NCBI RefSeq assembly: GCF_003063545.1
Contig: NZ_NESD01000001.1
Coordinates: forward strand, 992,001 to 1,056,000
DNA length: 64,000 nucleotides
DNA from: Limnohabitans sp. Jir61
GTDB lineage: Bacteria; Pseudomonadota; Gammaproteobacteria; Burkholderiales; Burkholderiaceae_C
Reading direction: 5' to 3'
Of the stretch, positions 1 through 64,000 are shown piece by piece (positions within the stretch are counted from its first letter, which is position 1; every line of letters starts with the position of its first letter). The position numbers were made by a program, and so were the translations under genes. The notes beneath the pieces were generated by a model. It was not told where the DNA came from and did not search any database. It saw only the letters and a list, made by a program, of their open reading frames with translations.

Positions 1-1065
1 GAAGCGCCTGCGCTGCACGACGCACCTGTGCTGCAACGCTTGCGTCATTCAGGCGCGGTGGTGCTGGGCAAAACCAATATGAGCGAGTTTGCGTTCTCGG
101 GCTTGGGTATCAACCCACACCACGGCACGCCTGCAAACCCTGCTGACACAACCCACGCACGTGTGCCCGGAGGCTCGTCGTCGGGCGCTGCAGTGTCGGT
201 GGCTTTGGGGCTGGCCGAGGTGGGTATTGGCACAGACACGGGCGGCTCCATTCGTATCCCCGCCGCGCTGTGTGGCTTGGTGGGCTACAAGAGCACGCAA
301 GCGCGCATTCCATGCACGGGTGTGATGGAGTTGTCTCGCACGCTTGACACCGTAGGCAGCATCACCCGCTCAGTGCGGGCTTGTTTGGCGGTGGATGCGG
401 TGCTGTCGCAACAAGCATTGCCAACCGATGCCACCGACTTGCGCGGCCTGCGTTTTGCCGTGCCGCAAACCTTGATGATGGACGATGTGGATGCCACTGT
501 GGCCCAGGCCTTTGCGCGCACGCTGCGACGCATCAGCGAGGCGGGCGCTCAGGTGGTGGAGATACCTTTCACAGCGCTGGGCGACATTGCCGCGCTCAGC
601 ATGCCCGGCGGCTTTTCACCGATCGAAAGTTTCGCCGCACACCATGCACGCCTAGAGCGCGGGGCGAATCAAATTGACCACCGCGTGGTGGCTCGCATGA
701 TGCTTGGCAAAGGCATTAGCGCTCAAGACTACCTAGAGCTGCACAACCGCCGCCATGCGTGGATTTCAGCCGCTCAACAAACGCTGCAAGGCTTTGACGC
801 CATGTTGTGCCCCACAGTGCCGATGGTCTCACCACTGATTGAGCCCTTGCTCAAAGACGATGAGGCGTTTTTCAAAGTGAATCGTTTGTTGCTGCGCAAC
901 CCCTCGACCATCAACTACATGGATGGTTGTGCCTGGAGCTTGCCGTGCCATGAAGCGGGCGAGCTGCCTGTGGGCTTGATGGTGTCTAGCGTTGCTGGCC
1001 AAGACGCGCATTTGGCGCGGGTGGCGTTGGCTTTAGAAAACTTAATCAATTCTTTACATGCTTAG
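1..1065 (+). CDS. amidase signature family protein (3' part)
   Basis: The reading frame is already open at base 1, so the N-terminus lies outside the window; 354 residues are visible. The amidase signature is clear: a Gly/Ser-rich loop GGSSSGAAVSVALG followed by DTGGSIRIPAALCGLVGYK. In this family these carry the cis-Ser and the nucleophilic Ser of the Ser-cisSer-Lys triad. The catalytic Lys should sit upstream of the visible part. The family hydrolyses C-N bonds of amides (GatA, allophanate hydrolase, aryl/acyl amidases). The substrate cannot be told from sequence, and no gatB/gatC partner is visible, so a stand-alone cytoplasmic amidase is more likely than a tRNA amidotransferase. Confidence 0.85.
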   Translation, partial: EAPALHDAPVLQRLRHSGAVVLGKTNMSEFAFSGLGINPHHGTPANPADTTHARVPGGSSSGAAVSVALGLAEVGIGTDTGGSIRIPAALCGLVGYKSTQARIPCTGVMELSRTLDTVGSITRSVRACLAVDAVLSQQALPTDATDLRGLRFAVPQTLMMDDVDATVAQAFARTLRRISEAGAQVVEIPFTALGDIAALSMPGGFSPIESFAAHHARLERGANQIDHRVVARMMLGKGISAQDYLELHNRRHAWISAAQQTLQGFDAMLCPTVPMVSPLIEPLLKDDEAFFKVNRLLLRNPSTINYMDGCAWSLPCHEAGELPVGLMVSSVAGQDAHLARVALALENLINSLHA

Positions 1066-1101
1066 ACCACAATGGTGGCATTGAGAGAAAGAGAGCAATC
1101 T

Positions 1102-1473
1102 ATGAGTTCTAAATTTCGCACATTGGCTCTAGGCGTGTTACTGGCTGCAACTGCCGGCGCAGCCATGGCGCATGGGCCACATGGTGGCTATCGCGGTGGT
1201 TACTACCGTGGCGGTGGGGACTATTTTTGGGGCCCTGCGTTGGTAGGTGGCGCGATTGTGGGTACGTCCATTTATTTGTCGCGACCTGTTCAACCATCGA
1301 CTGTCATCATCACCAGCCCACCGGCTGTCATCATGAATAACCCACAGCCTACGCAATGGGTAAACGGCCAGCCAGTGCAGCAACCCGTTGAGGCGTATTA
1401 CTGCCGTGACGCAGGACAATATTTCCCTGTGGTGCAAACCTGCCCCACTCCTTGGATGGTGGTGATGCGATGA
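1102..1473 (+). CDS. small secreted Gly/His/Tyr-rich protein, paralogue 1
   Basis: 123 residues. I chose the ATG at 1102, not an upstream in-frame start at 1072, because a purine-rich stretch precedes it and a signal peptide begins at once (basic start, hydrophobic LALGVLLAATAGAAMA, cleavage before HGPHGG). The mature protein has a Gly/Tyr/His-rich stretch, one hydrophobic segment around WGPALVGGAIVGTSIYL, and a C-terminal signature YYCRDAGQYFPVVQTCPTPW. The same plan recurs in the protein at 1916-2272. It is probably periplasmic or outer-membrane associated; the function is unknown. Its stop overlaps the start of the MAPEG gene (ATGA), indicating cotranscription. Confidence 0.75.
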   Translation: MSSKFRTLALGVLLAATAGAAMAHGPHGGYRGGYYRGGGDYFWGPALVGGAIVGTSIYLSRPVQPSTVIITSPPAVIMNNPQPTQWVNGQPVQQPVEAYYCRDAGQYFPVVQTCPTPWMVVMR

Positions 1474-1850
1474 ACAAAGCCTTTTTGTGCGTCCTCATCG
1501 CAGGCTTGCTACCCTACGTGGGCACGATGGCAGCTAAGTGGGGCTTTCGTCGCTTCGATAACAACAACCCCCGTGAATGGTTGGCGCAACAAACAGGTTT
1601 TCGTGCACGCGGCAATGCAGCTCAGGCCAATAGCTTTGAAGCTTTTCCTTTCTTTGCTGCAGGCGTGATCATCTCTACCTTGGCTCAGGTGGATGCGGCG
1701 CGCATTGATTTGTACGCCATCGTGTTTGTGCTGGCGCGTGTGGGTTTTATCGGTTGCTACTTGGCTGATAAAGCCAGCTTGCGCTCTTTGTTCTGGCTAG
1801 TGGGGTTGTTGAGCGTGGTCGGTTTGTTTGCTGCGGCCTTGGGCTGTTAA
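1470..1850 (+). CDS. MAPEG family integral membrane protein
   Basis: 126 residues, starting at the ATG that overlaps the preceding stop in an ATGA. The pattern of four hydrophobic segments and the motif around residues 30-60 (NNNPREWLAQQTGFRARGNAAQANSFEAFP, read in two parts) match the bacterial branch of MAPEG (membrane-associated proteins in eicosanoid and glutathione metabolism). Bacterial members are inner-membrane proteins of about 130 residues. Some bind glutathione, but for this branch no reaction is assured. It is sandwiched between two paralogous secreted proteins and translationally coupled to the first. Confidence 0.8.
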   Translation: MNKAFLCVLIAGLLPYVGTMAAKWGFRRFDNNNPREWLAQQTGFRARGNAAQANSFEAFPFFAAGVIISTLAQVDAARIDLYAIVFVLARVGFIGCYLADKASLRSLFWLVGLLSVVGLFAAALGC

Positions 1851-1915
1851 AAACCTGTCATCCGTTTGCGAGTGCCGCACGTTGTAGAGCTACCTTTTCA
1901 CAAAGTGAGTTTTCT

Positions 1916-2272
1916 ATGAAACGCGTATCCATCCTGTTAGCTTGTTTGTTGTCTGCCGTGTTGGCTGTGCCAGCACAAGCCCATGGCTTTGGCCATAGCG
2001 GTGGTGGATATGGTGGTTATGGCGGCCATCACGGTGGCTACGGGTACCGTGGCGGCTGGGGTCACAACTGGGTTGCTCCTGCGTTAGGCGCAGCCATTGT
2101 GGGCGGTGCTATTTACGCTGCCAGCACTCCCAGCTACGCCATGCCTCAAACCGTGGTTGTGCAACAGCAATATGCGCCGCCTAGCCGCGTGGCGTATTTC
2201 TGCCCAACTTCACAGCAGTTTTACCCCAACGTGCCGACCTGCCAAGTGCCTTGGCAACCGACCAACTACTAA
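1916..2272 (+). CDS. small secreted Gly/His/Tyr-rich protein, paralogue 2
   Basis: 118 residues with a textbook signal peptide (MKRVSILLACLLSAVLAVPAQA, then HGFGHSGGG). The mature part repeats Gly/Tyr/His units, carries the hydrophobic stretch APALGAAIVGGAIYAAS, and ends with YFCPTSQQFYPNVPTCQVPW. That ending aligns with the C-terminus of the protein at 1102-1473: Y-[YF]-C-x5-Q-x-[YF]-P-x-V-x-T-C-x2-P-W, within a residue or so of spacing. The His/Gly-rich stretch could bind metal and the two conserved Cys could form a disulfide; both are inference. The gene ends at a strong bidirectional terminator. Confidence 0.75.
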   Translation: MKRVSILLACLLSAVLAVPAQAHGFGHSGGGYGGYGGHHGGYGYRGGWGHNWVAPALGAAIVGGAIYAASTPSYAMPQTVVVQQQYAPPSRVAYFCPTSQQFYPNVPTCQVPWQPTNY

Positions 2273-2275
2273 AAC

Positions 2276-2302
2276 AAAAAAGCCGGGTTAGCCCGGCTTT
2301 TT
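2276..2302. terminator. bidirectional rho-independent terminator
   Basis: A GC-rich stem AGCCGGG/CCCGGCT with a short loop is flanked by A5 on the left and T5 on the right. It sits between the + strand gene ending at 2272 and the convergent - strand gene ending at 2343, so it can serve both. Confidence 0.85.
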
Positions 2303-2342
2303 GTTGTGCGTCGGCACTTGATTGAAGTGCCTCGGTCACTGC

Positions 2343-3254
2343 TTAGAGCGTGACCACTTCTTTGTGACCCAAGCGGTTGGAGTAGCGCACTTTGCCGCCC
2401 GTAGTTTCTAGTTCCACGCGCGCGCTGCGGCCTGCATACACATGGTGTTTGAGCCATTCCAGCTCTTGCTTGGTTTCGGCTTCGCCAGCTACTACACGGC
2501 TCCAGCAACGCAGCTCGGCCGACCAGCGGTAGTTGCGTGCCTTGAGCTTGTCTTTGGTTTCAAACGGTGAGTTGATGGCATACACCTTTTGCTGGGGCTT
2601 GTTCAAAGTCAGCAGCACCGCGAGCAGGGCGGTTTGTTGGCTTTGCGGCAGTACTTGGTTGAGCAGTTCTAGCAAGGCCCAGCAATCGGCTTCGGCGCGA
2701 TGGGCTTCGTAAAAGTAACCTTGGGTGCTGAGCAAATATTCGAGCTTGGCAGAGCCAAAGCCTTCTTCGCGCCAGTCGATGTCTTTGATGCTGCACGCCC
2801 AGTTGAGTTGTTCAAACAGTGGCCAGCGGGCTTCGACGAAGGGGCGGTCAAATTGGGCGTTATGAGCAATGACCACATCCACATTTTTCAAAAACTCAGC
2901 CACACGTGCATCGTCAATGCGGTGACCTTTCACCATCTCGTCGGTGATGTGGTGCACCGCGATGGTGGCATGGGGAATCGCAAAGCCAGGGTCTTCCAGC
3001 TCGTCCAGCACATCCACCACGCGGTAAACCACGCCTGTGACAGGGTCGAATTCAAACGCCAGCATACCCAGCTCAATCACGCGGTCTTGGGCCACGTCAA
3101 AGCCGGTGGTCTCGGTGTCGAGCACCACGCCTTTGCTGAGCTTTTGGCCGGGGGCGGGGGTGTTGAACACACGGCCAGGCACGAGGCGGCGAAGCACGCG
3201 GTAGTCTGGGTGTTGTTCGAGTTGTTGGGCGAGTTGTTCGATGTCTTGAGTCAT
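2343..3254 (-). CDS. DnaQ-like DEDDh 3'-5' exonuclease
   Basis: 303 residues. The ATG at 3254 is used; the frame is open further upstream but that part would overlap the neighbour and shows no conserved features. The exonuclease domain spans roughly residues 40-205: Exo I VLDTETTG (D46, E48), Exo II IAHNAQFD (D136), Exo III HRAEADC (H185, D190), which is the DEDDh set of DnaQ/epsilon-type enzymes. Residues from about 205 on form an extra C-terminal region I cannot assign. It is not the replicative epsilon subunit by architecture; a DNA repair or processing exonuclease is likely. It lies 10 bp downstream of the MFS gene on the same strand. Confidence 0.85.
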   Translation of the reverse strand: MTQDIEQLAQQLEQHPDYRVLRRLVPGRVFNTPAPGQKLSKGVVLDTETTGFDVAQDRVIELGMLAFEFDPVTGVVYRVVDVLDELEDPGFAIPHATIAVHHITDEMVKGHRIDDARVAEFLKNVDVVIAHNAQFDRPFVEARWPLFEQLNWACSIKDIDWREEGFGSAKLEYLLSTQGYFYEAHRAEADCWALLELLNQVLPQSQQTALLAVLLTLNKPQQKVYAINSPFETKDKLKARNYRWSAELRCWSRVVAGEAETKQELEWLKHHVYAGRSARVELETTGGKVRYSNRLGHKEVVTL

Positions 3255-3264
3255 AAGGCTAATG

Positions 3265-4482
3265 TTAAGCGTGGTCGGCCTGTGTCGCGTTTCGTTTGGC
3301 AATCGCGTTGGATAAAAATAAACCCAAGCCCCAGACGATGACGGCATCTACGCCCAAGATGTACTGAGAGTTGAAGTGGCTGAATAGTTCGGCTAAGACC
3401 AAGACCCCCAGTGACTGTCCTAAAAATAAAGAGCCTGCGAAAAGTGTGACGCCCGTTCCACGCGCTGTAGGCACCATTTGTGTGGCTTTGGCCTGCATGG
3501 TGTTATGAAACATGGCAAAGCTAAAACCCGCTGCAAAGCACGCGGGTAATGCCAATTGCCACCAAGGTGTAAAGGCAATGACCAAGAATGACATAGCAAA
3601 TAGATTGCCGCCATAGCGCGCCAATCCAACTTCACCAAAACGACGGATGGTGATTTTGGCTGTGCCCATGTAGGCCATACCCCCCAGCCCAAATAAGGCG
3701 GTGGTCCCCCCCGCTAAGGTGAGTGATATGTGGTGCACTTGGTGCAGATGGGCTGCCGTGATGGCCAAGACCCCAAACACTGTGGCGCCTTCAATGACGG
3801 CCAGACCCAGAAATGTTCGCGCCCAAGGATTCTGTGCGACTTTCTGGAGCTGTTTGAAGAAACCGACAGGGGCATGGTCATGCTGCGCCATGGGGTCCAA
3901 GCGCGGGAGCTGCCGCCAAAGTAAAAAACTGACAACCGCAAACGTGGTGGTCATCAATACAAAAGCCCAACGCCAGCCGAGTGTGTCGGTCAATAAACCT
4001 CCAAACAGTTGCCCGCCTGTGATGCCCAGCATGGTTCCTAAGCCTACGCGCGCTAAGGTTTCTTGGCGGTACTCATACTGAACCACATCGCCAACCCATG
4101 CAAGCGAGAGCGGAATGATGGCGGCTGCAGCTAACGCCGTGCCAATACGCGCCGCCACTAACAAATTCAAGTTGGGCGTGAGTGCGCAGACCAAGCTGCC
4201 CACACTGCAACCCATCGTCGCCAGCATGACCACGCGGTATTTGCCAAACCGATCACCCACGGGACCATAGAAAAGCTGCATCAGTCCATAGGCAATCGCA
4301 AAAAAGGAGATGACTTGTGACACCTCACCAATAGGTGCACTAAACACACGGGACAATTCAGGCAGCATCGGATCGCAAATGCGTTGCAAGGCCATACTGG
4401 AAAATGTGGCCAGTGACAACAAAAAAATCGCCCGACGGGTGCTGGACGATAGCGCATGAGAGGTGTGAGTTTTATTTTTCAA
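3265..4482 (-). CDS. MFS transporter, drug-efflux-like
   Basis: 405 residues with about twelve hydrophobic segments. The loop 2-3 motif GPVGDRFGKYRVVM is the MFS signature GxxxDRxGRR. Early residues QRICDPMLPELSRVF and the long central loop after segment 6 fit the 12-TM drug:H+ antiporter-like group. The start is TTG at 4482, because the first internal ATG falls inside the first membrane segment. The substrate is unknown. It is probably cotranscribed with the exonuclease gene that follows 10 bp later. Confidence 0.82.
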   Translation of the reverse strand: MKNKTHTSHALSSSTRRAIFLLSLATFSSMALQRICDPMLPELSRVFSAPIGEVSQVISFFAIAYGLMQLFYGPVGDRFGKYRVVMLATMGCSVGSLVCALTPNLNLLVAARIGTALAAAAIIPLSLAWVGDVVQYEYRQETLARVGLGTMLGITGGQLFGGLLTDTLGWRWAFVLMTTTFAVVSFLLWRQLPRLDPMAQHDHAPVGFFKQLQKVAQNPWARTFLGLAVIEGATVFGVLAITAAHLHQVHHISLTLAGGTTALFGLGGMAYMGTAKITIRRFGEVGLARYGGNLFAMSFLVIAFTPWWQLALPACFAAGFSFAMFHNTMQAKATQMVPTARGTGVTLFAGSLFLGQSLGVLVLAELFSHFNSQYILGVDAVIVWGLGLFLSNAIAKRNATQADHA

Positions 4483-4574
4483 AGCAAGTTCACTTTATCT
4501 GCTGCTGAGCTGCATGACTGTCACCTTTAAGTCAAACTCGAGAAATTGTTGGTTTGCGGTTTAGTATTGCCGCT

Positions 4575-5102
4575 ATGAAGTTTTTGAAGTGTGTGTTTAT
4601 TTGTTTGTGGGTATTGGCCAGTCCCTTGGTCTGGGCTGATCCAAGCATGGAGGGTAAATCAGTAGAAGTATTGGGTGTGTACTTCACGCCGCCAGCCAAT
4701 GCGGCTGCAGCGATTGTCAAAGCCATTGATGCCAGCGAGCGCGAAGTATTGGTCCAAGCGTACGGATTTACACACAATGCCATCGCCCAAGCCTTGGTGC
4801 GAGCTCATCAACGCGGCGTGCGTGTACGTGTGTTGCTGGACCAAAAGAGCGACACATCCAACCGCTACGTCATTGGTGTGCTCAGTGATGCACAGATTGA
4901 ATTGCGCGAAGATGGCAAACATGCCATTGCACACAACAAGGTGATGGTGATTGACCAGTCCATCGTCATCACGGGCAGCTTCAACTTCACCAACTCTGCA
5001 GCCACTCGCAATGCTGAGAATTTTTTGGTGTTGAGGTCTGCTGATTTGGCTGATCAGTACAGGGCTCAGTGGCAAAGCCACTGGGCGCATGGGGTGGAAT
5101 AG
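4575..5102 (+). CDS. secreted single-domain phospholipase D family nuclease
   Basis: 175 residues from the ATG at 4575 (a TTG at 4554 is in frame but would put extra residues before the signal peptide). A signal peptide is followed by cleavage near LVWA-DPS. The HKD motif is complete: H120-x-K122-x4-D127 in HNKVMVID, followed by GSFNFTNSA, the typical downstream Ser/Asn segment. A single HKD copy and short length match the Nuc/endonuclease branch, which works as a homodimer in the periplasm or outside the cell. Likely role: non-specific nuclease or phosphodiesterase. Confidence 0.85.
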   Translation: MKFLKCVFICLWVLASPLVWADPSMEGKSVEVLGVYFTPPANAAAAIVKAIDASEREVLVQAYGFTHNAIAQALVRAHQRGVRVRVLLDQKSDTSNRYVIGVLSDAQIELREDGKHAIAHNKVMVIDQSIVITGSFNFTNSAATRNAENFLVLRSADLADQYRAQWQSHWAHGVE

Positions 5103-5164
5103 GCTGGTGAAAGCTCAGATTTAGTCTGTCAGCTCTAAAAGTGCACCATTTGCGAGCAAAGCTC

Positions 5165-5192
5165 TTGTCAATGTGCAACTTGTCCCTAAAAT
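5165..5192 (+). promoter_or_regulatory. putative sigma-70 promoter of phaP
   Basis: TTGTCA (5165-5170, one mismatch to consensus) and TAAAAT (5187-5192, one mismatch) are separated by 16 bp. The expected transcription start near 5199 falls at the edge of a palindromic operator. Inferred from sequence only. Confidence 0.45.
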
Positions 5193-5200
5193 ACTTTCCA

Positions 5201-5215
5201 TGCTGCACTGCAACA
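5201..5215. promoter_or_regulatory. putative PhaR operator of phaP
   Basis: TGCTGCACTGCAACA is an imperfect 15-bp palindrome built of TGC/GCA elements, placed right after the predicted -10 box and 66 bp before phaP. PhaR is known to repress phasin genes in PHB-producing proteobacteria through TGC-rich sites. The match is by resemblance; phaR itself is not in the window. Confidence 0.4.
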
Positions 5216-5280
5216 TAAATTCAGCCAAGGGCAGGATTCAGAGCAGTTTGGACCATCCTTTTTAATTTTGGAGATTTGAA

Positions 5281-5826
5281 ATGACTTTGACACCTGAACA
5301 AGTAATCGCTGCTAACAAAGCTAATTTGGAAACTTTGGTTGGTTTGACCAACAAAGCTTTCTCTGGCGTTGAGCAATTGATCGAGTTGAACTTGGCTGCT
5401 GCTAAAACAACTTTGGCTGACTCACAAAAACAAACCAATGCCGCTTTGAGCGTGAAAGACGCACAAGAGTTGTTGGCTTTGCAAGCTAGCCTGTTCCAAC
5501 CTTTGGCTGAAAAAGCTGTGGCCTACAACCGCCACTTGGTTGAAATCACAACAGGCACAGGTTCACATTTCACTGGCCATGTTGAGTCACAAGTGGCTGA
5601 AGCACAAAAAGCTTTCCACGCCATGGTGGACAACGCTGCTAAAAACGCACCTGCTGGCTCTGAAGCTGCTGTGGCCGCATTCAAAACAGCCGTGGCTGCT
5701 GGTAACAACGCGTTGGAATCTGTGCAAAAAGCTGTCAAACAAGCCACAGACGTTGCTGAAAGCAACTACAAAAACATGACAGAAACAGCTTTGAAAACAG
5801 CTAAACCAGCTGCTAAGAAGCGTTAA
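5281..5826 (+). CDS. phaP: phasin family protein PhaP
   Basis: 181 residues, the usual phasin length, with a strong GGAG ribosome site just before the ATG. It is all helix-forming and rich in Ala, Lys, Gln and Thr, with no signal peptide. The start MTLTPEQVIAANKANLETL and the segment LALQASLFQPLAEKAVAYNRHL are characteristic of betaproteobacterial phasins, followed by an Ala/Lys-rich C-terminus ending KPAAKKR. Phasins coat polyhydroxybutyrate granules in the cytoplasm and set their number and size. The gene stands alone with its own promoter, a PhaR-like operator and a terminator, and its codon choice looks strongly biased, as expected of a highly expressed gene. Confidence 0.93.
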   Translation: MTLTPEQVIAANKANLETLVGLTNKAFSGVEQLIELNLAAAKTTLADSQKQTNAALSVKDAQELLALQASLFQPLAEKAVAYNRHLVEITTGTGSHFTGHVESQVAEAQKAFHAMVDNAAKNAPAGSEAAVAAFKTAVAAGNNALESVQKAVKQATDVAESNYKNMTETALKTAKPAAKKR

Positions 5827-5853
5827 TTCTTTAGGTTCTCCAAGACCTTTGAG

Positions 5854-5877
5854 ACGGCTCCTTCGGGAGCCGTTTTT
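5854..5877 (+). terminator. rho-independent terminator of phaP
   Basis: An 8-bp perfect stem ACGGCTCC/GGAGCCGT is closed by a TTCG tetraloop and followed by a T run, 27 bp after the phaP stop. Confidence 0.9.
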
Positions 5878-5940
5878 CATGGGCTGTTAGGGGCGTGTGT
5901 TCAGGTTGTAATATTCACGAAGAACAACTGGGGTGCAAGT

Positions 5941-7050
5941 TTGGACAAAGTAGATGGCGTAGTGATTGGTGCAGGCGTGGTCGGCTTAGCGGTGGCAAGG
6001 GCGCTCATACACGCAGCACCACCAACATCACGTGAATGGTTGGTTCTTGAAGCTGCTTCTGCGATCGGCACCGGGACTAGCTCACGCAACAGCGAGGTGA
6101 TTCACGCGGGCATCTATTACCCGCAAGGATCACTCAAGGCTCAGCTCTGTGTCCAAGGTCGCAATATGCTTTATGACTATGCCGCGCAACGTGGTGTTTC
6201 TCACCAGCGCTGCGGCAAGTTGATCGTGGCTACGCACGCAGATCAATTGCCAGCACTTGCAGATATTTTGAAAAAGGCCCATGCGAATGGCGTGACAGAC
6301 GTGGTCAAGCTCAGTGCTGAGCAGGCCAAGGCGATGGAGCCAGCTTTGCATTGCGTGGGTGCTTTGCATTCGCCAAGTACCGGCATTGTGGACAGTCACG
6401 GTTTGATGCTCAGCCTTCAGGGTGATTTTGAAAATGCAGGCGGCATTGTGGCTTTGAATTCAGCTGTGGCATCCGCAGTTTGCCGAGATGATGGCATTGC
6501 GCTGCAAATGGCTGATGGTTCAGATTTGTTAGCGCAAACGGTGATCAATGCCGCCGGATTAACTGCGCCTTGGCTTGCGATGAAGTTTGAAGGCTTGCTG
6601 TCGCAGCATGTGCCACAGCCTTTTTTTGCCAAAGGCAATTACTTCACGATGTCTGGCAAGTCACCTTTCTCGCATTTGATTTACCCCGTCCCAGAGGTCG
6701 CAGGATTGGGAGTCCATTTGACGCTTGATTTGGGTGGTCAAGCCAAGTTTGGTCCAGACGTCCAGTGGGTGGATAGCCCAGATGACTTGATCGTCTCGGC
6801 TGAACATGAACAAAATTTTTACGATGAAGTTCGCAAGTATTGGCCTGCGTTGACAGACGGCATGTTGCAACCGGGCTATGCAGGTATACGACCCAAGATT
6901 TCTGGGCCTCGCGATGCAGCAGCTGACTTTTGCATCCAAGGCCCAACCGTGCATGGCGTGAAAGGTTTGGTGAACCTGTTTGGCATTGAGTCACCAGGGT
7001 TGACCAGTTCACTTGCCATTGCTGAGGCTGTGGTGCGGGCCTTACAGTAA
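5941..7050 (+). CDS. FAD-dependent oxidoreductase, L-2-hydroxyglutarate oxidase-like
   Basis: 369 residues, starting with TTG at 5941 directly before the FAD-binding beta-alpha-beta fold ([16 protein letters not shown], GxGxxG at about residues 9-14). The [24 protein letters not shown] region, read in two parts, is the DAO-family signature typical of the LhgO/L-2-hydroxyglutarate dehydrogenase group, and KGNYF...RPKISGP near the C-terminus fits too. Likely reaction: FAD-linked oxidation of an L-2-hydroxy acid. A glycerol-3-phosphate or amino acid oxidase relative is the alternative. The NlpC/P60 lipoprotein gene follows 10 bp later. Confidence 0.8.
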
Positions 7051-7060
7051 AGCTGTATAA

Positions 7061-7555
7061 ATGAGAAAGCGCTTTTTTCTTGGTGTTTGCGTCATGCCGT
7101 TGTTGGTGGCTTGCTCTGGCTTGTCACGCAAGCACGCATCCACGGCATCAACTTCGCAAGGCTATCCTAACAATCCTGCCAAGCGCCAAGACATCGTCAT
7201 GCAGGCCATTGCCATGCTCGACCGCGGCTACACCTATGGCGGTAAGAAGTTACACACAGGGTTTGATTGTTCGGGGCTGGTGACATTCGTCTACAAAGAG
7301 TCAGCGGGTATTGCGCTCAAGGGCAGCGCGGCACAAATGGCTGAGGCCACTCGCTCGATTGATGCTTCCCAAGCGCACCCCGGCGACTTGGTTTTTTTCA
7401 ACACTTTGGGGCCGTCGTTTTCTCATGTGGGTATCTACATCGGAGACGGCAAATTTGTGCACGCCGCCAACGAGCGAACAGGTGTGAAAACCGAGCGCAT
7501 GAGCAATGGCTATTGGTCAAAGCGCTTTGAGGGTTATCGCACCGTTTTTTCCTGA
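7061..7555 (+). CDS. NlpC/P60 (C40) cell-wall peptidase lipoprotein
   Basis: 164 residues. Lipobox LVAC with the lipidated Cys at residue 18 after a basic, hydrophobic leader. The NlpC/P60 domain covers about residues 42-164: catalytic Cys70 in GFDCSG, His121 in FSHVGIYIG and His133 in KFVHA complete the Cys-His-His triad. Such enzymes cut peptide cross-bridges of peptidoglycan, here from a membrane anchor in the periplasm. A second, non-lipidated relative is at 51225-51761. Confidence 0.92.
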   Translation: MRKRFFLGVCVMPLLVACSGLSRKHASTASTSQGYPNNPAKRQDIVMQAIAMLDRGYTYGGKKLHTGFDCSGLVTFVYKESAGIALKGSAAQMAEATRSIDASQAHPGDLVFFNTLGPSFSHVGIYIGDGKFVHAANERTGVKTERMSNGYWSKRFEGYRTVFS

Positions 7556-7558
7556 TGT

Positions 7559-8626
7559 TTAGGCGTGGTCGCGAATGGCCAACGCGGCCTCTTTCACAAG
7601 CGCAGGACCTTTGTAAATCAGACCGGTGTAAATCTGCACCACATCCGCACCCGCTTTGATTTTGGCCACGGCATCGTCGCCGCTCAAAATGCCGCCCACG
7701 CCGATGATGGGGAAGTTGGGGCCCATCGCAGCTCGCAACTGGCGAATCACTTCATTGCTTTTCTCAAACACCGGTGCGCCTGAGAGGCCGCCGGTTTCTT
7801 CGGCATGCGCCATGCCTTGCACGGCGTCGCGGGCGATGGTGGTGTTGGTGGCAATCACGCCCCAAGATGGCGTGCCTTCATGCACACAGTGGCGCTTTAG
7901 GGTGGCCGCAATCACCGCGATTTGGTCGCTGTCCAAATCGGGAGCAATCTTGATGAACACCGGCACTTGCTTGTTGTGTTGCTGAGCCAACTCTGCGCGG
8001 CGTTTGGCGAGTGTGCCGATGAGTGCATCCAGCGCTTCGTCGCTTTGCAGCTCACGCAGGTTTTTGGTGTTGGGGCTAGAGATGTTCACCGTCACGTAGT
8101 CAGCATGTGGGTAGACGCCGTCAAGGCAAATCAGGTAGTCGTCGGCAGCGTTCTCAATCGGGGTAGCGGCGTTCTTGCCGATGTTCAGGCCCAGCAACAT
8201 GGGCGTGCCAGATTTGCTGCGGAACTTCGCCAGCTTCACGTTGGCCAAGAAGGCGTCCAAGCCTTCGTTGTTAAAACCAAGGCGGTTGATCAGCGCATTG
8301 GCTTCGGGCAAACGGAACATGCGCGGCTTTGGGTTGCCAGGCTGGCCCTTGGGCGTGACCGTGCCCACTTCCACAAAGCCAAAACCCATCGCGGCCAAGC
8401 CATCGATGCAATGCGCGTTTTTGTCCAAACCAGCGGCCAAGCCCACACGGTTGGGGAAGCTCAAGCCAGCCAGTTGCAGCGGGTCTTGCACGCGCTCTTG
8501 GCAATAGGCCCAAGCCAGCGGCGTGTTTTGTGTGCGGGCCAGCATGGCCAGCGTGTGCTCATGGGCGGTTTCGGCATCCATGGCAAACAGAAATGGACGG
8601 ACGAGGGAATAAGGCAACAACGACAT
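7559..8626 (-). CDS. pyrD: dihydroorotate dehydrogenase, class 2
   Basis: 355 residues from the ATG at 8626; an upstream extension would run into rpiA on the opposite strand. The N-terminal [19 protein letters not shown] is the membrane-associating helix of class 2 enzymes. Family blocks are in order: [51 protein letters not shown] (the catalytic Ser of class 2), GGLSG, and VGGILSG with the FMN phosphate loop. It oxidises dihydroorotate to orotate with ubiquinone in pyrimidine synthesis. It is divergent from rpiA across 43 bp. Confidence 0.96.
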
Positions 8627-8669
8627 GGATAATCTCAAGCTTTGGTCAATACAACTCGGATTTTCGCCC

Positions 8670-9368
8670 ATGAGCACCCCACAAAACGCAGCCCCCCTGA
8701 CACAAGATGAATTAAAGACGTTGGTCGGCCAAGCCGCCCTGCAATACGTGTTACCCGGCGAAGTGGTGGGCGTGGGCACAGGCTCCACGGTGAACAAGTT
8801 CATCGACGCCTTGGCCACCATGAAAGACCAAATCAAAGGCGCGGTGTCTAGCTCGGTGGCCTCCACCGAACGCTTGCAAGCTTTGGGCATCCAAGTGTTT
8901 GAAGCGGCAGAGGTCGAAAGCCTGTCGGTCTACATCGACGGTGCAGACGAAATCGACCATCAAGGCCACATGGTCAAGGGCGGCGGCGCTGCGTTGACAC
9001 GCGAAAAAATTGTGGCCGCGCAATCCAAAATGTTTGTGTGCATTGCCGATGAAAGCAAACTGGTCGATGCATTGGGCGCATTCCCCTTACCGGTGGAAGT
9101 GATCCCCATGGCCACCGCTCGCGTGATGCGCCAGTTCGTCGCGATGGGCGGCAGCGCCAAAGTGCGTTTGAAAGACGGTCAACCCTTGGTGACTGACAAC
9201 GGCCAGCACATCGTGGACGTGACGGGTTTGAAAATCAGCGACCCGCTGAAGTTTGAGTCAGACGTGAACCAATGGCCGGGCGTGGTGACCGTGGGTGTGT
9301 TTGCGCATCAAAAAGCGCAGGTGTGTTTGCTGGGCACGTCCACCGGCGTGAAGACGCTGAAGTTTTGA
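8670..9368 (+). CDS. rpiA: ribose-5-phosphate isomerase A
   Basis: 232 residues from the ATG at 8670; an in-frame ATG at 8625 would overlap the pyrD start and adds non-conserved residues. Family motifs: [11 protein letters not shown] (phosphate loop), [21 protein letters not shown] (catalytic acids) and [14 protein letters not shown]. It interconverts ribose 5-phosphate and ribulose 5-phosphate in the pentose phosphate pathway. Its stop overlaps the TTG start of the SDR gene (TTGA), so the two are translationally coupled. Confidence 0.96.
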
Positions 9369-10069
9369 AAAGCCTAGGCACTTCTTATCGGGCTTTGGTG
9401 CTGGGTGCATCGGGTGCGCTGGGGAGTGCTTTTGTTGAGGCATTGCAGGCTGATTCAGCTTGCTCGCAAGTGGTCGGCTTGTCGCGCAATTCGCAGCCTG
9501 CATTTCGTTTAGAAGACGAAGCCAGCATGGCAGCTGCGGCTGCTGAGCTGGCTGCCCAATCTCAAGGCCCGTTTCACCTCATCATCGACGCCACAGGCGC
9601 GCTCACGATCGACGGGCAGGGGCCAGAAAAACACATGGGCGCACTCAACGCCACGCAACTGGCCCGTGCCTTTGAAGTCAACACCATTGGCCCCGCGTTG
9701 CTGCTCAAACACTTTGTGCCTTTGCTCGCCACCGAGCAGCGCAGCATTTACGCCAAGCTGTCAGCGCGCGTGGGCAGCATCAGCGACAACGGCAAAGGCG
9801 GTTGGTATGGCTACCGTGCAGCCAAGGCCGCATTGAACATGGTGTTGCAAACCGCAGCGATTGAAGCCGCCCGTAAACGCCCACAACTCGTGGTGGCTGC
9901 CATGCAGCCCGGCACCGTGGCATCCAATTTGTCAGCGCCGTTTGTGCCTGCGCAAGATTGCCTCACACCCGCGCAATCGGTGGCGGGTTTACTCTGTGCT
10001 TTGGATAATTTGCCAGCGAAAGCCGCAGCGCACTTTGTGGATTACAAAGGCGCAGCGATTCCTTGGTGA
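9365..10069 (+). CDS. SDR family NAD(P)-dependent oxidoreductase
   Basis: 234 residues starting at a TTG that overlaps the rpiA stop. The cofactor loop GASGALG, the strand DATGAL and the catalytic [11 protein letters not shown] (YxxxK) are present, with a Ser three to four turns earlier in [10 protein letters not shown]. This is a classical short-chain dehydrogenase with a C-factor/CsgA-like length. The substrate is unknown. It is coupled to rpiA in an operon; the convergent oligopeptidase gene ends 3 bp downstream. Confidence 0.85.
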
Positions 10070-10072
10070 TGC

Positions 10073-12130
10073 TCAATGTGCGGCGCTCATCCCTTGATGG
10101 CGCAGCAGTGCATCGAGTTGAGGCTCACGCCCACGGAAGGCTTTGAACGATTCCATCGCTGGGCGGCTGCCGCCTACTTCTAGGATGGTTTCGCGGTAGC
10201 GGCGTCCTGTGTCAATGCTAGGTTCGCCATCTGCGCCTGCGGTTTCTTCAAACGCGGCGTAAGCATCGGCGCTCAGCACCTCGGCCCACTTGTAGCTGTA
10301 GTAGCCGGCTGCGTACCCGCCTGCAAAGATGTGGCTGAAGGTGTGCAGCGTGCGACCCCATGCAGGGCTTTGCAACACGGCCACTTCAGCGCGCACGTCG
10401 CGCAGCACTTGCATGAAGTCTTGCGCTTTTTCGCCGTCGGAATGCAGCAGCATGTCCACGAGTGAGAACTCGATTTGACGCAGCGTTTGCAACCCGCTTT
10501 GGAAGTTTTTGGCGGCCAGCATCTTGTCGAACAAGGCGCGTGGCAAAGGCTCGCCTGTATCCACGTGCGCGGTCATGTGGCGCAGCACGCTCCACTCCCA
10601 GCAGAAGTTTTCCATGAATTGGCTGGGCAGTTCGACCGCATCCCACTCGACGCCGCTGATGCCAGACACATCGCGCTCGTTCACTTGCGTGAGCATGTGG
10701 TGCAAGCCGTGGCCGCATTCGTGGAAGAGGGTGATCACGTCGTCGTGCGTGAGCAGCGGTGGTTTGCCACCCACGGCTTCGGAGAAGTTGCACACGAGGT
10801 GCGCCACGGGTGTTTGCAACGCACCTGTGTCGGGGCGCAACCAGCGTGCGCGCACATCGTCCATCCACGCGCCGCCGCGTTTGCCTGCGCGTGCGCCTGG
10901 GTCGAGGTAGAACTGGCCCACCAGTTGTCCCGCGCGTTCAATGCGATAGAACTCCACCGCGGGGTGCCACACCGGCGCATCGTCGCGGCGAATGCTCACC
11001 TCAAACAAGGTCTCCACAATTTTGAACAAACCTGCCAACACCTTAGGCGCAGTGAAGTACGGTTTGACTTCTTGCTCGCTGAACGCGTAACGCGCTTCTT
11101 TGAGCTTCTCGCCGATGTACGGCCAGTCCCACGGTTGTGGGTCTTGCAGGTTCAAGTGTTCGGCAGCGAAGGCGCGCATCTCGGCCACGTCTTGTTCGGC
11201 ATAGGGACGGGCACGTTTGGCGAGGTCACGCAAGAAAGCCATCACCTCGGCGGGCGACTGTGCCATCTTGGCAGCCAACGACACCTCGGCGTAGTTGGCA
11301 TAGCCCAAGAGCTGAGATTCTTCTTGGCGCAGGGCCAAGATTTCTTTCACCCACGGTGTGTTGTCTTGTTCGGCTTTACCTGCCTGCACCGCTTCCGACT
11401 GGTCAGAGGCGCGCGTGGCGTAAGCGCGGTACAGCTTTTCACGCAGGGCTGAGCTGTGGGCAAACTGCATGATGGGCAGGTAGCACGGCATTTTTAAATT
11501 CAGCTTGTGGCCTGCTACGCCATCCTTTTCAGCAGCTGCGCGTGTGGTTTGCAACACGTCGTCTGGCACACCGGCTAACTCTTCGGCGGTGACGATGGCT
11601 GACCATTGGTCAGTCGCGTCCAACACGTTCTCGCTGAACTTTTGGCTCACCTCGGCTTGGCGCTCTTGAATGGCGGCAAAGCGTTCTTTGGCAGCACCCA
11701 CCAGCTCAGCACCCGACAACACAAAGTTGCGCATGGCCAAGGTGTGGGCGTGTTTTTGTTCGGCATTCAAGCTGGCCACATCAATGGCTTTGTACTTGGC
11801 ATACAAGCGCTCGTCTGCACCGAGGCGCGTGTAAAACTCAGTCACGCGTGGCAGCGCTTCCGTATACGCGGCGCGCAACTCAGGCGTGTCGGCCACAGAG
11901 TGCAAGTGGCTCACAGCACCCCAAGCGCGGCTGAGTTTTTCGGTCGCGACATCCAGAACCGAAGCAATCGCTTTCCAGTCGGCGGGGAAGTCTGCAGCTG
12001 TGACTTTTTCTAATGCCGCATCGGCCGCAGGCAAAAGTTGGTCAAGTGCAGGCGCGATATGCGATGGTTGAATGACGTCGAACAACGGGTGATTCGAGAA
12101 ATCGAGAAGCGGATTGATAGCGTGTGTCAT
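10073..12130 (-). CDS. prlC: M3 family oligopeptidase A
   Basis: 685 residues, the usual length of bacterial oligopeptidase A. The zinc site is intact: H470-E471-x2-H474 in LFHECGHGLHHML, third ligand E500 in EWDAVELPSQ. The downstream segment with SHIFAGGYAAGYYSYKWAEVL (in two parts) is the M3 substrate-binding region. It is a cytoplasmic metallopeptidase that degrades short peptides such as released signal peptides. It starts 10 bp after the folD stop, so the two genes form an operon. Confidence 0.93.
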   Translation of the reverse strand: MTHAINPLLDFSNHPLFDVIQPSHIAPALDQLLPAADAALEKVTAADFPADWKAIASVLDVATEKLSRAWGAVSHLHSVADTPELRAAYTEALPRVTEFYTRLGADERLYAKYKAIDVASLNAEQKHAHTLAMRNFVLSGAELVGAAKERFAAIQERQAEVSQKFSENVLDATDQWSAIVTAEELAGVPDDVLQTTRAAAEKDGVAGHKLNLKMPCYLPIMQFAHSSALREKLYRAYATRASDQSEAVQAGKAEQDNTPWVKEILALRQEESQLLGYANYAEVSLAAKMAQSPAEVMAFLRDLAKRARPYAEQDVAEMRAFAAEHLNLQDPQPWDWPYIGEKLKEARYAFSEQEVKPYFTAPKVLAGLFKIVETLFEVSIRRDDAPVWHPAVEFYRIERAGQLVGQFYLDPGARAGKRGGAWMDDVRARWLRPDTGALQTPVAHLVCNFSEAVGGKPPLLTHDDVITLFHECGHGLHHMLTQVNERDVSGISGVEWDAVELPSQFMENFCWEWSVLRHMTAHVDTGEPLPRALFDKMLAAKNFQSGLQTLRQIEFSLVDMLLHSDGEKAQDFMQVLRDVRAEVAVLQSPAWGRTLHTFSHIFAGGYAAGYYSYKWAEVLSADAYAAFEETAGADGEPSIDTGRRYRETILEVGGSRPAMESFKAFRGREPQLDALLRHQGMSAAH

Positions 12131-12140
12131 ATGAAAACTT

Positions 12141-13001
12141 TCAATGCTTCTCAGATAAGGCCCGTTGCGCCGATTCCAAGGTGTTGACCAGCAGCATTGT
12201 GATGGTCATTGGTCCAACCCCACCCGGCACAGGGGTGATGTAGCCGGCCACTTCTTTCACGCCATCAAAGTCCACATCGCCGCAGAGCTTGCCTTCGTCG
12301 TTGCGGTTCATGCCCACGTCCAGCACCACTGCGCCAGGCTTGACCATGTCAGCCGTCAACACATTACGCTTGCCCACAGCGGCCACGATCACGTCGGCTT
12401 GCAGCGTGAGCGCTTTGAGGTTTTGCGTGCGCGAATGCGCCACGGTCACGGTGGCATCTTTTTGCAACAGCATGAGTGCCATGGGCTTGCCCACGATGTT
12501 GCTGCGGCCGATCACCACGGCGTGTTTGCCCTTCAGGTCGTAGCCAATGCTCTCAAGCATCTTCATGCAGCCATAAGGTGTGCAAGGCCAAAAGCCGGGC
12601 ATGCCGGTCATCAATGCGCCAGCGCTGGCGATGTGAAAACCGTCCACGTCTTTGGCGGGGCTGATGGCTTCGATCACTTTTTGCGCGTCGATATGGGCAG
12701 GCAAGGGCAGCTGCACCAAGATGCCGTGAATGCTGTCGTCGTGGTTCAGCGCTTCGACGCGGGCCAACAAGTCGGCCTCGCTCATGGTGGCTTCGTATTT
12801 CTCAAGGACTGAATGCAGGCCCGCGTCTTCGCAAGCCTTCACTTTGTTACGCACATACACCTGGCTGGCTTGGTTGTCGCCCACCAATACAACAGCCAAG
12901 CCCGGTGTCAAACCCTTGGCCTTCAAGGCTGCTGTGTCGGCCGCCACTTTGGCGCGCAGTTGTTTGGAGAGAGCGTTGCCGTCAATCAGTTGTGCAGTCA
13001 T
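12141..13001 (-). CDS. folD: bifunctional methylenetetrahydrofolate dehydrogenase/cyclohydrolase
   Basis: 286 residues. Signature blocks: [13 protein letters not shown] (catalytic Lys), [36 protein letters not shown] (NADP site) and [11 protein letters not shown] near the C-terminus. It interconverts methylene-, methenyl- and formyl-tetrahydrofolate in cytoplasmic one-carbon metabolism. It is the first gene of a pair with the oligopeptidase gene. Confidence 0.96.
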
Positions 13002-13034
13002 GGTCTTGTGTATACAGAAGGGAAGTTGAATTGA

Positions 13035-13059
13035 AAACGCCCGTGAAATACGGGCGTTT
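13035..13059. terminator. rho-independent terminator after the response regulator gene
   Basis: A perfect 10-bp inverted repeat (AAACGCCCGT/ACGGGCGTTT) with a 5-nt loop lies 36 bp beyond the stop of the regulator gene on the minus strand. On that strand the stem is followed by a short T run. Confidence 0.75.
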
Positions 13060-13094
13060 AAAGGGGCGCTTAAGAGGTTGCCAAAGGCTTGTGA

Positions 13095-13721
13095 TTAGGC
13101 TTTGGCAGCGTTTTGTCCGAGTGCGGTTTTCAGCAAATCGGCCACAGTATTGGCGTTGAGCTTTTCCATGATGTTGGCGCGGTGCGCTTCCACGGTTTTG
13201 ATGCTGATGCCGAGATCGTCTGCAATTTGCTTGTTCAAGCGGCCGGCCACGATGCGCTCAAGCACTTGGGCTTCGCGGGTGGTCAGCTTGGCCATCAGCG
13301 CGTCGCGGCTGGCGGCTTGTTGATGCTCGGCGAAAGCGTCATTGGCTTGGGCCAACATACGTTCGACCAAGGGCACCAAGGTGTTTTCATCGAACGGCTT
13401 TTGTATGAAGTCCATTGCGCCTTTTTTCATCGTGTCCACAGCCATGGGCACATCGCCGTGACCTGTGATGAAAACGATGGGCAGAGGAGATTTACGTTCA
13501 ACCAAACGGTCTTGCAGCTCGAGGCCTGTCATGCCGCCCATGCGGATGTCAACAATCAAACATGCCACTTCGCGTTGATCGTAGCGGCTGAGAAACGTTT
13601 CAGCCGAATCGAAGCAGCGAACGCGATAGTCCTTGCCCTCTAACAACCATTGCAGCGAATCACGAACAGCCTCGTCGTCATCAACAACATAGACCGTACC
13701 TTTTTTGGGAATCAAACTCAT
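13095..13721 (-). CDS. FixJ/NarL-type response regulator
   Basis: 208 residues. The ATG at 13721 is preferred over the adjacent TTG at 13724. Receiver domain at residues 8-120: acidic pocket VVDDDEAVR, phospho-acceptor Asp58 in LIVDIRMGGMTG, Thr87 in VFITGHGD, Lys108 in IQKPF. The C-terminal LuxR-type helix-turn-helix is at about residues 140-200 (LTTREAQVLERIVAGRLNK, then SIKTVEAHRANIMEKL). It is the DNA-binding partner of the kinase encoded 14 bp upstream. Confidence 0.92.
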   Translation of the reverse strand: MSLIPKKGTVYVVDDDEAVRDSLQWLLEGKDYRVRCFDSAETFLSRYDQREVACLIVDIRMGGMTGLELQDRLVERKSPLPIVFITGHGDVPMAVDTMKKGAMDFIQKPFDENTLVPLVERMLAQANDAFAEHQQAASRDALMAKLTTREAQVLERIVAGRLNKQIADDLGISIKTVEAHRANIMEKLNANTVADLLKTALGQNAAKA

Positions 13722-13735
13722 CAAAAAACTCCAAC

Positions 13736-16243
13736 CTAGCGGACCGGTATCCAGAAGGAAAAGCGGCAGCCCGTTATTTCTTCCCCATTGTAGAGGTTCT
13801 CAGCCTTCATCCTGCCTTGGTGCGATTCCACAATGGAACGGCACAAATTCAGGCCAATGCCCATGCCTTCGGACTTGGTCGAGAAGAAGGCCTCAAACAA
13901 ACGCTCCAGCACCTCGGGTGGTAGGCCTCGCCCTGTGTCTGTGACTGAAAACTCAAGCACAGGCTTGCCTTCTTCGGTGCTGGGCAACACTTTGAGCTCA
14001 ACTTCGCGCTTCGTCAGGGGGCGTTGTGCCATGTCGATGGACTCAGCGGCGTTGCGCATCAAGTTGACCAGCACCTGTTCAATCAAGATAGGGTCGACGT
14101 TGACCTTGGGTAGCCGTGAAGCGAGGACTTGGTTCAATCGCACTTGACGACGACGCATTTCAATGCCCGCCAATTCCACCGCTTCAGCCACCATTTCAGT
14201 CACATCTGAGAGCGTGCGGTTGGGTTCGCTGCGTTTCACAAAGCTTCGAATGCGCTGAATGATTTGTCCTGCGCGCTGTGCTTGATGAGCCGTTTTATCC
14301 AAAGCCTTGAGCAAATCTTCTTCATTCAAGTTGTTCGCTTTGATGCGCGAAATCATGCCGCTGCAATAGTTATTGATGGCGGTCAGTGGCTGGTTTAACT
14401 CATGTGCCACGCTGGACGCCATTTCGCCCATAGTGATGAGTCGGCTAGCAGCTTCTGCGCGCTCGGCTTGTGCTTGCGCTTGTTCTTCGGCTTGGCGTCG
14501 GGGGGTGATGTCGGTGGCAATCACCATTTGTGCCAAACGGCCATCCACCCAATTGAGGTAGCGTGAGCGGACCTCTAGCCACTTATCCAGCTCAGGAATG
14601 TAGATCTCTGCGTTTTCAGCTTTCGACTCGGTGATGCCTTCGGTGGGTAAGCCCATCAAACCATCATCTTGGTCTTGAGCATCGTCTGCGGAGGCTTCTG
14701 AAATATTGCTGACTCTAGGTTGCCCCGCTTGACTGACCAAGTTCAAGTGCCCTTGGGTGGTGGCGGTGAACCATTGGCGGTACATCTTGTTTGCAAACAA
14801 GAGTTCTTTGCTACCCAGTGGGGCCACTGAGACAGATGCATCGAGTCCTTCAAGCACTGTTGTGAAACGGTCATGGGCCGCAGAGAGTTGTTCACGAATG
14901 ATGTGCTGCTCGGTAATGTCGGTCATGGACGTCATCCAACCTGTTTGCTGGCCACGCGCATCAATGAGCGGCGATACATACAAACGGGCTTCAAACAAGC
15001 TGCCATTTTTTCTCTTCACGCGCACTTGAAAACCACTGGACGTGGTTTCACCATTCAACTCTTGTGAGAGTTTTTGCTCTAGCGATTCACGGTCTTCATC
15101 TGGCCAGTAAGGGAAGGGTGGAAGCAATCCCACCAATTCTTCTTCGGTCCAGCCCGTCATTTGACAAAACGCTGCGTTCACATAGGTGATGCGACCTTTC
15201 AAGTCCATGGCGCGCATGCCTGTGAGCACTGAGTTTTCCATCGCGCGGCGGAAGTTGGTCTCTGCGATCAAAGCTTGCTGTGCCTGCACGCGTCGGCGGG
15301 TGTGACGCCAAGTGCCAATCAACATCCACGCGGTCATGGCACTGAGGACGGCCACTAGCCAAAACACGCCATTGCCAATCAAACCGGTCGAGGTGCGATA
15401 AGCCTGGGCATGCAATGAGAGCTCGTAACCCACGGGCGTGATGGGTACTTCGTATTCGTTGGTGCGAAACATCCAAGGCATCACCTCGGTCACCTTTGGA
15501 CGTGCTTTGTTGGCTTGTCCGGCAAGCACGTTGTTGGCAGAGTCGCGCAATGACACGGCATAACGGTTCGCAATTTCTCCTGGCACTGCAAATCGCAGCA
15601 TGCCTTCCATGCTGTATTCCGCAATCACCACGCCTTGAAATTTGCCGCGGTTATACATCGGCACGTGCAGTTGAATTTGTGCGTAAGGCGCAGAGCTAGG
15701 CCGCTTCTCAACGATGGGGTGTGAGTAAACCGTTTGTTGAAGTTCCCGTGCGAGCTGAAACGAATGCAACGTTTCTAAATGCGTGATGTTGTTGCCCACC
15801 ACAAAGCTCATTGTTGAGTTATTGCTTGGGCTCGCGTAGGTGGCTTGAATGCGCTGATCAGCCCCGACCCATGTCAGGCTTGCAATCTCAAGGCTTTGAA
15901 CCAAAACAGCTTTGGCTTCGGCCTTGTAGTTTTGTCGTGTGGTTTGTTCATCTGTGATGTCGCGTGCCAAGCGCATCACTTGCTCTTGCTTATCGAGCAA
16001 GCGCAAACGCAAACGCTGCTGCGCGTACTCCACATCGCGCCGCACCACTTCTTGTTCGCGGTCAATTTCTTCGTAACGCAAATACCAAAACGCAGCCGTG
16101 ATGGCGGCCATGAACAACACCACCGCGGCCAGTGGGGCCATGAAGGCGAAGCGGTCTTGGCGGTTGGGCGTTTGCTTGCGCCACCAACCACGCCACAGGT
16201 TGATCAGCGGTTGAAGGAACGGGACGATGGATGTTTTGTACAT
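13736..16243 (-). CDS. membrane PAS sensor histidine kinase (DctB/FixL-like)
   Basis: 835 residues. TM1 at about 34-55 and TM2 at about 288-310 enclose a periplasmic sensor region of roughly 230 residues. PAS domain 1 is at about 330-445, PAS domain 2 at about 455-580 with a low-complexity acidic insert near 515-545, then a short coiled coil rich in Gln/Ala. The H-box has the phospho-accepting His614 in SVAHELNQPLTAINNY, and the ATPase has N-, G1 and G2 boxes (NLMRNAAES, DTGRGLP, GMGIGLNLCRSI). The H-box style HELNQPL is that of FixL/DctB kinases. It pairs with the regulator just downstream and is divergent from aceE across 151 bp. Confidence 0.92.
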   Translation of the reverse strand: MYKTSIVPFLQPLINLWRGWWRKQTPNRQDRFAFMAPLAAVVLFMAAITAAFWYLRYEEIDREQEVVRRDVEYAQQRLRLRLLDKQEQVMRLARDITDEQTTRQNYKAEAKAVLVQSLEIASLTWVGADQRIQATYASPSNNSTMSFVVGNNITHLETLHSFQLARELQQTVYSHPIVEKRPSSAPYAQIQLHVPMYNRGKFQGVVIAEYSMEGMLRFAVPGEIANRYAVSLRDSANNVLAGQANKARPKVTEVMPWMFRTNEYEVPITPVGYELSLHAQAYRTSTGLIGNGVFWLVAVLSAMTAWMLIGTWRHTRRRVQAQQALIAETNFRRAMENSVLTGMRAMDLKGRITYVNAAFCQMTGWTEEELVGLLPPFPYWPDEDRESLEQKLSQELNGETTSSGFQVRVKRKNGSLFEARLYVSPLIDARGQQTGWMTSMTDITEQHIIREQLSAAHDRFTTVLEGLDASVSVAPLGSKELLFANKMYRQWFTATTQGHLNLVSQAGQPRVSNISEASADDAQDQDDGLMGLPTEGITESKAENAEIYIPELDKWLEVRSRYLNWVDGRLAQMVIATDITPRRQAEEQAQAQAERAEAASRLITMGEMASSVAHELNQPLTAINNYCSGMISRIKANNLNEEDLLKALDKTAHQAQRAGQIIQRIRSFVKRSEPNRTLSDVTEMVAEAVELAGIEMRRRQVRLNQVLASRLPKVNVDPILIEQVLVNLMRNAAESIDMAQRPLTKREVELKVLPSTEEGKPVLEFSVTDTGRGLPPEVLERLFEAFFSTKSEGMGIGLNLCRSIVESHQGRMKAENLYNGEEITGCRFSFWIPVR

Positions 16244-16394
16244 GTGCAGCGAGTTTATGCGCGAGGGTAAACACGGTCTTTGAATAATTATTGAATTTCA
16301 TAATAAGAAATCAATGACCGCTATTTGAAATTTAAGAAAATTGTGCGAAACTCCGTACATTCGAGTCATAACAGTGCAACAAGAGGAGACAAGC

Positions 16395-19094
16395 ATGTCA
16401 GCACAACCGAACGATCTGCGCACCGACGTGGACAGCCAAGAAACGCGTGAATGGATGGACGCGTTGTCCGCCGTCATCAATGCAGAAGGGCCTGAACGCG
16501 CGCACTTCTTGTTAGAGCAACTGCTCGAACATGCCCGCGAGAGCAGCATCGACATGCCGTTCTCTGCCACCACTGGCTACGTGAACACGATCGAACCCGA
16601 TCAAGAAGCCCATTGCCCCGGCAACATTGAAATCGAAGAACGCCTGCGCGCCTACATGCGCTGGAACGCGATGGCGATGGTGGTCAAAGCCAACCGTCAC
16701 AACCCTGCAGACGGTGGCGACCTCGGCGGTCACATTGGCTCATTCGCATCCTTAGCCCACATGTTTGGTGCGGGCTTTAACCACTTTTGGCACGCTGAAA
16801 ACGAAAACCACGGTGGCGACTGCTTGTACATCCAAGGCCACGTGTCACCCGGCGTTTACGCCCGTGCTTACCTTGAAGGCCGTTTGACGGAAGAGCAGTT
16901 GCTCAACTTCCGTCAAGAAGTCGATGGCAAAGGTTTGTCTAGCTACCCACACCCCAAACTCATGCCTGAGTTCTGGCAGTTCCCCACCGTGTCGATGGGT
17001 CTTGGTCCATTGATGGCCATCTACCAAGCGCGCTTCTTGAAGTACTTGCACGCACGCGGCATTGCCAACACCGAAAACCGCAAGGTCTGGGTGTTTTGCG
17101 GCGACGGCGAGATGGACGAAGTCGAATCTTTGGGCGCCATTGGTTTGGCCGCTCGCGAAAAACTCGACAACTTGATCTTCGTGGTCAACTGCAACTTGCA
17201 ACGCTTGGACGGCCCCGTGCGCGGCAACGGCAAGATCGTGCAAGAACTCGAAGGCGAATTCCGTGGCTCAGGCTGGAACGTCATCAAGCTCTTGTGGGGC
17301 AGCGAGTGGGACAAGCTCTTGGCCCGCGACAAAGACGGCGCATTGCGCAAGATCATGATGGACACCTTGGACGGCGACTTCCAAGCGTTCAAAGCCAACG
17401 ACGGCGCTTATGTGCGCAAGCACTTCTTCGGTCGCGATCCACGCACGCTTGAGATGGTCTCGCACATGAGCGACGACGAAATCTGGGCTTTGAAGCGCGG
17501 CGGCCACGACCCACAAAAGGTCTATGCAGCTTACGACGCAGCCGTGAAGCACAAAGACCAACCGACTGTGTTGCTCATCAAAACCGTCAAAGGTTTTGGC
17601 ATGGGCAAAGCAGGCGAGGGCAAGAACAACGTTCACCAAACCAAAAAGCTCACAGACGAAGACATCCGCTACATGCGTGATCGCTTCAACATCCCCGTGC
17701 CTGATAGCGAATTGGCCAACGTGCCGTTCTACAAGCCTGCCGATGACACCCCTGAAATGAAGTACTTGCACGAGCGCCGCAAGGCCTTGGGCGGCTACTT
17801 GCCACACCGTCGTACCAAAGCTGAAGAAAGCTTCACCGTGCCATCGTTGGACATCTTCAAATCTGTGATGGAGCCCACAGCCGAAGGCCGTGAAATTTCG
17901 ACTACTCAAGCCTATGTGCGCTTCCTCACGCAGCTCTTGCGTGACCAAGCTTTGGGCCCACGCGTGGTGCCAATTTTGGTGGACGAAGCCCGTACCTTTG
18001 GTATGGAAGGTTTGTTCCGTCAAATCGGTATTTACAACCCAGCAGGTCAGCAATACACACCGGTCGATAAAGACCAAGTGATGTATTACAAAGAAGACAA
18101 AGCCGGTCAAATCTTGCAAGAAGGTATCAACGAAGCCGGCGGTATGTCGAGCTGGATTGCAGCTGCCACCAGCTACTCCACCAGCAACCGCATCATGGTG
18201 CCGTTCTACGTGTACTACTCGATGTTTGGTTTCCAACGCATTGGCGACTTGGCCTGGGCTGCTGGCGACATGCAAGCACGCGGTTTCTTGTTGGGCGGCA
18301 CATCGGGCCGCACCACTTTGAACGGCGAAGGCTTGCAGCACGAAGACGGTCACAGCCACATCATGGCCAACACCATTCCTAACTGCGTGTCTTATGACCC
18401 CACCTTCGCACACGAAGTTGGCGTCATCCTGCACCACGGTTTGAAGCGCATGGTCGAGAAGCAAGAAAACGTTTTCTACTACATCACCTTGTTGAACGAA
18501 AACTACGCCATGCCCGGCCTCAAAGCTGGCACCGAAGAGCAAATCATCAAGGGCATGTACTTGCTGCAACAAGGCGAGGGCAAGAAGACTGCACCCCGCG
18601 TGAACTTGTTGGGCTCGGGCACTATCTTGCGCGAATCCATCGCAGCTCGCGACTTGCTCGCTGCCGATTGGGGCGTCGCTGCCAACGTGTGGAGCTGCCC
18701 AAGCTTCAACGAACTCACACGCGACGGCCAAGACGCTGAGCGTTACAACTTGTTGCACCCCACCGACAAGCCAAAAGTGCCGTTTGTCTCTGCTCAGTTG
18801 GACCCCTACGTCGGTCCAGTCGTTGCATCGACCGACTACATGAAAGCCTATGCGGAACAGATTCGTCCGTTCATCCCTAAAGGCCGCACCTACAAAGTGT
18901 TGGGCACAGACGGCTTCGGTCGTTCCGACTTCCGCAGCAAGCTGCGTGAGCACTTTGAAGTCAACCGCCACTACATCGTGGTCGCAGCCCTCAAAGCTCT
19001 CAGCGAAGAAGGCACTGTGCCAGTTGCACAAGTGGCTGAAGCCATCAAAAAGTACGGCATCAAAGTCGACAAGATCAACCCGCTGTACGCATAA
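16395..19094 (+). CDS. aceE: pyruvate dehydrogenase E1 component (homodimeric)
   Basis: 899 residues from the ATG at 16395, which has a strong AGAGGAG site; an upstream in-frame start at 16341 adds non-conserved residues. Length and blocks match the single-chain alpha2-type E1: HNPADGGDLGGHIGSFASLA, the thiamine diphosphate motif FCGDGEMDE...NLIFVVNCN, and YVYYSMFGFQRIGDLAW. It decarboxylates pyruvate and acetylates the lipoyl groups of E2. First gene of aceE-aceF-lpd (18 bp, then 9 bp spacing). Confidence 0.97.
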   Translation: MSAQPNDLRTDVDSQETREWMDALSAVINAEGPERAHFLLEQLLEHARESSIDMPFSATTGYVNTIEPDQEAHCPGNIEIEERLRAYMRWNAMAMVVKANRHNPADGGDLGGHIGSFASLAHMFGAGFNHFWHAENENHGGDCLYIQGHVSPGVYARAYLEGRLTEEQLLNFRQEVDGKGLSSYPHPKLMPEFWQFPTVSMGLGPLMAIYQARFLKYLHARGIANTENRKVWVFCGDGEMDEVESLGAIGLAAREKLDNLIFVVNCNLQRLDGPVRGNGKIVQELEGEFRGSGWNVIKLLWGSEWDKLLARDKDGALRKIMMDTLDGDFQAFKANDGAYVRKHFFGRDPRTLEMVSHMSDDEIWALKRGGHDPQKVYAAYDAAVKHKDQPTVLLIKTVKGFGMGKAGEGKNNVHQTKKLTDEDIRYMRDRFNIPVPDSELANVPFYKPADDTPEMKYLHERRKALGGYLPHRRTKAEESFTVPSLDIFKSVMEPTAEGREISTTQAYVRFLTQLLRDQALGPRVVPILVDEARTFGMEGLFRQIGIYNPAGQQYTPVDKDQVMYYKEDKAGQILQEGINEAGGMSSWIAAATSYSTSNRIMVPFYVYYSMFGFQRIGDLAWAAGDMQARGFLLGGTSGRTTLNGEGLQHEDGHSHIMANTIPNCVSYDPTFAHEVGVILHHGLKRMVEKQENVFYYITLLNENYAMPGLKAGTEEQIIKGMYLLQQGEGKKTAPRVNLLGSGTILRESIAARDLLAADWGVAANVWSCPSFNELTRDGQDAERYNLLHPTDKPKVPFVSAQLDPYVGPVVASTDYMKAYAEQIRPFIPKGRTYKVLGTDGFGRSDFRSKLREHFEVNRHYIVVAALKALSEEGTVPVAQVAEAIKKYGIKVDKINPLYA

Positions 19095-19112
19095 AAATTC
19101 GGGAGACACAAC

Positions 19113-20771
19113 ATGGCATTGGTAGAAGTAAAAGTCCCGGATATCGGGGATTTCGACGAAGTCGCAGTCATTGAACTGCTGGTCAAAGTGGGCGACACCG
19201 TGAAAGCGGAACAGTCCCTGATCACCGTCGAATCAGACAAAGCCTCAATGGAAATTCCATCGAGCACCGCTGGTGTGGTCAAAGAGCTGCGCGTTAACTT
19301 GGGCGACAAGGTCAAAGAAGGCTCAGTGGTGTTGGTGGTGGAAGCCGCTGGTGCAGCCGCAGCCCCTGCAGCCGCAGCAGCTGCTCCTGTAGCCGCTGCT
19401 GCGCCTGCACCCGTTGCAGCTGCAGCCCCCGTTGCAGCCGCTGCTCTATCAGCATCGGGCCCCATCGAAATTCACGTGCCAGATATTGGCGACTTCAAAA
19501 ACGTCGCCGTGATCGAAGTGTTTGTGAAGCCTGGCGACAGCATCAAGGTGGAGCAATCGCTGATCACGGTTGAGTCCGACAAAGCGTCGATGGAAATTCC
19601 ATCGTCACACGCTGGCGTGCTCAAAGAACTCAAAGTCAAAGTGGGCGACACCGTCAACATTGGTGACTTGCTGGCTATTTTGGAAGGCACGGTCTCTGCC
19701 GCTGCTGCGCCCGTGGCTGCTGCCGCTTCTGCAGTTGCAGCCGTAGCGACTGCCGCTGTTGCTGCACCTACTGCGGTTGCTGCAGCAGTAGCTGCCGTGG
19801 CAGCACCTGCACACGCGCCAGGCGCGCCTACATTGGGCTTGCCACACGCATCACCCTCTGTGCGCAAGTTCGCACGCGAACTCGGTGTGCCGTTGGAAGA
19901 GCTTAAAGGCTCTGGCCACAAAGGTCGCATCACGCAAGACGACGTGCAAACGTTCACTAAGTCCGTCATGTCGGGCGCGACACAAACCAAGGCGCAAGCA
20001 GCCAAAGGTGGCGCATCTGCGGGTGGCGATGGTGCAGCCTTGGGCCTCATCCCATGGCCGAAGGTTGACTTTGCGAAGTTCGGCCCGATCGAGCGCAAAG
20101 AAATGGGCCGCATCAAGAAGATCAGCGGCGCGAACTTGCTTCGCAACGCCATCATGATTCCAGCCGTCACCAACCATGACGACTGCGACATCACCGACCT
20201 CGAAGCCTTCCGCGTCTCGACCAACAAAGAGAACGAGAAGAGCGGCGTCAAGGTCACGATGCTGGCGTTCTTGATCAAGGCTTGCGTGGCCGCGCTCAAG
20301 AAATACCCAGAGTTCAACAGCTCGCTCGATGGCGATGCACTGGTCTACAAAAACTACTGGCACATCGGCTTTGCTGCTGACACGCCCAATGGTTTGATGG
20401 TTCCGGTCATTCGCGATTGCGACAAAAAAGGCGTGCTGCAAATCAGCGCCGAAATGTCAGAGCTGGCCAAGAAAGCCCGTGACGGCAAACTTGGGCCCGC
20501 AGAAATGACAGGCGCAACCTTCACCATCTCTAGCCTCGGCGGCATTGGTGGCAAGTACTTCACGCCCATCATCAACGCGCCCGAAGTGGCCATCCTCGGT
20601 GTGTGCAAGAGCACCATGGAACCCGTGTGGAACGGCAAAGAATTTGTGCCACGCTTGATGTTGCCTCTGAGCTTGACGTGGGATCACCGCGTCATCGACG
20701 GCGCAGCAGCGGCACGCTTCAATGCGTACCTCGGTCAAATCCTCGGCGACTTCCGTCGCGTGTTGCTCTAA
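19113..20771 (+). CDS. aceF: pyruvate dehydrogenase E2, dihydrolipoyl acetyltransferase
   Basis: 552 residues. Two lipoyl domains (about 1-80 and 120-195), each with the lipoylated Lys in [13 protein letters not shown], are joined by Ala/Pro-rich linkers. Next come a peripheral subunit-binding domain (about 248-285, SPSVRKFARELGV...GHKGRITQDDV) and the catalytic acyltransferase domain ending in SLTWDHRVIDGAAAARF (HxxxDG). It transfers acetyl groups to CoA and forms the core of the complex. Two lipoyl domains, where E. coli has three, are common in Burkholderiales. Confidence 0.97.
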   Translation: MALVEVKVPDIGDFDEVAVIELLVKVGDTVKAEQSLITVESDKASMEIPSSTAGVVKELRVNLGDKVKEGSVVLVVEAAGAAAAPAAAAAAPVAAAAPAPVAAAAPVAAAALSASGPIEIHVPDIGDFKNVAVIEVFVKPGDSIKVEQSLITVESDKASMEIPSSHAGVLKELKVKVGDTVNIGDLLAILEGTVSAAAAPVAAAASAVAAVATAAVAAPTAVAAAVAAVAAPAHAPGAPTLGLPHASPSVRKFARELGVPLEELKGSGHKGRITQDDVQTFTKSVMSGATQTKAQAAKGGASAGGDGAALGLIPWPKVDFAKFGPIERKEMGRIKKISGANLLRNAIMIPAVTNHDDCDITDLEAFRVSTNKENEKSGVKVTMLAFLIKACVAALKKYPEFNSSLDGDALVYKNYWHIGFAADTPNGLMVPVIRDCDKKGVLQISAEMSELAKKARDGKLGPAEMTGATFTISSLGGIGGKYFTPIINAPEVAILGVCKSTMEPVWNGKEFVPRLMLPLSLTWDHRVIDGAAAARFNAYLGQILGDFRRVLL

Positions 20772-20780
20772 GGACTTGAT

Positions 20781-22613
20781 ATGGCAATGATTGATATCAA
20801 AGTTCCAGACATCGGCGACTTCGACGAAGTGGCCGTGATCGAGTTGCTGGTCAAACCCGGCGACACCGTCCGAGCAGAACAATCGCTCATCACTGTCGAG
20901 TCCGACAAAGCGTCGATGGAAATTCCATCCTCACACGCCGGCGTGGTGAAAGAGTTGAAAGTCAAGCTGGGCGACAAGGTCAAAGAAGGCTCTGTTGTGT
21001 TGGTGTTGGATGCAGAGGGTGCGGCTAGCGCGCCTGCTGCACCAGCGCCCACAGCGGCTCCAGCCGCAGCAGCACCCGCTGCGCCAGTGGCAGCAGCCCC
21101 TGCACCCACAGCCTCATCCTTTGGCGGCTCGGCCGACATCGAGTGCGATGTGCTCGTGTTGGGTGGTGGCCCCGGCGGTTACTCGGCTGCATTCCGTGCG
21201 GCTGACCTCGGCTTGAACGTCGTCATCGTTGAGCGCTACGCCACCTTGGGCGGCGTGTGTTTGAACGTGGGTTGCATTCCATCCAAAGCCTTGCTGCACG
21301 TCGCAGCGGTGATGGACGAAGTGGCGCACATGGCTGACCTGGGTGTGGACTTCGGTACACCCGCCGTCAACATCGACAAGCTGCGCGGTCACAAAGAAAA
21401 AGTCATTGGCAAACTCACAGGCGGCTTGGCTGCCATGGCCAAGATGCGCAAGGTCACCACCGTGCGCGGCTTGGGCCAATTCGTGGGTGCACATCACCTC
21501 GAAGTGAGCGAGACCACCGGCACTGCACAAGAACAAAACGGCAGCAAAAAAGTGATCGCCTTCAAGAAGGCCATCATCGCTGCAGGCTCGCAAGCGGTAC
21601 GTTTGCCTTTCATGCCCAACGACCCACGCGTGGTTGACAGCACCGGTGCTTTGGAACTCAAAGAAGTGCCCAAGCGCATGCTCATCTTGGGCGGCGGCAT
21701 CATCGGCCTAGAGATGGGCACGGTTTACAGCACGCTGGGCGCACGCCTAGACGTGGTGGAAATGATGGACGGCCTCATGCAAGGTGCTGATCGCGACTTG
21801 GTGAAGATCTGGCAAAAGATGAACGCCAAGCGCTTTGACAATATCATGCTCAAGACCAAGACCGTGTCCGCACGCGCCTTGCCCGAAGGCATTGAAGTCA
21901 CGTTTGCACCCGCAGAAGAGGGCGGCACAGCCCCCGCGCCGCAGGTGTACGACCTCGTGTTGCAAGCCGTGGGCCGTACGCCCAACGGCAAAAAACTCGC
22001 TGCTGAAAAAGCGGGCGTGTCTGTGACTGACCGCGGCTTCATCAACGTCGACATTCAAATGCGCACCAACGTGCCGCACATCTTCGCCATTGGCGACATC
22101 GTGGGCCAGCCCATGTTGGCGCACAAAGCGGTGCACGAAGCACACGTGGCGGCCGAAGTGATTGCGGGCGAACTGCAAGGCAACAAAGAGCTGGCAGCCG
22201 CTGCGTTTAACGCACGCGTTATCCCAAGCGTGGCCTACACCGACCCCGAAGTGGCATGGGTGGGCTTGACCGAAGACCAAGCCAAAGCGCAAGGCATCAA
22301 GGTGAAAAAGGGCTTGTTCCCTTGGACCGCCTCGGGCCGCGCCATTGCCAACGGCCGCGACGAAGGCGTGACCAAACTGCTGTTTGACGATTCACCCGAG
22401 GCCCACGGCCACGGCAAGATCTTGGGCGGCGGCATGGTGGGCACGCATGCGGGCGACATGATTGGCGAGATCGCTCTGGCCATCGAAATGGGCGCAGACG
22501 CTGTGGACATCGGCAAAACCATCCACCCACACCCCACGCTGGGCGAAAGCATCGGCATGGCGGCAGAAGTGGCACACGGTAGCTGCACGGACTTGCCGCC
22601 TAGCAAGAAGTAA
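20781..22613 (+). CDS. lpd: dihydrolipoyl dehydrogenase with N-terminal lipoyl domain (PDH E3)
   Basis: 610 residues, about 130 longer than a plain E3. Residues 1-80 are a lipoyl domain (Lys in [13 protein letters not shown]), then an Ala/Pro linker to about 117, then the FAD/NAD flavoprotein: [12 protein letters not shown], the redox disulfide in [19 protein letters not shown] loop [25 protein letters not shown], and the C-terminal His-Glu pair in HPHPTLGE. It reoxidises E2 dihydrolipoyl groups with NAD+. The fused lipoyl domain marks it as the E3 of the PDH complex; the second E3 gene, at 58954, lacks it. Confidence 0.96.
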
Positions 22614-22631
22614 ACACTTCGCGCTGCAAAT

Positions 22632-22669
22632 AAAGAAGCCGCCAACCTGAAAGGGTTGGCGGCTTCTTT
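22632..22669. terminator. strong rho-independent terminator of aceE-aceF-lpd
   Basis: A perfect 16-bp stem begins AAAGAAGCCGCC and ends GGCGGCTTCTTT, with a 6-nt loop and A/T flanks, starting 19 bp after the lpd stop. It separates the operon from the AT-rich island downstream. Confidence 0.95.
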
Positions 22670-22806
22670 GTTTGTAGGACAGTTACTTGCAAAAATGAAA
22701 ATATATTTTTGACTATTTGTGTTTTTTCGGTCGGTCATCAAATATGATTACTTTAGTAGCTATAAAATTTATTTTTGTAGTTCTAATCAAAACAGACAGA
22801 TAGGAG

Positions 22807-23442
22807 ATGAAATTGTTAGGTTTTTTTCGCGATAAAGAATTTTCAATTGAGACAAATGTCACAAGACAGGAAATTATTAAAAAAACAAGAATAGCTGTTA
22901 TTGATGATGACGAAAAATTACAGTTGATTGATTTTCTGAAAAAACAAGGATTCTCTGTTGATCATGATCGAAAAGGCAATGATCTCTCAAAATATTCAAC
23001 GGGTATTTACGATGTGATTATTGTTGATTACCATGGCGTTGGTTCTGATCTAGGGAATGCGCAAGGATTAAGTTTATTGAGGTTCTTACGAAAAGAGGCC
23101 GTCGGAGTTAGGTTAATCGCATATACATCACGTAGTCTTACCGCATCTGAGGCTGACTTCTTTAAACTATCTCATGCTGTGCTGCCAAAGGATTGGGGCG
23201 TTATGGACTCTATGGAGTTAATTGAGGAACAAGTCCGCATAACTTATAGCAAGAGCTATCTATTTGATGAGTTGGTTGATGGACTTGGAATTAAAGATTC
23301 AAAGACAAAAAAAGAGTTGAAAAATAAACTCATCGAATGTATCGAAGGTGGTGAACGGGATGAGTTTAATAAATATTTGTTAAAGGCATTCAAATTTACA
23401 GCCAATAAAGCAATTGATGTATTGATTGGCAAGTTTTTCTAA
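22807..23442 (+). CDS. receiver-domain protein with unknown C-terminal domain
   Basis: 211 residues. Residues about 27-140 read as a CheY-like receiver: acidic pocket D33-D34-D35 in VIDDDE, phospho-acceptor Asp74 in IIVDYHG, Thr107/Ser108 in AYTSRS and Lys128 in LPKDW. The remaining 70 residues are charged and probably helical, with no helix-turn-helix or enzyme motif that I recognise. An AGGAG box abuts the ATG at 22807 with no spacing, so the TTG six bases later may be the true start. The gene is strikingly AT-rich (15 G/C of 60 at 22861-22920, against 39 of 60 in lpd at 22381-22440), suggesting acquisition. The kinase gene follows 3 bp later. Confidence 0.65.
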   Translation: MKLLGFFRDKEFSIETNVTRQEIIKKTRIAVIDDDEKLQLIDFLKKQGFSVDHDRKGNDLSKYSTGIYDVIIVDYHGVGSDLGNAQGLSLLRFLRKEAVGVRLIAYTSRSLTASEADFFKLSHAVLPKDWGVMDSMELIEEQVRITYSKSYLFDELVDGLGIKDSKTKKELKNKLIECIEGGERDEFNKYLLKAFKFTANKAIDVLIGKFF

Positions 23443-23445
23443 TAT

Positions 23446-24444
23446 ATGAATATTCCAGCAATATTTCCATTGGTTAACTTGGCATCTTCAATAAAAACTA
23501 ATGGCTGCACACATCTTGTGCCAAAGGAGTGCCTGTCTTCGGTAGAGTGCGAAACGCACTATGAGAATTTGAAATCTAAACCTGATGGTTATTATTTATG
23601 CCCGCACGGTTTTACTAGTAAATTATTTTCTGCAAATGGAACTCGGTATTCGGTCATAGGCATGGTCGCACAGCCGAGATTTAATACTAGTAAGGAACGT
23701 TTATCAGCTAAAAAGTACAGTAAAAATCATATATCAAGAGCTGATCTTGATAACTTTGCTAATGCTGTGCATCAGTTTGATGAACTAAAAGCTAGCGCAG
23801 TAATTGAGGCTTCTAAAGTTTTGCCACAAGCATTTCATGAACTACGAAAGCTAAATGGTTCCGTACTGAAGAGTGCAGAAATAGAGATTGGTAGCGGTAG
23901 AGATACTGGTAATCTTAAAGTGATTAAGGGAGCTTCTGAGCTAATGCGGAATAACTTTGATATTCTGGAGGCGCTTTCAAATATGGATGCAATGCGTGCA
24001 TTGCCTACAGATAATACGATCCGAGTCTTTCCATTGGCTTTTAAGATGAAGCGGATTTTAGAGAGTCGGGCCAAAGACAAGGGCATGAGAATTAATATTG
24101 AAGGTGATAGTGAAGGTAGTCTTAAAGGAAGTGCAAAGTCGTTTCCTATTGTGTTTGCCACATTAATTGAAAATGCAATTAAATATGGGAGGTCTAACTC
24201 TGATATCGATGTCACGATAAGTGTTACAGACAAAATACTTGAGATCACTGTAGAAAATTATTCCGATCAGATGATAGATCCGCAGCGCTGTTTTGAACGA
24301 GGAGTTCGCTTTTCTACCGTGGAAGAGGGAGGGGGCTTTGGCCTATATTTGGCAAAAGAAATCGTTGAAGCTCATGGTGGGCGCATATATTGCTCAGTGG
24401 AACGGCCTCTTGTTAGTATGAGGATTACTTTTGAGCGTGATTAG
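23446..24444 (+). CDS. histidine kinase-like ATPase with Cys/His-rich N-terminus
   Basis: 332 residues, no signal peptide or membrane segment, so a soluble sensor. Residues 20-56 hold C21-x-H23, C29, C35-x2-H38 and C52-x-H54 (YYLCPHGF), reminiscent of PocR-type ligand-binding or a metal site. Next come a helical region and an H-box-like FHELRKLNGS with candidate phospho-His131. The ATPase has N-box ENAIKYG (E242, N243) and G2 box GGGFGLYLAKEIVEAHGG, but the G1 DxG is replaced by ENYSD. It is AT-rich like its upstream partner and was probably transferred with it. Partnership with the receiver protein at 22807 is inferred from adjacency. Confidence 0.7.
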   Translation: MNIPAIFPLVNLASSIKTNGCTHLVPKECLSSVECETHYENLKSKPDGYYLCPHGFTSKLFSANGTRYSVIGMVAQPRFNTSKERLSAKKYSKNHISRADLDNFANAVHQFDELKASAVIEASKVLPQAFHELRKLNGSVLKSAEIEIGSGRDTGNLKVIKGASELMRNNFDILEALSNMDAMRALPTDNTIRVFPLAFKMKRILESRAKDKGMRINIEGDSEGSLKGSAKSFPIVFATLIENAIKYGRSNSDIDVTISVTDKILEITVENYSDQMIDPQRCFERGVRFSTVEEGGGFGLYLAKEIVEAHGGRIYCSVERPLVSMRITFERD

Positions 24445-24485
24445 GCAAGTTTTTTATGATCTTTTCAATGACTAGCTTTCTGCCT

Positions 24486-24510
24486 CGGTTGCAATTAGAT
24501 ATTGCAACTG
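24486..24510 (+). terminator. possible weak terminator of the AT-rich pair
   Basis: An inverted repeat, GGTTGCAAT/ATTGCAACT with one G-T pair and a 5-nt loop, is followed by a T-rich stretch, 42 bp after the kinase stop. The stem has low GC content, so the call is tentative. Confidence 0.35.
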
Positions 24511-24560
24511 TTTAATTTATTGTGAAATATTTAGTTGCTCTATCGATTCATTCACCGCAC

Positions 24561-25472
24561 TCAATGCGCCCCGAGGTAACACCCCTCAGCCCGCTCCCCG
24601 TCCGCTTCATCACCTTCTTCGCTGCACAGCGCAGCAATCAAGGCAAGGTCAGCCACCTGACCGGGTAGCAGCAGCTCTTCATTGGTCCAGCGCTTGACCA
24701 AGTGGCCATTGGCCACGCCTCCGGTGTGTGGGGCTTGGTAGGCGCGGCGGTGTTGCATGGTGATGCCGCTGTTGGCGTTGGCAATGAAGCGGCTTTCGCC
24801 CAAGGCCCAAGGTTCAAAGTAGGCATTGGCGGCGGCATCGACTTGGCGGAAGTAGCTGCGTGCGCCTTCGGCGTTGAGCTTCTTGCGCACGGTGCGCGTG
24901 ATGAGGCCTTGCAAGTGGTCTAGCGCGGCGTAGTCCATGTGCTTCAAGGCTTCGGGGCACATGTCTTGTGTGGCCAGTGCGGATGTGGCGGCCAGTTCTG
25001 CGGGCAGCACTTGCGCCATGGCTTTGACCACATCGTGATGTGGCGCTACAGCGGTGGCCACTCCGCGTGTTTGCGGCTGAATGGGGCAGCGAATTTCCAC
25101 AAAGCGCGGCTTCACAGGGCCAGTGCAGCCGTCGTGGTGGTAGTACTCGCCTTGGCTCAGCCGCCCTTTGCTAGAGCGCCCGCGCACATCGCGGTAGGTG
25201 GGGTGTTGGGTGTGTACGTTCAGGCACACCACCAAGCCCGTGGCATCGACCAGCTTGTAAAAGGCTTCGCGCCATTCGGGCAACAGAAGTTTGTCGTGCA
25301 GGTAGTCGGTGGGGGCTTGTGCCGCATGGCCCTTAAAGTCTTTTTCCTCGCCTTCAATCACCAACACAAAGGGCTTGGGCCTGCGCACGCGCCACTGGCA
25401 GTTGGCAAATTCCAGCACCGAGGTGGAGGTGTCAGAGAGTGTGGTGGCGTTGTGGCTTGTATTGGCAGACAT
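24561..25472 (-). CDS. putative Fe(II)/2-oxoglutarate dioxygenase-like protein
   Basis: 303 residues, no signal peptide. I do not recognise a named family with certainty. The segment EYYHHDGCTGPVKPRFVEIR resembles the HxD facial-triad region of TauD/TfdA-like dioxygenases (H112-x-D114, with a following aromatic/EIRCP strand). ITMQHRRAYQAPHTGG with H241 and NGHLVKRW resembles the distal-His/Arg end of that fold. Metal binding is therefore inferred by resemblance. It is the last gene of the 11-gene minus-strand operon, 17 bp after soxZ, so its substrate may be a product of the molybdenum hydroxylases. Confidence 0.5.
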   Translation of the reverse strand: MSANTSHNATTLSDTSTSVLEFANCQWRVRRPKPFVLVIEGEEKDFKGHAAQAPTDYLHDKLLLPEWREAFYKLVDATGLVVCLNVHTQHPTYRDVRGRSSKGRLSQGEYYHHDGCTGPVKPRFVEIRCPIQPQTRGVATAVAPHHDVVKAMAQVLPAELAATSALATQDMCPEALKHMDYAALDHLQGLITRTVRKKLNAEGARSYFRQVDAAANAYFEPWALGESRFIANANSGITMQHRRAYQAPHTGGVANGHLVKRWTNEELLLPGQVADLALIAALCSEEGDEADGERAEGCYLGAH

Positions 25473-25489
25473 GCCCTAATTTTAGGTCT

Positions 25490-25819
25490 TCACAATGCAG
25501 GTAGAACCGTCATGGTTTGTTTGAGTTCACCTCGGTTGCCACGGTCATCTATCCATTCCACATGCATCTCGGCAGTCTCTGTGGCGCGTACAAAAAATTC
25601 AAACAGGGGGTTGGCCGCTATGCCTGAAGAGGGCTCGACCCTCAGCACTTCGCGTGTGCCCAGTTTGCAAGTGAGCAAGCGGATGACGTTGCGTGGCACC
25701 ATTTTTCCCAGCAGGTCTTGCAGGTAGCCCGTGTCCATGGGGTGCTGCACCAGTAGGCGCACTTTCACCACATCGCCTGCAACGATGCGCTCGGGCCATT
25801 GCATGCGCGCTAGATTCAT
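25490..25819 (-). CDS. soxZ: SoxZ-type sulfur carrier partner
   Basis: 109 residues, the usual SoxZ length, without a leader. The start overlaps the SoxY-like stop in an ATGA. The pattern VVKVRLLVQHPMDTGY...IRLLTCKLG...RVEPSSGIAANPLFEFFVRA and the closing EWIDDRGNRGELKQT match the immunoglobulin-like SoxZ fold. In classical thiosulfate oxidation SoxZ binds SoxY and the pair is co-exported by the Tat system on SoxY's leader. No soxA, soxX, soxB or soxC is in the window, so the pair must have a different or partial role here. Confidence 0.82.
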   Translation of the reverse strand: MNLARMQWPERIVAGDVVKVRLLVQHPMDTGYLQDLLGKMVPRNVIRLLTCKLGTREVLRVEPSSGIAANPLFEFFVRATETAEMHVEWIDDRGNRGELKQTMTVLPAL

Positions 25820-26310
25820 GAGGCATCCACACAGGCTGATTCGGTCACGATGATGTCGGTCTGTGCAAATCGAAACTCACCGCTCGATAAACGCGCCAAC
25901 GCCACTACAGCTTGTGTGCCTGCTAAGCGCACACGTGTGTTGATTTCTGCACGGCCATTCCAAGGCCCCATGTGAAACACCGCCATGCGCGTGACGGGGT
26001 TGCGTTGCGACAGCAAGTACAGATGGGTCACGTGGTCTTGCTGTGTCATGGGGCTTTGTACCTGCACACCCAGCGGGACCAACGAGCCGTTGTCTGCCAG
26101 CACGGGGGCGCTGATGCTCACATCTTGCTGCAAAAGCTTCGCACTCTGAGTGATGGGGCTGATCATTTGCACCAAAGTTTTGAGCTCACCCGATTCCATT
26201 TTTTGCGCAAAGGCAGGGCTTGCTTGAACGGTGGCCCAAGCAAGCCCTAACGATGCACTGTGCTGCAACCAGCGCCGACGTGACGGCGCAGAGGCATCCC
26301 ACACGCTCAT
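25816..26310 (-). CDS. SoxY-related carrier protein with variant C-terminal arm
   Basis: 164 residues. A twin-arginine leader (SRRRWLQHSASLGLAW...PAFA) is followed by the SoxY-like beta domain (ITQSAKLLQQDVSISAPVLADNGSLVPLGVQ, read in parts). Classical SoxY ends in GGCGG, whose Cys carries the sulfur substrate. Here the tail is TESACVDAS with Cys160, the only cysteine of the whole protein, in the equivalent place. This matches what I recall of SoxY-related proteins with an AACIE-type arm, whose function is not established. It is a periplasmic carrier by inference. It overlaps the molybdenum hydroxylase gene upstream and soxZ downstream, each by 4 bp. Confidence 0.75.
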   Translation of the reverse strand: MSVWDASAPSRRRWLQHSASLGLAWATVQASPAFAQKMESGELKTLVQMISPITQSAKLLQQDVSISAPVLADNGSLVPLGVQVQSPMTQQDHVTHLYLLSQRNPVTRMAVFHMGPWNGRAEINTRVRLAGTQAVVALARLSSGEFRFAQTDIIVTESACVDAS

Positions 26311-28475
26311 GCTTTGGCCAAGCTGAGCCCGTGGTTCTTCAATGGCAATGAACGAATGCGTTTGCCCATGGCCGCAGAAATGGCGTTGACCAATGCAGGA
26401 GCCAAAGGCGCTTGCGCAGGTTCACCCACGCCACCCCAGAAACCACCGGTCGGTGCAATGACCACTTCAACTTTTGGCATTTCGTTCAAACGCATCATGC
26501 GGTAGTCATGGAAGTTGGATTGCTCCACACGGCCTTCTTTGATGGTGTTTTCACCCCAGAAGATGGCCGTCAAACCATGCACCACACTGCCTTGGAACTG
26601 CGCCACGATGTTGTCGGGGTTGACCGCATAACCAGGGTCGATGCCAATGACCACGCGATGGATCTTGACTTCGTTCTTGGCGTTGATTGACACCTCGCAA
26701 ACGCACGCCGTCCAGCTGCCGTAGCCTTCGGTTTCGGCCACGCCACGGAACACGCCAGTAGGCAGCTTGCTGCCCCAGCCCGCGGCTTTGGTCACAGCTT
26801 CAAGGATGCTGCGGTCGCGCTTAGATTTTTCGTTGTTGGGCAACATGTCTAAGCGGAAAGCCACGGGGTCTTTGCCTGCGGCCAGTGCCAATTCGTCAAT
26901 GAAACACTCGCGCCCAAATGGGTTTTGCGAGTGGCCCACCGAGCGCCAAAAGCCCACGGGCACATTGGTGTTGCGCTGTGCGTAATCCACCAAGGTGTTG
27001 GGGATGTCATACGGATGATCGTTGAAGCTGGCCACCGCTTGACCGTCCACCCCTTTGGGCAAAGGCAGTTTGAGCAGCGTGGCCAAGATGGATGGTGCGC
27101 TCACGCGGATGTGCAGTGCGTCGACTTTGCCATTGGCGTCCATGCCTGCTTTGAATCGCATCAAGCTGGCAGGGCGATACAGGCCGTGTTGAATTTCTTC
27201 TTCACGTGTCCACAGCATCTTGACGGGTTTGCCTGCCATGGCTTTGGCAATCATCACGGCTTGGCGTGTGAAGTCTTGCGGGCTCTTGCGGCCCAAGCCA
27301 CCACCGAGTTGCACAGGATGTACTTTGACGTTGGTTTGCGGCACACCTGCGGTGGCCGCACTCACGGCCAAAGTGCCTTCTGGGTTTTGTGTGGATGACC
27401 ACACTTCCAGCTGGTCGCCTTGCAACCAAGCGGTACATACCATGGGCTCCATCGTGGCGTGCGCGAGATAGGGCGTGAAGTAATCCGCCTCAATCACTTT
27501 GTCTGCTTTGGCCAATGCAACAGGTGCATTGCCATCGTTGCGCGCCACAGCCAGCTCGGTTTGTTCCATGCCCGCTTTGAAGTGCGCCATGATGGCCGCG
27601 CTGCTGAGTGTGCCGTGTTCGCCCACATCCCACTCGACCGACACTTCGCGCAAAGCCTCTTTGGCACGCCACCAGTTGTCGGCCACCACGGCCACAAATT
27701 CGCCCATGTTGAGCACTTTGACAATGCCTCGGCGGTTCTCCACCTTAGAGGCATCCATGCTCTTGACCTTGCCATTGAACACAGGGCAAGCCGCCACTGC
27801 TGCGTGCAACATGCCTGGCAGTTGTGTGTCGATGCCGTATTTGATGCGGCCGGTCACGATGTCTGGAATGTCGATGCGTGGAATGGGTTTACCAATGATC
27901 GTCCAGTCTTTCGGGTCTTTGAGTTTGACCTCTTTGGGCGCTTCGAGCTTGGCAGCTGCAGCGGCAAGCTGGCCGTAGCTGAGGCTGCGCTTGCTGGCCG
28001 CGTGTGTGACTTTGTTGAGCGATGCTTTGCATTCGCTGGCGGGTACGCCCCATTGCTGTGCCGCTGCGGCGACCAACATTTCACGAGCGGTGGCACCTGC
28101 TTTGCGCAAGTACTCTTGCGAGTTACGAATGGTGCGGCTACCCACCGAAGCCATGTCGCCATAGGCGCGTTTGGTGCGCAGGTTTTCATGGGCAGTGGCG
28201 TATTCGACGCGCACTTTTTTCCAATCGGCATCCAGCTCTTCCGCAATGATCATCGGGGCAGAGGTCATGCTGCCTTGGCCCATTTCAGCGCGAGCGTAGC
28301 GAATGACGATGGTGTCGTTGGCTTCAATCTCAACCCACACGTTGAGTTGGGGTGTCTCTGCCGCGTTGGCACGTTCGGGCACAAAAAAGCCCAACGACAA
28401 ACCTGCCGTAGCAGTGCTTGAAACTTTCAGGAAGTGGCGGCGCTTAGCGCCTGCGTGTGTGAGTGGGGTGTTCAT
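26307..28475 (-). CDS. Tat-exported molybdenum hydroxylase large subunit (IorB-like)
   Basis: 722 residues from the ATG at 28475, which overlaps the preceding stop; the open frame continues upstream but without conserved residues. The Tat leader [20 protein letters not shown] ends near RANA-AET. The large molybdopterin subunit of the xanthine dehydrogenase family follows, closest in style to isoquinoline 1-oxidoreductase beta: [48 protein letters not shown] and [18 protein letters not shown] with the catalytic Glu. It would hydroxylate an N-heterocycle or oxidise an aldehyde in the periplasm. Partner: the [2Fe-2S] protein at 28472. Confidence 0.85.
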
Positions 28476-28930
28476 GCGCGTGCCCCTTTCTTTGCTGCAG
28501 CGTGGATGGCGGTGCGCATGCGTGCATAGGTGCCGCAGCGGCAAATGTTGCTCATGGCTGCATCGATGTCTGCATCGGTGGGTTTTGGTTTTTTCTTTAG
28601 CAAGGCCACGGCCGCCAAAATTTGACCGCCTTGGCAGTAACCGCACTGAGGCACTTGGTGGTCGATCCACGCTTGTTGTACGGCGTGCAATTTGTCTTTG
28701 TCTGCCAAGCCTTCGATGGTGACTACTTTTTGGCCATCAGCCGCTGACACGGGGTAGGAGCAAGAACGCACAGGTTCGCCGTTGAGCAACACAGTGCAAG
28801 CGCCGCACTGCGCCACACCGCAACCAAACTTTGGCCCTTTGATGTTGAGCTCATCACGTAAGGCCCACAACAGGGGCATTTCGGCCTCGGCGTCGAGGGC
28901 ATGATTTTTTCCGTTGACGTTCAGTTTCAT
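28472..28930 (-). CDS. [2Fe-2S] small subunit of molybdenum hydroxylase (IorA-like)
   Basis: 152 residues. A plant-ferredoxin-type cluster motif [16 protein letters not shown]...RSC and an all-helical second cluster motif [10 protein letters not shown]...NICRCGTY are as in IorA, CoxS and XdhC-type small subunits. It passes electrons from the molybdenum centre. Without a leader of its own, it would have to ride to the periplasm on the Tat-bearing large subunit, as known for this group. Its stop overlaps the large-subunit start by 4 bp. Confidence 0.9.
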
Positions 28931-28972
28931 GTGTCAGTCTTTCAGTGGGTTGAATCTATGGATCGTGTTGGA

Positions 28973-29662
28973 TTAAAACTCAAATCCGCCTTGCTTGCGC
29001 ACAGCCGCTGATGCAGCGCCCGTGAGCAAGTCGGCCAGCAGCTCGGCATGCGCTGGGTTTTGTGTATGTGTGCAAATGCCTAGGGTGTAGTCGGTGCTCA
29101 GCTCAAACTCGGCGGGCAACACATCGACCAAATCCACGCCTTCGGTGTAGTTGATTTCGGTCACTTGGGTGCAGCCAATCAAACCGCTCTCGTTGCTCTT
29201 GGCCATTTCGCCCATGGCGGTTGCGCCGTTGGGGAACACGCGGAATTTGCTGCGCATGGTTTCATCTAGGCCCAATGCTTTGAGCACGTTCATGAAGTGA
29301 ATGCCCGCGGTGGCTTTGTCGGGGTCTGGAAAGTAAATGCCTTGTGCTGCGCTCATGGCCGCGTGCAGTTGCTCGCGCGTGTTGACGCTGGGGTGGGCGG
29401 TGCCTGTGCGCACGGCCACGCCTGTTTTGACTTTGCCTAACGAACGTGCGCTGCCTGCCACCACATGGCCAGAGGCGATGAGTTGCTCAATGAGTGGTTT
29501 GGTGAGGATGACCATATCGCATGGTGTGCCACCCACCAGCTGGTCACGCATTTGGCCCACAGCACTGAACGTGCCGTGAATAGATGTGCCTGTGCTTTTT
29601 TCAAACTCAGCCTGAACGGCTTTGACCACGGCTGCGGCTGCGCCGCCACTCAATACTTGCAT
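28973..29662 (-). CDS. ModA-like substrate-binding-fold protein without signal peptide
   Basis: 229 residues. The sequence starts directly in the first strand (MQVLSGGAAAAVVKAVQAEFE) and continues in the type II periplasmic-binding fold of molybdate/tungstate-binding proteins (SAVGQMRDQLVGGTPCDMVILT, then PDPDKATAGIHFM and GLIGCTQVTEI). Only 22 bp separate it from the upstream gene, so no leader can be encoded: the protein should be cytosolic. Placed between two molybdenum hydroxylases, it may bind molybdate or another oxyanion, or an organic ligand. This is inference; no modB/modC is near. Confidence 0.7.
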   Translation of the reverse strand: MQVLSGGAAAAVVKAVQAEFEKSTGTSIHGTFSAVGQMRDQLVGGTPCDMVILTKPLIEQLIASGHVVAGSARSLGKVKTGVAVRTGTAHPSVNTREQLHAAMSAAQGIYFPDPDKATAGIHFMNVLKALGLDETMRSKFRVFPNGATAMGEMAKSNESGLIGCTQVTEINYTEGVDLVDVLPAEFELSTDYTLGICTHTQNPAHAELLADLLTGAASAAVRKQGGFEF

Positions 29663-29684
29663 GTTGCTTTCTTTCTTCGGAGGT

Positions 29685-31874
29685 TTAAGACTGGGCCGAT
29701 GTGTGTTCAGCCTCGATGGTTTTTAATAAGTTGTCGGGTGTGAACGGCATGGCACGCATGCGCACACCGATGGCATCAAAAATAGCGTTGGCAATGGCTG
29801 CACAGGTGGGGCCTGAGCTGCATTCGCCAGCGCCGAGTGAGGGCTCGTGGGGTTGCGACATGAGTGCCACTTCAACCGCAGGCATGTCGCTGAATTTCAA
29901 GATGGGGTAGTTGCCCCAGTTGTTGGATGTGATGCCCTGATGGCTGAGTCGTGCGGCTTCACACAATGCCCAGCTGGCTGCTTGCAGTGCGCCGCCTTCG
30001 ATTTGATTGGCCGCGCCATCTGCATCCACAACATGGCCCAAGTCGACCGCTGTCCAAAGCTTGTGCAGTTTTACTTTTTCTTCCACCACCAGCTCGACCA
30101 CCACGGCGCAATACGCGCCCGTGTTTTTGTAGCGCGCGTAGGCTAGGCCACGCCCCCAGCCTTCGGGTTTGTTAGTGGGGCGTGTGGCAGTCCAGCCCGC
30201 TATGTCTGCCGCCTTTTGCAGCACAGCCGCTGCGCGTGCTTGCCCAGTGCTGTGCAGGTGTGCCAAACGAAATGCCAATGGGTCTTGCGAGGTACGCAAA
30301 GCCAATTCGTCCATGACCGATTCAGCGGCGAACACATTGGTGGGTGCGCCCAAGGCGCGCATGGCGGACACACGAAACGGCATGTTCAATACGCGGTGGT
30401 TGAGCACCTTCACAGAGGCGATGTCATAAGGTGGCTGCGCATTACGCTCGGACCCACCGCCCACACTCATGGCCGCGTTGACTGCCATCGTCACGGGGTG
30501 AGCGTGTGTGGTTTGCCATGCGCCCAATAGGGCAGGTGTTTTGCCTCGGCCAGGGCGTGTGCCGTGGCCTTGACTCCAAACGGTTTGGGTCCATTCGCTG
30601 ATCAGACCTTCTGTGTTCAGAGCCGCTTCGATGTGAACCGCCATAGCAGGGGCCAAGGGGGCTTGGCCTAGCTCGGCTTGCCGCGTCCATTGCACACGCA
30701 CGGGGCGATTGGGGACTAGGCGTGCGAGCCAAGCGGCATCAAAGGCCACATCGTCTGCGCCATTGTGGCCATAGCAGCCTGCGCCTTCCACGTGTGAGAT
30801 TTGCACGCGATCGAGCGGCAGCTCAAACGCCAAAGCGATGTCGCGGCGTAAGTTGTAAATGCCTTGGCTGTGGCTCCACATTTCCAGCTGTTGTGCAGCT
30901 GGATCCCAATGCGCCAAGGCGCAACACAGACCGATGGAGGCGTGTTGTAAATAAGGGCGTTCAAACTCGGCGCTGATGCGTAGCGCGCTGGTGGTGTGCG
31001 TATTGCTGGATGTATCAGTCACAACGGTTGTGTCCAGCGTTTGCGCTTTGAGCCATTGAGGCAAATTCAACAGGTCGGGTGTTTCAGCTTGGCAGTGCCA
31101 ATATTTGCCCTGTGTTGCACCTTCTTCAATGTGCTGTGCAATTTTGCGTAAGGCGTATTCGGTTTCAGTCAGCACGCCCAACAACAAGCCATCGCGCTGC
31201 ACATGCAGCACATCGCTTTGCGTTTGCAATTGGTTGACCAAGGCTTGCATATCTGTCTCGATGACATCAGCCGTCAACGTGCCAGGCCTGAACACCATGC
31301 CATGGCACATGCTAGGCAACACACGGTCGTGGATATATTCAAATTCGCCAAACACTTTGCTCGCTACATCGGGACGATGTGCGATGTCCGATGAAGGTTT
31401 AAAGAGAACATCTAGTGCTGTGTAGGGAGAATCGACCAAAGCTGGATCGATGGTGCTTTGCCAAGTTTCAGGTGCAGTGAGTTCTGCATAGGTCGCGTGT
31501 TGCGCAAAGCCGTCTGTTGAGAAGCCGTCTGCGCCACAACGCACAGCTTGCAGTTCAACGCCACAACGCTGAGCCATTTGTGCTCTGCAATGTTCTCGCC
31601 AATATGCCGCAGCACAACGAAGTGCTGTGCCCGAATGCTGCACCGACAAGCTGCCAGAGGTGACGGCTTCGTCAGGGCTGGTGTGCGTGCTAGCGGCCAC
31701 CATATGGATGTGTTCAGGTGAGAGGCGTAACTCTTCAGCCACGATGAGTCGTAACGCGTTTGAAATGCCTTGGCCCAAATCCACTTTGCCTGAGAAGGCT
31801 TGCACGTGGCCCGCGCTATTGAGCTGCAACCATTGGCCGAGCAGGGAATGTGCTTTGAGCGATTCGGGTGTCAT
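29685..31874 (-). CDS. molybdenum hydroxylase large subunit (NicB-like), leaderless
   Basis: 729 residues with no Tat or Sec leader. Molybdopterin-subunit blocks of the xanthine dehydrogenase family: SGKVDLGQGISNALRLIVAEEL, a central GAGCYGHNGADDVAFDAAWLA, RVSAMRALGAPTN, and LGAGECSSGPTCAAIANAI with the catalytic Glu. It resembles the core of nicotinate dehydrogenase subunit B but lacks that enzyme's C-terminal cytochrome c domains. Together with the [2Fe-2S] protein overlapping its start by 4 bp it makes a two-subunit cytosolic hydroxylase without an FAD subunit. The substrate is unknown; an aromatic N-heterocycle is a reasonable guess. Confidence 0.82.
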   Translation of the reverse strand: MTPESLKAHSLLGQWLQLNSAGHVQAFSGKVDLGQGISNALRLIVAEELRLSPEHIHMVAASTHTSPDEAVTSGSLSVQHSGTALRCAAAYWREHCRAQMAQRCGVELQAVRCGADGFSTDGFAQHATYAELTAPETWQSTIDPALVDSPYTALDVLFKPSSDIAHRPDVASKVFGEFEYIHDRVLPSMCHGMVFRPGTLTADVIETDMQALVNQLQTQSDVLHVQRDGLLLGVLTETEYALRKIAQHIEEGATQGKYWHCQAETPDLLNLPQWLKAQTLDTTVVTDTSSNTHTTSALRISAEFERPYLQHASIGLCCALAHWDPAAQQLEMWSHSQGIYNLRRDIALAFELPLDRVQISHVEGAGCYGHNGADDVAFDAAWLARLVPNRPVRVQWTRQAELGQAPLAPAMAVHIEAALNTEGLISEWTQTVWSQGHGTRPGRGKTPALLGAWQTTHAHPVTMAVNAAMSVGGGSERNAQPPYDIASVKVLNHRVLNMPFRVSAMRALGAPTNVFAAESVMDELALRTSQDPLAFRLAHLHSTGQARAAAVLQKAADIAGWTATRPTNKPEGWGRGLAYARYKNTGAYCAVVVELVVEEKVKLHKLWTAVDLGHVVDADGAANQIEGGALQAASWALCEAARLSHQGITSNNWGNYPILKFSDMPAVEVALMSQPHEPSLGAGECSSGPTCAAIANAIFDAIGVRMRAMPFTPDNLLKTIEAEHTSAQS

Positions 31875-32347
31875 GCAACCGTGGGCTTAGCAGCCGCTTT
31901 TTCGATGGCTCGAACCACGCGGTTGTGCGCACCGCAGCGGCACAAATGGCCGTCAAGCACTTGCACGATTTCTTGTCGTGTGGGGTGTGCTTGGCGTTGC
32001 AGTAAAGCTGCGGCTGACATCAAAATGCCGCTGGTGCAAAAGCCGCATTGCATGGCTTGTTCTTCAATGAAGGCGGTTTGCAAGGCATGCGGTGCTTCTC
32101 GGCTACCTAAGCCTTCCACTGTAGTCACGTGTTTGCCGTTGACCGACCACAGCGGTGTGTCACACGCCGCCACGGCATGGCCATCGAGCATGACGCGACA
32201 TGCACCGCATTCGCCTTGACCGCAGCCCATGCGCGTAGCTTTGAGGTGCAGTGTGTGTCGCAACACATCGAGCAAGGTCTGACCCAGCTGGTCTTGCACC
32301 GACACCTCGCGTCCATTGACGTGAAATGCCACCAACTTTTCGCTCAT
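31871..32347 (-). CDS. [2Fe-2S] small subunit of molybdenum hydroxylase (NicA-like)
   Basis: 158 residues. First cluster MGCGQGECGACRVMLDG...AAC, second cluster QCGFCTSGILMSA...HLCRCGAHNRVVRAI, as in NicA and other small subunits of the xanthine dehydrogenase family. It should feed electrons out of the leaderless large subunit encoded next, overlapping by 4 bp. The operon contains a second, distinct small subunit at 28472, so each large subunit has its own partner. Confidence 0.9.
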   Translation of the reverse strand: MSEKLVAFHVNGREVSVQDQLGQTLLDVLRHTLHLKATRMGCGQGECGACRVMLDGHAVAACDTPLWSVNGKHVTTVEGLGSREAPHALQTAFIEEQAMQCGFCTSGILMSAAALLQRQAHPTRQEIVQVLDGHLCRCGAHNRVVRAIEKAAAKPTVA

Positions 32348-32350
32348 GGC

Positions 32351-33319
32351 TCAGTCGGCTTTAGCGCCAGAGACCTTGACGATGTTGGCCCACTTGGCGA
32401 TGTCGGCGTTGAGGTAATGGTCAAACTCGGCCACGGTCATTGACATGGGTACAGCGCCTTGTTTCGCCCAAGCAGTTTTGACTTCGGGGTTGTTGACGAT
32501 TTTGCGAATTTCCCCGTTGAGTTTGTTCACGATGTCAGTCGGTGTGCCTTTAGGTGCCATGAAGCCCAGCCAAATCGTGGCTTCGTATTTGGGCACGGTT
32601 TCGGCCACGGTAGGCACATCGGGCAAGTTGGCTGAGCGTGCTAAGCCAGTAGCACCGAGCATGCGTACTTGGCCGTTGCGCGCGAATTCGGCCATGGTGG
32701 TTTCCGCGTCAAACATCACATCCACTTGACCGCCCACGATGTCGGTGCGTGCGCCCGAGCTGCCTTTGTAGGGCACGTGTGTCATGTCCACGCCCGCCAT
32801 GTATTTGAACAATTCACCCGCCATGTGATACGGCGTGCCATTGCCAGATGACGCAAAGTTGAGCTTGCCGGGCTTGGACTTGGCTAAGGCGACGAGCTCG
32901 CCCACATTCTTCACAGGCACAGAAGGGTGAACCACCAACAGCAAGTTGGAGTAGTTGACAGGCGCGATGCCTACAAAGTCTTTCATCAGCGCGAAAGGCT
33001 TTTTAGGAATGAGCGACTCGTTCACCGTTTGGGTGTTGGACATCATCAACAAGGTGTAGCCGTCAGCGGGCGACTTGGCTGCAAAGTCAGTGCCGATGAT
33101 GGAGCCAGCGCCTGGCTTGTTGTCAATCACGAAAGGTTGCTTGAGCTCATCGGTCAAACGTTGTGCCATGAACCGCGCGTAGTTGTCAGCAGGACCACCT
33201 GCAGCAAATGGCACGACGATTTTGACGGGGCGGTTGGGGTAGCTTTGTGCATGTGCAAGGCCAGAAGCCATAGCCAAACCAAGCGCCATGAGTTTGAAGG
33301 TGCGTGAAATTTTTAGCAT
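32351..33319 (-). CDS. Bug family tripartite tricarboxylate transporter binding protein (second copy)
   Basis: 322 residues with a Sec leader (cleavage after AHA-QSY) and a GGAGAC ribosome site. Family landmarks: YPNRPVKIVVPFAAGGPADNYAR near the mature start, VIDNKPGAGSIIGTDF, DGYTLLM, and KPGKLNFASSGNGTPYHMAGELFK. Bug proteins are periplasmic receptors for carboxylates and many other small molecules. They are greatly expanded in Burkholderiales and often lack their own TctA/TctB membrane genes, as here. The 3-bp gap to the next gene ties it to the molybdenum hydroxylase. Confidence 0.9.
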   Translation of the reverse strand: MLKISRTFKLMALGLAMASGLAHAQSYPNRPVKIVVPFAAGGPADNYARFMAQRLTDELKQPFVIDNKPGAGSIIGTDFAAKSPADGYTLLMMSNTQTVNESLIPKKPFALMKDFVGIAPVNYSNLLLVVHPSVPVKNVGELVALAKSKPGKLNFASSGNGTPYHMAGELFKYMAGVDMTHVPYKGSSGARTDIVGGQVDVMFDAETTMAEFARNGQVRMLGATGLARSANLPDVPTVAETVPKYEATIWLGFMAPKGTPTDIVNKLNGEIRKIVNNPEVKTAWAKQGAVPMSMTVAEFDHYLNADIAKWANIVKVSGAKAD

Positions 33320-33331
33320 GAGTTGTCTCCG

Positions 33332-34309
33332 TTAATCTACTTTGCCAATGCGCGTGACGAGTGCGCTCATGTCTTTGGCATCGGCTTGCACAAAGCGTTC
33401 AAAGTCGGCAGCGTCTTGGTACATGAATGAGGTGCCAGAGGCGGTCAACGCACCTACAGCGCGGGCATCTTGCACCGCAAACTTAGCGGCTTGGCGCAAA
33501 CTGTCCACCACGGCAGCAGGTGTGTCCGCGGGCACAAACAAGCCTGACCACTGGGAGTATTGAATGGGCACTCCCAGCTCTTTGAAACTCGGCACCTCAG
33601 GCATGCTGGCCAAGCGGCCATCACCCCAATGCGCCAAGGCGCGCAAACGGCCTGCTGCAATTTGTTGTTTCACACTCGCGGGTCCTGTGGACACCGCATC
33701 AATTTGCCCGCTGAGCAACGACATCACGGCAGGCGCTGCGCCGGTGTAGGGCACATGCAGCATGAAGGTGGAGGTGGTGGCTTTGAGCTGCTCCATGGGC
33801 ACATGCATGGTGCCGTAGTTGCCAGACGAGCCAAACGAAATTTTTCCTGGATTGGCCTTGGCGTAAGCGATGAACTCGGCGTAGGTTTTCCAAGGGCTGT
33901 CACTGCGCACCACCAGCACGGTGGGGTCGGCAGTGAAGCGTGCAATAGGTTTGAGCTGATTCAACTGATACATCGGCGCACGCTGCAAAATCTTGTCTGC
34001 TTCTGGTAGCACCACCAATGAAGACAACGACATGAGCACGGTGTAGCCGTCGCCCTTGGACTTGGCTACTTGCGCCATGCCAATGCCACCGCCTGCGCCG
34101 CCTTTGTTTTCGATCACGATGGGTTGCTTCAAGAAGCGCGACATGGCCTCTGCCACTGGGCGACCCACCGTGTCAGCCACGCCGCCCGGCGGAAACGGCA
34201 CGACCATCGTGATGGGTTTTGTGGGATAGGTCTGAGCAAAGGCGCTAAGACTGCACGCTGTGGCCATTGCAACGCTAAGCCCCGCATGAATCAATCGACG
34301 CAGTTTCAT
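33332..34309 (-). CDS. Bug family tripartite tricarboxylate transporter binding protein (first copy)
   Basis: 325 residues from the ATG at 34309, chosen because GGAGACAAGAC precedes it and a leader begins there (cleavage near AFA-QTY). Family blocks: YPTKPITMVVPFPPGGVADTVGR, VIENKGGAGGGIGMAQVA, DGYTVLM, NPGKISFGSSGNYGTMHVPMEQLK. Periplasmic receptor for an unknown ligand, probably the pathway substrate. Its family paralogue follows 12 bp later but is diverged, suggesting two ligands. Confidence 0.9.
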   Translation of the reverse strand: MKLRRLIHAGLSVAMATACSLSAFAQTYPTKPITMVVPFPPGGVADTVGRPVAEAMSRFLKQPIVIENKGGAGGGIGMAQVAKSKGDGYTVLMSLSSLVVLPEADKILQRAPMYQLNQLKPIARFTADPTVLVVRSDSPWKTYAEFIAYAKANPGKISFGSSGNYGTMHVPMEQLKATTSTFMLHVPYTGAAPAVMSLLSGQIDAVSTGPASVKQQIAAGRLRALAHWGDGRLASMPEVPSFKELGVPIQYSQWSGLFVPADTPAAVVDSLRQAAKFAVQDARAVGALTASGTSFMYQDAADFERFVQADAKDMSALVTRIGKVD

Positions 34310-34370
34310 GTCTTGTCTCCTTCGGTTGTTTGTTAGCAGGTCAAGCGAATGCTTGCCTGCTTTTATAGTT

Positions 34371-35243
34371 TTAAACGAAGCGGTTTTCGATGCTGCCCAC
34401 GCCGTCAATTTCGACGCGGATCACATCGCCTTTGGCGATGTAGCGGGGTGGTGTCAAGCCCATGCCAACGCCAGCAGGTGTGCCTGTGGCAATGACGTCG
34501 CCGGGGTAGAGCGTGATGCCGCGTGAGATGGTTTCGATCAACGTGGGAATGTCGAAGATCATGTTTTCTGTGGGGCCGTCTTGGCGCAGCTCACCGTTGA
34601 CCCAGCAACGTACGCGGGTGTTGCGGCCATCGACTTCGTCCGCAGTAACGATCCATGGGCCCATGGGGCAGAAGGTGTCAAACGACTTGCCCATGTCCCA
34701 CTGTTGGTGGCGCATTTGCACGTCGCGTGCGGTCACATCGTTGACCACTGTGTAGCCGAATACATGGCTCATGGCATCGGCTTGGCTGATGTTCTTGCCG
34801 CCTTTGCCAATCACCACTGCCAACTCTGCTTCGTAGTCGATTTGGTCAGAGATGGCTGCTCCTGGCAGGTGCACATCGTCAGTTGGGCCAACCACACACT
34901 CGGGCACTTTGGTGAAGACGATGGGCCACGCTTTGGTGTCGGTGTTGCTGTCTTTGAAGACCGAGGCTTGCAGCTCTTTGGCATGTGCGTGGTAGTTGCG
35001 GCCTACACACCAAACGTTGCGGCGTGGCACAGGCAAGGGCGCTTCGAGATGAACATGCGTGATGTCGTGCGGTGTGCCTACTAAGGCTGGCAGCGCATGA
35101 CCAGCGACGAGCGCATCGATGATGGGCTGAGCGCCGAGGTGCGCTTGATCTTCGGTAAGTGCAAAAGCTGTGACGTGGTGACCGTCTGCAGAAACTTGGC
35201 CCACATGACGTTGGCCGTTGAGCTTAAAAGTAGCGATGCGCAA
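34371..35243 (-). CDS. fumarylacetoacetate hydrolase family protein
   Basis: 290 residues. The start is TTG at 35243, which has a perfect AGGAG six bases upstream. The N-terminal FAH-N-like region (1-70) precedes the catalytic fold (CVGRNYHAHAKEL, then DYEAELAVVIGKGG with metal-binding acids, VVNDVTARDVQ, and TGTPAGVGMG). The family includes hydrolases, decarboxylases and hydratases acting on 1,3-dicarbonyl or 2-oxo acids in aromatic breakdown. First gene of the 11-gene minus-strand operon, preceded by a palindromic operator-like site. Confidence 0.88.
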   Translation of the reverse strand: MRIATFKLNGQRHVGQVSADGHHVTAFALTEDQAHLGAQPIIDALVAGHALPALVGTPHDITHVHLEAPLPVPRRNVWCVGRNYHAHAKELQASVFKDSNTDTKAWPIVFTKVPECVVGPTDDVHLPGAAISDQIDYEAELAVVIGKGGKNISQADAMSHVFGYTVVNDVTARDVQMRHQQWDMGKSFDTFCPMGPWIVTADEVDGRNTRVRCWVNGELRQDGPTENMIFDIPTLIETISRGITLYPGDVIATGTPAGVGMGLTPPRYIAKGDVIRVEIDGVGSIENRFV

Positions 35244-35264
35244 AGTGTTCTCCTGAAATGAATC

Positions 35265-35285
35265 ATTGGTTTGTCTTGGACCAAT
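35265..35285. promoter_or_regulatory. putative operator upstream of the 11-gene operon
   Basis: Inverted repeat ATTGGT-N9-ACCAAT with an inner perfect palindrome TTGGACCAA (35276-35284), 22-42 bp upstream of the TTG start of the first gene. The half-sites resemble those of GntR-family (FadR subfamily) regulators that control catabolic operons. No regulator gene is adjacent, so the assignment is inference. Confidence 0.4.
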
Positions 35286-35366
35286 TTAATTCATCATAGG
35301 GAGGGTGTGTTGTTTAGCAAGACACACACGAGACACGCCGCTGGCGTGTATTCAAGGCTTAGATGC

Positions 35367-35960
35367 CTAAATGCCTAGGGCTTCCCACACGCGATAAGCT
35401 GCGTAGGCATCGTTGGCCGCGTAGATTAGCTGTGATTCGCTCAAGCGCAGGTTGGCCCAGTTGCTGGTGGCTGCCTTCTTTGACTTTTGAAAACGCTGGT
35501 TGAACAGCACAGCCACTGCGCCCTTGACGCCCATTTCTTTGCGATAGCCTTGAGCTTTGAAAATGGTGTTGAGCTCCAAAATGCCCGCTGGCTCGACGCC
35601 AAATTTTTGGATGATGCGTTTGCGGTCGTCACCCAAACCAAAGCCTGCTTTGGCAATTCCTTCGCGCGCTAACAAGTCGGCAGCCACAGCGCGGCACTCG
35701 GGGTCGTGTAGCTGAAACACCCATGCACGTTCGCCCGTGGAGAGCTGCAACACATGCGGGCCGTCAGACGCTTCGCCTACGCGGAAGGTGGGCTTCGATT
35801 CAGTGTCAAAGCCCCAAGCACGTGAGGTGATCAATGCATCGTGAGCCTGCTGCGCTTGTTTGCCTGTGTTGACCAAAGTGATGCGGTCAAGCCCCAAACG
35901 AGGAAACTCTGGAAGCAGGGCGATGGCTTCTTTGTCAGGTGTGTCTAGGCGTTGTGTCAT
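35367..35960 (-). CDS. RNase D-like DEDDy 3'-5' exonuclease domain protein
   Basis: 197 residues consisting essentially of one exonuclease domain. Motif I is WGFDTESKP (D52, E54), motif II GFGLGDDRKRI (D111/D112), and motif III IYAANDAYAAYR (Y180 and D184), giving the DEDDy set. It lacks the C-terminal HRDC domains of true RNase D, so it is not a full rnd. Role: probably RNA or DNA 3'-end trimming in the cytoplasm. It lies 12 bp downstream of the ylqF gene on the same strand. Confidence 0.85.
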   Translation of the reverse strand: MTQRLDTPDKEAIALLPEFPRLGLDRITLVNTGKQAQQAHDALITSRAWGFDTESKPTFRVGEASDGPHVLQLSTGERAWVFQLHDPECRAVAADLLAREGIAKAGFGLGDDRKRIIQKFGVEPAGILELNTIFKAQGYRKEMGVKGAVAVLFNQRFQKSKKAATSNWANLRLSESQLIYAANDAYAAYRVWEALGI

Positions 35961-35972
35961 GTGTGTCTGATC

Positions 35973-36911
35973 TCAACGCTTCTTAGATTTGAATGCCGTT
36001 TTCTTGTTTTTCTCAATCGCCTCTTTGCGAACCGCACGCTCTGCATCGGCAATCTTTCCTTCGGCCAACCAAGCCGCAAATTCATCCGGCGTTTCTAGCG
36101 TGACGCGACCTAGCGCTGCGGTGCGGAAATCGTGAATGACGATGTGCGCGGCTTTGGTGAGGTTGATGCGCCCACCGCTTTGTACCGCCCCGCGTTTACG
36201 GCCAATGGCCTCGAGCATTTCTTCGTCGGTGTGGCTGGCCACGTCGTCGATGGTGTAGCGCTGTTTGAGTTCGTTGGGGTAGTGCGGGATGAGGTAGTTG
36301 AGCAGCTCAAGCGCGACGGTTTCTTCGTCAAACGCGTTCACGCCAATCGCGCCGCTAGCCGCTAGGTTGAAGCCGCTTTGCTCGACGATGATGCGCGGCC
36401 ACAGCACGCCGGGGGTGTCGTACAAATAAAAGTCATCGGCCAAGGCGATGCGCTGTTCTGTTTTGGTCACGCCGGCTTCGTCACCCGTCTTGGCAGCGCG
36501 TTTGCCTTTGAGTGTGTTGATGAGGGTGGATTTGCCGACGTTGGGAATGCCGCAAATGAGCACGCGCATGGGTTTGACCATGCCGCCACGGTTGGGGGCG
36601 AGTTGTTGGCAGGCGTCAATCAGCGCTTTGGCGGGGGAAGTCATGCTGGTGTCTAGACCAATGGCGCGCACGCCGGGCATGGCGTTGTAGTGGGCTAGCC
36701 ATACGGCTGTACGAGCGGGGTCGGCTAAATCTTGCTTGCTCAAAATCTTGAGCGCGGGTTTGCTTTTGATCAGCTCGGCCAACATTGGGTTGGCGCTAGA
36801 GCCGGGCAAACGGGCGTCGAGCATTTCGATGACGACGTCAATCTCTTTGATGCGCTCCCCAATCGCTTTGCGCGTGAGGTGCATGTGTCCGGGGAACCAT
36901 TGAATAGCCAT
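35973..36911 (-). CDS. ylqF: ribosome biogenesis GTPase YlqF/RbgA
   Basis: 312 residues. A circularly permuted GTPase: G4 (LSKQD, residues 57-61) comes before G1 (GIPNVGKS, 121-128) and G3 (DTPG, 165-168). The N-terminal MAIQWFPGHMHLTRKAI is diagnostic for YlqF/RbgA. The C-terminal third is the ANTAR-like helical domain, followed by a Lys-rich tail (KNKKTAFKSKKR). It acts in late assembly of the 50S subunit. It is in the same orientation as the DTW-domain gene upstream (15 bp). Confidence 0.93.
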   Translation of the reverse strand: MAIQWFPGHMHLTRKAIGERIKEIDVVIEMLDARLPGSSANPMLAELIKSKPALKILSKQDLADPARTAVWLAHYNAMPGVRAIGLDTSMTSPAKALIDACQQLAPNRGGMVKPMRVLICGIPNVGKSTLINTLKGKRAAKTGDEAGVTKTEQRIALADDFYLYDTPGVLWPRIIVEQSGFNLAASGAIGVNAFDEETVALELLNYLIPHYPNELKQRYTIDDVASHTDEEMLEAIGRKRGAVQSGGRINLTKAAHIVIHDFRTAALGRVTLETPDEFAAWLAEGKIADAERAVRKEAIEKNKKTAFKSKKR

Positions 36912-36926
36912 AGTCTTGATTGTCGT

Positions 36927-37661
36927 TCACGCGAAGTGGGAGGCTGTTTGCAATCGCACATGCGCGTCATCCGTCAAATCGACGGGGAGTTGTTGCTTGG
37001 CTTTGAGGTAGTGCTCGGTGAAGACTTCAAAGTAGGCGTTGAGGGCTTCGGCGGCTTGGGCTTCATTAGCCAGTGCCAAACACATCGCACCCACTTCGGC
37101 GGTGCACAGGTGTGCTTCGCTTTGGGCGCGACGCAGTTTGTAGCGTGAGAGTTGTTCGGGGTGCAGGCTAAGTACGGGCAAGTTTTGCAGGTAGGGGCTT
37201 TTGCGAAACATCTTGCGTGCTTCGTCCCATGTGCCGTCAAGCAGGACGAACAAGGGACGCTTCACAGGGCGCGTGTCTGCGTCGTGCGTCACCTCATGCA
37301 CCACGCGTGCGTCATCTGCAAACTCAGCAGGAAACACCACATACGGTTGCCACTGTGGGTCGTTCAACAGCGCCAACAGTGCAGGGTCAACTTCGGTACG
37401 TGCCCAGCCAAATGCAAAGGTGTCAGTCACTACATCGGCAATGAGCCAGCCGGTGTTACTGGGCTTGAGCGGCTCGATGTCGGCCATGAGCAAACACATG
37501 CCTGCGCGCGTGGGCACGTTGGGGCGTAGCGCGCAGAGGCAATGCGAGGGGACCAAGCGGCAGCCGGCGCAGCGTTCTCCTTTGGGGCCGCCGCGGGCTA
37601 AAAAGGGTTTGACGCTTCGCGCTAAACGCGCAGCGCGGAGTTGCGACACAGCATGAGTCAT
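36927..37661 (-). CDS. tapT: DTW domain tRNA-uridine aminocarboxypropyltransferase
   Basis: 244 residues. An N-terminal zinc-type cluster C31-x2-C34...C41-x-C43 is followed by the DTW-domain blocks: LMADIEPLKPSNTGWLIADV, a D-x-T-W motif as D142-G-T144-W145 in LLDGTWDEARKM, and YKLRRAQSEAHLCTAEVGA. The family adds an aminocarboxypropyl group from S-adenosylmethionine to a tRNA uridine (acp3U47 in E. coli). The symbol follows the E. coli gene also known as yfiP; the exact target position here is inferred. Confidence 0.85.
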   Translation of the reverse strand: MTHAVSQLRAARLARSVKPFLARGGPKGERCAGCRLVPSHCLCALRPNVPTRAGMCLLMADIEPLKPSNTGWLIADVVTDTFAFGWARTEVDPALLALLNDPQWQPYVVFPAEFADDARVVHEVTHDADTRPVKRPLFVLLDGTWDEARKMFRKSPYLQNLPVLSLHPEQLSRYKLRRAQSEAHLCTAEVGAMCLALANEAQAAEALNAYFEVFTEHYLKAKQQLPVDLTDDAHVRLQTASHFA

Positions 37662-37768
37662 TGATTGAATTTAAAAACGATTAATTTGTTTCTTTTTGTA
37701 TAAAAAAGAATTTGAAATTCACAGATGATCATGATTTAATACTTTGTAGCTCATATTTGTCGTTACTC

Positions 37769-38251
37769 ATGAATTTAAATCGTAGAACCAATCACGGAAT
37801 CATCATCATGGCATTGTCGGTCATGTTGGGACATGCAGAAGCATCGGAAATTGAAACGGCCATTTGGCACTGCTCAAAGATGCCTCAAGCCGAAGCGGCT
37901 CAAAGCAGCAATGAAATGTCTTTTTCGATGGCCTCAGTCAATGGCACGATTGATGTTTCCCTAGACGATTTATTAGCAGCCTATTCTGGTTACCCCATTC
38001 GCGTTTCAGGCAAGCCCTTGTTTGCTTGCTTTATGCCAGGCCAAGAGGCGTTGTCTACCAGCGCGCTTCACACCTTAGGGTTGAACTCTGCCGCGATGCA
38101 AATGTTGGCGCGACGCAGCGCAATTGTTCAGCGTAACTTGAAGCTCGTCACGGACGAACGCGAGATGCTTCAATGTTTAGAAAAAAACAGCCCCGCGTTT
38201 GGCTACCTCTCTAAGCCCATCAACAACGAAAAGGTGGCGCCATGTTTCTAA
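37769..38251 (+). CDS. small secreted protein of unknown function
   Basis: 160 residues from the ATG at 37769 (in-frame codons upstream add nothing conserved). A leader ends near GHAEA-SEI. The mature protein of about 130 residues has Cys in WHCSK, FACFM, LQCLE and the final PCF, so disulfides in the periplasm are plausible. I recognise no family. It overlaps the outer-membrane barrel gene by 10 bp, so the two are translated together and likely work together, for example as a periplasmic partner of the barrel. Base composition is more AT-rich than in the neighbours. Confidence 0.6.
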   Translation: MNLNRRTNHGIIIMALSVMLGHAEASEIETAIWHCSKMPQAEAAQSSNEMSFSMASVNGTIDVSLDDLLAAYSGYPIRVSGKPLFACFMPGQEALSTSALHTLGLNSAAMQMLARRSAIVQRNLKLVTDEREMLQCLEKNSPAFGYLSKPINNEKVAPCF

Positions 38252-39489
38252 AAAAAATAGCTTTGTTGATTTGTCTTTTTACAGGCAGTGCATTTGCACA
38301 GATAGCAATAGAAACAGAGCACCAATGGGCTGATGATGTGGTGGGCAGTCATACCTTGCAAGTGGGCGTGGACGCGTGGCGTATCCATACTTCTGCCAAT
38401 GAAGACACCACGGCAAATATGAAATCTTTGTCGCGCTTGCAGCTGGCTAATAGTTATCCAGTTTGGCATTACAGAAATCCTTCAGAGTGGTTGCGATTTG
38501 AAGGGGCGCTTCGTGTGGGACGAGATACCTTGCTGAGCATGAAATACCGCAGTGATCAATCCACAGGTAGTCGCTTGGATGAAGCCAGTGTGGATTGGGC
38601 GTTTCACACTTACGGCGTAAAACTGGGTGTGGTAGACCCGAAAATTAGTTGGTGTCGTACGTATGACGTCGATTCACCTTGGGTACGCGAGAACAATCCG
38701 TTTTGCTCTATTCAACCTTTGAATTTTGCGAAGGGTTCCGCGCCGGGCGTTCAGACCTATGCTAATTTCATCGTTGCAGATTACAGTTTGCAAGCGATTG
38801 CCGGTGTGTATAGACCTCTTTGGTTTAACTACGCATCAGATGAATCTCCGACGATTACTTTGGCTTCATACTCGACCATCACGAGTCATACCAAGTCGGG
38901 TTTGGCATTGAGTGCAACCAATCTTCGAAATGGAACAGAATTTCGAGTTGGGTTATTGCGTGATGATTTTTCAAGCAATCGAAACTCTATTAACCAAAGC
39001 GTTCCGTATAGCTACGATGTGCATTCAGATGTGATGTTTCTTGGTGCGAATTGGTATGCAACGCAAAAAGTAGCCTTGCGCGCTACCTACTTTACATACG
39101 CAGGACACCTCACTCGAAACATGCGTGATGTGGTCAACTATGTAAAGCTGGATGAGGTACAAAACTACAAAGCAGTGAGCCTAGAAGCCAACTATCAAAT
39201 TAACGCGCGCGATGTTTTGTCAGCATCACATGTCATTTATGACTTAGTCATAGATCAAACCAATTACGCATTGCAATCTGGTACTCCAGCTTTTGTCTCT
39301 TCCTATTCAGGTGTGCCACATTTCGTAACGACCAATATTTCTTTGAGTTGGCGCAGGGATTGGGGTTATGGCGTGTTTACTGTGTTGCAAATGTCACAAG
39401 CCAATACAGATCAGCATGATGCATCTCTAACCAAGCACTTATCTTCAGACGGTCGGGCTTACGGCCTGCGCTTAGGCTATCGTTTCTAA
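38242..39489 (+). CDS. outer-membrane beta-barrel (porin-like) protein
   Basis: 415 residues. A Sec leader ends at AFA-QIA, then many alternating amphipathic strands typical of barrels, and the C-terminal strand GRAYGLRLGYRF ends in Phe, the BAM recognition signature. The barrel seems to begin right after the leader. Cys pairs in SWCRTYD and NPFCSIQ are unusual for porins and may make an external disulfide. Not a classical Burkholderiales trimeric porin by sequence pattern; substrate unknown. Overlaps the small secreted protein gene by 10 bp. Confidence 0.7.
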   Translation: MFLKKIALLICLFTGSAFAQIAIETEHQWADDVVGSHTLQVGVDAWRIHTSANEDTTANMKSLSRLQLANSYPVWHYRNPSEWLRFEGALRVGRDTLLSMKYRSDQSTGSRLDEASVDWAFHTYGVKLGVVDPKISWCRTYDVDSPWVRENNPFCSIQPLNFAKGSAPGVQTYANFIVADYSLQAIAGVYRPLWFNYASDESPTITLASYSTITSHTKSGLALSATNLRNGTEFRVGLLRDDFSSNRNSINQSVPYSYDVHSDVMFLGANWYATQKVALRATYFTYAGHLTRNMRDVVNYVKLDEVQNYKAVSLEANYQINARDVLSASHVIYDLVIDQTNYALQSGTPAFVSSYSGVPHFVTTNISLSWRRDWGYGVFTVLQMSQANTDQHDASLTKHLSSDGRAYGLRLGYRF

Positions 39490-39492
39490 CGC

Positions 39493-40698
39493 TTACTCAG
39501 CCACATTGCACTCTCTCCTGAGCAGCGACAGTGCATCATGCAGTTTGTAGTCGTGGTCGCTCGCCAGTGTGTCTAGCGATTCGTCTATGAAGGCTTCCCA
39601 GATGTCGATGTAATCGTCTTGGTGTTCAGCCGGAGCATTGGCTTGAATGAACGCGGTGGCCAACTCGGGCTGCACCCCTGATTTACGAATTTTGCGAATC
39701 AGCGTGGCAGCAGTTTTTTCGGTCAATAGCGTTTTGCCTGTGCTACCTGTCGCGATGCACAAGAAGAGGGTGAGCAACGAGCTGTCGTCGCTGTGGCCGC
39801 CTGTGGCTTTGGTCCACGCGGCAGAGGTTTGGCGGTCAAAGTGGTCGACCTCGGACAAACCGTCTTCCACCCAAAAGTAGCGCCCCACAAAAGCGGGTGT
39901 TTGGTTGAACAACTTTTGGCATGTGATGGCACTGTCCAAAATTTTGGGCAAGTCGGCTTCGATGCTTTGTCGCACTTGCTCGACTGCGGCTTTGAATTCG
40001 GCAGGCAAGTTTTTGGGCACAGCCAAGTTGATGGCTTTGGTGGCGCTGGGTTTGCGCAGGGTGGCGATGATTTTTTGAAAGGCCACCCAGTCTGGCATTT
40101 CTTTGTGTTTGGTGGCTGCTGCCAACAAGGCGGTGCGAATGACGGCTTCGGCATCGCAGCCGGCTTCTTCTAAATCGTCGGCGTGCAGGCCCAGCTCGTC
40201 GGCCATCCAAATGGCGGCGTCGATGACGTGGGCCACTTGTTGACGCTTGGCCAGCTCGGCTTGGTACTCCGCCAGATTGCACAGCGACCATTTTGCCAAT
40301 TGCGGGATGTGTTTGTCGCTGAAGCCGCCATGCTCGTTCATGCCAAAGTGCGTGTTTTGCGGCATGACGATGAGGGCTTTGAGCATGTCTGATGCCGCCT
40401 TGGAGCGTGACATGAACGAGTGCTCGCGCAAGTGCTCGGCGGCTTTGCGCAAGTCACCGCCGCTTTGAATTTGCAGCGTGAGGCTGACCATGTTGACGAT
40501 GCGGTCCTTGGCTTTTTCAAGCTCGGGGCGCAAGAATTCGCTGCCAAAGTAACGCGCGATTTGCACCATGCCTTTGGGTGCATCGGTTTGGATGGCGTCT
40601 AGTTTGGGTTGGTCCAACACGCCGTGTTGCACGCCGTAGGCAACGGCCTTTTCAAAGAAAGGGCGGTCATCAAAAAGGGCAACAATAGATTGCGTCAT
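39493..40698 (-). CDS. protein of unknown function, last gene of the J-domain operon
   Basis: 401 residues, no leader or membrane segment, predominantly helical with many Ala, Leu, Lys and Asp. I recognise no catalytic motif; Cys residues are few and scattered (for example EEAGCDAE). It is the fourth gene of a tight minus-strand run that begins with a J-domain protein (11 bp gap to the preceding gene). This suggests a client or partner of the chaperone cycle, or a structural cytoplasmic protein. It is convergent with the barrel gene, with only 3 bp between stops. Confidence 0.55.
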   Translation of the reverse strand: MTQSIVALFDDRPFFEKAVAYGVQHGVLDQPKLDAIQTDAPKGMVQIARYFGSEFLRPELEKAKDRIVNMVSLTLQIQSGGDLRKAAEHLREHSFMSRSKAASDMLKALIVMPQNTHFGMNEHGGFSDKHIPQLAKWSLCNLAEYQAELAKRQQVAHVIDAAIWMADELGLHADDLEEAGCDAEAVIRTALLAAATKHKEMPDWVAFQKIIATLRKPSATKAINLAVPKNLPAEFKAAVEQVRQSIEADLPKILDSAITCQKLFNQTPAFVGRYFWVEDGLSEVDHFDRQTSAAWTKATGGHSDDSSLLTLFLCIATGSTGKTLLTEKTAATLIRKIRKSGVQPELATAFIQANAPAEHQDDYIDIWEAFIDESLDTLASDHDYKLHDALSLLRRECNVAE

Positions 40699-40709
40699 GG
40701 TCTGTAGGT

Positions 40710-41465
40710 TTAGATGGCAGATTCTTCGTCAGAGTCACGCGCGGCGGGTGTGGCTTGTCCGCGGTCGGTGGCGCTGGTTTCGACCTTGCCATCGTCTTCT
40801 TCCTCGTCTTCTTCAGACAGGCCAGCATCGTGGGCGCGTGCTTTGGCGCGCAGCACCAGCAGCATCTCGATGAAGAGGTCTGGAATTTTGTGGCGCAAGA
40901 TCCATGCGAGTTGCATCCAGTCTTGGTCGGCCACTTCGTCTTCTTCAACGCGGGGCTTCACATAGGCCGAGCCGAGCAGGGCGCTTTCAGACAGCATGTC
41001 GCCGTCGTCTTCCATGGTGTCAAAAGTGCCGGTGCGGGCAAAGGCTTCGATGCGGCTCCACTTTTCACTGAAGTAGTCGGCCAACGCTTCAGCGCCGCCT
41101 TCGAGGTCGCCAATGGCGGTGAGGAACTCAACCGTGTCTGCGTCTTCGCGAAAGATGATGGAGTTCATCATGCCGCGCAGGTGGGTGCGGGTGAGGTCTT
41201 TGTATTGTTTTTCAATCACCACGGCGCGAGCAAATTGCTCGGGCGTGACCAGCAGGTTGATGACCGATTCTTTGGAGGTGTCGTACTCGCGAATCACAGC
41301 CAAGATGTCTTTGGGCGGCAGCTGCTCTAGCACCACCATCAGGGCTTGATCGCCCTCGGCATCGGCCAGCTCGACCAACGCAGCTTCTGCGCCTGTGATG
41401 TCGCCAGCGGCGATGAGGCTTTGTGTTTTGGTAATCAGTGCGATGGCATTGGTTTTGTCGGTCAT
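40710..41465 (-). CDS. protein of unknown function with acidic C-terminal tail
   Basis: 251 residues, soluble and helix-rich. The first about 190 residues have a regular Leu/Ala pattern (ITGAEAALVELADAEGDQAL, then LEQLPPKDILAVIREYD). The last 35 are intrinsically disordered and strongly acidic (LSEEDEEEDDGKVE). No known family motif seen. It sits third in the J-domain-led operon, 9 bp after the previous stop and 11 bp before the next start. A similar charged tail ends the preceding protein, which may be meaningful for a complex. Confidence 0.55.
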   Translation of the reverse strand: MTDKTNAIALITKTQSLIAAGDITGAEAALVELADAEGDQALMVVLEQLPPKDILAVIREYDTSKESVINLLVTPEQFARAVVIEKQYKDLTRTHLRGMMNSIIFREDADTVEFLTAIGDLEGGAEALADYFSEKWSRIEAFARTGTFDTMEDDGDMLSESALLGSAYVKPRVEEDEVADQDWMQLAWILRHKIPDLFIEMLLVLRAKARAHDAGLSEEDEEEDDGKVETSATDRGQATPAARDSDEESAI

Positions 41466-41474
41466 GACGGTTCC

Positions 41475-42023
41475 TTATTCTTTGCTGTCAAAGCCTTGTT
41501 CGACCATCCACGCGTTGCCTGCTTCTTCGCGTTCACGGGCTTCGCGCTCTTCGTCGTGCTCGGCTTGGTCGCCGCGCTCGACGTTTTGCAAATCTTCATC
41601 GGCATCAGCGTCGTTTGACTGTGCGCTGGCTCGCATTGGCGTGCCGTGCATGTATTCGAGTGCAGCGGCCACGGTCATGAACCAAGCGCCCACGGGCTCG
41701 GCCAAGATTTGATTCACCATAGGTTGTGCCCACGGTGCAATGCGCACGCCTTCAGATAAGGCATCCCAGCTCAGCAAATCGTCGGCATCGCGGGTGATGA
41801 AGTGGGCCATCAACTCGGGCTCGTGAAACTCAAAGGCTTGGTGCAAGACCACGGCCACCATTTCGGGGCTGAGGTCCATCATCTGCAACAAAAAGTCCAG
41901 CTCTTTGCGTTTTTCAGCCAAGCGTTTGTCGAGGATGTATTGGCCTTCGGAGTCGGAGTTGAGGTCGTCCAACTCGGCTTGGTAGGCAGAGCGCAGCTCT
42001 TGGAAGAATGGGGAAATGCTCAT
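41475..42023 (-). CDS. protein of unknown function with charged C-terminal tail
   Basis: 182 residues, soluble. A helical N-terminal part (SPFFQELRSAYQAELDDL, then DKRLAEKRKELDFLLQMMDL) is followed by a compact region to about 130 and a disordered, Glu/Asp/Arg-rich tail (AEHDEEREAREREEAG). No motif recognised. Second gene of the run, 6 bp after the J-domain gene. Confidence 0.55.
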   Translation of the reverse strand: MSISPFFQELRSAYQAELDDLNSDSEGQYILDKRLAEKRKELDFLLQMMDLSPEMVAVVLHQAFEFHEPELMAHFITRDADDLLSWDALSEGVRIAPWAQPMVNQILAEPVGAWFMTVAAALEYMHGTPMRASAQSNDADADEDLQNVERGDQAEHDEEREAREREEAGNAWMVEQGFDSKE

Positions 42024-42029
42024 GGTTGT

Positions 42030-42314
42030 TTATGTCCGGTTCAGCACTTGCTGAAAGTAGCCTTGCCAAATTTCTCGGGCCGTTTGTGCGGGGTCGTCCA
42101 GCAGGTTGCGGCGGCGGTTGTCGTCATAGGCTTTGCGTTTGTCGTCGTCTGACAGCACGTCATAGGCCTCTTGCACTTCGCGAAAACGCGCAGGCGCATC
42201 GGGGTCGCTGTTGCGGTCCGGATGAAACTGCGAGGCTTTTTGGCGAAACGCTTTTTTGATGTCCGACAGCGTGGCATCGCTTTTGAGACCTAAGGCGGCG
42301 TAGTGTTCAGACAC
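42030..42314 (-). CDS. short J-domain (DnaJ-like) protein
   Basis: 94 residues, starting with GTG at 42314. Residues 4-67 are a J domain: YAALGLKSDATLSDIKKAFR, the HPD motif in FHPDRN, and FREVQEAYDVLSDDDKRKAYD. There is no Gly/Phe region, zinc finger or substrate-binding domain, only about 25 extra residues, so this is a class C J protein. It would stimulate a DnaK-type ATPase for specific clients, most simply the three proteins encoded directly downstream. Confidence 0.88.
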   Translation of the reverse strand: MSEHYAALGLKSDATLSDIKKAFRQKASQFHPDRNSDPDAPARFREVQEAYDVLSDDDKRKAYDDNRRRNLLDDPAQTAREIWQGYFQQVLNRT

Positions 42315-42348
42315 GTGAAACTCTTGTTGAATGACAGTAGTTGAGAAA

Positions 42349-42873
42349 TTAAAGCGATTGCTTTAGGCGAATCTCTTCGACCTTGACAGGACCCATGGGC
42401 ACGGTCTTGGCGCTGGACATTTCGCGTTTGAAGCCAGCCAACTCATGAAAGCGCATGGCGCGGTCGTTGGCGATGGGAATCCAGATGGACACATGGGTGC
42501 AGCCTTCTTCTTGCAGGCCTTCGCGAGCAGCGTCCCACAAAGCCAGGCCCACGCCTTGGCCCCAATAGGCGGCATCCACATAGATGTCCCAAATTTCGCC
42601 GAGGGTGTTGGGTGTGCCTTTGTCGCGTGAGCGGTCGTAGCCTACAAAGCCCACAATCTTGCTGCCGTCAACGGCGACTTGCACTTGGGGTTCGGCGTAT
42701 TCAATGGCTTCGCGCCAGTAAACGGTGTTTTTTTCTTCGGGCACAGGCAGCACTTTGGCGCCTGTTTGCATGGTTTTGAAAGCTTCTTTGGCGGTGGCGG
42801 CGTACAGCTCGGCGATTTTGGCGGCGTCGCGCATGGTTGCGGGACGGACTTCAACAGTTGTCAGATCGGACAT
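42349..42873 (-). CDS. GNAT family N-acetyltransferase
   Basis: 174 residues. GNAT order: the N-terminal VEVRPATMRDAAKIAELY, strand block GEIWDIYVDAAYWGQGVGLALWDAA with the acetyl-CoA loop (G-Q-G-V-G), then CTHVSIWIPIANDRAMRFHELAGFKRE. This resembles the RimI/phosphinothricin acetyltransferase-like branch; substrate unknown. It lies 34 bp upstream of the J-domain gene on the same strand and may be cotranscribed with that operon. Confidence 0.88.
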   Translation of the reverse strand: MSDLTTVEVRPATMRDAAKIAELYAATAKEAFKTMQTGAKVLPVPEEKNTVYWREAIEYAEPQVQVAVDGSKIVGFVGYDRSRDKGTPNTLGEIWDIYVDAAYWGQGVGLALWDAAREGLQEEGCTHVSIWIPIANDRAMRFHELAGFKREMSSAKTVPMGPVKVEEIRLKQSL

Positions 42874-42997
42874 GGAAAGGGGGAATTTCGGTAAACAGAT
42901 AAGACCGCTATTGTCCCAGTAAAACTGCCCCTTGCTTGGAGTTAGGTAGAGTACAGACTTCGCTGCTCGCAGCCTTCTTTTTCAAACTCCCGAACCC

Positions 42998-43966
42998 ATG
43001 CTCATTCTTGCCCCGATGGAGGGCTTGCTCGACTTTGTGCTGCGCGATGTGCTGACCCGCATTGGTGGGGTAGACCGCTGTGTGTCGGAGTTCATCCGTG
43101 TCACCAATACCTTGCTGCCAGAGCGCACGTTTTTGCGTATCGTGCCCGAGCTGACCAACGGCGGCCGCACCTTTGCGGGTGTTCCTGTGCGCCCACAGTT
43201 ATTGGGGTCAGACCCCCAATGTTTGGCTGACAACGCCGCGCGTGTGGCGGGCATGGGCTGTGATGGGGTGGACTTGAACTTTGGTTGTCCTGCCAAACAA
43301 GTGAACCGCCACGGCGGTGGTTCGGTGCTGCTGCAAGACCCAGAAGTGCTGTACCAAATTGTGCGAGCCGTCCGCGCCGCTGTGCCTGCCCACCAAGTTG
43401 TGTCCGCCAAGATGCGCTTGGGCTTTAACGACGACAGCACCGCCGAAGAATGCGCCTTGGCGTTAGAGGCGGGTGGTGCAAGCGAGATAGTGGTGCACGC
43501 CCGTACCAAAGCAGATGCCTACAGACCACCCGCGCATTGGCACCGCATTGCCGATATCAAAGCGAAGGTGAAAACACCGTTGGTGGCGAATGGTGAAATT
43601 TGGAATGTGCAAGACGCCCTCAATGCGCGTGCTGAGTCGGGTTGTTTTAATTTGATGCTGGGCCGCGGCATTGTGACCAACCCTGGACTGGGCTGGGCCA
43701 TCCAAGCGCATGACGCTGCTGCAAATGGTTTGCCCGCACCCGCGCCCGAAGTACGCTGGCAAGACCTGCCGCCACACCTGCACACGTTTTGGCAAATCGT
43801 GTCGGGCCATGTGAGCGAGCGTCACCAAGCGGGCCGCTTGAAACAATGGCTGAATTTTTTGCGCAAGTACTACCCCGACGCCGAGGCCGCCTACCAACAT
43901 GTGCGCACCTTGACCAGCCCCAAAGACATCAACGCATGGTTTGACGCCATGCCTGCACAACAATGA
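42998..43966 (+). CDS. dusC: tRNA-dihydrouridine(16) synthase
   Basis: 322 residues, the DusC length. The N-terminal LILAPMEGLLDFVLRDVL, SEFIRVTNTLLPER, and the catalytic Cys in VDLNFGCPAKQVNRHGGG are arranged as in E. coli DusC (GVDLNCGCPSKTVN there). VHARTKADAYRPP and ANGEIWN follow for FMN and tRNA contacts. It reduces uridine 16 of tRNA with NADPH. Its stop overlaps the next start (ATGA). Confidence 0.93.
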   Translation: MLILAPMEGLLDFVLRDVLTRIGGVDRCVSEFIRVTNTLLPERTFLRIVPELTNGGRTFAGVPVRPQLLGSDPQCLADNAARVAGMGCDGVDLNFGCPAKQVNRHGGGSVLLQDPEVLYQIVRAVRAAVPAHQVVSAKMRLGFNDDSTAEECALALEAGGASEIVVHARTKADAYRPPAHWHRIADIKAKVKTPLVANGEIWNVQDALNARAESGCFNLMLGRGIVTNPGLGWAIQAHDAAANGLPAPAPEVRWQDLPPHLHTFWQIVSGHVSERHQAGRLKQWLNFLRKYYPDAEAAYQHVRTLTSPKDINAWFDAMPAQQ

Positions 43967-44472
43967 CAGACGACAACACCCAAGACGCCATTGACGACAA
44001 CGCCTTCGCGCAAGAGCCACGCCTCTGGCAAAACGAAACATGGACGGCCAAGGTCATCAAAAACGACGATGACGACGGTTGGGCGGTGGCCATGTTCAAA
44101 GACGGCGAATCTGAAGCCGCACTGATTGGCCCGTGGACCATGGGCCGCGACAAAAAGAACCCCAAGCCGCTGGACGGCAACGCCTTCATTACCTTGGTGA
44201 AAACCGCCTCCGAGTTTGTGCGCCGCAGCGAGCAGCAGTTGCACGCCACGCTGCACCAGTCGGTCACGGTGAATGGTCGCGATGGCCGCATCACGGTGCT
44301 GCTAGACATCGTGCCAGATGACGACAACCCCTACGCCACACTCAGCGCGCAAGACGAGGGCGGTGACACACTGGCCGAAGTGCGTGTGGACGCAGGCTAC
44401 AAGCTCAACCGCAACACGGCGCAGGCTTGGGTGGATGCTGGCTTTGCAAAGCCAAAAGGCGCAAGAGATTGA
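43963..44472 (+). CDS. acidic protein of unknown function coupled to dusC
   Basis: 169 residues, soluble, strongly acidic at the start (MTDDNTQDAIDDNAFAQEP) and with Asp runs (NDDDDGWAV). The middle (ESEAALIGPWTMGRDKKNP, then FITLVKTASEFVRRSEQQLHA) is conserved-looking but matches no family I know. The ATG overlaps the dusC stop, so it is translated with the tRNA enzyme; a role in tRNA or RNA metabolism is only a guess. Confidence 0.65.
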   Translation: MTDDNTQDAIDDNAFAQEPRLWQNETWTAKVIKNDDDDGWAVAMFKDGESEAALIGPWTMGRDKKNPKPLDGNAFITLVKTASEFVRRSEQQLHATLHQSVTVNGRDGRITVLLDIVPDDDNPYATLSAQDEGGDTLAEVRVDAGYKLNRNTAQAWVDAGFAKPKGARD

Positions 44473-44541
44473 TGCATCGCGCACCCGCGTGACAGCATTT
44501 CGGCCCTGAGTGCCTGCGTGCGCGGCATACTTCGCTCACCC

Positions 44542-45708
44542 ATGTCGCACAAACACCTTCATCCTTGGCAAGTTCTCACAGGCGGCATTTGCGGCTTGGT
44601 GTTAACCATCGGCATGGCGCGCTTTGCCTACACGCCGCTGCTACCTAGCTTGCAAACGCAAACCGGATTAACCGACGCTGCCGCAGGCGGCTTGGCAGCC
44701 ATCAACTATGCGGGCTACATGACAGGTGCGTTGGCTGCCACTTGGATTGACGATGTGCGCTGGCGGCATTGGCTGTACAGCGCGGGCTTATGGATGGCCT
44801 TGGTCACGGTGGCCGCGATGGCGCTGACCACGTGGATGCCTGCTTGGGCTTTGATTCGTTACATCGGTGGCTTGTGTGGCGCAACCGGCATGTTGCTGGG
44901 CTCTGGCTTGATCTTGGGTTGGCTGATGCGGCAAGGCCGCAGGCCTGAGTTGGGTTTGTATTTCATTGGCTTGGGGCTGGGCATTGTGGTTTCGGCCATG
45001 GGCGCGTGGGGCTTGTCGCAGGTGTGGCCCACATGGTCGGACCAATGGTTGGCGTTTGCGGCGCTGGGCTTGCTGTTTTTTGTGCCCGCTTGGAAGTGGC
45101 GTCCGCCTGTGCCGCCGCAGGTGGTGGTGTCGCATGACGCAGCGCCTGCAGCAGGCTTGGGCTCACGCCGCTGGGCGTGGACCATGCTGACCAGCTACTT
45201 TGCGGCGGGTTGGGGCTTTGTGATCAGCGCCACTTTCACGGTGGCGATTGTGGAGCGCGAGCCAGCCCTCGCAGGACAAGGCCCGTTGGCTTGGGCGATG
45301 GTGGGATTGGCCGCCATGCCCGCGGTGTTCATTTGGGATTTGGTAGCGCGGCGCGTGGGTGACAAGCGGGCTTTGCTGTTGGCGTTTGGTTTGCAAACGC
45401 TTTCGGTCATGCTGCCCGCGATGTCGGGTGAGTTGTGGGCTGCGTTGGCTGGGGCGGTGGGCTATGGCGCGACGTTTATTGGCATTGTGAGCATGACGTT
45501 GGCCTTGGTGGGTCGCAGGGCGCCCAACAACCCAGGCAAAGCCATGGCCAAACTCACGCTCAGCTATGGTGCGGCGCAAATGCTGGCCCCTGTGGTGGCG
45601 GGTTACATGGCGCAGACCACAGGCACGTTCAAAGGTGCGTTGTGGCTGACGGCTGGTGTGATGGCCGCAGGCATGGCCCTGTTGGCCACCTTGCCCAAAG
45701 ACGACTGA
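44542..45708 (+). CDS. YbfB/YjiJ-type MFS transporter
   Basis: 388 residues from the ATG at 44542 (a GTG at 44518 is also in frame). About twelve membrane segments. The early GMARFAYTPLLPSLQ and GGLAAINYAGYMTGAL are typical of the YbfB/YjiJ family of predicted arabinose- or sugar-efflux-like MFS proteins. No substrate can be given. No strong ribosome site is visible before the chosen start. Confidence 0.85.
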   Translation: MSHKHLHPWQVLTGGICGLVLTIGMARFAYTPLLPSLQTQTGLTDAAAGGLAAINYAGYMTGALAATWIDDVRWRHWLYSAGLWMALVTVAAMALTTWMPAWALIRYIGGLCGATGMLLGSGLILGWLMRQGRRPELGLYFIGLGLGIVVSAMGAWGLSQVWPTWSDQWLAFAALGLLFFVPAWKWRPPVPPQVVVSHDAAPAAGLGSRRWAWTMLTSYFAAGWGFVISATFTVAIVEREPALAGQGPLAWAMVGLAAMPAVFIWDLVARRVGDKRALLLAFGLQTLSVMLPAMSGELWAALAGAVGYGATFIGIVSMTLALVGRRAPNNPGKAMAKLTLSYGAAQMLAPVVAGYMAQTTGTFKGALWLTAGVMAAGMALLATLPKDD

Positions 45709-45826
45709 ATGCGCAGCATTTTGCAAAGGCTTTGAGCGAAAACCCCAGCCTGTGACGGGGTAGCTCAGGCCTCACAATATAGTGTTAGCTCTAGGGCGCC
45801 CCTGCTGTTTTTAAAAGCGATTTACC

Positions 45827-47557
45827 GTGCCCACTCAAAGTTTTATTCTTGGCAAAGACGCGCCACTCGAATCCACCATCAACACCATGCAGGCCAAGTT
45901 GCAGGCGATGGGGTTTCACATCCAAGAGAAAAGTTGGCTCAATCCCGTCGATGGCATCTGGTCTGTCCACATCCGCGACCGCGATTGCCCCGCCTTGTTT
46001 GCCAATGGCAAAGGGGCGACTCGCATGGCGTGTTTGGCCAGTGCGCTGGGTGAGTTCTTTGAACGCTTAGCCACGAATTATTTTTGGACGCATTTCTACC
46101 TCGGCCCCCTTACGGCAGATGCTTCTTTTGTGCACTACCCACAAGAGCGTTGGTTTGATTTGACCGAAGATGGCTCTTGGCCCAAGGGCTTGCTGAATGC
46201 TGAGCTGCACAAGTTTTACAACCCAGAAGGCAACATCGACTGCGCCAATTTAGTTGACTTCAATTCGGGCAATGTGGAGCGCGGCATTTGCGCCATTCCT
46301 TATGAGCGCCAGCGCGATGGCGAGACGGCCTACATTCCCGTCAACATCATTGGCAACTTGTATGTGAGTAACGGCATGTCCGCGGGCAACACCGCGCTAG
46401 AGGCACGCACGCAAGCGTTGTCTGAGATTTTTGAACGTCATGTGAAAGCCAAGATCATCAGCGAAGGCATCTGTTTGCCCGATGTGCCAGAAGCGGTCAT
46501 CAACCGCTATCCGCGAATTGCCGCAGGCATTGCTGCTTTGCGCGCGGCTGGCTTTGGCATATTGGTGAAAGACGCTTCGCTGGGCGGTAAGTACCCCGTG
46601 ATGAACGTCACCTTGTTGCACCCTGAAGACCAAGGCTGCTTTGCCAGCTTTGGTGCGCATCCACGTTTTGAGGTGGCACTGGAGCGTGCATTGACCGAGC
46701 TACTGCAAGGCCGCGCGTTGGATAGCTTGGGCGGCTTCCCTGCGCCCACGTTTGATTTGGACGAGGCAGCGAGTGCGCCGAACATCGAAATTCATTTCGT
46801 TGATTCGAGTGGCGTGATTCACTGGGAGTTCTTGGGCCAAATTCCAGACTACGTGTTTGTGGATTGGAATTTTGCCAACACCACGCCTGAAGACTATGCG
46901 TATTGTGTGAAGCGCATGCATGAAGATGGCTTTGACATTTACATCGCTGACTTTGAGCACTTGGGCGTGTATGCCTGCCGCGTGCTCGTGCCGGGCATGT
47001 CTGAGATTTACCCCGTGGACGATCTCGACTTTGAGAACAACAGCATCGCCAACGAGATGCGCGAGGCCATACTCAACTTGACCGACCTCGACAACGAAGA
47101 GTGCTCAGACTTGTTGGCCTCGTTGAACGAATCCAACTTGGCCGATGAGCGGCCCGTGGCGGGCTTGATTGGCATGGCCGCAGACGCAGGCAGCTTCTGG
47201 GCTGACTTGCGTGTGGGTGAACTCAAGACCTTATTGGCCTTGGCCTGCGGTGATGAGTCGGCCACGGTGGAAGGCTGCGAGTGGATTCGCCACTTTGACC
47301 AAATCCCACAACAGCGACGCGCGGTGTATGCGTGCATCGAAACCTTGGTGTTGCTCACAGACCGTGGTGACACCGCGCCGTATGTGGGTGCGATTCGCCA
47401 ACTGTTTGGCGCGGGTGTGTTTGAGCAAGCGCATGCGCTCATCATGCAGACAGACCGCTTCATGGGTATCTCAGCGCCTGGGCTGATGATGGAGGGCTGT
47501 GAGATGCAGCACAAGCTGTGGGCTGCCTATGCCAAAGTTCACAAGATGAAGAGCTAA
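45827..47557 (+). CDS. ycaO: YcaO-type RimO-associated S12 beta-methylthiolation factor
   Basis: 576 residues, close to E. coli YcaO in length and order. GTG at 45827 is the start, because the N-terminal MPTQSFILGKDAPLES lines up with the E. coli start. SWLNPVDGIWSVHIRDRDC and NGKGATRMACLASALGEFFERL are characteristic; the YcaO ATP-binding residues lie in the ALSEIFERHVKAKI block (around residues 195-210). E. coli YcaO supports RimO in beta-methylthiolation of ribosomal protein S12. No azole or peptide precursor gene is near, so a thiazole/oxazole peptide cluster is not indicated. Confidence 0.9.
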   Translation: MPTQSFILGKDAPLESTINTMQAKLQAMGFHIQEKSWLNPVDGIWSVHIRDRDCPALFANGKGATRMACLASALGEFFERLATNYFWTHFYLGPLTADASFVHYPQERWFDLTEDGSWPKGLLNAELHKFYNPEGNIDCANLVDFNSGNVERGICAIPYERQRDGETAYIPVNIIGNLYVSNGMSAGNTALEARTQALSEIFERHVKAKIISEGICLPDVPEAVINRYPRIAAGIAALRAAGFGILVKDASLGGKYPVMNVTLLHPEDQGCFASFGAHPRFEVALERALTELLQGRALDSLGGFPAPTFDLDEAASAPNIEIHFVDSSGVIHWEFLGQIPDYVFVDWNFANTTPEDYAYCVKRMHEDGFDIYIADFEHLGVYACRVLVPGMSEIYPVDDLDFENNSIANEMREAILNLTDLDNEECSDLLASLNESNLADERPVAGLIGMAADAGSFWADLRVGELKTLLALACGDESATVEGCEWIRHFDQIPQQRRAVYACIETLVLLTDRGDTAPYVGAIRQLFGAGVFEQAHALIMQTDRFMGISAPGLMMEGCEMQHKLWAAYAKVHKMKS

Positions 47558-47628
47558 TCCATTTCTTATTGATATCAACTCGTTTAACTTTTGTAAAAAT
47601 TCCGCATCAAATGAATAAAATTTAATTA

Positions 47629-47646
47629 CTTTGCACTTTCGCAAAG
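47629..47646. promoter_or_regulatory. inverted repeat upstream of the LEA-like gene
   Basis: CTTTGC-N6-GCAAAG, a perfect 6-bp-arm repeat, ends 22 bp before the start at 47668, within an AT-rich promoter-like region. It is a possible operator or 5'-leader hairpin; not assigned to a regulator. Confidence 0.3.
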
Positions 47647-47667
47647 AGTCATTATTAAATTATTCAA

Positions 47668-47952
47668 ATGAAAAACAAAATTCTCTTGATCTGCGCTCTG
47701 TTGATTTCAAACGCCTCGTTTGCTGGCATGTTGGATGGATTGAAGGCTGATCTGAAAAACGAAGTGAAAGCAGCCAAAGATGATGCAAAGGCCGAAGCCA
47801 AAACCATGAAGGATGAGGCGATGAGTTCAGCGAAAGAAAAAGCGCAGACTGCCAAAGAAGAAACAAAGTCAAAAGCCAAAGACACTGCGATGGAAGCCAA
47901 ATCTAAAGCGATGGACAAAGCGGTTGAAATGACGCCAGCTAGCCTCAAGTAA
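47668..47952 (+). CDS. small secreted Lys/Ala-rich helical (LEA-like) protein
   Basis: 94 residues. A Sec leader (cleavage after SFA-GML) is followed by about 70 residues of repeating Lys/Ala/Glu with no Pro or Gly (KAEAKTMKDEAMSSAKEKAQ, then TKSKAKDTAMEAKSKAMDKA). The 11-residue periodicity resembles group 3 LEA and apolipoprotein-like repeats, which are disordered in water and become helical on drying or at membranes. Inferred periplasmic. It stands alone between ycaO and a bidirectional terminator. Confidence 0.7.
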   Translation: MKNKILLICALLISNASFAGMLDGLKADLKNEVKAAKDDAKAEAKTMKDEAMSSAKEKAQTAKEETKSKAKDTAMEAKSKAMDKAVEMTPASLK

Positions 47953-47970
47953 TTCTTGACGCTTAAATAA

Positions 47971-48005
47971 GAAAAAGCCCCTTGGGAGATCCAAGGGGCT
48001 TTTTC
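47971..48005. terminator. bidirectional rho-independent terminator
   Basis: A 15-bp stem (GAAAAAGCCCCTTGG and its complement) with a 5-nt loop. It lies between the + strand LEA-like gene (stop 47952) and the - strand VOC gene (stop 48018), with A and T tracts on both sides. Confidence 0.92.
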
Positions 48006-48017
48006 TATGGGTAATCA

Positions 48018-48725
48018 TCAAATACCGTCGCTTGATAAAACGATCAATCCTTTTGGTGTTTGCAGTGTGGCCTTGAGGCAGGCAGGGCCTTCGGTCACGC
48101 TCACTCGGTTGAGCTCAATTGCGTCATAAGCCGCTTGCAGTTTTGCAGAACTTGGATGAACCACTTCAAGGCTTTGCAAGGTGATGCCTGAGCGGGTGAG
48201 GGTGTTACGTGGATGGAGCTTGAGTGGGTCGGTGGCTTCGGGCTTGCCCCACTGAATGAGGGTGGGCATGCAGCCGTCAAACAAGCGCTGACCATCGGCA
48301 CGCACCGAGATTTGCCAGTTGAGCGTGCCGCGGTTGGTGCGGCGGCTGGCCGAGATGGCGGGGCCACGGTCAATACCTTGCATGCGAATGGCCATGCGTG
48401 CGGCGCGGATGTCGGGCGTGTTGACCACAAAGTGCACCAAGCGCGGCTCTTTGGCCACGGCCTTTTGCAGGGCGGGGTTGTCCATGTCGAACCAACGCGT
48501 GGGGCAGGCACGTTTGGGACGCACGGCTTTGGGATCGATGGCGATGATCTCGACATAGGCCATCGGGTTAGCGGGCGAGGCCACTTTGAACAAGCGGTTA
48601 TGTGTGCCGTACAGCGTGTGTTCGCCGCCGGGTCCGGGTGTGATGCCCAGTGTGGCTTCGCACCATTGCACGCCTTGTTCTAGGCTTTGGGCAACGATGA
48701 CGAGGTGATCTATTTGTGTGTGCAT
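48018..48725 (-). CDS. VOC superfamily (glyoxalase-like domain) protein
   Basis: 235 residues from the ATG at 48725; upstream in-frame residues are low-complexity and not conserved. The N-terminal IDHLVIVAQSLEQGVQWCE and LGITPGPGGEHTLYGTHN are typical of the glyoxalase-like DUF group, with YVEIIAIDP following and a second VOC-like half (RLVHFVVNTPDI). Metal-dependent VOC enzymes include dioxygenases, epimerases and lyases; the reaction is not assignable here. It lies 17 bp downstream of the acyl-CoA ligase gene. Confidence 0.78.
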   Translation of the reverse strand: MHTQIDHLVIVAQSLEQGVQWCEATLGITPGPGGEHTLYGTHNRLFKVASPANPMAYVEIIAIDPKAVRPKRACPTRWFDMDNPALQKAVAKEPRLVHFVVNTPDIRAARMAIRMQGIDRGPAISASRRTNRGTLNWQISVRADGQRLFDGCMPTLIQWGKPEATDPLKLHPRNTLTRSGITLQSLEVVHPSSAKLQAAYDAIELNRVSVTEGPACLKATLQTPKGLIVLSSDGI

Positions 48726-48742
48726 GGGGCAGCACCATACCA

Positions 48743-50293
48743 CTAGGGCTGGGCGAGTCTTTGGCGCAGCTCGGTTTTCAGCACTTTGCCGTAGTTGTTC
48801 TTGGGCAGACTGTCGACTAGCTCGTAGCGTTTGGGGCGCTTGAAGCGGGCAATTTCGTTGAGGCAATACGCGTCTAGGTCTTGGGCGCTTAATGCGCTAC
48901 CTTGCTGCAGAACCACAAAGGCGACGATGACTTCGCCCCACTCGGGGTCGGGTGCGCCGACCACGGCGACTTCGCTCACACCTGTAGCTTGCAACAACAC
49001 TTCTTCCACTTCGCGTGGGTAGACGTTGGAGCCGCCGCTGATGATGAGGTCTTTGCTACGGTCTTTGAGGGTGAGGAACCCGTGCGCGTCTAAGCAGCCC
49101 ATATCGCCTGTGAATAACCAACCGTCGCGAATGGCGGCTTGGGTGGCTTCAGGGTTGCGCCAGTAGCCTGCCATGACGCTGTCGCCTTTGATGAGCACTT
49201 CGCCTACTTCGCCCAAAGGCAAGTCTTGGCCTTGTTCGTCGGTGATGCGGATTTGCACTGGTGTCTGGGCAACGCCGATAGACGCCAAGCGTTGCGCGTG
49301 TTCGGGGTGAGTGCTGTCGCTCAAATGAAAGCGCGACAGAGCCGTGCCCACCATCGGGCTTTCGCCTTGACCGTAGATTTGCACAAAGCGTGGGCCCATG
49401 ATGTGCAGGGCGCGCTGAATGTCTGCGGCATACATGGGGGCGCCTCCGTAGACGATGGTTTTGAAAGCGCGTTCGCAGTCTTGTGGCGTGAGTGATGTTT
49501 GTTCGGCGTGATCGACCAAGCGTTTGACGATGGTGGGGGCTGCAAACATGGAAAGCGGCCCAACAGACTGACAGAGTTCAAACAACTCCGCTGCATCAAA
49601 GCCGCCAGAAGCTGGGACCACATGACGTGCACCAGCCATCAAATGCGGAATGGCGTACAAGCCAGCGCCGTGTGACATGGGGGCGGCGTAGACGATGGCG
49701 TCTTGGGTAGCCACCGCATCTACATCGGTGAAGTAGGCGAGACCCATGGTCATCAAATTGCGGTGAGTGATCATCACGCCCTTGGGGCGGCCCGTTGTAC
49801 CGCTGGTGTAGAACAACCAAGCGAGGTCGTCTGGTTGGCGCTCGATGATGGGCTTTGTCGGTGGTTCATTGCTAGAGTGAGGCAAAGCCCAAAGGGCATA
49901 GGCTTCTGGGCTGTCCACATCGATGACGCGCTGCAAGCCTTGTAATTGTTCGCCGGTGTCGGTGGTGACGTCTGCCCCAACAAAAGCCCAGCTGGCTTGC
50001 GCGTTGTCGATGATCCACTGCGCTTCGCGCACATGAAGTTTGGCGTTGATGGGTACCACGGCTAAGCCTGCCCACCAAGCGCCAAACATCACTTCAAGGT
50101 AGCGCGGGTGGTTGTGCATGAAAATGGCGATGCGGTCGCCTTGCTGTAAGCCAGCCTCTTGAAACTGTTGGGCCAAATGCGCGCAGCGTTGTGACCATTG
50201 CGCGTAAGTTGCTACAGCCTGTGTGCCGTGAAAGATTGCGGGTCGTGCGGGGAACTGACACGCCATGCGTCTGAGCAAATGGGCTAGGTTCAA
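48743..50293 (-). CDS. AMP-dependent acyl-CoA ligase
   Basis: 516 residues, TTG start at 50293 (the next in-frame ATG would cut into the conserved N-terminus). ANL-superfamily motifs: LFYTSGTTGRPKGVMITHRN (P-loop), VYGGAPMYAADIQRAL, IYGQGE, WLFTGDMG, LKDRSKDLIISGGSNVYPREVEE and the C-terminal catalytic Lys in NNYGKVLK. It activates a carboxylic acid as adenylate and CoA ester. Fatty acid or aromatic acid substrates are both possible. Likely cotranscribed with the VOC gene. Confidence 0.9.
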   Translation of the reverse strand: MNLAHLLRRMACQFPARPAIFHGTQAVATYAQWSQRCAHLAQQFQEAGLQQGDRIAIFMHNHPRYLEVMFGAWWAGLAVVPINAKLHVREAQWIIDNAQASWAFVGADVTTDTGEQLQGLQRVIDVDSPEAYALWALPHSSNEPPTKPIIERQPDDLAWLFYTSGTTGRPKGVMITHRNLMTMGLAYFTDVDAVATQDAIVYAAPMSHGAGLYAIPHLMAGARHVVPASGGFDAAELFELCQSVGPLSMFAAPTIVKRLVDHAEQTSLTPQDCERAFKTIVYGGAPMYAADIQRALHIMGPRFVQIYGQGESPMVGTALSRFHLSDSTHPEHAQRLASIGVAQTPVQIRITDEQGQDLPLGEVGEVLIKGDSVMAGYWRNPEATQAAIRDGWLFTGDMGCLDAHGFLTLKDRSKDLIISGGSNVYPREVEEVLLQATGVSEVAVVGAPDPEWGEVIVAFVVLQQGSALSAQDLDAYCLNEIARFKRPKRYELVDSLPKNNYGKVLKTELRQRLAQP

Positions 50294-50362
50294 TGAAAAC
50301 TCTCTACAAAGAATTGAATGGGTGAACGATACAACGATTAACTGTGGGAGGATTCAGCTCTT

Positions 50363-51205
50363 ATGAATTCCAGCAAATCCGTGGGCGAACGCCCAGCCGA
50401 AGGTGAACGCCTTTCCAAACGCATCATGCAACTGCGCGACTGTTCGCGTCGCGAAGCCGAACAATACATCGAAGCGGGCTTTGCGCGCGTGGACGGTGTG
50501 GTGGTGCAAGAGCCGCAGTTTCGTGTGACCACGCAAAACGTGGCGGTGGATGCGCATGCCAGTTTGCTCAACCTCATGTCGGTCACGCTTATTTTGAACA
50601 AGCCTGCGGGGTGGACCGATGGCTTAGAGCCTTTGCCCGTCAAGAAGCCTGTTGCTCGTTCAGTGGCAGCGGGGAAAGCTGGTGCACCAGTTCGTGCACC
50701 CAGAGGCCCCCAAAACGTTCGAAGCTTGCTCACCCCTGAGCAGCACAGCAAGCACGACCACAGCGGTGTGCGCTTTTTAAAAAGCCATTTGACCAAGCTC
50801 GATGCCAGCGTGCCGTTGGAATACGAGGCCAGCGGGTTGGTGGCGTTTACCCAAGACTTCCGCGTGCAGCGCAAGCTGATGGAAGACATGGCCTTCATCG
50901 AGCAAGAGCTGATCGTCGATGTGCGGGGTGAGGTGTTGCCGGATGCCTTGCGTCCGATTGAACGCGCCATGCGCGATGAACGCCTGCGGTTGCCTGATTT
51001 CAAAATCAGTGTGGGTAGTGCCAACCCCGAGCGTAGCAAGCTGCGTTTAGCTGTGAAGGGATCGCAATTGGGTTTAGCGGCTTATTTGTGCGACCTTGCT
51101 GGTTTGGAAATTTTGGCGCTGCGTCGCATCCGCTTAGGGCGGGTGAGCTTGGGGGATTTGGAAGAGGGCGCTTGGCGCTATTTGGCCGAGGGTGAGCGCT
51201 TTTAG
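50363..51205 (+). CDS. RsuA/RluF-like pseudouridine synthase with altered catalytic motif
   Basis: 280 residues. An S4 RNA-binding domain at about 15-65 (RLSKRIMQLRDCSRREAEQY, then GFARVDGVVV) precedes LILNKPAGWTDGLE and a pseudouridine synthase domain. In RsuA/RluB/RluF enzymes the catalytic Asp is in GRLDxDTxGLLLLT. The matching stretch here is VPLEYEASGLVAFTQD, with Glu153 (GAA at 50819-50821) where Asp is required and R-L replaced by P-L. The enzyme may be inactive and act only as an RNA-binding protein, or may use Glu. A Lys/Ala/Pro-rich insert separates the S4 domain from the core. Confidence 0.8.
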   Translation: MNSSKSVGERPAEGERLSKRIMQLRDCSRREAEQYIEAGFARVDGVVVQEPQFRVTTQNVAVDAHASLLNLMSVTLILNKPAGWTDGLEPLPVKKPVARSVAAGKAGAPVRAPRGPQNVRSLLTPEQHSKHDHSGVRFLKSHLTKLDASVPLEYEASGLVAFTQDFRVQRKLMEDMAFIEQELIVDVRGEVLPDALRPIERAMRDERLRLPDFKISVGSANPERSKLRLAVKGSQLGLAAYLCDLAGLEILALRRIRLGRVSLGDLEEGAWRYLAEGERF

Positions 51206-51224
51206 CGCTCAGCGTTTCAAACGC

Positions 51225-51761
51225 TTAGTTGTCGTTGCCAGTGGCAGGCACGCGACGCGCGCCCGTGAAGCGGCGATCCCAATACGCGTCGCGCATGTCT
51301 TCAACACGGACGCTTTTGCCTGAGCGTGGTGAGTGGATGAATTTGTTGTCACCCACGTAAATGCCCACATGGCTGAAGGTTTGACGCATGGTGTTGAAAA
51401 ACACCAAGTCGCCGGGCTTCAAGTCTTGCTTGTCGATTTTTTCGGTGACGGCAGCTTGCTCGCTGGCGCGACGGGGTAAAACCTTGCCCACGGTTTGTTC
51501 AAACATGGAGCGAACAAAGCCGCTGCAGTCAAACCCAGTGCTGGCGTTGGTGCCGCCGCGGCGGTATGGAACGCCGAGGAAGTTCATAGCGTTGCCTACC
51601 AAATCTGTTGCCGTATCTCCCACGGATTGGCGCATTTGGTCCATCTGCGCGACGATGCCGCGCTCGGCCAAATAGCGCTCAATGTCGTCTGCGGCGTTGT
51701 TCGACGGTGCAGCATGTGCACTGGCGACGCAGCAGAGAATGAGGAGGGTACGTTTCAACAT
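51225..51761 (-). CDS. NlpC/P60 (C40) cell-wall peptidase
   Basis: 178 residues from the ATG at 51761 (TTG at 51770 is an alternative). A Sec leader ends near AHA-APS, with no lipobox Cys at the cleavage site. The NlpC/P60 domain has catalytic Cys79 in GFDCSGFV, His131 in FSHVGIYVG and His143 in KFIHS. It is a periplasmic peptidoglycan peptidase of the Spr/MepS type; the free, non-lipidated form contrasts with the lipoprotein at 7061-7555. Confidence 0.9.
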   Translation of the reverse strand: MLKRTLLILCCVASAHAAPSNNAADDIERYLAERGIVAQMDQMRQSVGDTATDLVGNAMNFLGVPYRRGGTNASTGFDCSGFVRSMFEQTVGKVLPRRASEQAAVTEKIDKQDLKPGDLVFFNTMRQTFSHVGIYVGDNKFIHSPRSGKSVRVEDMRDAYWDRRFTGARRVPATGNDN

Positions 51762-51920
51762 AACCAACAATTCTAACGGGTTTATCTACTAAAAATGATC
51801 AAATGACTCACGTAAGTCGTTGATTTAACTAGGGTTAATCCTTAAGTAAACGGTATTGACAGGTGTCAGATTCAGCATCGTCGATACTTGGTGCTTTACA
51901 CACACCTATTTGTATTGCGT

Positions 51921-52523
51921 ATGTTGCTCGACGACCAAGAATCCCAACTCGTGCTGGTGGACTACCAAGCGCGCCTGATGCCCGCCATTTTTGAAGCCGA
52001 TTTGGTCATGGCCAACGCCATGCGTTTGGCGCAAGCCGCGCATTGGATGGAAGTGCCGACCTATGGCACTGAGCAAAATCCTGACAAGTTAGGACAAAAC
52101 CAAGCCGAGTTGCGCGCCTTGTGCCGCCGCACCATTCCCAAGATGAGCTTCAGCGCTTGTCCAGATGGTTTGAGCGAACTGTTGCGGCCCGCAGCACGTG
52201 CTCCCGCAGGCAACGCCCGCAGCTTGCCCAAGCATTTGCAAAAAGCAGTGCCGCAAGAGCCCACGCGGCAAAGCATCGTCATTGCAGGCTGCGAGGCGCA
52301 TATCTGCTTGCTACAAACCGCCTTGGATTTGCTGGAAGAGGAATACTCAGTTTGGGTCGTGACCGATGCTTGCGGTTCACGTACCGAGCGCAACCGCGAT
52401 GCCGCGTTTGACCGCTTGGCTGGTGCAGGCGCTGAGCTGGTGACGACTGAGATGGTGCTGTTTGAATGGCTGCGCACGGCAGAGGCCGATCCGTTCAAAG
52501 AAATTCAGGCGCTGGTCAAGTAA
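51921..52523 (+). CDS. isochorismatase family hydrolase
   Basis: 200 residues from the ATG at 51921. Cysteine hydrolase fold: SQLVLVDYQARLMPAI (catalytic Asp), the Lys region near IPKMSFSA, and the nucleophile Cys in IAGCEAHICLLQTALDLL, followed by VVTDACGSRTERNRD. The short length and spacing fit the YcaC-like branch more than nicotinamidase. The substrate is unknown. Confidence 0.87.
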   Translation: MLLDDQESQLVLVDYQARLMPAIFEADLVMANAMRLAQAAHWMEVPTYGTEQNPDKLGQNQAELRALCRRTIPKMSFSACPDGLSELLRPAARAPAGNARSLPKHLQKAVPQEPTRQSIVIAGCEAHICLLQTALDLLEEEYSVWVVTDACGSRTERNRDAAFDRLAGAGAELVTTEMVLFEWLRTAEADPFKEIQALVK

Positions 52524-52637
52524 ACCTGCAAAAAATTTTCGGGGAAGGGTATTTACCCAGCCGAAAAGTCAGCTTGTTGCAAGTCCGTCCTTCTCATAAT
52601 TATGAATTCAGTACAGATTCGTTTTTAGGAGAGATAG

Positions 52638-54533
52638 ATGGTTGCGTACGCAGATTTTCACCGCCGTTCCATTGAGGACCGCGACGCTTTTTGGTCTGAG
52701 CAGGCCAAATTGGTCGATTGGGAAACACCTCCACAACAAATCTGCGATTACAACAACCCTCCTTTTGCCAAGTGGTTCGTGGGTGGCAAAACCAACCTCT
52801 GCCACAACGCTGTAGACCGTCATCTCAAAGACCGCGCTGACCAAGCTGCGTTGATCTTCGTTTCAACAGAAACAAACCAAGAACACACCTATACCTACCG
52901 CGACTTGCACGCTGAAGTGCAACGCATGGCTGCGATTTTGAAAGACTTGGGCGTCACCAAAGGCGACCGCGTCTTGATCTACATGCCCATGATTGCCGAA
53001 GCAGCATTCGCGATGTTGGCTTGTACCCGTTTGGGCGCGATCCACTCGGTGGTCTTCGGTGGTTTTGCGTCTCACTCGTTGGCCACACGCATTGAAGATG
53101 CGTCACCCAAAGTCATCATCAGCGCCGACGCAGGTTCACGCGGTGGCAAAGGCGTGCCTTACAAACCATTGCTCGACGAAGCCATCAAGCTGTCTGCACA
53201 CAAGCCTGCCAACGTCATCATGGTGGACCGCAAATTGGCCGCTTTCACGCCTGTGGCTGGTCGCGATGTGGACTACGCCACCGAGCGCGCCAAGCACATG
53301 GACACGGTAGTGGCTTGCGAGTGGGTCGAGTCCACTCACCCCAGCTACACCTTGTACACGTCGGGCACCACGGGTAAGCCTAAAGGCGTGCAACGCGACA
53401 CCGGTGGCTACACCGTGGCTTTGGCTTCCAGCATCCCCAATATCTACCAAGGCAAGCCAGGCGGTACCTTCTTCTGTACCAGCGACATCGGTTGGGTGGT
53501 TGGCCACAGCTACATCATCTACGGCCCTCTGATTGGCGGCATGGCCACCATCATGTATGAAGGCCTGCCCATCCGTCCAGACGGCGGTATCTGGTGGAGT
53601 TTGGTTGAGAAATACAAAGTCAATGTCATGTTCAGCGCGCCCACGGCCATCCGTGTGCTGAAAAAGCAAGACCCCGCTTTGTTGACCAAGTACGACTTGT
53701 CCAGCTTGCAAGCCTTGTTCTTGGCGGGCGAACCGCTCGACGAGCCAACCGCCAAGTGGATTTCAGAAGGTCTGAATGGCAAAGCCATCATTGACAACTA
53801 CTGGCAAACCGAAACCGGCTGGCCAATCTTGACCATCTGTAACGGTGTGGAGAAAGCACCTAGTAAGTTCGGTTCACCTGGCAAGGCGGTGTATGGCTAC
53901 AACGTCAAGTTGGTCGACGATCAAACCGGCGAAGAGCTCACAGGCGCTAACCAAAAAGGTGTGTTGACCATCGAAGGCCCACTGCCTCCCGGCAACTTGC
54001 AAACCATTTGGGGCGACGACAACCGCTTCGTCAACACCTACTGGAAGACTGTACCGAATAAGCTCGTTTACAGCACCTTCGACTGGGCTGTGCGTGACGA
54101 AGACGGCTACTACTTCATCTTGGGCCGTACTGACGACGTGATCAACGTTGCGGGTCACCGCTTGGGCACTCGCGAAATTGAAGAAAGCATCTCTAGCCAC
54201 CCCAACATCGCCGAAGTGGCGGTGGTCGGTGTGGCCGATCAGCTCAAAGGCCAGGTGGCCATGGCGTTTGCCATCGCCAAAGACACGTCGGGCTTGACCG
54301 ACGATGCGGCTCGTAAAGCCTTGGAAGCTGAAGTCATGAAGGTGGTGGACAACCAGCTTGGTGCTGTGGCTCGTCCATCTCGCGTGATCTTTGTGACCGC
54401 TTTGCCTAAGACACGCAGCGGCAAATTGCTGCGCCGTGCCATCCAAGCTGTTTGCGAGAAGCGTGATCCCGGTGACTTGACCACGATCGACGATCCAACC
54501 GCATTGCAACAAATCAAAGACCAAATCGTTTGA
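52638..54533 (+). CDS. prpE: propionyl-CoA/acetyl-CoA synthetase (PrpE-type)
   Basis: 631 residues with AGGAGAG upstream of the ATG. ANL motifs: TLYTSGTTGKPKGVQRDTGG, SDIGWVVGHSYIIYGPL, NYWQTETGWP, GRTDDVINVAGHRLGTREIEE, and the acetylatable catalytic Lys in PKTRSGKLLRR. The length (about 630) and the N-terminal FHRRSIEDRDAFWSEQAKLVDW favour propionate-CoA ligase PrpE over Acs (about 650). Cytoplasmic, ATP-dependent. The prp cluster is not in the window, so acetate or another short acid is also possible. Confidence 0.85.
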   Translation: MVAYADFHRRSIEDRDAFWSEQAKLVDWETPPQQICDYNNPPFAKWFVGGKTNLCHNAVDRHLKDRADQAALIFVSTETNQEHTYTYRDLHAEVQRMAAILKDLGVTKGDRVLIYMPMIAEAAFAMLACTRLGAIHSVVFGGFASHSLATRIEDASPKVIISADAGSRGGKGVPYKPLLDEAIKLSAHKPANVIMVDRKLAAFTPVAGRDVDYATERAKHMDTVVACEWVESTHPSYTLYTSGTTGKPKGVQRDTGGYTVALASSIPNIYQGKPGGTFFCTSDIGWVVGHSYIIYGPLIGGMATIMYEGLPIRPDGGIWWSLVEKYKVNVMFSAPTAIRVLKKQDPALLTKYDLSSLQALFLAGEPLDEPTAKWISEGLNGKAIIDNYWQTETGWPILTICNGVEKAPSKFGSPGKAVYGYNVKLVDDQTGEELTGANQKGVLTIEGPLPPGNLQTIWGDDNRFVNTYWKTVPNKLVYSTFDWAVRDEDGYYFILGRTDDVINVAGHRLGTREIEESISSHPNIAEVAVVGVADQLKGQVAMAFAIAKDTSGLTDDAARKALEAEVMKVVDNQLGAVARPSRVIFVTALPKTRSGKLLRRAIQAVCEKRDPGDLTTIDDPTALQQIKDQIV

Positions 54534-54655
54534 TTTGGCCCGCACGGCTAGGGTTTCGGTGGCACAATCCTGGATGCACTAGGTCAATCCTGATCACAGT
54601 CGCATCCGCTATCCGGTCCAGCCGTGTCGTGGAGGTTTTTTTCCAACCAACTAAT

Positions 54656-54672
54656 GTTTCCTGCAGGGAAAC
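54656..54672 (+). promoter_or_regulatory. hairpin abutting the sucA ribosome binding site
   Basis: GTTTCC (54656-54661) pairs with GGAAAC (54667-54672) around a TGCAG loop. The right arm touches the CGGAGG Shine-Dalgarno, which starts at 54672, 15 bp before the sucA ATG. A 5'-leader structure affecting translation is possible; a protein-binding palindrome is the alternative. Confidence 0.3.
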
Positions 54673-54686
54673 GGAGGTCAGCGCAA

Positions 54687-57551
54687 ATGAGTGAGACAAC
54701 CGTCTATCAAGCCTATTCAGGCAATACCCATCTCTTCGGGGGCAACACCCCTTACGTCGAAGAGATGTACGAAAACTATTTAGCCAATCCTGGTAGCGTG
54801 CCCGACTCGTGGCGCGAGTACTTCGATGCGCTGTCGCATGTGCCCGCAGTCGATGGCTCGAACGCCAAAGACGTGCCTCACTTGCCCGTCATCAATGCCT
54901 TTGCTGAACGCGCCAAAGCTGGCGGTACCAAAGTCGTCATGGCCAGCGAAAACGCCGAAATGGGCCGCAAGCGCACTGCTGTGCAGCAGCTCATCGCCGC
55001 TTACCGCAACGTGGGCCAACGCTGGGCTGACCTCGATCCACTTAAGCGCACTGAACGTCCCAATATTCCTGACCTCGATCCCGCTTTCTACGGCTTCACC
55101 GATGCCGATCAAGAAACCGTGTTCGATACCAGCAACACATTCTTCGGCAAGAACACCATGTCCTTGCGCGAATTGCTCAACGCTTTGCGTGAAACCTACT
55201 GCGGCACTTTGGGCGCAGAGTTCATGTACACCTCCGAAATGGGTGAAAAGCGTTGGTGGCAAGAGAAGTTGGAAAGCATTCGCAGCAAACCCAACTTCAA
55301 CTCAGACCAAAAGAAAACCATCCTCGAGAACTTGACCGCCGCTGAAGGTTTGGAGCGTTACCTCCACACCAAATACGTGGGCCAAAAGCGCTTCTCACTT
55401 GAAGGTGGCGAAAGCTTCATCGCCGCGATGGACGAACTGATCCAGCAAGCTGGTATCAAAGGCGTGCAAGAAGTGGTAATCGGTATGGCCCACCGTGGCC
55501 GTTTGAACGTGCTGGTCAACACCATGCGCAAACTGCCTTCAGATTTGTTTGCAGAATTTGATCACACAGCGCCCGAAGAGCTGCCAGCCGGTGACGTGAA
55601 ATACCACCAAGGTTTCAGCTCTGACGTGTCCACCAAAGGCGGCCCTGTGCACTTGTCTTTGGCGTTCAATCCGTCACACTTGGAAATCGTCAACCCTGTC
55701 GTCGAAGGTTCCGTGCGCGCACGTATGGACCGCCGCGATGACCCAACAGGTAGCCAAGTCTTGCCCGTGTTGGTCCACGGTGACTCTGCTTTCGGCGGCC
55801 AAGGCGTGAACCAAGAAACTTTGTGTTTGGCCCAAACCCGTGGTTACACCACTGGCGGCACCGTGCACATCATCGTGAACAACCAAATCGGCTTCACCAC
55901 CTCTGACCCACGCGACATGCGCTCAAGCGTGTTCTGTACCGACATCGTCAAGATGGTCGAGGCACCCGTGTTGCACGTCAATGGTGATGATCCAGAAGCT
56001 GTTGTGTTGGCCACCCAGTTGGCCCTCGAGTACCGCATGACCTTCCGCAAGGACGTGGTGTTGGACATCGTGTGTTTCCGTAAACTCGGCCACAACGAGC
56101 AAGACACACCAGCGCTGACTCAGCCGCTGATGTACAAAAAAATCGCCGCCCACCCTGGCACCCGCAAGCTGTTCGCCGACAAGTTGGCCACACAAGGCTT
56201 GGGCGACACATTGGGCGACGACATGGCCAAGGCTTACCGCGCCGCTTTGGATGCAGGCAAGCACGTCGGCGATGTGGTGTTGAGCAACTTCAAAACCAAG
56301 TTCACGGTGGACTGGTCACCCTTCATGGGCAAGAAGTGGACTGATGCTGCTGACACAGCCATTCCAATGGCTGAGTGGAAGCGTTTGGCTGAGAAGATCA
56401 CCACCATCCCTGAATCTGTCACGCCTCACCAGTTGGTGAAAAAGGTGTACGACGACCGCGCAGCCATGGGCCGTGGTGACGTCAACGTCGACTGGGGCAT
56501 GGGCGAGCACATGGCTTTCGCATCCTTGGTGGCCAGCGGCTACCCTGTGCGTTTGTCAGGTGAAGATTGCGGCCGTGGCACGTTCACACACCGCCACGCT
56601 GTGATTCACGATCAAAAGCGTGAAAAGTGGGACACAGGCACTTACGTTGCTCTGCAACACGTGACTGAAAACCAAGCCCCATTCACCGTGATCGACTCGA
56701 TCTTGTCTGAAGAAGCTGTACTCGGCTTTGAATATGGCTATGCCTCTAACGATCCCAACACTTTGGTGATTTGGGAAGCCCAGTTCGGCGACTTCGCCAA
56801 CGGTGCTCAAGTGGTGATCGACCAGTTCATCGCCTCTGGCGAAGTGAAGTGGGGCCGTGTGAACGGCTTGACCGTCATGTTGCCTCACGGCTACGAAGGC
56901 CAAGGCCCAGAGCACAGCTCTGCACGCCTCGAGCGCTTCATGCAATTGGCTGCTGACACCAACATGCAGATCGTGCAGCCCACCACGGCCAGCCAGATCT
57001 TCCACGTGTTGCGTCGTCAAATGGTGCGCGACTTGCGCAAACCTTTGATCATCTTCACACCCAAGTCCTTGCTGCGTAACAAAGACGCAACATCGCCTGT
57101 GTCTGAATTCACCAAGGGTTCGTTCCAAACCATCATTCCTGAAAACAAAGCGCTCAAGGCTGACAAAGTCAAACGCGTGTTGGTGTGTTCAGGCAAGGTG
57201 TACTACGACTTGGTCAAGAAGCGTGAAGAGTTGGGTGCTGACGACGTCGCTATCTTGCGCGCCGAACAGCTCTACCCATTCCCACACAAAGCTTTCGCGG
57301 CTGAACTCAAGAAGTACCCCAACGCCACTGAATTGGTGTGGACGCAAGACGAGCCACAAAACCAAGGCGCATGGTTCTTCGTGCAGCACTACATCCACGA
57401 AAACATGTTGCCCGGCCAAAAGCTCGGCTACTCTGGCCGCGCCGCTTCTGCGTCGCCTGCCGTGGGTTACTCACACTTGCACCAAGAGCAACAAAAGTCG
57501 CTCGTCGAAGGTGCCTTCGCCAAGCTCAAAGGCTTTGTGCTGACCAAATAA
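54687..57551 (+). CDS. sucA: 2-oxoglutarate dehydrogenase E1 component
   Basis: 954 residues from the ATG at 54687 with CGGAGG upstream (in-frame codons before it are not conserved). The N-terminal SGNTHLFGGNTPYVEEMYENY is the E2-binding segment of SucA. Thiamine-dependent core: EVVIGMAHRGRLNVLVN, GDSAFGGQGVNQETL and NNQIGFTTSDPRDMRSS, then GYEGQGPEHSSARLERF. It decarboxylates 2-oxoglutarate in the TCA cycle. First gene of sucA-sucB-lpd (37 bp, then 111 bp spacing). Confidence 0.97.
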   Translation: MSETTVYQAYSGNTHLFGGNTPYVEEMYENYLANPGSVPDSWREYFDALSHVPAVDGSNAKDVPHLPVINAFAERAKAGGTKVVMASENAEMGRKRTAVQQLIAAYRNVGQRWADLDPLKRTERPNIPDLDPAFYGFTDADQETVFDTSNTFFGKNTMSLRELLNALRETYCGTLGAEFMYTSEMGEKRWWQEKLESIRSKPNFNSDQKKTILENLTAAEGLERYLHTKYVGQKRFSLEGGESFIAAMDELIQQAGIKGVQEVVIGMAHRGRLNVLVNTMRKLPSDLFAEFDHTAPEELPAGDVKYHQGFSSDVSTKGGPVHLSLAFNPSHLEIVNPVVEGSVRARMDRRDDPTGSQVLPVLVHGDSAFGGQGVNQETLCLAQTRGYTTGGTVHIIVNNQIGFTTSDPRDMRSSVFCTDIVKMVEAPVLHVNGDDPEAVVLATQLALEYRMTFRKDVVLDIVCFRKLGHNEQDTPALTQPLMYKKIAAHPGTRKLFADKLATQGLGDTLGDDMAKAYRAALDAGKHVGDVVLSNFKTKFTVDWSPFMGKKWTDAADTAIPMAEWKRLAEKITTIPESVTPHQLVKKVYDDRAAMGRGDVNVDWGMGEHMAFASLVASGYPVRLSGEDCGRGTFTHRHAVIHDQKREKWDTGTYVALQHVTENQAPFTVIDSILSEEAVLGFEYGYASNDPNTLVIWEAQFGDFANGAQVVIDQFIASGEVKWGRVNGLTVMLPHGYEGQGPEHSSARLERFMQLAADTNMQIVQPTTASQIFHVLRRQMVRDLRKPLIIFTPKSLLRNKDATSPVSEFTKGSFQTIIPENKALKADKVKRVLVCSGKVYYDLVKKREELGADDVAILRAEQLYPFPHKAFAAELKKYPNATELVWTQDEPQNQGAWFFVQHYIHENMLPGQKLGYSGRAASASPAVGYSHLHQEQQKSLVEGAFAKLKGFVLTK

Positions 57552-57588
57552 ATCGTTGAAACGAACACTCAAATAAAGAGAGATAAAC

Positions 57589-58842
57589 ATGGCAATCATC
57601 GAAGTAAAAGTTCCACAGCTGTCTGAATCCGTGGCCGAAGCCACCATGCTGCAATGGAAAAAGAAAGTGGGAGAGTCAGTCGCTGCTGACGAAATCTTGA
57701 TCGACATCGAGACCGACAAAGTTGTGCTCGAAGTGCCTGCACCTGCTGCTGGCGTGTTGTGCGAAATTGTGGTCGCCGATGGCGGCACCGTGGCTGCTGA
57801 GCAGCTCATCGCCCGCATCGACACCGATGGCAAAGTGGGCGCTGTCGCAGCCCCCGCCGCAGCTGCACCTGCCGCCGCACCAGCCGCTGCTGCTCCTGCA
57901 GCCGCCGCAGCAGCTTCTGCCAGCAAAGCTGGCGTAGCAATGCCAGCAGCTGCCAAGCTGATGGCAGACAACCACTTGGCCGCTGGCTCAGTGACTGGCA
58001 CTGGCAAAGACGGCCGCGTCACCAAAGGTGATGTGTTGTCTGCTGTGGCCGGTGGCGTGCAGTCAACTGCTGCTGTGATTCCTACAGGCGCACCTACCAA
58101 AGTGTTGGCACAAGTGGCCGCACCTTCTGTGGCCTTGGGTGACCGTCCAGAGCAACGCGTGCCTATGACACGTCTGCGTGCTCGCGTGGCTGAGCGTTTG
58201 TTGCAATCCCAATCGACCAATGCCATCCTGACAACCTTCAACGAAATCAACATGGCTCCGGTCATGGATATGCGTAAGCGCATGCAAGACAAGTTCGAAA
58301 AAGAACACGGTTGCAAGTTGGGCTTCATGAGCTTCTTCGTCAAAGCGGCAGTGCACGCCTTGAAGAAATTCCCAGTGTTGAACGCTTCTGTGGACGGCAA
58401 CGACATCGTCTACCACGGCTACTTCGACATCGGTATCGCTGTGGGTTCACCACGCGGTTTGGTGGTGCCAATTCTGCGCAACGCTGACCAAATGAGCTTT
58501 GCAGAAATCGAGAAGAAGATTGCTGAATTCGGCGTGAAAGCCCGTGACGGTAAGTTGGGCATCGAAGAGATGACTGGCGGTACCTTCTCTATCTCTAACG
58601 GCGGCACCTTCGGCTCCATGATGTCGACTCCGATCATCAACCCACCACAGTCAGCGATTCTTGGCGTGCACGCGACCAAAGACCGCGCTATGGTGGAAAA
58701 CGGCCAAGTGGTGGTTCGCCCAATGAACTACTTCGCGATGTCTTACGACCACCGCATCATTGACGGCCGCGAAGCTGTCTTGGGCTTGGTGGCGATGAAA
58801 GAAGCGCTGGAAGATCCAGCTCGCTTGTTGTTTGATATCTGA
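57589..58842 (+). CDS. sucB: 2-oxoglutarate dehydrogenase E2, dihydrolipoyl succinyltransferase
   Basis: 417 residues: one lipoyl domain (1-80, Lys in [11 protein letters not shown]), an Ala/Pro linker, a peripheral subunit-binding domain (about 118-155, [18 protein letters not shown]...GRVTKGDVL) and the succinyltransferase core ending with [17 protein letters not shown] (HxxxDG). The single lipoyl domain and [10 protein letters not shown] distinguish it from AceF at 19113. Core of the 2-oxoglutarate dehydrogenase complex in the cytoplasm. Confidence 0.96.
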
Positions 58843-58879
58843 TCACCCCCGTTTACGGCGCACTGCGTGTCGCCGAATC

Positions 58880-58919
58880 CCCCCTAAAGGGGGCCAACCC
58901 TGCGGCCTGGCAAAGCCAG
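58880..58919. repeat. intergenic two-hairpin element
   Basis: Two adjacent hairpins lie in the 111-bp gap between sucB and lpd: CCCCCT-AA-AGGGGG (58880-58893) and CTGGC-AAA-GCCAG (58907-58919). From memory, GC-rich elements of this style recur between genes in Comamonadaceae. It may be a dispersed repeat or an attenuating structure; only one copy is in the window. Confidence 0.4.
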
Positions 58920-58953
58920 TTCCGTGGGTTGCTAAATAAATTAAAGGATTCAT

Positions 58954-60381
58954 ATGTCTAAACAATTCGACGTCGTCGTCATTGGTGGTGGCCCAGGCGG
59001 CTACATCGCAGCGATTCGTGCTGCACAACTCGGTTTCCAAGTCGCTTGTATCGACGAGTGGAAAAACGCAGCCGGTGGCCCAGCCCCTGGCGGCACCTGT
59101 ACCAACGTGGGTTGCATTCCATCTAAAGCTTTGCTGCAGTCCAGCGAACACTTTGAGCATGCCAACCATCACTTCGCAGAGCACGGCATCACTGCCAAGG
59201 ACGTGAAGATGGACGTGGCCAAGATGATTGCCCGCAAGGACAACGTTGTGAAGCAAAACAACGACGGCATCTTGTACCTGTTCAAGAAAAACAAGGTCAC
59301 GTTCTTTCACGGTCGCGGCAGCTTTGCTGGCAAGGCTGAGGGCGGCTACACCATCAACGTGGCTGGCAAAACCGAAGAGGCCATCACGGCCAAGCAAGTC
59401 ATCATCGCCACAGGCTCGAACGCCCGTGCGTTGCCAGGCACACCGTTTGACGAAGTCAACGTGTTGTCCAACGACGGCGCTTTGCGTGTGGGCGCAGTGC
59501 CTAAGAAGCTTGCCTTGATCGGTTCAGGCGTGATCGGTTTGGAGATGGGCTCTGTATGGCGTCGTCTCGGCGCTGACGTGACCATCCTCGAAGGTCTACC
59601 TACATTCCTAGGCGCTGTGGACGAACAAATCGCCAAAGAAGCCAAGAAAGCATTCGACAAGCAAGGCTTGAAGATCGAACTCGGCGTGAAAGTCGGCGAG
59701 ATCGTCAACGGCAAGAAAGGCGTCACCGTCAACTACACCAACGCCAAAGGCGAAGCCATCGTGTTGGACGCTGACAAGCTCATCGTCTCTATCGGTCGCG
59801 TGCCTAACACCATCGGTTTGAACGCCGAAGCCATTGGCTTGGCAGTAGACGAGCGCGGTGCGATTGTTGTGGACGGTGATTGTAAAACCAACGTTCCTGG
59901 CGTTTGGGCGGTGGGCGACGTGGTGCGTGGCCCCATGCTCGCGCACAAAGCCGAAGAAGAAGGCGTTGCCGTGGCCGAGCGCATCGCTGGCCAACACGGT
60001 CATGTCAACTTCAACACCATCCCTTGGGTCATCTACACCAGCCCCGAAATCGCATGGGTGGGCCGCACAGAGCAGCAACTCAAGGCCGACGGCGTGGCGT
60101 ACAAGGCTGGCACATTTCCGTTCCTCGCGAACGGCCGTGCACGCGCTTTGGGCGACACCACGGGTATGGTCAAATTTTTGGCTGATGCCACGACCGACGA
60201 AATCTTGGGCGTGCACATGGTGGGCCCACAGGTGTCAGAGTTGATCTCTGAAGCTGTGGTGGCGATGGAATTCAAGGCTTCTGCTGAAGACATCGCACGC
60301 ATTTGTCATGCTCACCCATCGTTGAGCGAAGCCACCAAAGAAGCAGCTTTGGCTGTGGACAAACGCACGTTGAACTTCTAA
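58954..60381 (+). CDS. lpd: dihydrolipoyl dehydrogenase (2-oxoglutarate dehydrogenase E3)
   Basis: 475 residues, without a lipoyl domain. FAD loop [16 protein letters not shown], redox disulfide [19 protein letters not shown] loop [28 protein letters not shown], and the C-terminal [13 protein letters not shown] with the catalytic His-Glu. It is the plain E3, cotranscribed with sucA and sucB, while the PDH operon has its own lipoyl-fused E3 at 20781. A strong terminator follows. Confidence 0.97.
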
Positions 60382-60404
60382 TCAAATTCAACCGCTTTGC
60401 GTCT

Positions 60405-60434
60405 AAAAAGCCCGCTGGCAACAGCGGGCTTTTT
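60405..60434 (+). terminator. rho-independent terminator of sucA-sucB-lpd
   Basis: A 13-bp stem (AAAAAGCCCGCTG and complement) with a GCAA tetraloop and a T run, 23 bp after the lpd stop and before zapE. Confidence 0.93.
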
Positions 60435-60460
60435 TCATGGGCAAGGCACAATAGAGCCCT

Positions 60461-61570
60461 ATGTCAGCCAATCAACCTGTTCACCAAAACTACCTCAAAG
60501 AACTCGAAATTCGAGGCTTTCAAAGCGACCCTGCGCAGCTCCGAGCGATTGATGCGCTGGAGCGTTGCGCCAGCGAGTGGGCCGCTTACAAAGAGAAGCG
60601 ATCCAACGCGTTGAAGAAGATGGTCAACCGTCCCGCTATTCCGCGCGGCGTGTACATGTTTGGCGGGGTGGGGCGCGGCAAAAGCTTTTTGATGGATTGC
60701 TTTTTCGAAGCGGTGCCGATCAAGCGCAAGACACGTTTGCATTTTCATGAGTTCATGCGTGAGGTGCACCGCGAGCTGCGTGAGTTACAAGGCACGGTCA
60801 ATCCACTGGATGTGTTGGGCAAACAAATGTCCAAGCGCTATAAGCTGATTTGCTTTGACGAATTTCATGTGGCAGATATCACCGACGCGATGATCTTGCA
60901 TCGTTTGCTCGATGCCTTGTTTGACAACGGTGTGGGCTTTGTGACCACCTCTAACTTCAAGCCGGATGATTTGTACCCAGGCGGCATGCACCGCGACCGC
61001 ATCATGCCTGCCATTGCTTTGTTGAACAAAGAGCTTGAAGTGATTAATGTGGACAACGGTACCGATTACCGACGTCGCACGCTGGAGCAGGTCGAGTTGT
61101 ATTTGCGTCCCTTGGGTGAGAAGGCTGACGCGGCGATGACCGATGCCTTCAATCGTTTGGCCGAATGCCAAGACGAAGACCCGGTGTTGCACATTGAGGC
61201 ACGCCAAATCAAAGCCCGTCGTCGCGCTGGCGGTGTGGTGTGGTTTGACTTCAAAGACTTGTGCGGTGGCCCCCGTTCCCAAAACGACTACTTAGAAATT
61301 GCCAGCCAATTTCATACGGTGCTGCTCAGCGATGTGCCGCTAATGCCAGTGAACAAAGCGGCCGAGGCTCGCCGCTTCACATGGCTGGTGGATGTGCTCT
61401 ACGACCGACGCGTCAAGCTCATGTTGTCAGCCGCAGTGCCACCTGAAGAGTTGTACACCGAAGGCCCGATGTCGCATGAGTTTCCACGCACGGTGTCGCG
61501 TTTGAACGAGATGCAATCGGCCGAGTTTTTGGCTCTAGAGCGTCGCACAGTGGATACGGGTTTGACATGA
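60461..61570 (+). CDS. zapE: cell division protein ZapE (AFG1-like ATPase)
   Basis: 369 residues, the typical length. Walker A GGVGRGKSFLMD and Walker B LICFDEFHVADITDA; also GVGFVTTSNFKPDDLY, RDRIMPAI and a C-terminal DVLYDRRVKLMLSA, all typical of the AFG1/ZapE P-loop family. ZapE binds FtsZ and modulates the Z ring. The following gene starts inside its stop codon (ATGA). Confidence 0.94.
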   Translation: MSANQPVHQNYLKELEIRGFQSDPAQLRAIDALERCASEWAAYKEKRSNALKKMVNRPAIPRGVYMFGGVGRGKSFLMDCFFEAVPIKRKTRLHFHEFMREVHRELRELQGTVNPLDVLGKQMSKRYKLICFDEFHVADITDAMILHRLLDALFDNGVGFVTTSNFKPDDLYPGGMHRDRIMPAIALLNKELEVINVDNGTDYRRRTLEQVELYLRPLGEKADAAMTDAFNRLAECQDEDPVLHIEARQIKARRRAGGVVWFDFKDLCGGPRSQNDYLEIASQFHTVLLSDVPLMPVNKAAEARRFTWLVDVLYDRRVKLMLSAAVPPEELYTEGPMSHEFPRTVSRLNEMQSAEFLALERRTVDTGLT

Positions 61571-62133
61571 AAAAATACCTGATTGCTTTGACTTTGATGT
61601 TGTGTACCGTCGCGTGGTGCGAAGAAATCGCAGCGGGTGCTCACGCTGATTTCCCTAGCGAGATTGAACGCAGTGCTGAGCGAACGAGATTAACAATCGC
61701 ACGTCAACAGCTTGAAGATCAGTACAAAAAAGAGATCAAACAGTGTTATCAAAATTTTGATGTCACGAGCTGTCGCACCCAGGCTCGGGATCGTCGCATC
61801 GAATTAAACACGGCTTTGCGTCAGCAAGAACTTAGGTTTAATGCGCAAGAACGTTTGATTCATGCCGAGGAAACTCGACGCAGCATTGCTGAGCGCAACA
61901 GTGAGGCAACTATGAAGGAAGCTGAAGCGCAACGTGCCGCATCGATTTCCGCATCGAAAGATCGCGCTGATGCGAATGCTCAAAAACAAATAGATCATGC
62001 GCTTCAAGGGACCAAACGTGGAGAGTATGAGCAAAGACAACGAGAGGCATCGCAGCACAAAGTTGACTTAGAGAAAAAACTGCGGGAACGTAACAAAGAG
62101 CCTGCAGCTCCACTGCCTGTTCCCGGCAAATGA
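61567..62133 (+). CDS. secreted coiled-coil protein of unknown function
   Basis: 188 residues. A Sec leader (MKKYLIALTLMLCTVAWC, cleaved before EEIAAG or so) is followed by an almost wholly helical, Gln/Arg/Glu/Ala-rich body without Pro until the tail PAAPLPVPGK. Two Cys (KQCYQNF and SCRTQ) could pair. No family recognised. It is translationally coupled to zapE upstream and to the helicase gene downstream (4-bp overlaps at both ends), so it is part of the same transcript; a cell-envelope role near division is a guess. Confidence 0.7.
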   Translation: MKKYLIALTLMLCTVAWCEEIAAGAHADFPSEIERSAERTRLTIARQQLEDQYKKEIKQCYQNFDVTSCRTQARDRRIELNTALRQQELRFNAQERLIHAEETRRSIAERNSEATMKEAEAQRAASISASKDRADANAQKQIDHALQGTKRGEYEQRQREASQHKVDLEKKLRERNKEPAAPLPVPGK

Positions 62134-64000
62134 CACATCCCTTGCGTGATTTGGTAGCGGAAGCCTTTGCACCTTTGGGCGTATTGGCTCGCGCCACCGA
62201 TCACTTTAGTCCCCGTCAGGGCCAAACCGACATGGCGCTGGCTGTTGCCGATGTGGTGGCGCATGGCGGCAGTTTGGTCGTGGAGGCGGGTACCGGTGTG
62301 GGTAAGACCTTTGCCTATCTGGTGCCCGCATTGCTCAGCGGTGAGCGTGTGTTGCTGTCCACGGCCACCAAGGCTTTGCAAGACCAATTGTTTGCACGTG
62401 ACTTGCCTCGCTTGGTGCAGGCACTGAACTTGCCAATTCGCTTGGCCTTGCTCAAAGGGCGCTCAAGCTACTTATGCACGCACCGAATGGAGATGGCGCG
62501 ACGTGACACGCAAATTCCTGACCGTCATACCGTGCATTTGTTGTCGCGTGTGGAAACTTGGTCGCTCAGTACACGTACGGGCGATTTGGCGGAGCTGCCG
62601 GGTTTGGATGAACGGTCGCCTCTGATCCCGCTCATCACATCGAACCGAGAAAACTGTCTGGGCTCGCAATGTCCTAAGTTCAAAACCTGTCACGTCAATG
62701 CTGCCCGTCGTGATGCGCTAGGCGCAGATGTGGTGGTCATCAACCACCATTTGTTTTTTGCCGATATGGCTGTGCGCGAAACGGGGATGGCCGAGTTACT
62801 GCCCAGCGTGCGTGTGGTGATTTTTGATGAGGCGCATCAGCTCAATGAAGTGGGTGTGAATTTCTTAGGGCATCAACTCGGCACAGCGCAGTTGCTAGAT
62901 GTGACACGCGACATGCTGGCTACAGGCTTGCAACTGGCACGTGGTTTGGCTGATTGGCAAGGTGTGTGTGCTGGCCTTGAGCGAGCCGCGCGCGAGTTGC
63001 GTTTGATGGGCGGCAAGCGCCACAGTGCCGTGAAATTGCGTTGGACAGAACGAGCGCCAGATGAGATGCATGCGGGTGCTTGGGAGCAGTCACTGCAAGA
63101 TGTTGGTTCTGCCTGTGTGCACGCGCTTCAAGCCCTAGACACAGTCAGCGAAATTGCTCCCGACTTCATGCGTTTGCATGACCGTGTGGCAGAAGTAGCC
63201 AAACGCGTGGATGCTTTCTTGAACCCTTGCGCACCAGATGCGGTGCGTTGGGTCGATATCAGCGCCTCGCAAATGCGTTTGATGGAAGCGCCTTTAGACA
63301 TTGCCGAAACCGTGCGCGAGCGTTTGATGAAGCAGTCTTCTGTAATGGCCGCAGATGAAGCTGATCAAGAACCACCGCCTTGGCTAGATGAGCCATTGTT
63401 TGACCAAACTGCTGCCGCATATGACGAAGCTGGCGATATGGCCTTTGATGCACAGGATCACGACGCAGAAGCGTCAGCCTTCGACAGTGCCTATCCTATG
63501 CGCCCCGTTGAAGACACGCGTCCACGTGCTTGGGTGTTTACCTCGGCAACGTTGGGTGATGACCCGCGCTTGCGCTGGTTCACTGAACCTTGCGGTTTAG
63601 AGTCTGCCACTGTCTTGCGTGTGAGTAGCCCGTTTGATTACCCCGCACAAGCCTCGTTGTATGTGCCCCGCGACATCGTGCGCCCCAATGACCCCGCACA
63701 CAGCGCTCAAGTGGCGAGCCTTGCCTGTGCTGCTGTGCGCCGCCTCGGTGGTCGCACCTTGGTGCTCACCACGACGTTACGCGCTTTGCGTGCGATTGGC
63801 GATATGATGAAGCAACAGCTCGAAGGCTCTGGCATTGAAGTGTTGGTTCAAGGCGAATGGCCCAAGCGTCATTTGATGGAGCGTTTCCGTGATGGCGCCA
63901 AAGTGGGTGAGAGCGGTTGCGTGTTGGTGGCCTCGGCCACGTTTTGGGAAGGCTTTGATGTGCCGGGTGACGCGCTGCAGTTGGTCATTATCGACAAACT
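62130..64000 (+). CDS. ATP-dependent DNA helicase, DinG/YoaA type (5' part)
   Basis: The ATG overlaps the preceding stop and the frame is open to the window end; 623 codons are visible. XPD-like superfamily 2 helicase: motif I VEAGTGVGKTFAYLVP, Ia STATKALQDQL, an iron-sulfur domain with Cys in SSYLCTHRM and NCLGSQCPKFKTC, VVVINHHLFFAD, Walker B FDEAHQLNE, a helicase 2 half beginning with AWVFTSATLG, and ATFWEGFDVPGDALQLVII near the end. The Cys spacing favours YoaA/DinG with a 4Fe-4S cluster. It unwinds DNA 5'-3' in damage repair. Only the C-terminus is missing. Confidence 0.9.
   Translation, partial: MTHPLRDLVAEAFAPLGVLARATDHFSPRQGQTDMALAVADVVAHGGSLVVEAGTGVGKTFAYLVPALLSGERVLLSTATKALQDQLFARDLPRLVQALNLPIRLALLKGRSSYLCTHRMEMARRDTQIPDRHTVHLLSRVETWSLSTRTGDLAELPGLDERSPLIPLITSNRENCLGSQCPKFKTCHVNAARRDALGADVVVINHHLFFADMAVRETGMAELLPSVRVVIFDEAHQLNEVGVNFLGHQLGTAQLLDVTRDMLATGLQLARGLADWQGVCAGLERAARELRLMGGKRHSAVKLRWTERAPDEMHAGAWEQSLQDVGSACVHALQALDTVSEIAPDFMRLHDRVAEVAKRVDAFLNPCAPDAVRWVDISASQMRLMEAPLDIAETVRERLMKQSSVMAADEADQEPPPWLDEPLFDQTAAAYDEAGDMAFDAQDHDAEASAFDSAYPMRPVEDTRPRAWVFTSATLGDDPRLRWFTEPCGLESATVLRVSSPFDYPAQASLYVPRDIVRPNDPAHSAQVASLACAAVRRLGGRTLVLTTTLRALRAIGDMMKQQLEGSGIEVLVQGEWPKRHLMERFRDGAKVGESGCVLVASATFWEGFDVPGDALQLVIIDK

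What the first reader, a model, noticed from the sequence alone, without database searches (positions are those of the whole stretch)
24561..35243. Eleven-gene operon joining two molybdenum hydroxylases, SoxYZ-type carrier, Bug receptors and a putative dioxygenase
All eleven genes run on the minus strand with gaps of 61, 12, 3, -4, 22, 42, -4, -4, -4 and 17 bp. The molybdenum hydroxylase (Tat), SoxY-like and SoxZ genes are fused by successive ATGA overlaps. I know of no established pathway that needs a SoxYZ thiol carrier together with periplasmic and cytosolic molybdenum hydroxylases, and no other sox gene is present. It may be a pathway in which a heterocyclic or sulfur-containing carboxylate is taken up, hydroxylated, and carried as a thiol adduct, ending with FAH-type cleavage. 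The gene order is seen; the pathway is inference.
Basis: partly seen in the sequence, partly recalled or inferred. Interest (0 to 1): 0.78.

Follow-up and report, generated by a model that had tools for sequence, protein, structure and literature searches.

The report
Sox carrier paired with molybdenum enzyme
A stretch of eleven bacterial genes turns out to hold one copy of a recurring gene set in which a molybdenum-containing oxidation enzyme, apparently exported from the cytoplasm, is paired with a sulfur-carrier protein normally known from thiosulfate oxidation; what the pair does has not been established.

Summary
In detail: eleven minus-strand genes with exactly the stated gaps. They are not one unit. 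About ten genes (FAH to SoxZ) form an insert beside the 'dioxygenase', a resident gene present without the insert in G475. Homologues of the FeS1/MoL1/Bug2/SBP11 group occur without SoxYZ in view. The core that matters is 2Fe-2S protein + Tat-type molybdenum hydroxylase + SoxY + SoxZ, one version of a module, FeS-Mo hydroxylase-SoxX-SoxY-SoxZ-SoxA (some with a flavocytochrome), seen in Beta- and Alphaproteobacteria. A Mo hydroxylase lies within 1.5 kb of 28 of 30 paralogous SoxY genes but 0 of 30 canonical ones. The SoxY arm is mostly C-x-[D/E], not GGCGG. SoxXA is missing here but encoded elsewhere in the genome. In this genus all 13 tested genomes with a SoxXA-less module have SoxB, against 5 of 18 with a SoxXA-bearing one. 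Best reading: SoxXA loads a thiol or sulfane group onto SoxY and the Mo enzyme oxidises it; substrate unknown. Main rival: sulfur maintenance or protection of the Mo site. Eight searches of one open library gave no paper on this pairing.

The parts
34371..35243 (-). FAA-hydrolase family protein, first gene of the insert
   Evidence: PF01557 258 bits; 89% identical homologue in the G647 insert; last 42 residues 98% in G694
33332..34309 (-). Bug/TctC solute receptor 1
   Evidence: PF03401 227 bits; 90% in G647, 88% in G694
32351..33319 (-). Bug/TctC solute receptor 2, the type that travels with MoL1 homologues
   Evidence: PF03401 227 bits; a Bug2 match in 12 of 12 MoL1 loci, own included, one only 75 bits at a contig end
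31871..32347 (-). FeS1: 2Fe-2S subunit of the first Mo hydroxylase
   Evidence: Fer2_2 96 bits; 87% in G694
29685..31874 (-). MoL1: Mo hydroxylase large subunit without Tat leader, probably cytosolic
   Evidence: MoCoBD domains; nearest of 61 genus genomes 78% (G694), the others listed 50% or less
28973..29662 (-). SBP11: ModA-like binding protein, no signal peptide apparent
   Evidence: PF13531 104 bits; below the ModA equivalog cut-off (46 of 62.5 bits); next to MoL1 in 7 of 12 loci
28472..28930 (-). FeS2: 2Fe-2S subunit of the module's Mo hydroxylase
   Evidence: Fer2_2 101 bits; 92% in G647
26307..28475 (-). MoL2: Mo hydroxylase large subunit with Tat-type leader, aldehyde-dehydrogenase-like
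   Evidence: MoCoBD_1 137 bits; best PDB match 8gy3 E 3.3e-69; R13, F15 and E685 invariant, R12 nearly so, in 18 homologues
25816..26310 (-). SoxY paralogue with C-terminal arm ESACVDAS in place of GGCGG; SRRRW near the N-terminus suggests a Tat leader
   Evidence: PF13501 92 bits; TIGR04487 119.6 bits, under its cut-off of 172; arm C-x-[DE] in 103 of 109 distinct linked SoxY
25490..25819 (-). SoxZ, partner of SoxY, no signal peptide apparent
   Evidence: PF08770 78 bits; TIGR04490 76.8 of 76 bits
25473..35379 (-). the insert by alignment (its upstream edge falls in the last codons of the exonuclease ORF 35367-35960)
   Evidence: flanks align to L290 (G475) with 34 bp between the two aligned blocks there; L093 (G647) carries its own version at the same site
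24561..25472 (-). resident gene of unknown family, conserved H112-x-D114 and H241 (2OG-oxygenase-like pattern by recall); not part of the module
   Evidence: 11 of 299 family genomes, own included, one a weak 30% match; no family match; fold not predicted, pLDDT 47.5

Best explanation
FeS2-MoL2-SoxY-SoxZ is a periplasmic molybdenum hydroxylase with its own covalent carrier. MoL2 (carrying FeS2 along) and SoxY (carrying SoxZ along) leave by Tat. SoxXA, encoded next to many modules but here only elsewhere in the genome, oxidatively joins a thiol or sulfane-sulfur group to the SoxY arm cysteine. The loaded arm is offered to MoL2, which oxidises the bound group in the place that SoxCD takes in thiosulfate oxidation; electrons leave through the 2Fe-2S clusters to c-type cytochromes. 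Bug receptors and FAH would handle a carboxylate belonging to the substrate in this lineage. Shown: gene content, families, conserved residues, association, in-cis/in-trans pattern of SoxXA. Inferred: export, loading, docking, the chemistry, the electron path. Unknown: the substrate.
For: Mo hydroxylase within 1.5 kb of 28 of the 30 best TIGR04487 soxY loci and 0 of the 30 best canonical ones. Of the 80 best MoL2-like loci kept, 66 hold soxY or soxZ, 58 soxX, 55 soxA, 0 soxB, 0 soxC, 0 soxD. SoxY and MoL distances correlate, r 0.76 over 109 distinct pairs, null maximum 0.11. SoxX and SoxA of two modules exceed the curated cut-offs; in 38 of 38 SoxA ORFs the catalytic haem motif, the later cysteine and two arginines are kept, with the Arg-Cys spacing of Arg119-Cys123 in TsdA (PMC4423706, passages). 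In the genus, 13 of 13 tested genomes with a SoxXA-less module have SoxB, against 5 of 18 with a SoxXA-bearing one, as expected if the carrier needs SoxXA; 8 of 8 SoxXA-less genomes of other groups also have SoxA elsewhere. Flavocytochrome genes lie in many alphaproteobacterial versions. Two regions of one genus place SoxCD 3-4.5 kb from a soxXYZA set with C-x-D arm (L069, L075).
Against: No measurement of any kind. Xanthine-oxidase-family enzymes are known for aldehydes and heterocycles (PMC3877041 abstract), not, to my knowledge, for carrier-bound substrates. Of 179 columns conserved in linked MoL only 1 is lost in most of nine unlinked MoL, so no residue marks use of a carrier. Fourteen of 80 MoL2-like loci show no soxYZ, four of them cut by a contig end inside a module. 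Six of 38 opened regions around SoxY matches show no Mo hydroxylase; one of these is a GGCGG locus. The SoxCD cases are one genus and not one operon. The genus pattern is not corrected for kinship, and some SoxXA-less genomes also hold a second, SoxXA-bearing module (e.g. G702, L146).
Confidence: 0.42

Rival explanations
1. Maintenance or protection: SoxXAYZ keeps the exported Mo enzyme working. It returns sulfur to a desulfo Mo site that can no longer be served by the cytosolic XdhC route, or it removes sulfur species that harm the enzyme. The substrate of MoL2 is then free, probably an aldehyde.
For: The module stands beside changing neighbours; beyond the core only Bug receptors (17 of 61) and an AroE-like gene (11 of 61) were at all frequent. 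Linked and unlinked MoL share nearly all conserved positions. Desulfo-xanthine oxidase is activated by resulfuration of the Mo site (PMC3877041, abstract); bacterial sulfuration on XdhC precedes insertion into the enzyme (PMC2997495, passages). A SoxYZ-like carrier with quinoprotein dehydrogenases is discussed as maturation or protection (PMC12997753, section 15).
Against: No cysteine is conserved in all 116 linked MoL rows, best column 100 of 116, so no protein relay is evident. Known periplasmic relatives such as PaoABC need no SoxYZ (recalled). Free sulfide could do the same.
Confidence: 0.28
2. One reading: all eleven genes degrade one heterocyclic or sulfur-containing carboxylate, with two hydroxylations, a thiol adduct and FAH cleavage.
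For: Tight same-strand spacing; the same order from FAH to MoL2 in G694; FAH, both Bugs and SBP11 also beside the module in G647.
Against: The dioxygenase-like gene is resident; MoL1 homologues and partners occur without SoxYZ in view; the G647 insert lacks MoL1; most modules lack FAH and Bug.
Confidence: 0.14
3. Co-expression without coupling: a sulfur carrier and a Mo hydroxylase merely needed under the same conditions.
For: Operons of unrelated genes exist (argued in PMC11237559, section 24); SoxXA is sometimes absent.
Against: Retention over Beta- and Alphaproteobacteria amid changing neighbours and absence from the 30 canonical soxY loci tested.
Confidence: 0.08

Closest known systems
Sox thiosulfate-oxidising system (SoxXA, SoxYZ, SoxB, SoxCD)
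   Same: SoxXA and SoxYZ homologues with the catalytic residues kept; carrier cysteine on a C-terminal arm
   Different: No SoxB or SoxCD match in the 80 named loci; arm mostly C-x-[DE] in place of GGCGG; a xanthine-oxidase-family Mo hydroxylase instead
SoxY-related AACIE arm protein (NCBIfam TIGR04487)
   Same: Best NCBIfam match of the window's SoxY; name used in two public plasmid records of the same module (in the second the Mo hydroxylase is not in the gene table and reads in two pieces)
   Different: Window SoxY scores 119.6, under the cut-off of 172; the model names the protein; its comment text was not available, so a note on Mo partners there cannot be excluded
Aldehyde dehydrogenases of the xanthine oxidase family (PDB 8gy3; periplasmic PaoABC)
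   Same: MoL2 domain architecture, E 3.3e-69 to the 8gy3 large subunit
   Different: Linked to SoxYZ and often SoxXA; no flavin subunit in the insert, unlike PaoABC
Quinoprotein dehydrogenase-associated SoxYZ-like carrier (TIGR04557; PMC12997753, PMC11237559)
   Same: A SoxYZ-type carrier tied to a periplasmic carbon dehydrogenase
   Different: Fused SoxYZ with SoxH and rhodanese beside PQQ enzymes; window proteins score 54.7 and 47.6 of 140 bits
Second soxY of Bradyrhizobium diazoefficiens
   Same: PMC5748708 (passage) says it has two soxY, only soxY1 essential for thiosulfate oxidation; other Bradyrhizobium carry the module
   Different: That soxY2 lies in this module was not tested here

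Membership tests
Sox thiosulfate-oxidising system | SoxYZ carrier pair | tested here: met
   PF13501, PF08770 over cut-off
Sox thiosulfate-oxidising system | GGCGG arm of SoxY | tested here: not met
   ESACVDAS; canonical controls 30 of 30 GGCG(G)
Sox thiosulfate-oxidising system | SoxXA beside the carrier | tested here: not met
   absent in the window, present in G647 and elsewhere in this genome
Sox thiosulfate-oxidising system | SoxB and SoxCD in the locus | tested here: not met
   none in the window by blast, 0 of 80 named loci; SoxB of this genome is on contig 2
Xanthine oxidase family Mo hydroxylase (MoL2/FeS2) | MoCoBD domains and 2Fe-2S domains | tested here: met
Xanthine oxidase family Mo hydroxylase (MoL2/FeS2) | catalytic glutamate in GxGE | tested here: met
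   E685 invariant in 18; its role recalled
Xanthine oxidase family Mo hydroxylase (MoL2/FeS2) | bound Mo cofactor and activity | not testable with these tools
   needs protein
TIGR04487 SoxY-related AACIE arm protein | score over the curated cut-off | tested here: not met
   119.6 of 172 bits
TIGR04487 SoxY-related AACIE arm protein | arm cysteine followed by x-[D/E] (AACIE, from the family name) | tested here: met
   SACVD
Fe(II)/2-oxoglutarate dioxygenase (gene 24561-25472) | family profile match or fold | tested here: inconclusive
   no profile match, none in PDB sequences, model pLDDT 47.5; HxD...H pattern invariant in 9 aligned
TIGR04557 quinoprotein-associated SoxYZ | fused SoxYZ over cut-off | tested here: not met
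   separate genes, 54.7 and 47.6 of 140 bits

The most novel reading that the evidence does not exclude
A distinct Sox-type system: SoxXAYZ with a xanthine-oxidase-family Mo hydroxylase in place of SoxB and SoxCD, which works on a group held covalently on the SoxY arm and runs even in bacteria that have no thiosulfate-oxidising Sox pathway. It would be, as far as I know, the first molybdenum hydroxylase to act on a carrier-bound substrate, and an overlooked periplasmic link between sulfur carriers and carbon oxidation in common freshwater and soil proteobacteria.
Probability: 0.35. Interest if true: 0.87.

Novelty: new variant of a known kind. Interest (0 to 1): 0.66.

Why it matters
soxXA and soxYZ are often read as markers of thiosulfate oxidation. 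Here a second, common kind of sox gene set shows neither SoxB nor SoxCD in 80 named loci but keeps company with a molybdenum hydroxylase, and in this genus it also occurs in genomes where no SoxB was found (13 of 18, many of them incomplete MAGs). Counting such genes as thiosulfate oxidation could mislead surveys of sulfur cycling. The set also makes a clear question testable: what does the SoxY arm carry when the next enzyme is a molybdenum hydroxylase?

Tried and rejected
Rejected: eleven genes as one unit. Rejected: that the window's SoxYZ belongs to thiosulfate oxidation proper; it has another arm and the canonical cluster is on contig 2. Tried: structure of the dioxygenase-like protein from 9 sequences, mean pLDDT 47.5, so no fold search was made; PDB profile search of it, nothing. 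Tried: a conserved partner gene that would name the substrate; among clusters of neighbours in 61 regions (ORFs of at least 120 aa) nothing beyond the core exceeded Bug receptors (17 regions) and an AroE-like gene (11). Tried: residues that separate linked from unlinked MoL; one lysine column only, and of the nine 'unlinked' rows L220 is doubtful because a flavocytochrome fragment follows it at the contig end. Tried: what follows unlinked MoL; no common accessory gene seen by eye. Tried: MoL tree; SoxYZ linkage is clustered but not one clade, 17 changes for the linked group against 24.7 shuffled, or 9 when rows with short flanks are left out (fasttree, long-branch warnings). Promoter scan: 2 found against 4.1 expected, no evidence. 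Literature: eight searches of the open PMC library listed no paper on SoxYZ with a xanthine-oxidase-family enzyme by title or abstract; PMC4782131 and PMC3623810, which hold both kinds of term, were seen in the listing only. Subscription papers and the text of the NCBIfam model are not covered.

Rows dropped or partial: of the TIGR04487 matches listed, 38 were opened as regions of up to 20 kb, chosen for score and contig length, not for neighbours; one (L061) has a GGCGG arm. In the genus test, G705 and G733, whose modules also show no soxX near a contig end, were not given, nor were genomes holding only more distant modules (e.g. G711). Genomes were classed by the module nearest to the window's. 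Seven of the 80 named loci are the same contigs as genus regions; pairs were therefore recounted without duplicates (the first count had 115, that counted the window's SoxY twice, and that counted one SoxA twice). An early arm count missed 12 of 30 canonical loci and was redone.
Full report
Observation. The eleven ORFs and their gaps are as reported. Domains: FAH, two Bug receptors, a 2Fe-2S and Mo hydroxylase pair without export signal (FeS1, MoL1), a ModA-like binding protein without apparent signal peptide (SBP11), a second 2Fe-2S and Mo hydroxylase pair with twin-arginine leader (FeS2, MoL2), SoxY, SoxZ, and a last protein with no Pfam or NCBIfam match. Signal peptides were judged by eye. 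The window shows no further sox gene by blast, but the 2.63-Mb genome has three soxY and three soxZ. Contig 2 holds a canonical cluster with SoxB, SoxC, SoxD, SoxA, SoxX and a GGCGG SoxY (named by eye; SoxB and SoxA over cut-off). Contig 4 holds SoxX-SoxY-SoxZ-SoxA with arm ATACFDET, convergent with a Tat-type Mo hydroxylase and its 2Fe-2S protein. So the same unusual company occurs twice in one genome.

Anatomy of the insert. In G475 of the same genus the exonuclease gene and the dioxygenase-like gene are neighbours: the two flanks of the window align there with 34 bp between the aligned blocks; homology stops at 35380, in the last codons of the exonuclease ORF, and resumes at 25473, at the start of the dioxygenase-like gene. 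The insert is therefore FAH to SoxZ, ten genes, and the eleventh is resident. The dioxygenase-like gene was found in 11 of 299 genomes of the family, own included and one a weak 30% match, and in 3 of 300 of the order, own included and one a 29-residue match. In G741 the module sits at the same lpd flank with SoxZ next to lpd and no dioxygenase-like gene between. G647 carries its own version at the same site: FeS2 92%, MoL2 94%, SoxX, SoxY 84%, SoxZ 89%, SoxA, FAH 89%, Bug1 90%, Bug2 91%, SBP11 82%, then the dioxygenase-like gene 83%. Compared with it, the window version lacks SoxX and SoxA, has FeS1-MoL1 in addition, and is ordered otherwise. G694 repeats the window's order from FAH to MoL2, where its contig ends.

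The MoL1 part is separate. MoL1 has a 78% homologue in G694 and 50% or less in the other listed matches among 61 genus genomes. All 12 loci opened there, own included, hold Bug2 and FeS1 matches, 7 hold SBP11. Nine longer regions around MoL1 homologues (eight of those 12, and G729) show no SoxYZ; three of the nine are contigs of 6-10 kb.

The core module. Forty regions were opened and one search matches, 38 of them around SoxY matches; a Mo hydroxylase ORF is in 32 of those 38. The six without are L061 (GGCGG arm), L062, L063, L069, L074 and L075. Adding G647, 20 genus regions, contig 4 and the window makes 61 regions: Mo hydroxylase in 54, SoxA in 38, SoxX in 33, 2Fe-2S in 40, FAH in 7, Bug in 17, counted as ORFs of at least 120 aa. 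Most other neighbours were shared only within small groups. Control: in the 30 best TIGR04487 loci (of 399 genomes searched) a Mo hydroxylase lies within 1.5 kb in 28; in the 30 best canonical TIGR04488 loci (of 100 genomes) in 0. Of the 14 without soxYZ, two keep soxX and two a flavocytochrome fragment at a contig end. The named genomes include Bradyrhizobium, Bosea, Mesorhizobium, Microvirga, Skermanella, Azospirillum, Stella, Duganella, Noviherbaspirillum, Comamonas, Curvibacter, Roseateles and Limnohabitans (MAG names as deposited). The closest are Comamonadaceae or Limnohabitans MAGs, so the window probably belongs there (inference). Many alphaproteobacterial versions, and a few others, add a flavocytochrome c sulfide dehydrogenase flavoprotein: a homologue lies in 35 of 118 regions scanned, most often between the Mo hydroxylase and SoxX or SoxY. 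Of three plasmid records, two also list a small cytochrome within the run of genes, and two name SoxY 'SoxY-related AACIE arm protein'. In one search the Mo hydroxylase is not in the gene table and reads in two pieces.

Carrier and loader. Canonical SoxY arms end GGCG(G) in 30 of 30. Of 109 distinct linked SoxY, 103 have cysteine-x-[Asp/Glu]; the window's is ESACVDAS. SoxX and SoxA from contig 4 and from G647 pass the curated cut-offs. In 38 of 38 SoxA ORFs of the 61 regions (L061 among them) the catalytic CxxCH, the later cysteine and two arginines are kept; an N-terminal CxxCH, which this genome's canonical SoxA lacks, is also kept in all 38. The arginine-cysteine spacing matches the SoxA-family active site in PMC4423706 (passages). 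SoxY and MoL distances correlate with r 0.76 over 109 distinct pairs, null maximum 0.11.

SoxXA in cis or in trans. Thirteen genus genomes whose module lacks soxX were tested and all have SoxB over the cut-off (G000, G739, G731, G703, G696, G721, G702, G713, G690, G717, G710, G725, G741); in G731 the contig ends after SoxZ, so SoxA there is untested. G705 and G733 look alike but were not tested. Of 18 with soxX or soxA in the module, 5 have SoxB, one of them a partial hit at a contig end. Fisher p 4e-5; with genomes at least 90% complete 9 of 9 against 1 of 6, p 0.002. These p-values ignore kinship, and several SoxXA-less genomes also hold a second module with SoxXA (e.g. G702, L146). All 22 genomes and all 19 have SoxA over the cut-off somewhere. 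G647, with SoxXA in its module, shows no SoxB and no other SoxA. The simplest reading is that the module's carrier needs SoxXA and works where there is no thiosulfate pathway.

What the Mo enzyme is. MoL2's best solved relative is the large subunit of an aldehyde dehydrogenase, 8gy3. In 18 homologues the second arginine of the twin-arginine motif and the GxGE glutamate are invariant, the first arginine nearly so. Of 179 columns conserved in at least 90% of linked MoL, only one is shared by four or fewer of nine unlinked MoL. Either the chemistry is the same with or without the carrier, which favours maintenance or protection, or the unlinked genomes hold SoxYZ elsewhere, which was not tested.

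Mechanism. I favour a loaded-arm substrate: SoxXA joins a thiol or sulfane group to SoxY, MoL2 oxidises it. For it speak the apparent need for SoxXA, the co-inheritance, the absence of SoxB and SoxCD, and two regions of one genus in which SoxCD lies 3-4.5 kb from a carrier of the same arm type without a Mo hydroxylase in view (L069, L075). Against it speaks that nothing I know of the family acts on carriers. The maintenance rival has precedent in SoxYZ-like carriers beside quinoprotein dehydrogenases (PMC12997753 section 15; PMC11237559 section 21 and part 1 of section 24) and in resulfuration of desulfo enzymes (PMC3877041 abstract).

Verdict. The finding is real and more general than reported. 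The eleven-gene pathway is not supported as a unit; the SoxYZ-molybdenum hydroxylase pairing is a widespread module of unknown substrate that I did not find described. That last statement rests on eight searches of one open library.

Noticed in passing
L011 (own contig 4, 198000-216000): Second soxXYZA with Mo hydroxylase beside genes resembling PcaIJ, an amidohydrolase (PF04909), LeuCD-like and PEP-mutase-like proteins and Bug receptors (named by eye): a possible catabolic setting.
   Followed up: partly
L289:6284-8592 (own contig 4): A MoL1-like gene is split into two ORFs (663 and 141 aa), followed by a 2Fe-2S and a second Mo hydroxylase.
   Followed up: no
24561-25472: Protein family without Pfam or NCBIfam match, strongly conserved in a few genomes of the window's family, with H-x-D and distal H-R-R motifs; a 159-aa partial copy in L043.
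   Followed up: partly
L069 and L075: SoxC and SoxD genes 3-4.5 kb from a soxXYZA set of the C-x-D arm type, with no Mo hydroxylase ORF in the 20-kb region (one genus).
   Followed up: partly
L141 and L142: A 743-aa ORF of unknown kind stands between MoL2 and SoxY in two genomes of the genus.
   Followed up: no
L054, L056, L057, L068, L080: SoxXA-less modules of other groups with arms ending SCG, GCGL or ACGG rather than C-x-[DE]: a second arm type.
   Followed up: no
22807-24444: Response-regulator-like and HATPase-domain protein pair between lpd and the dioxygenase-like gene; a 706-aa ORF stands there in G475 (L290).
   Followed up: no
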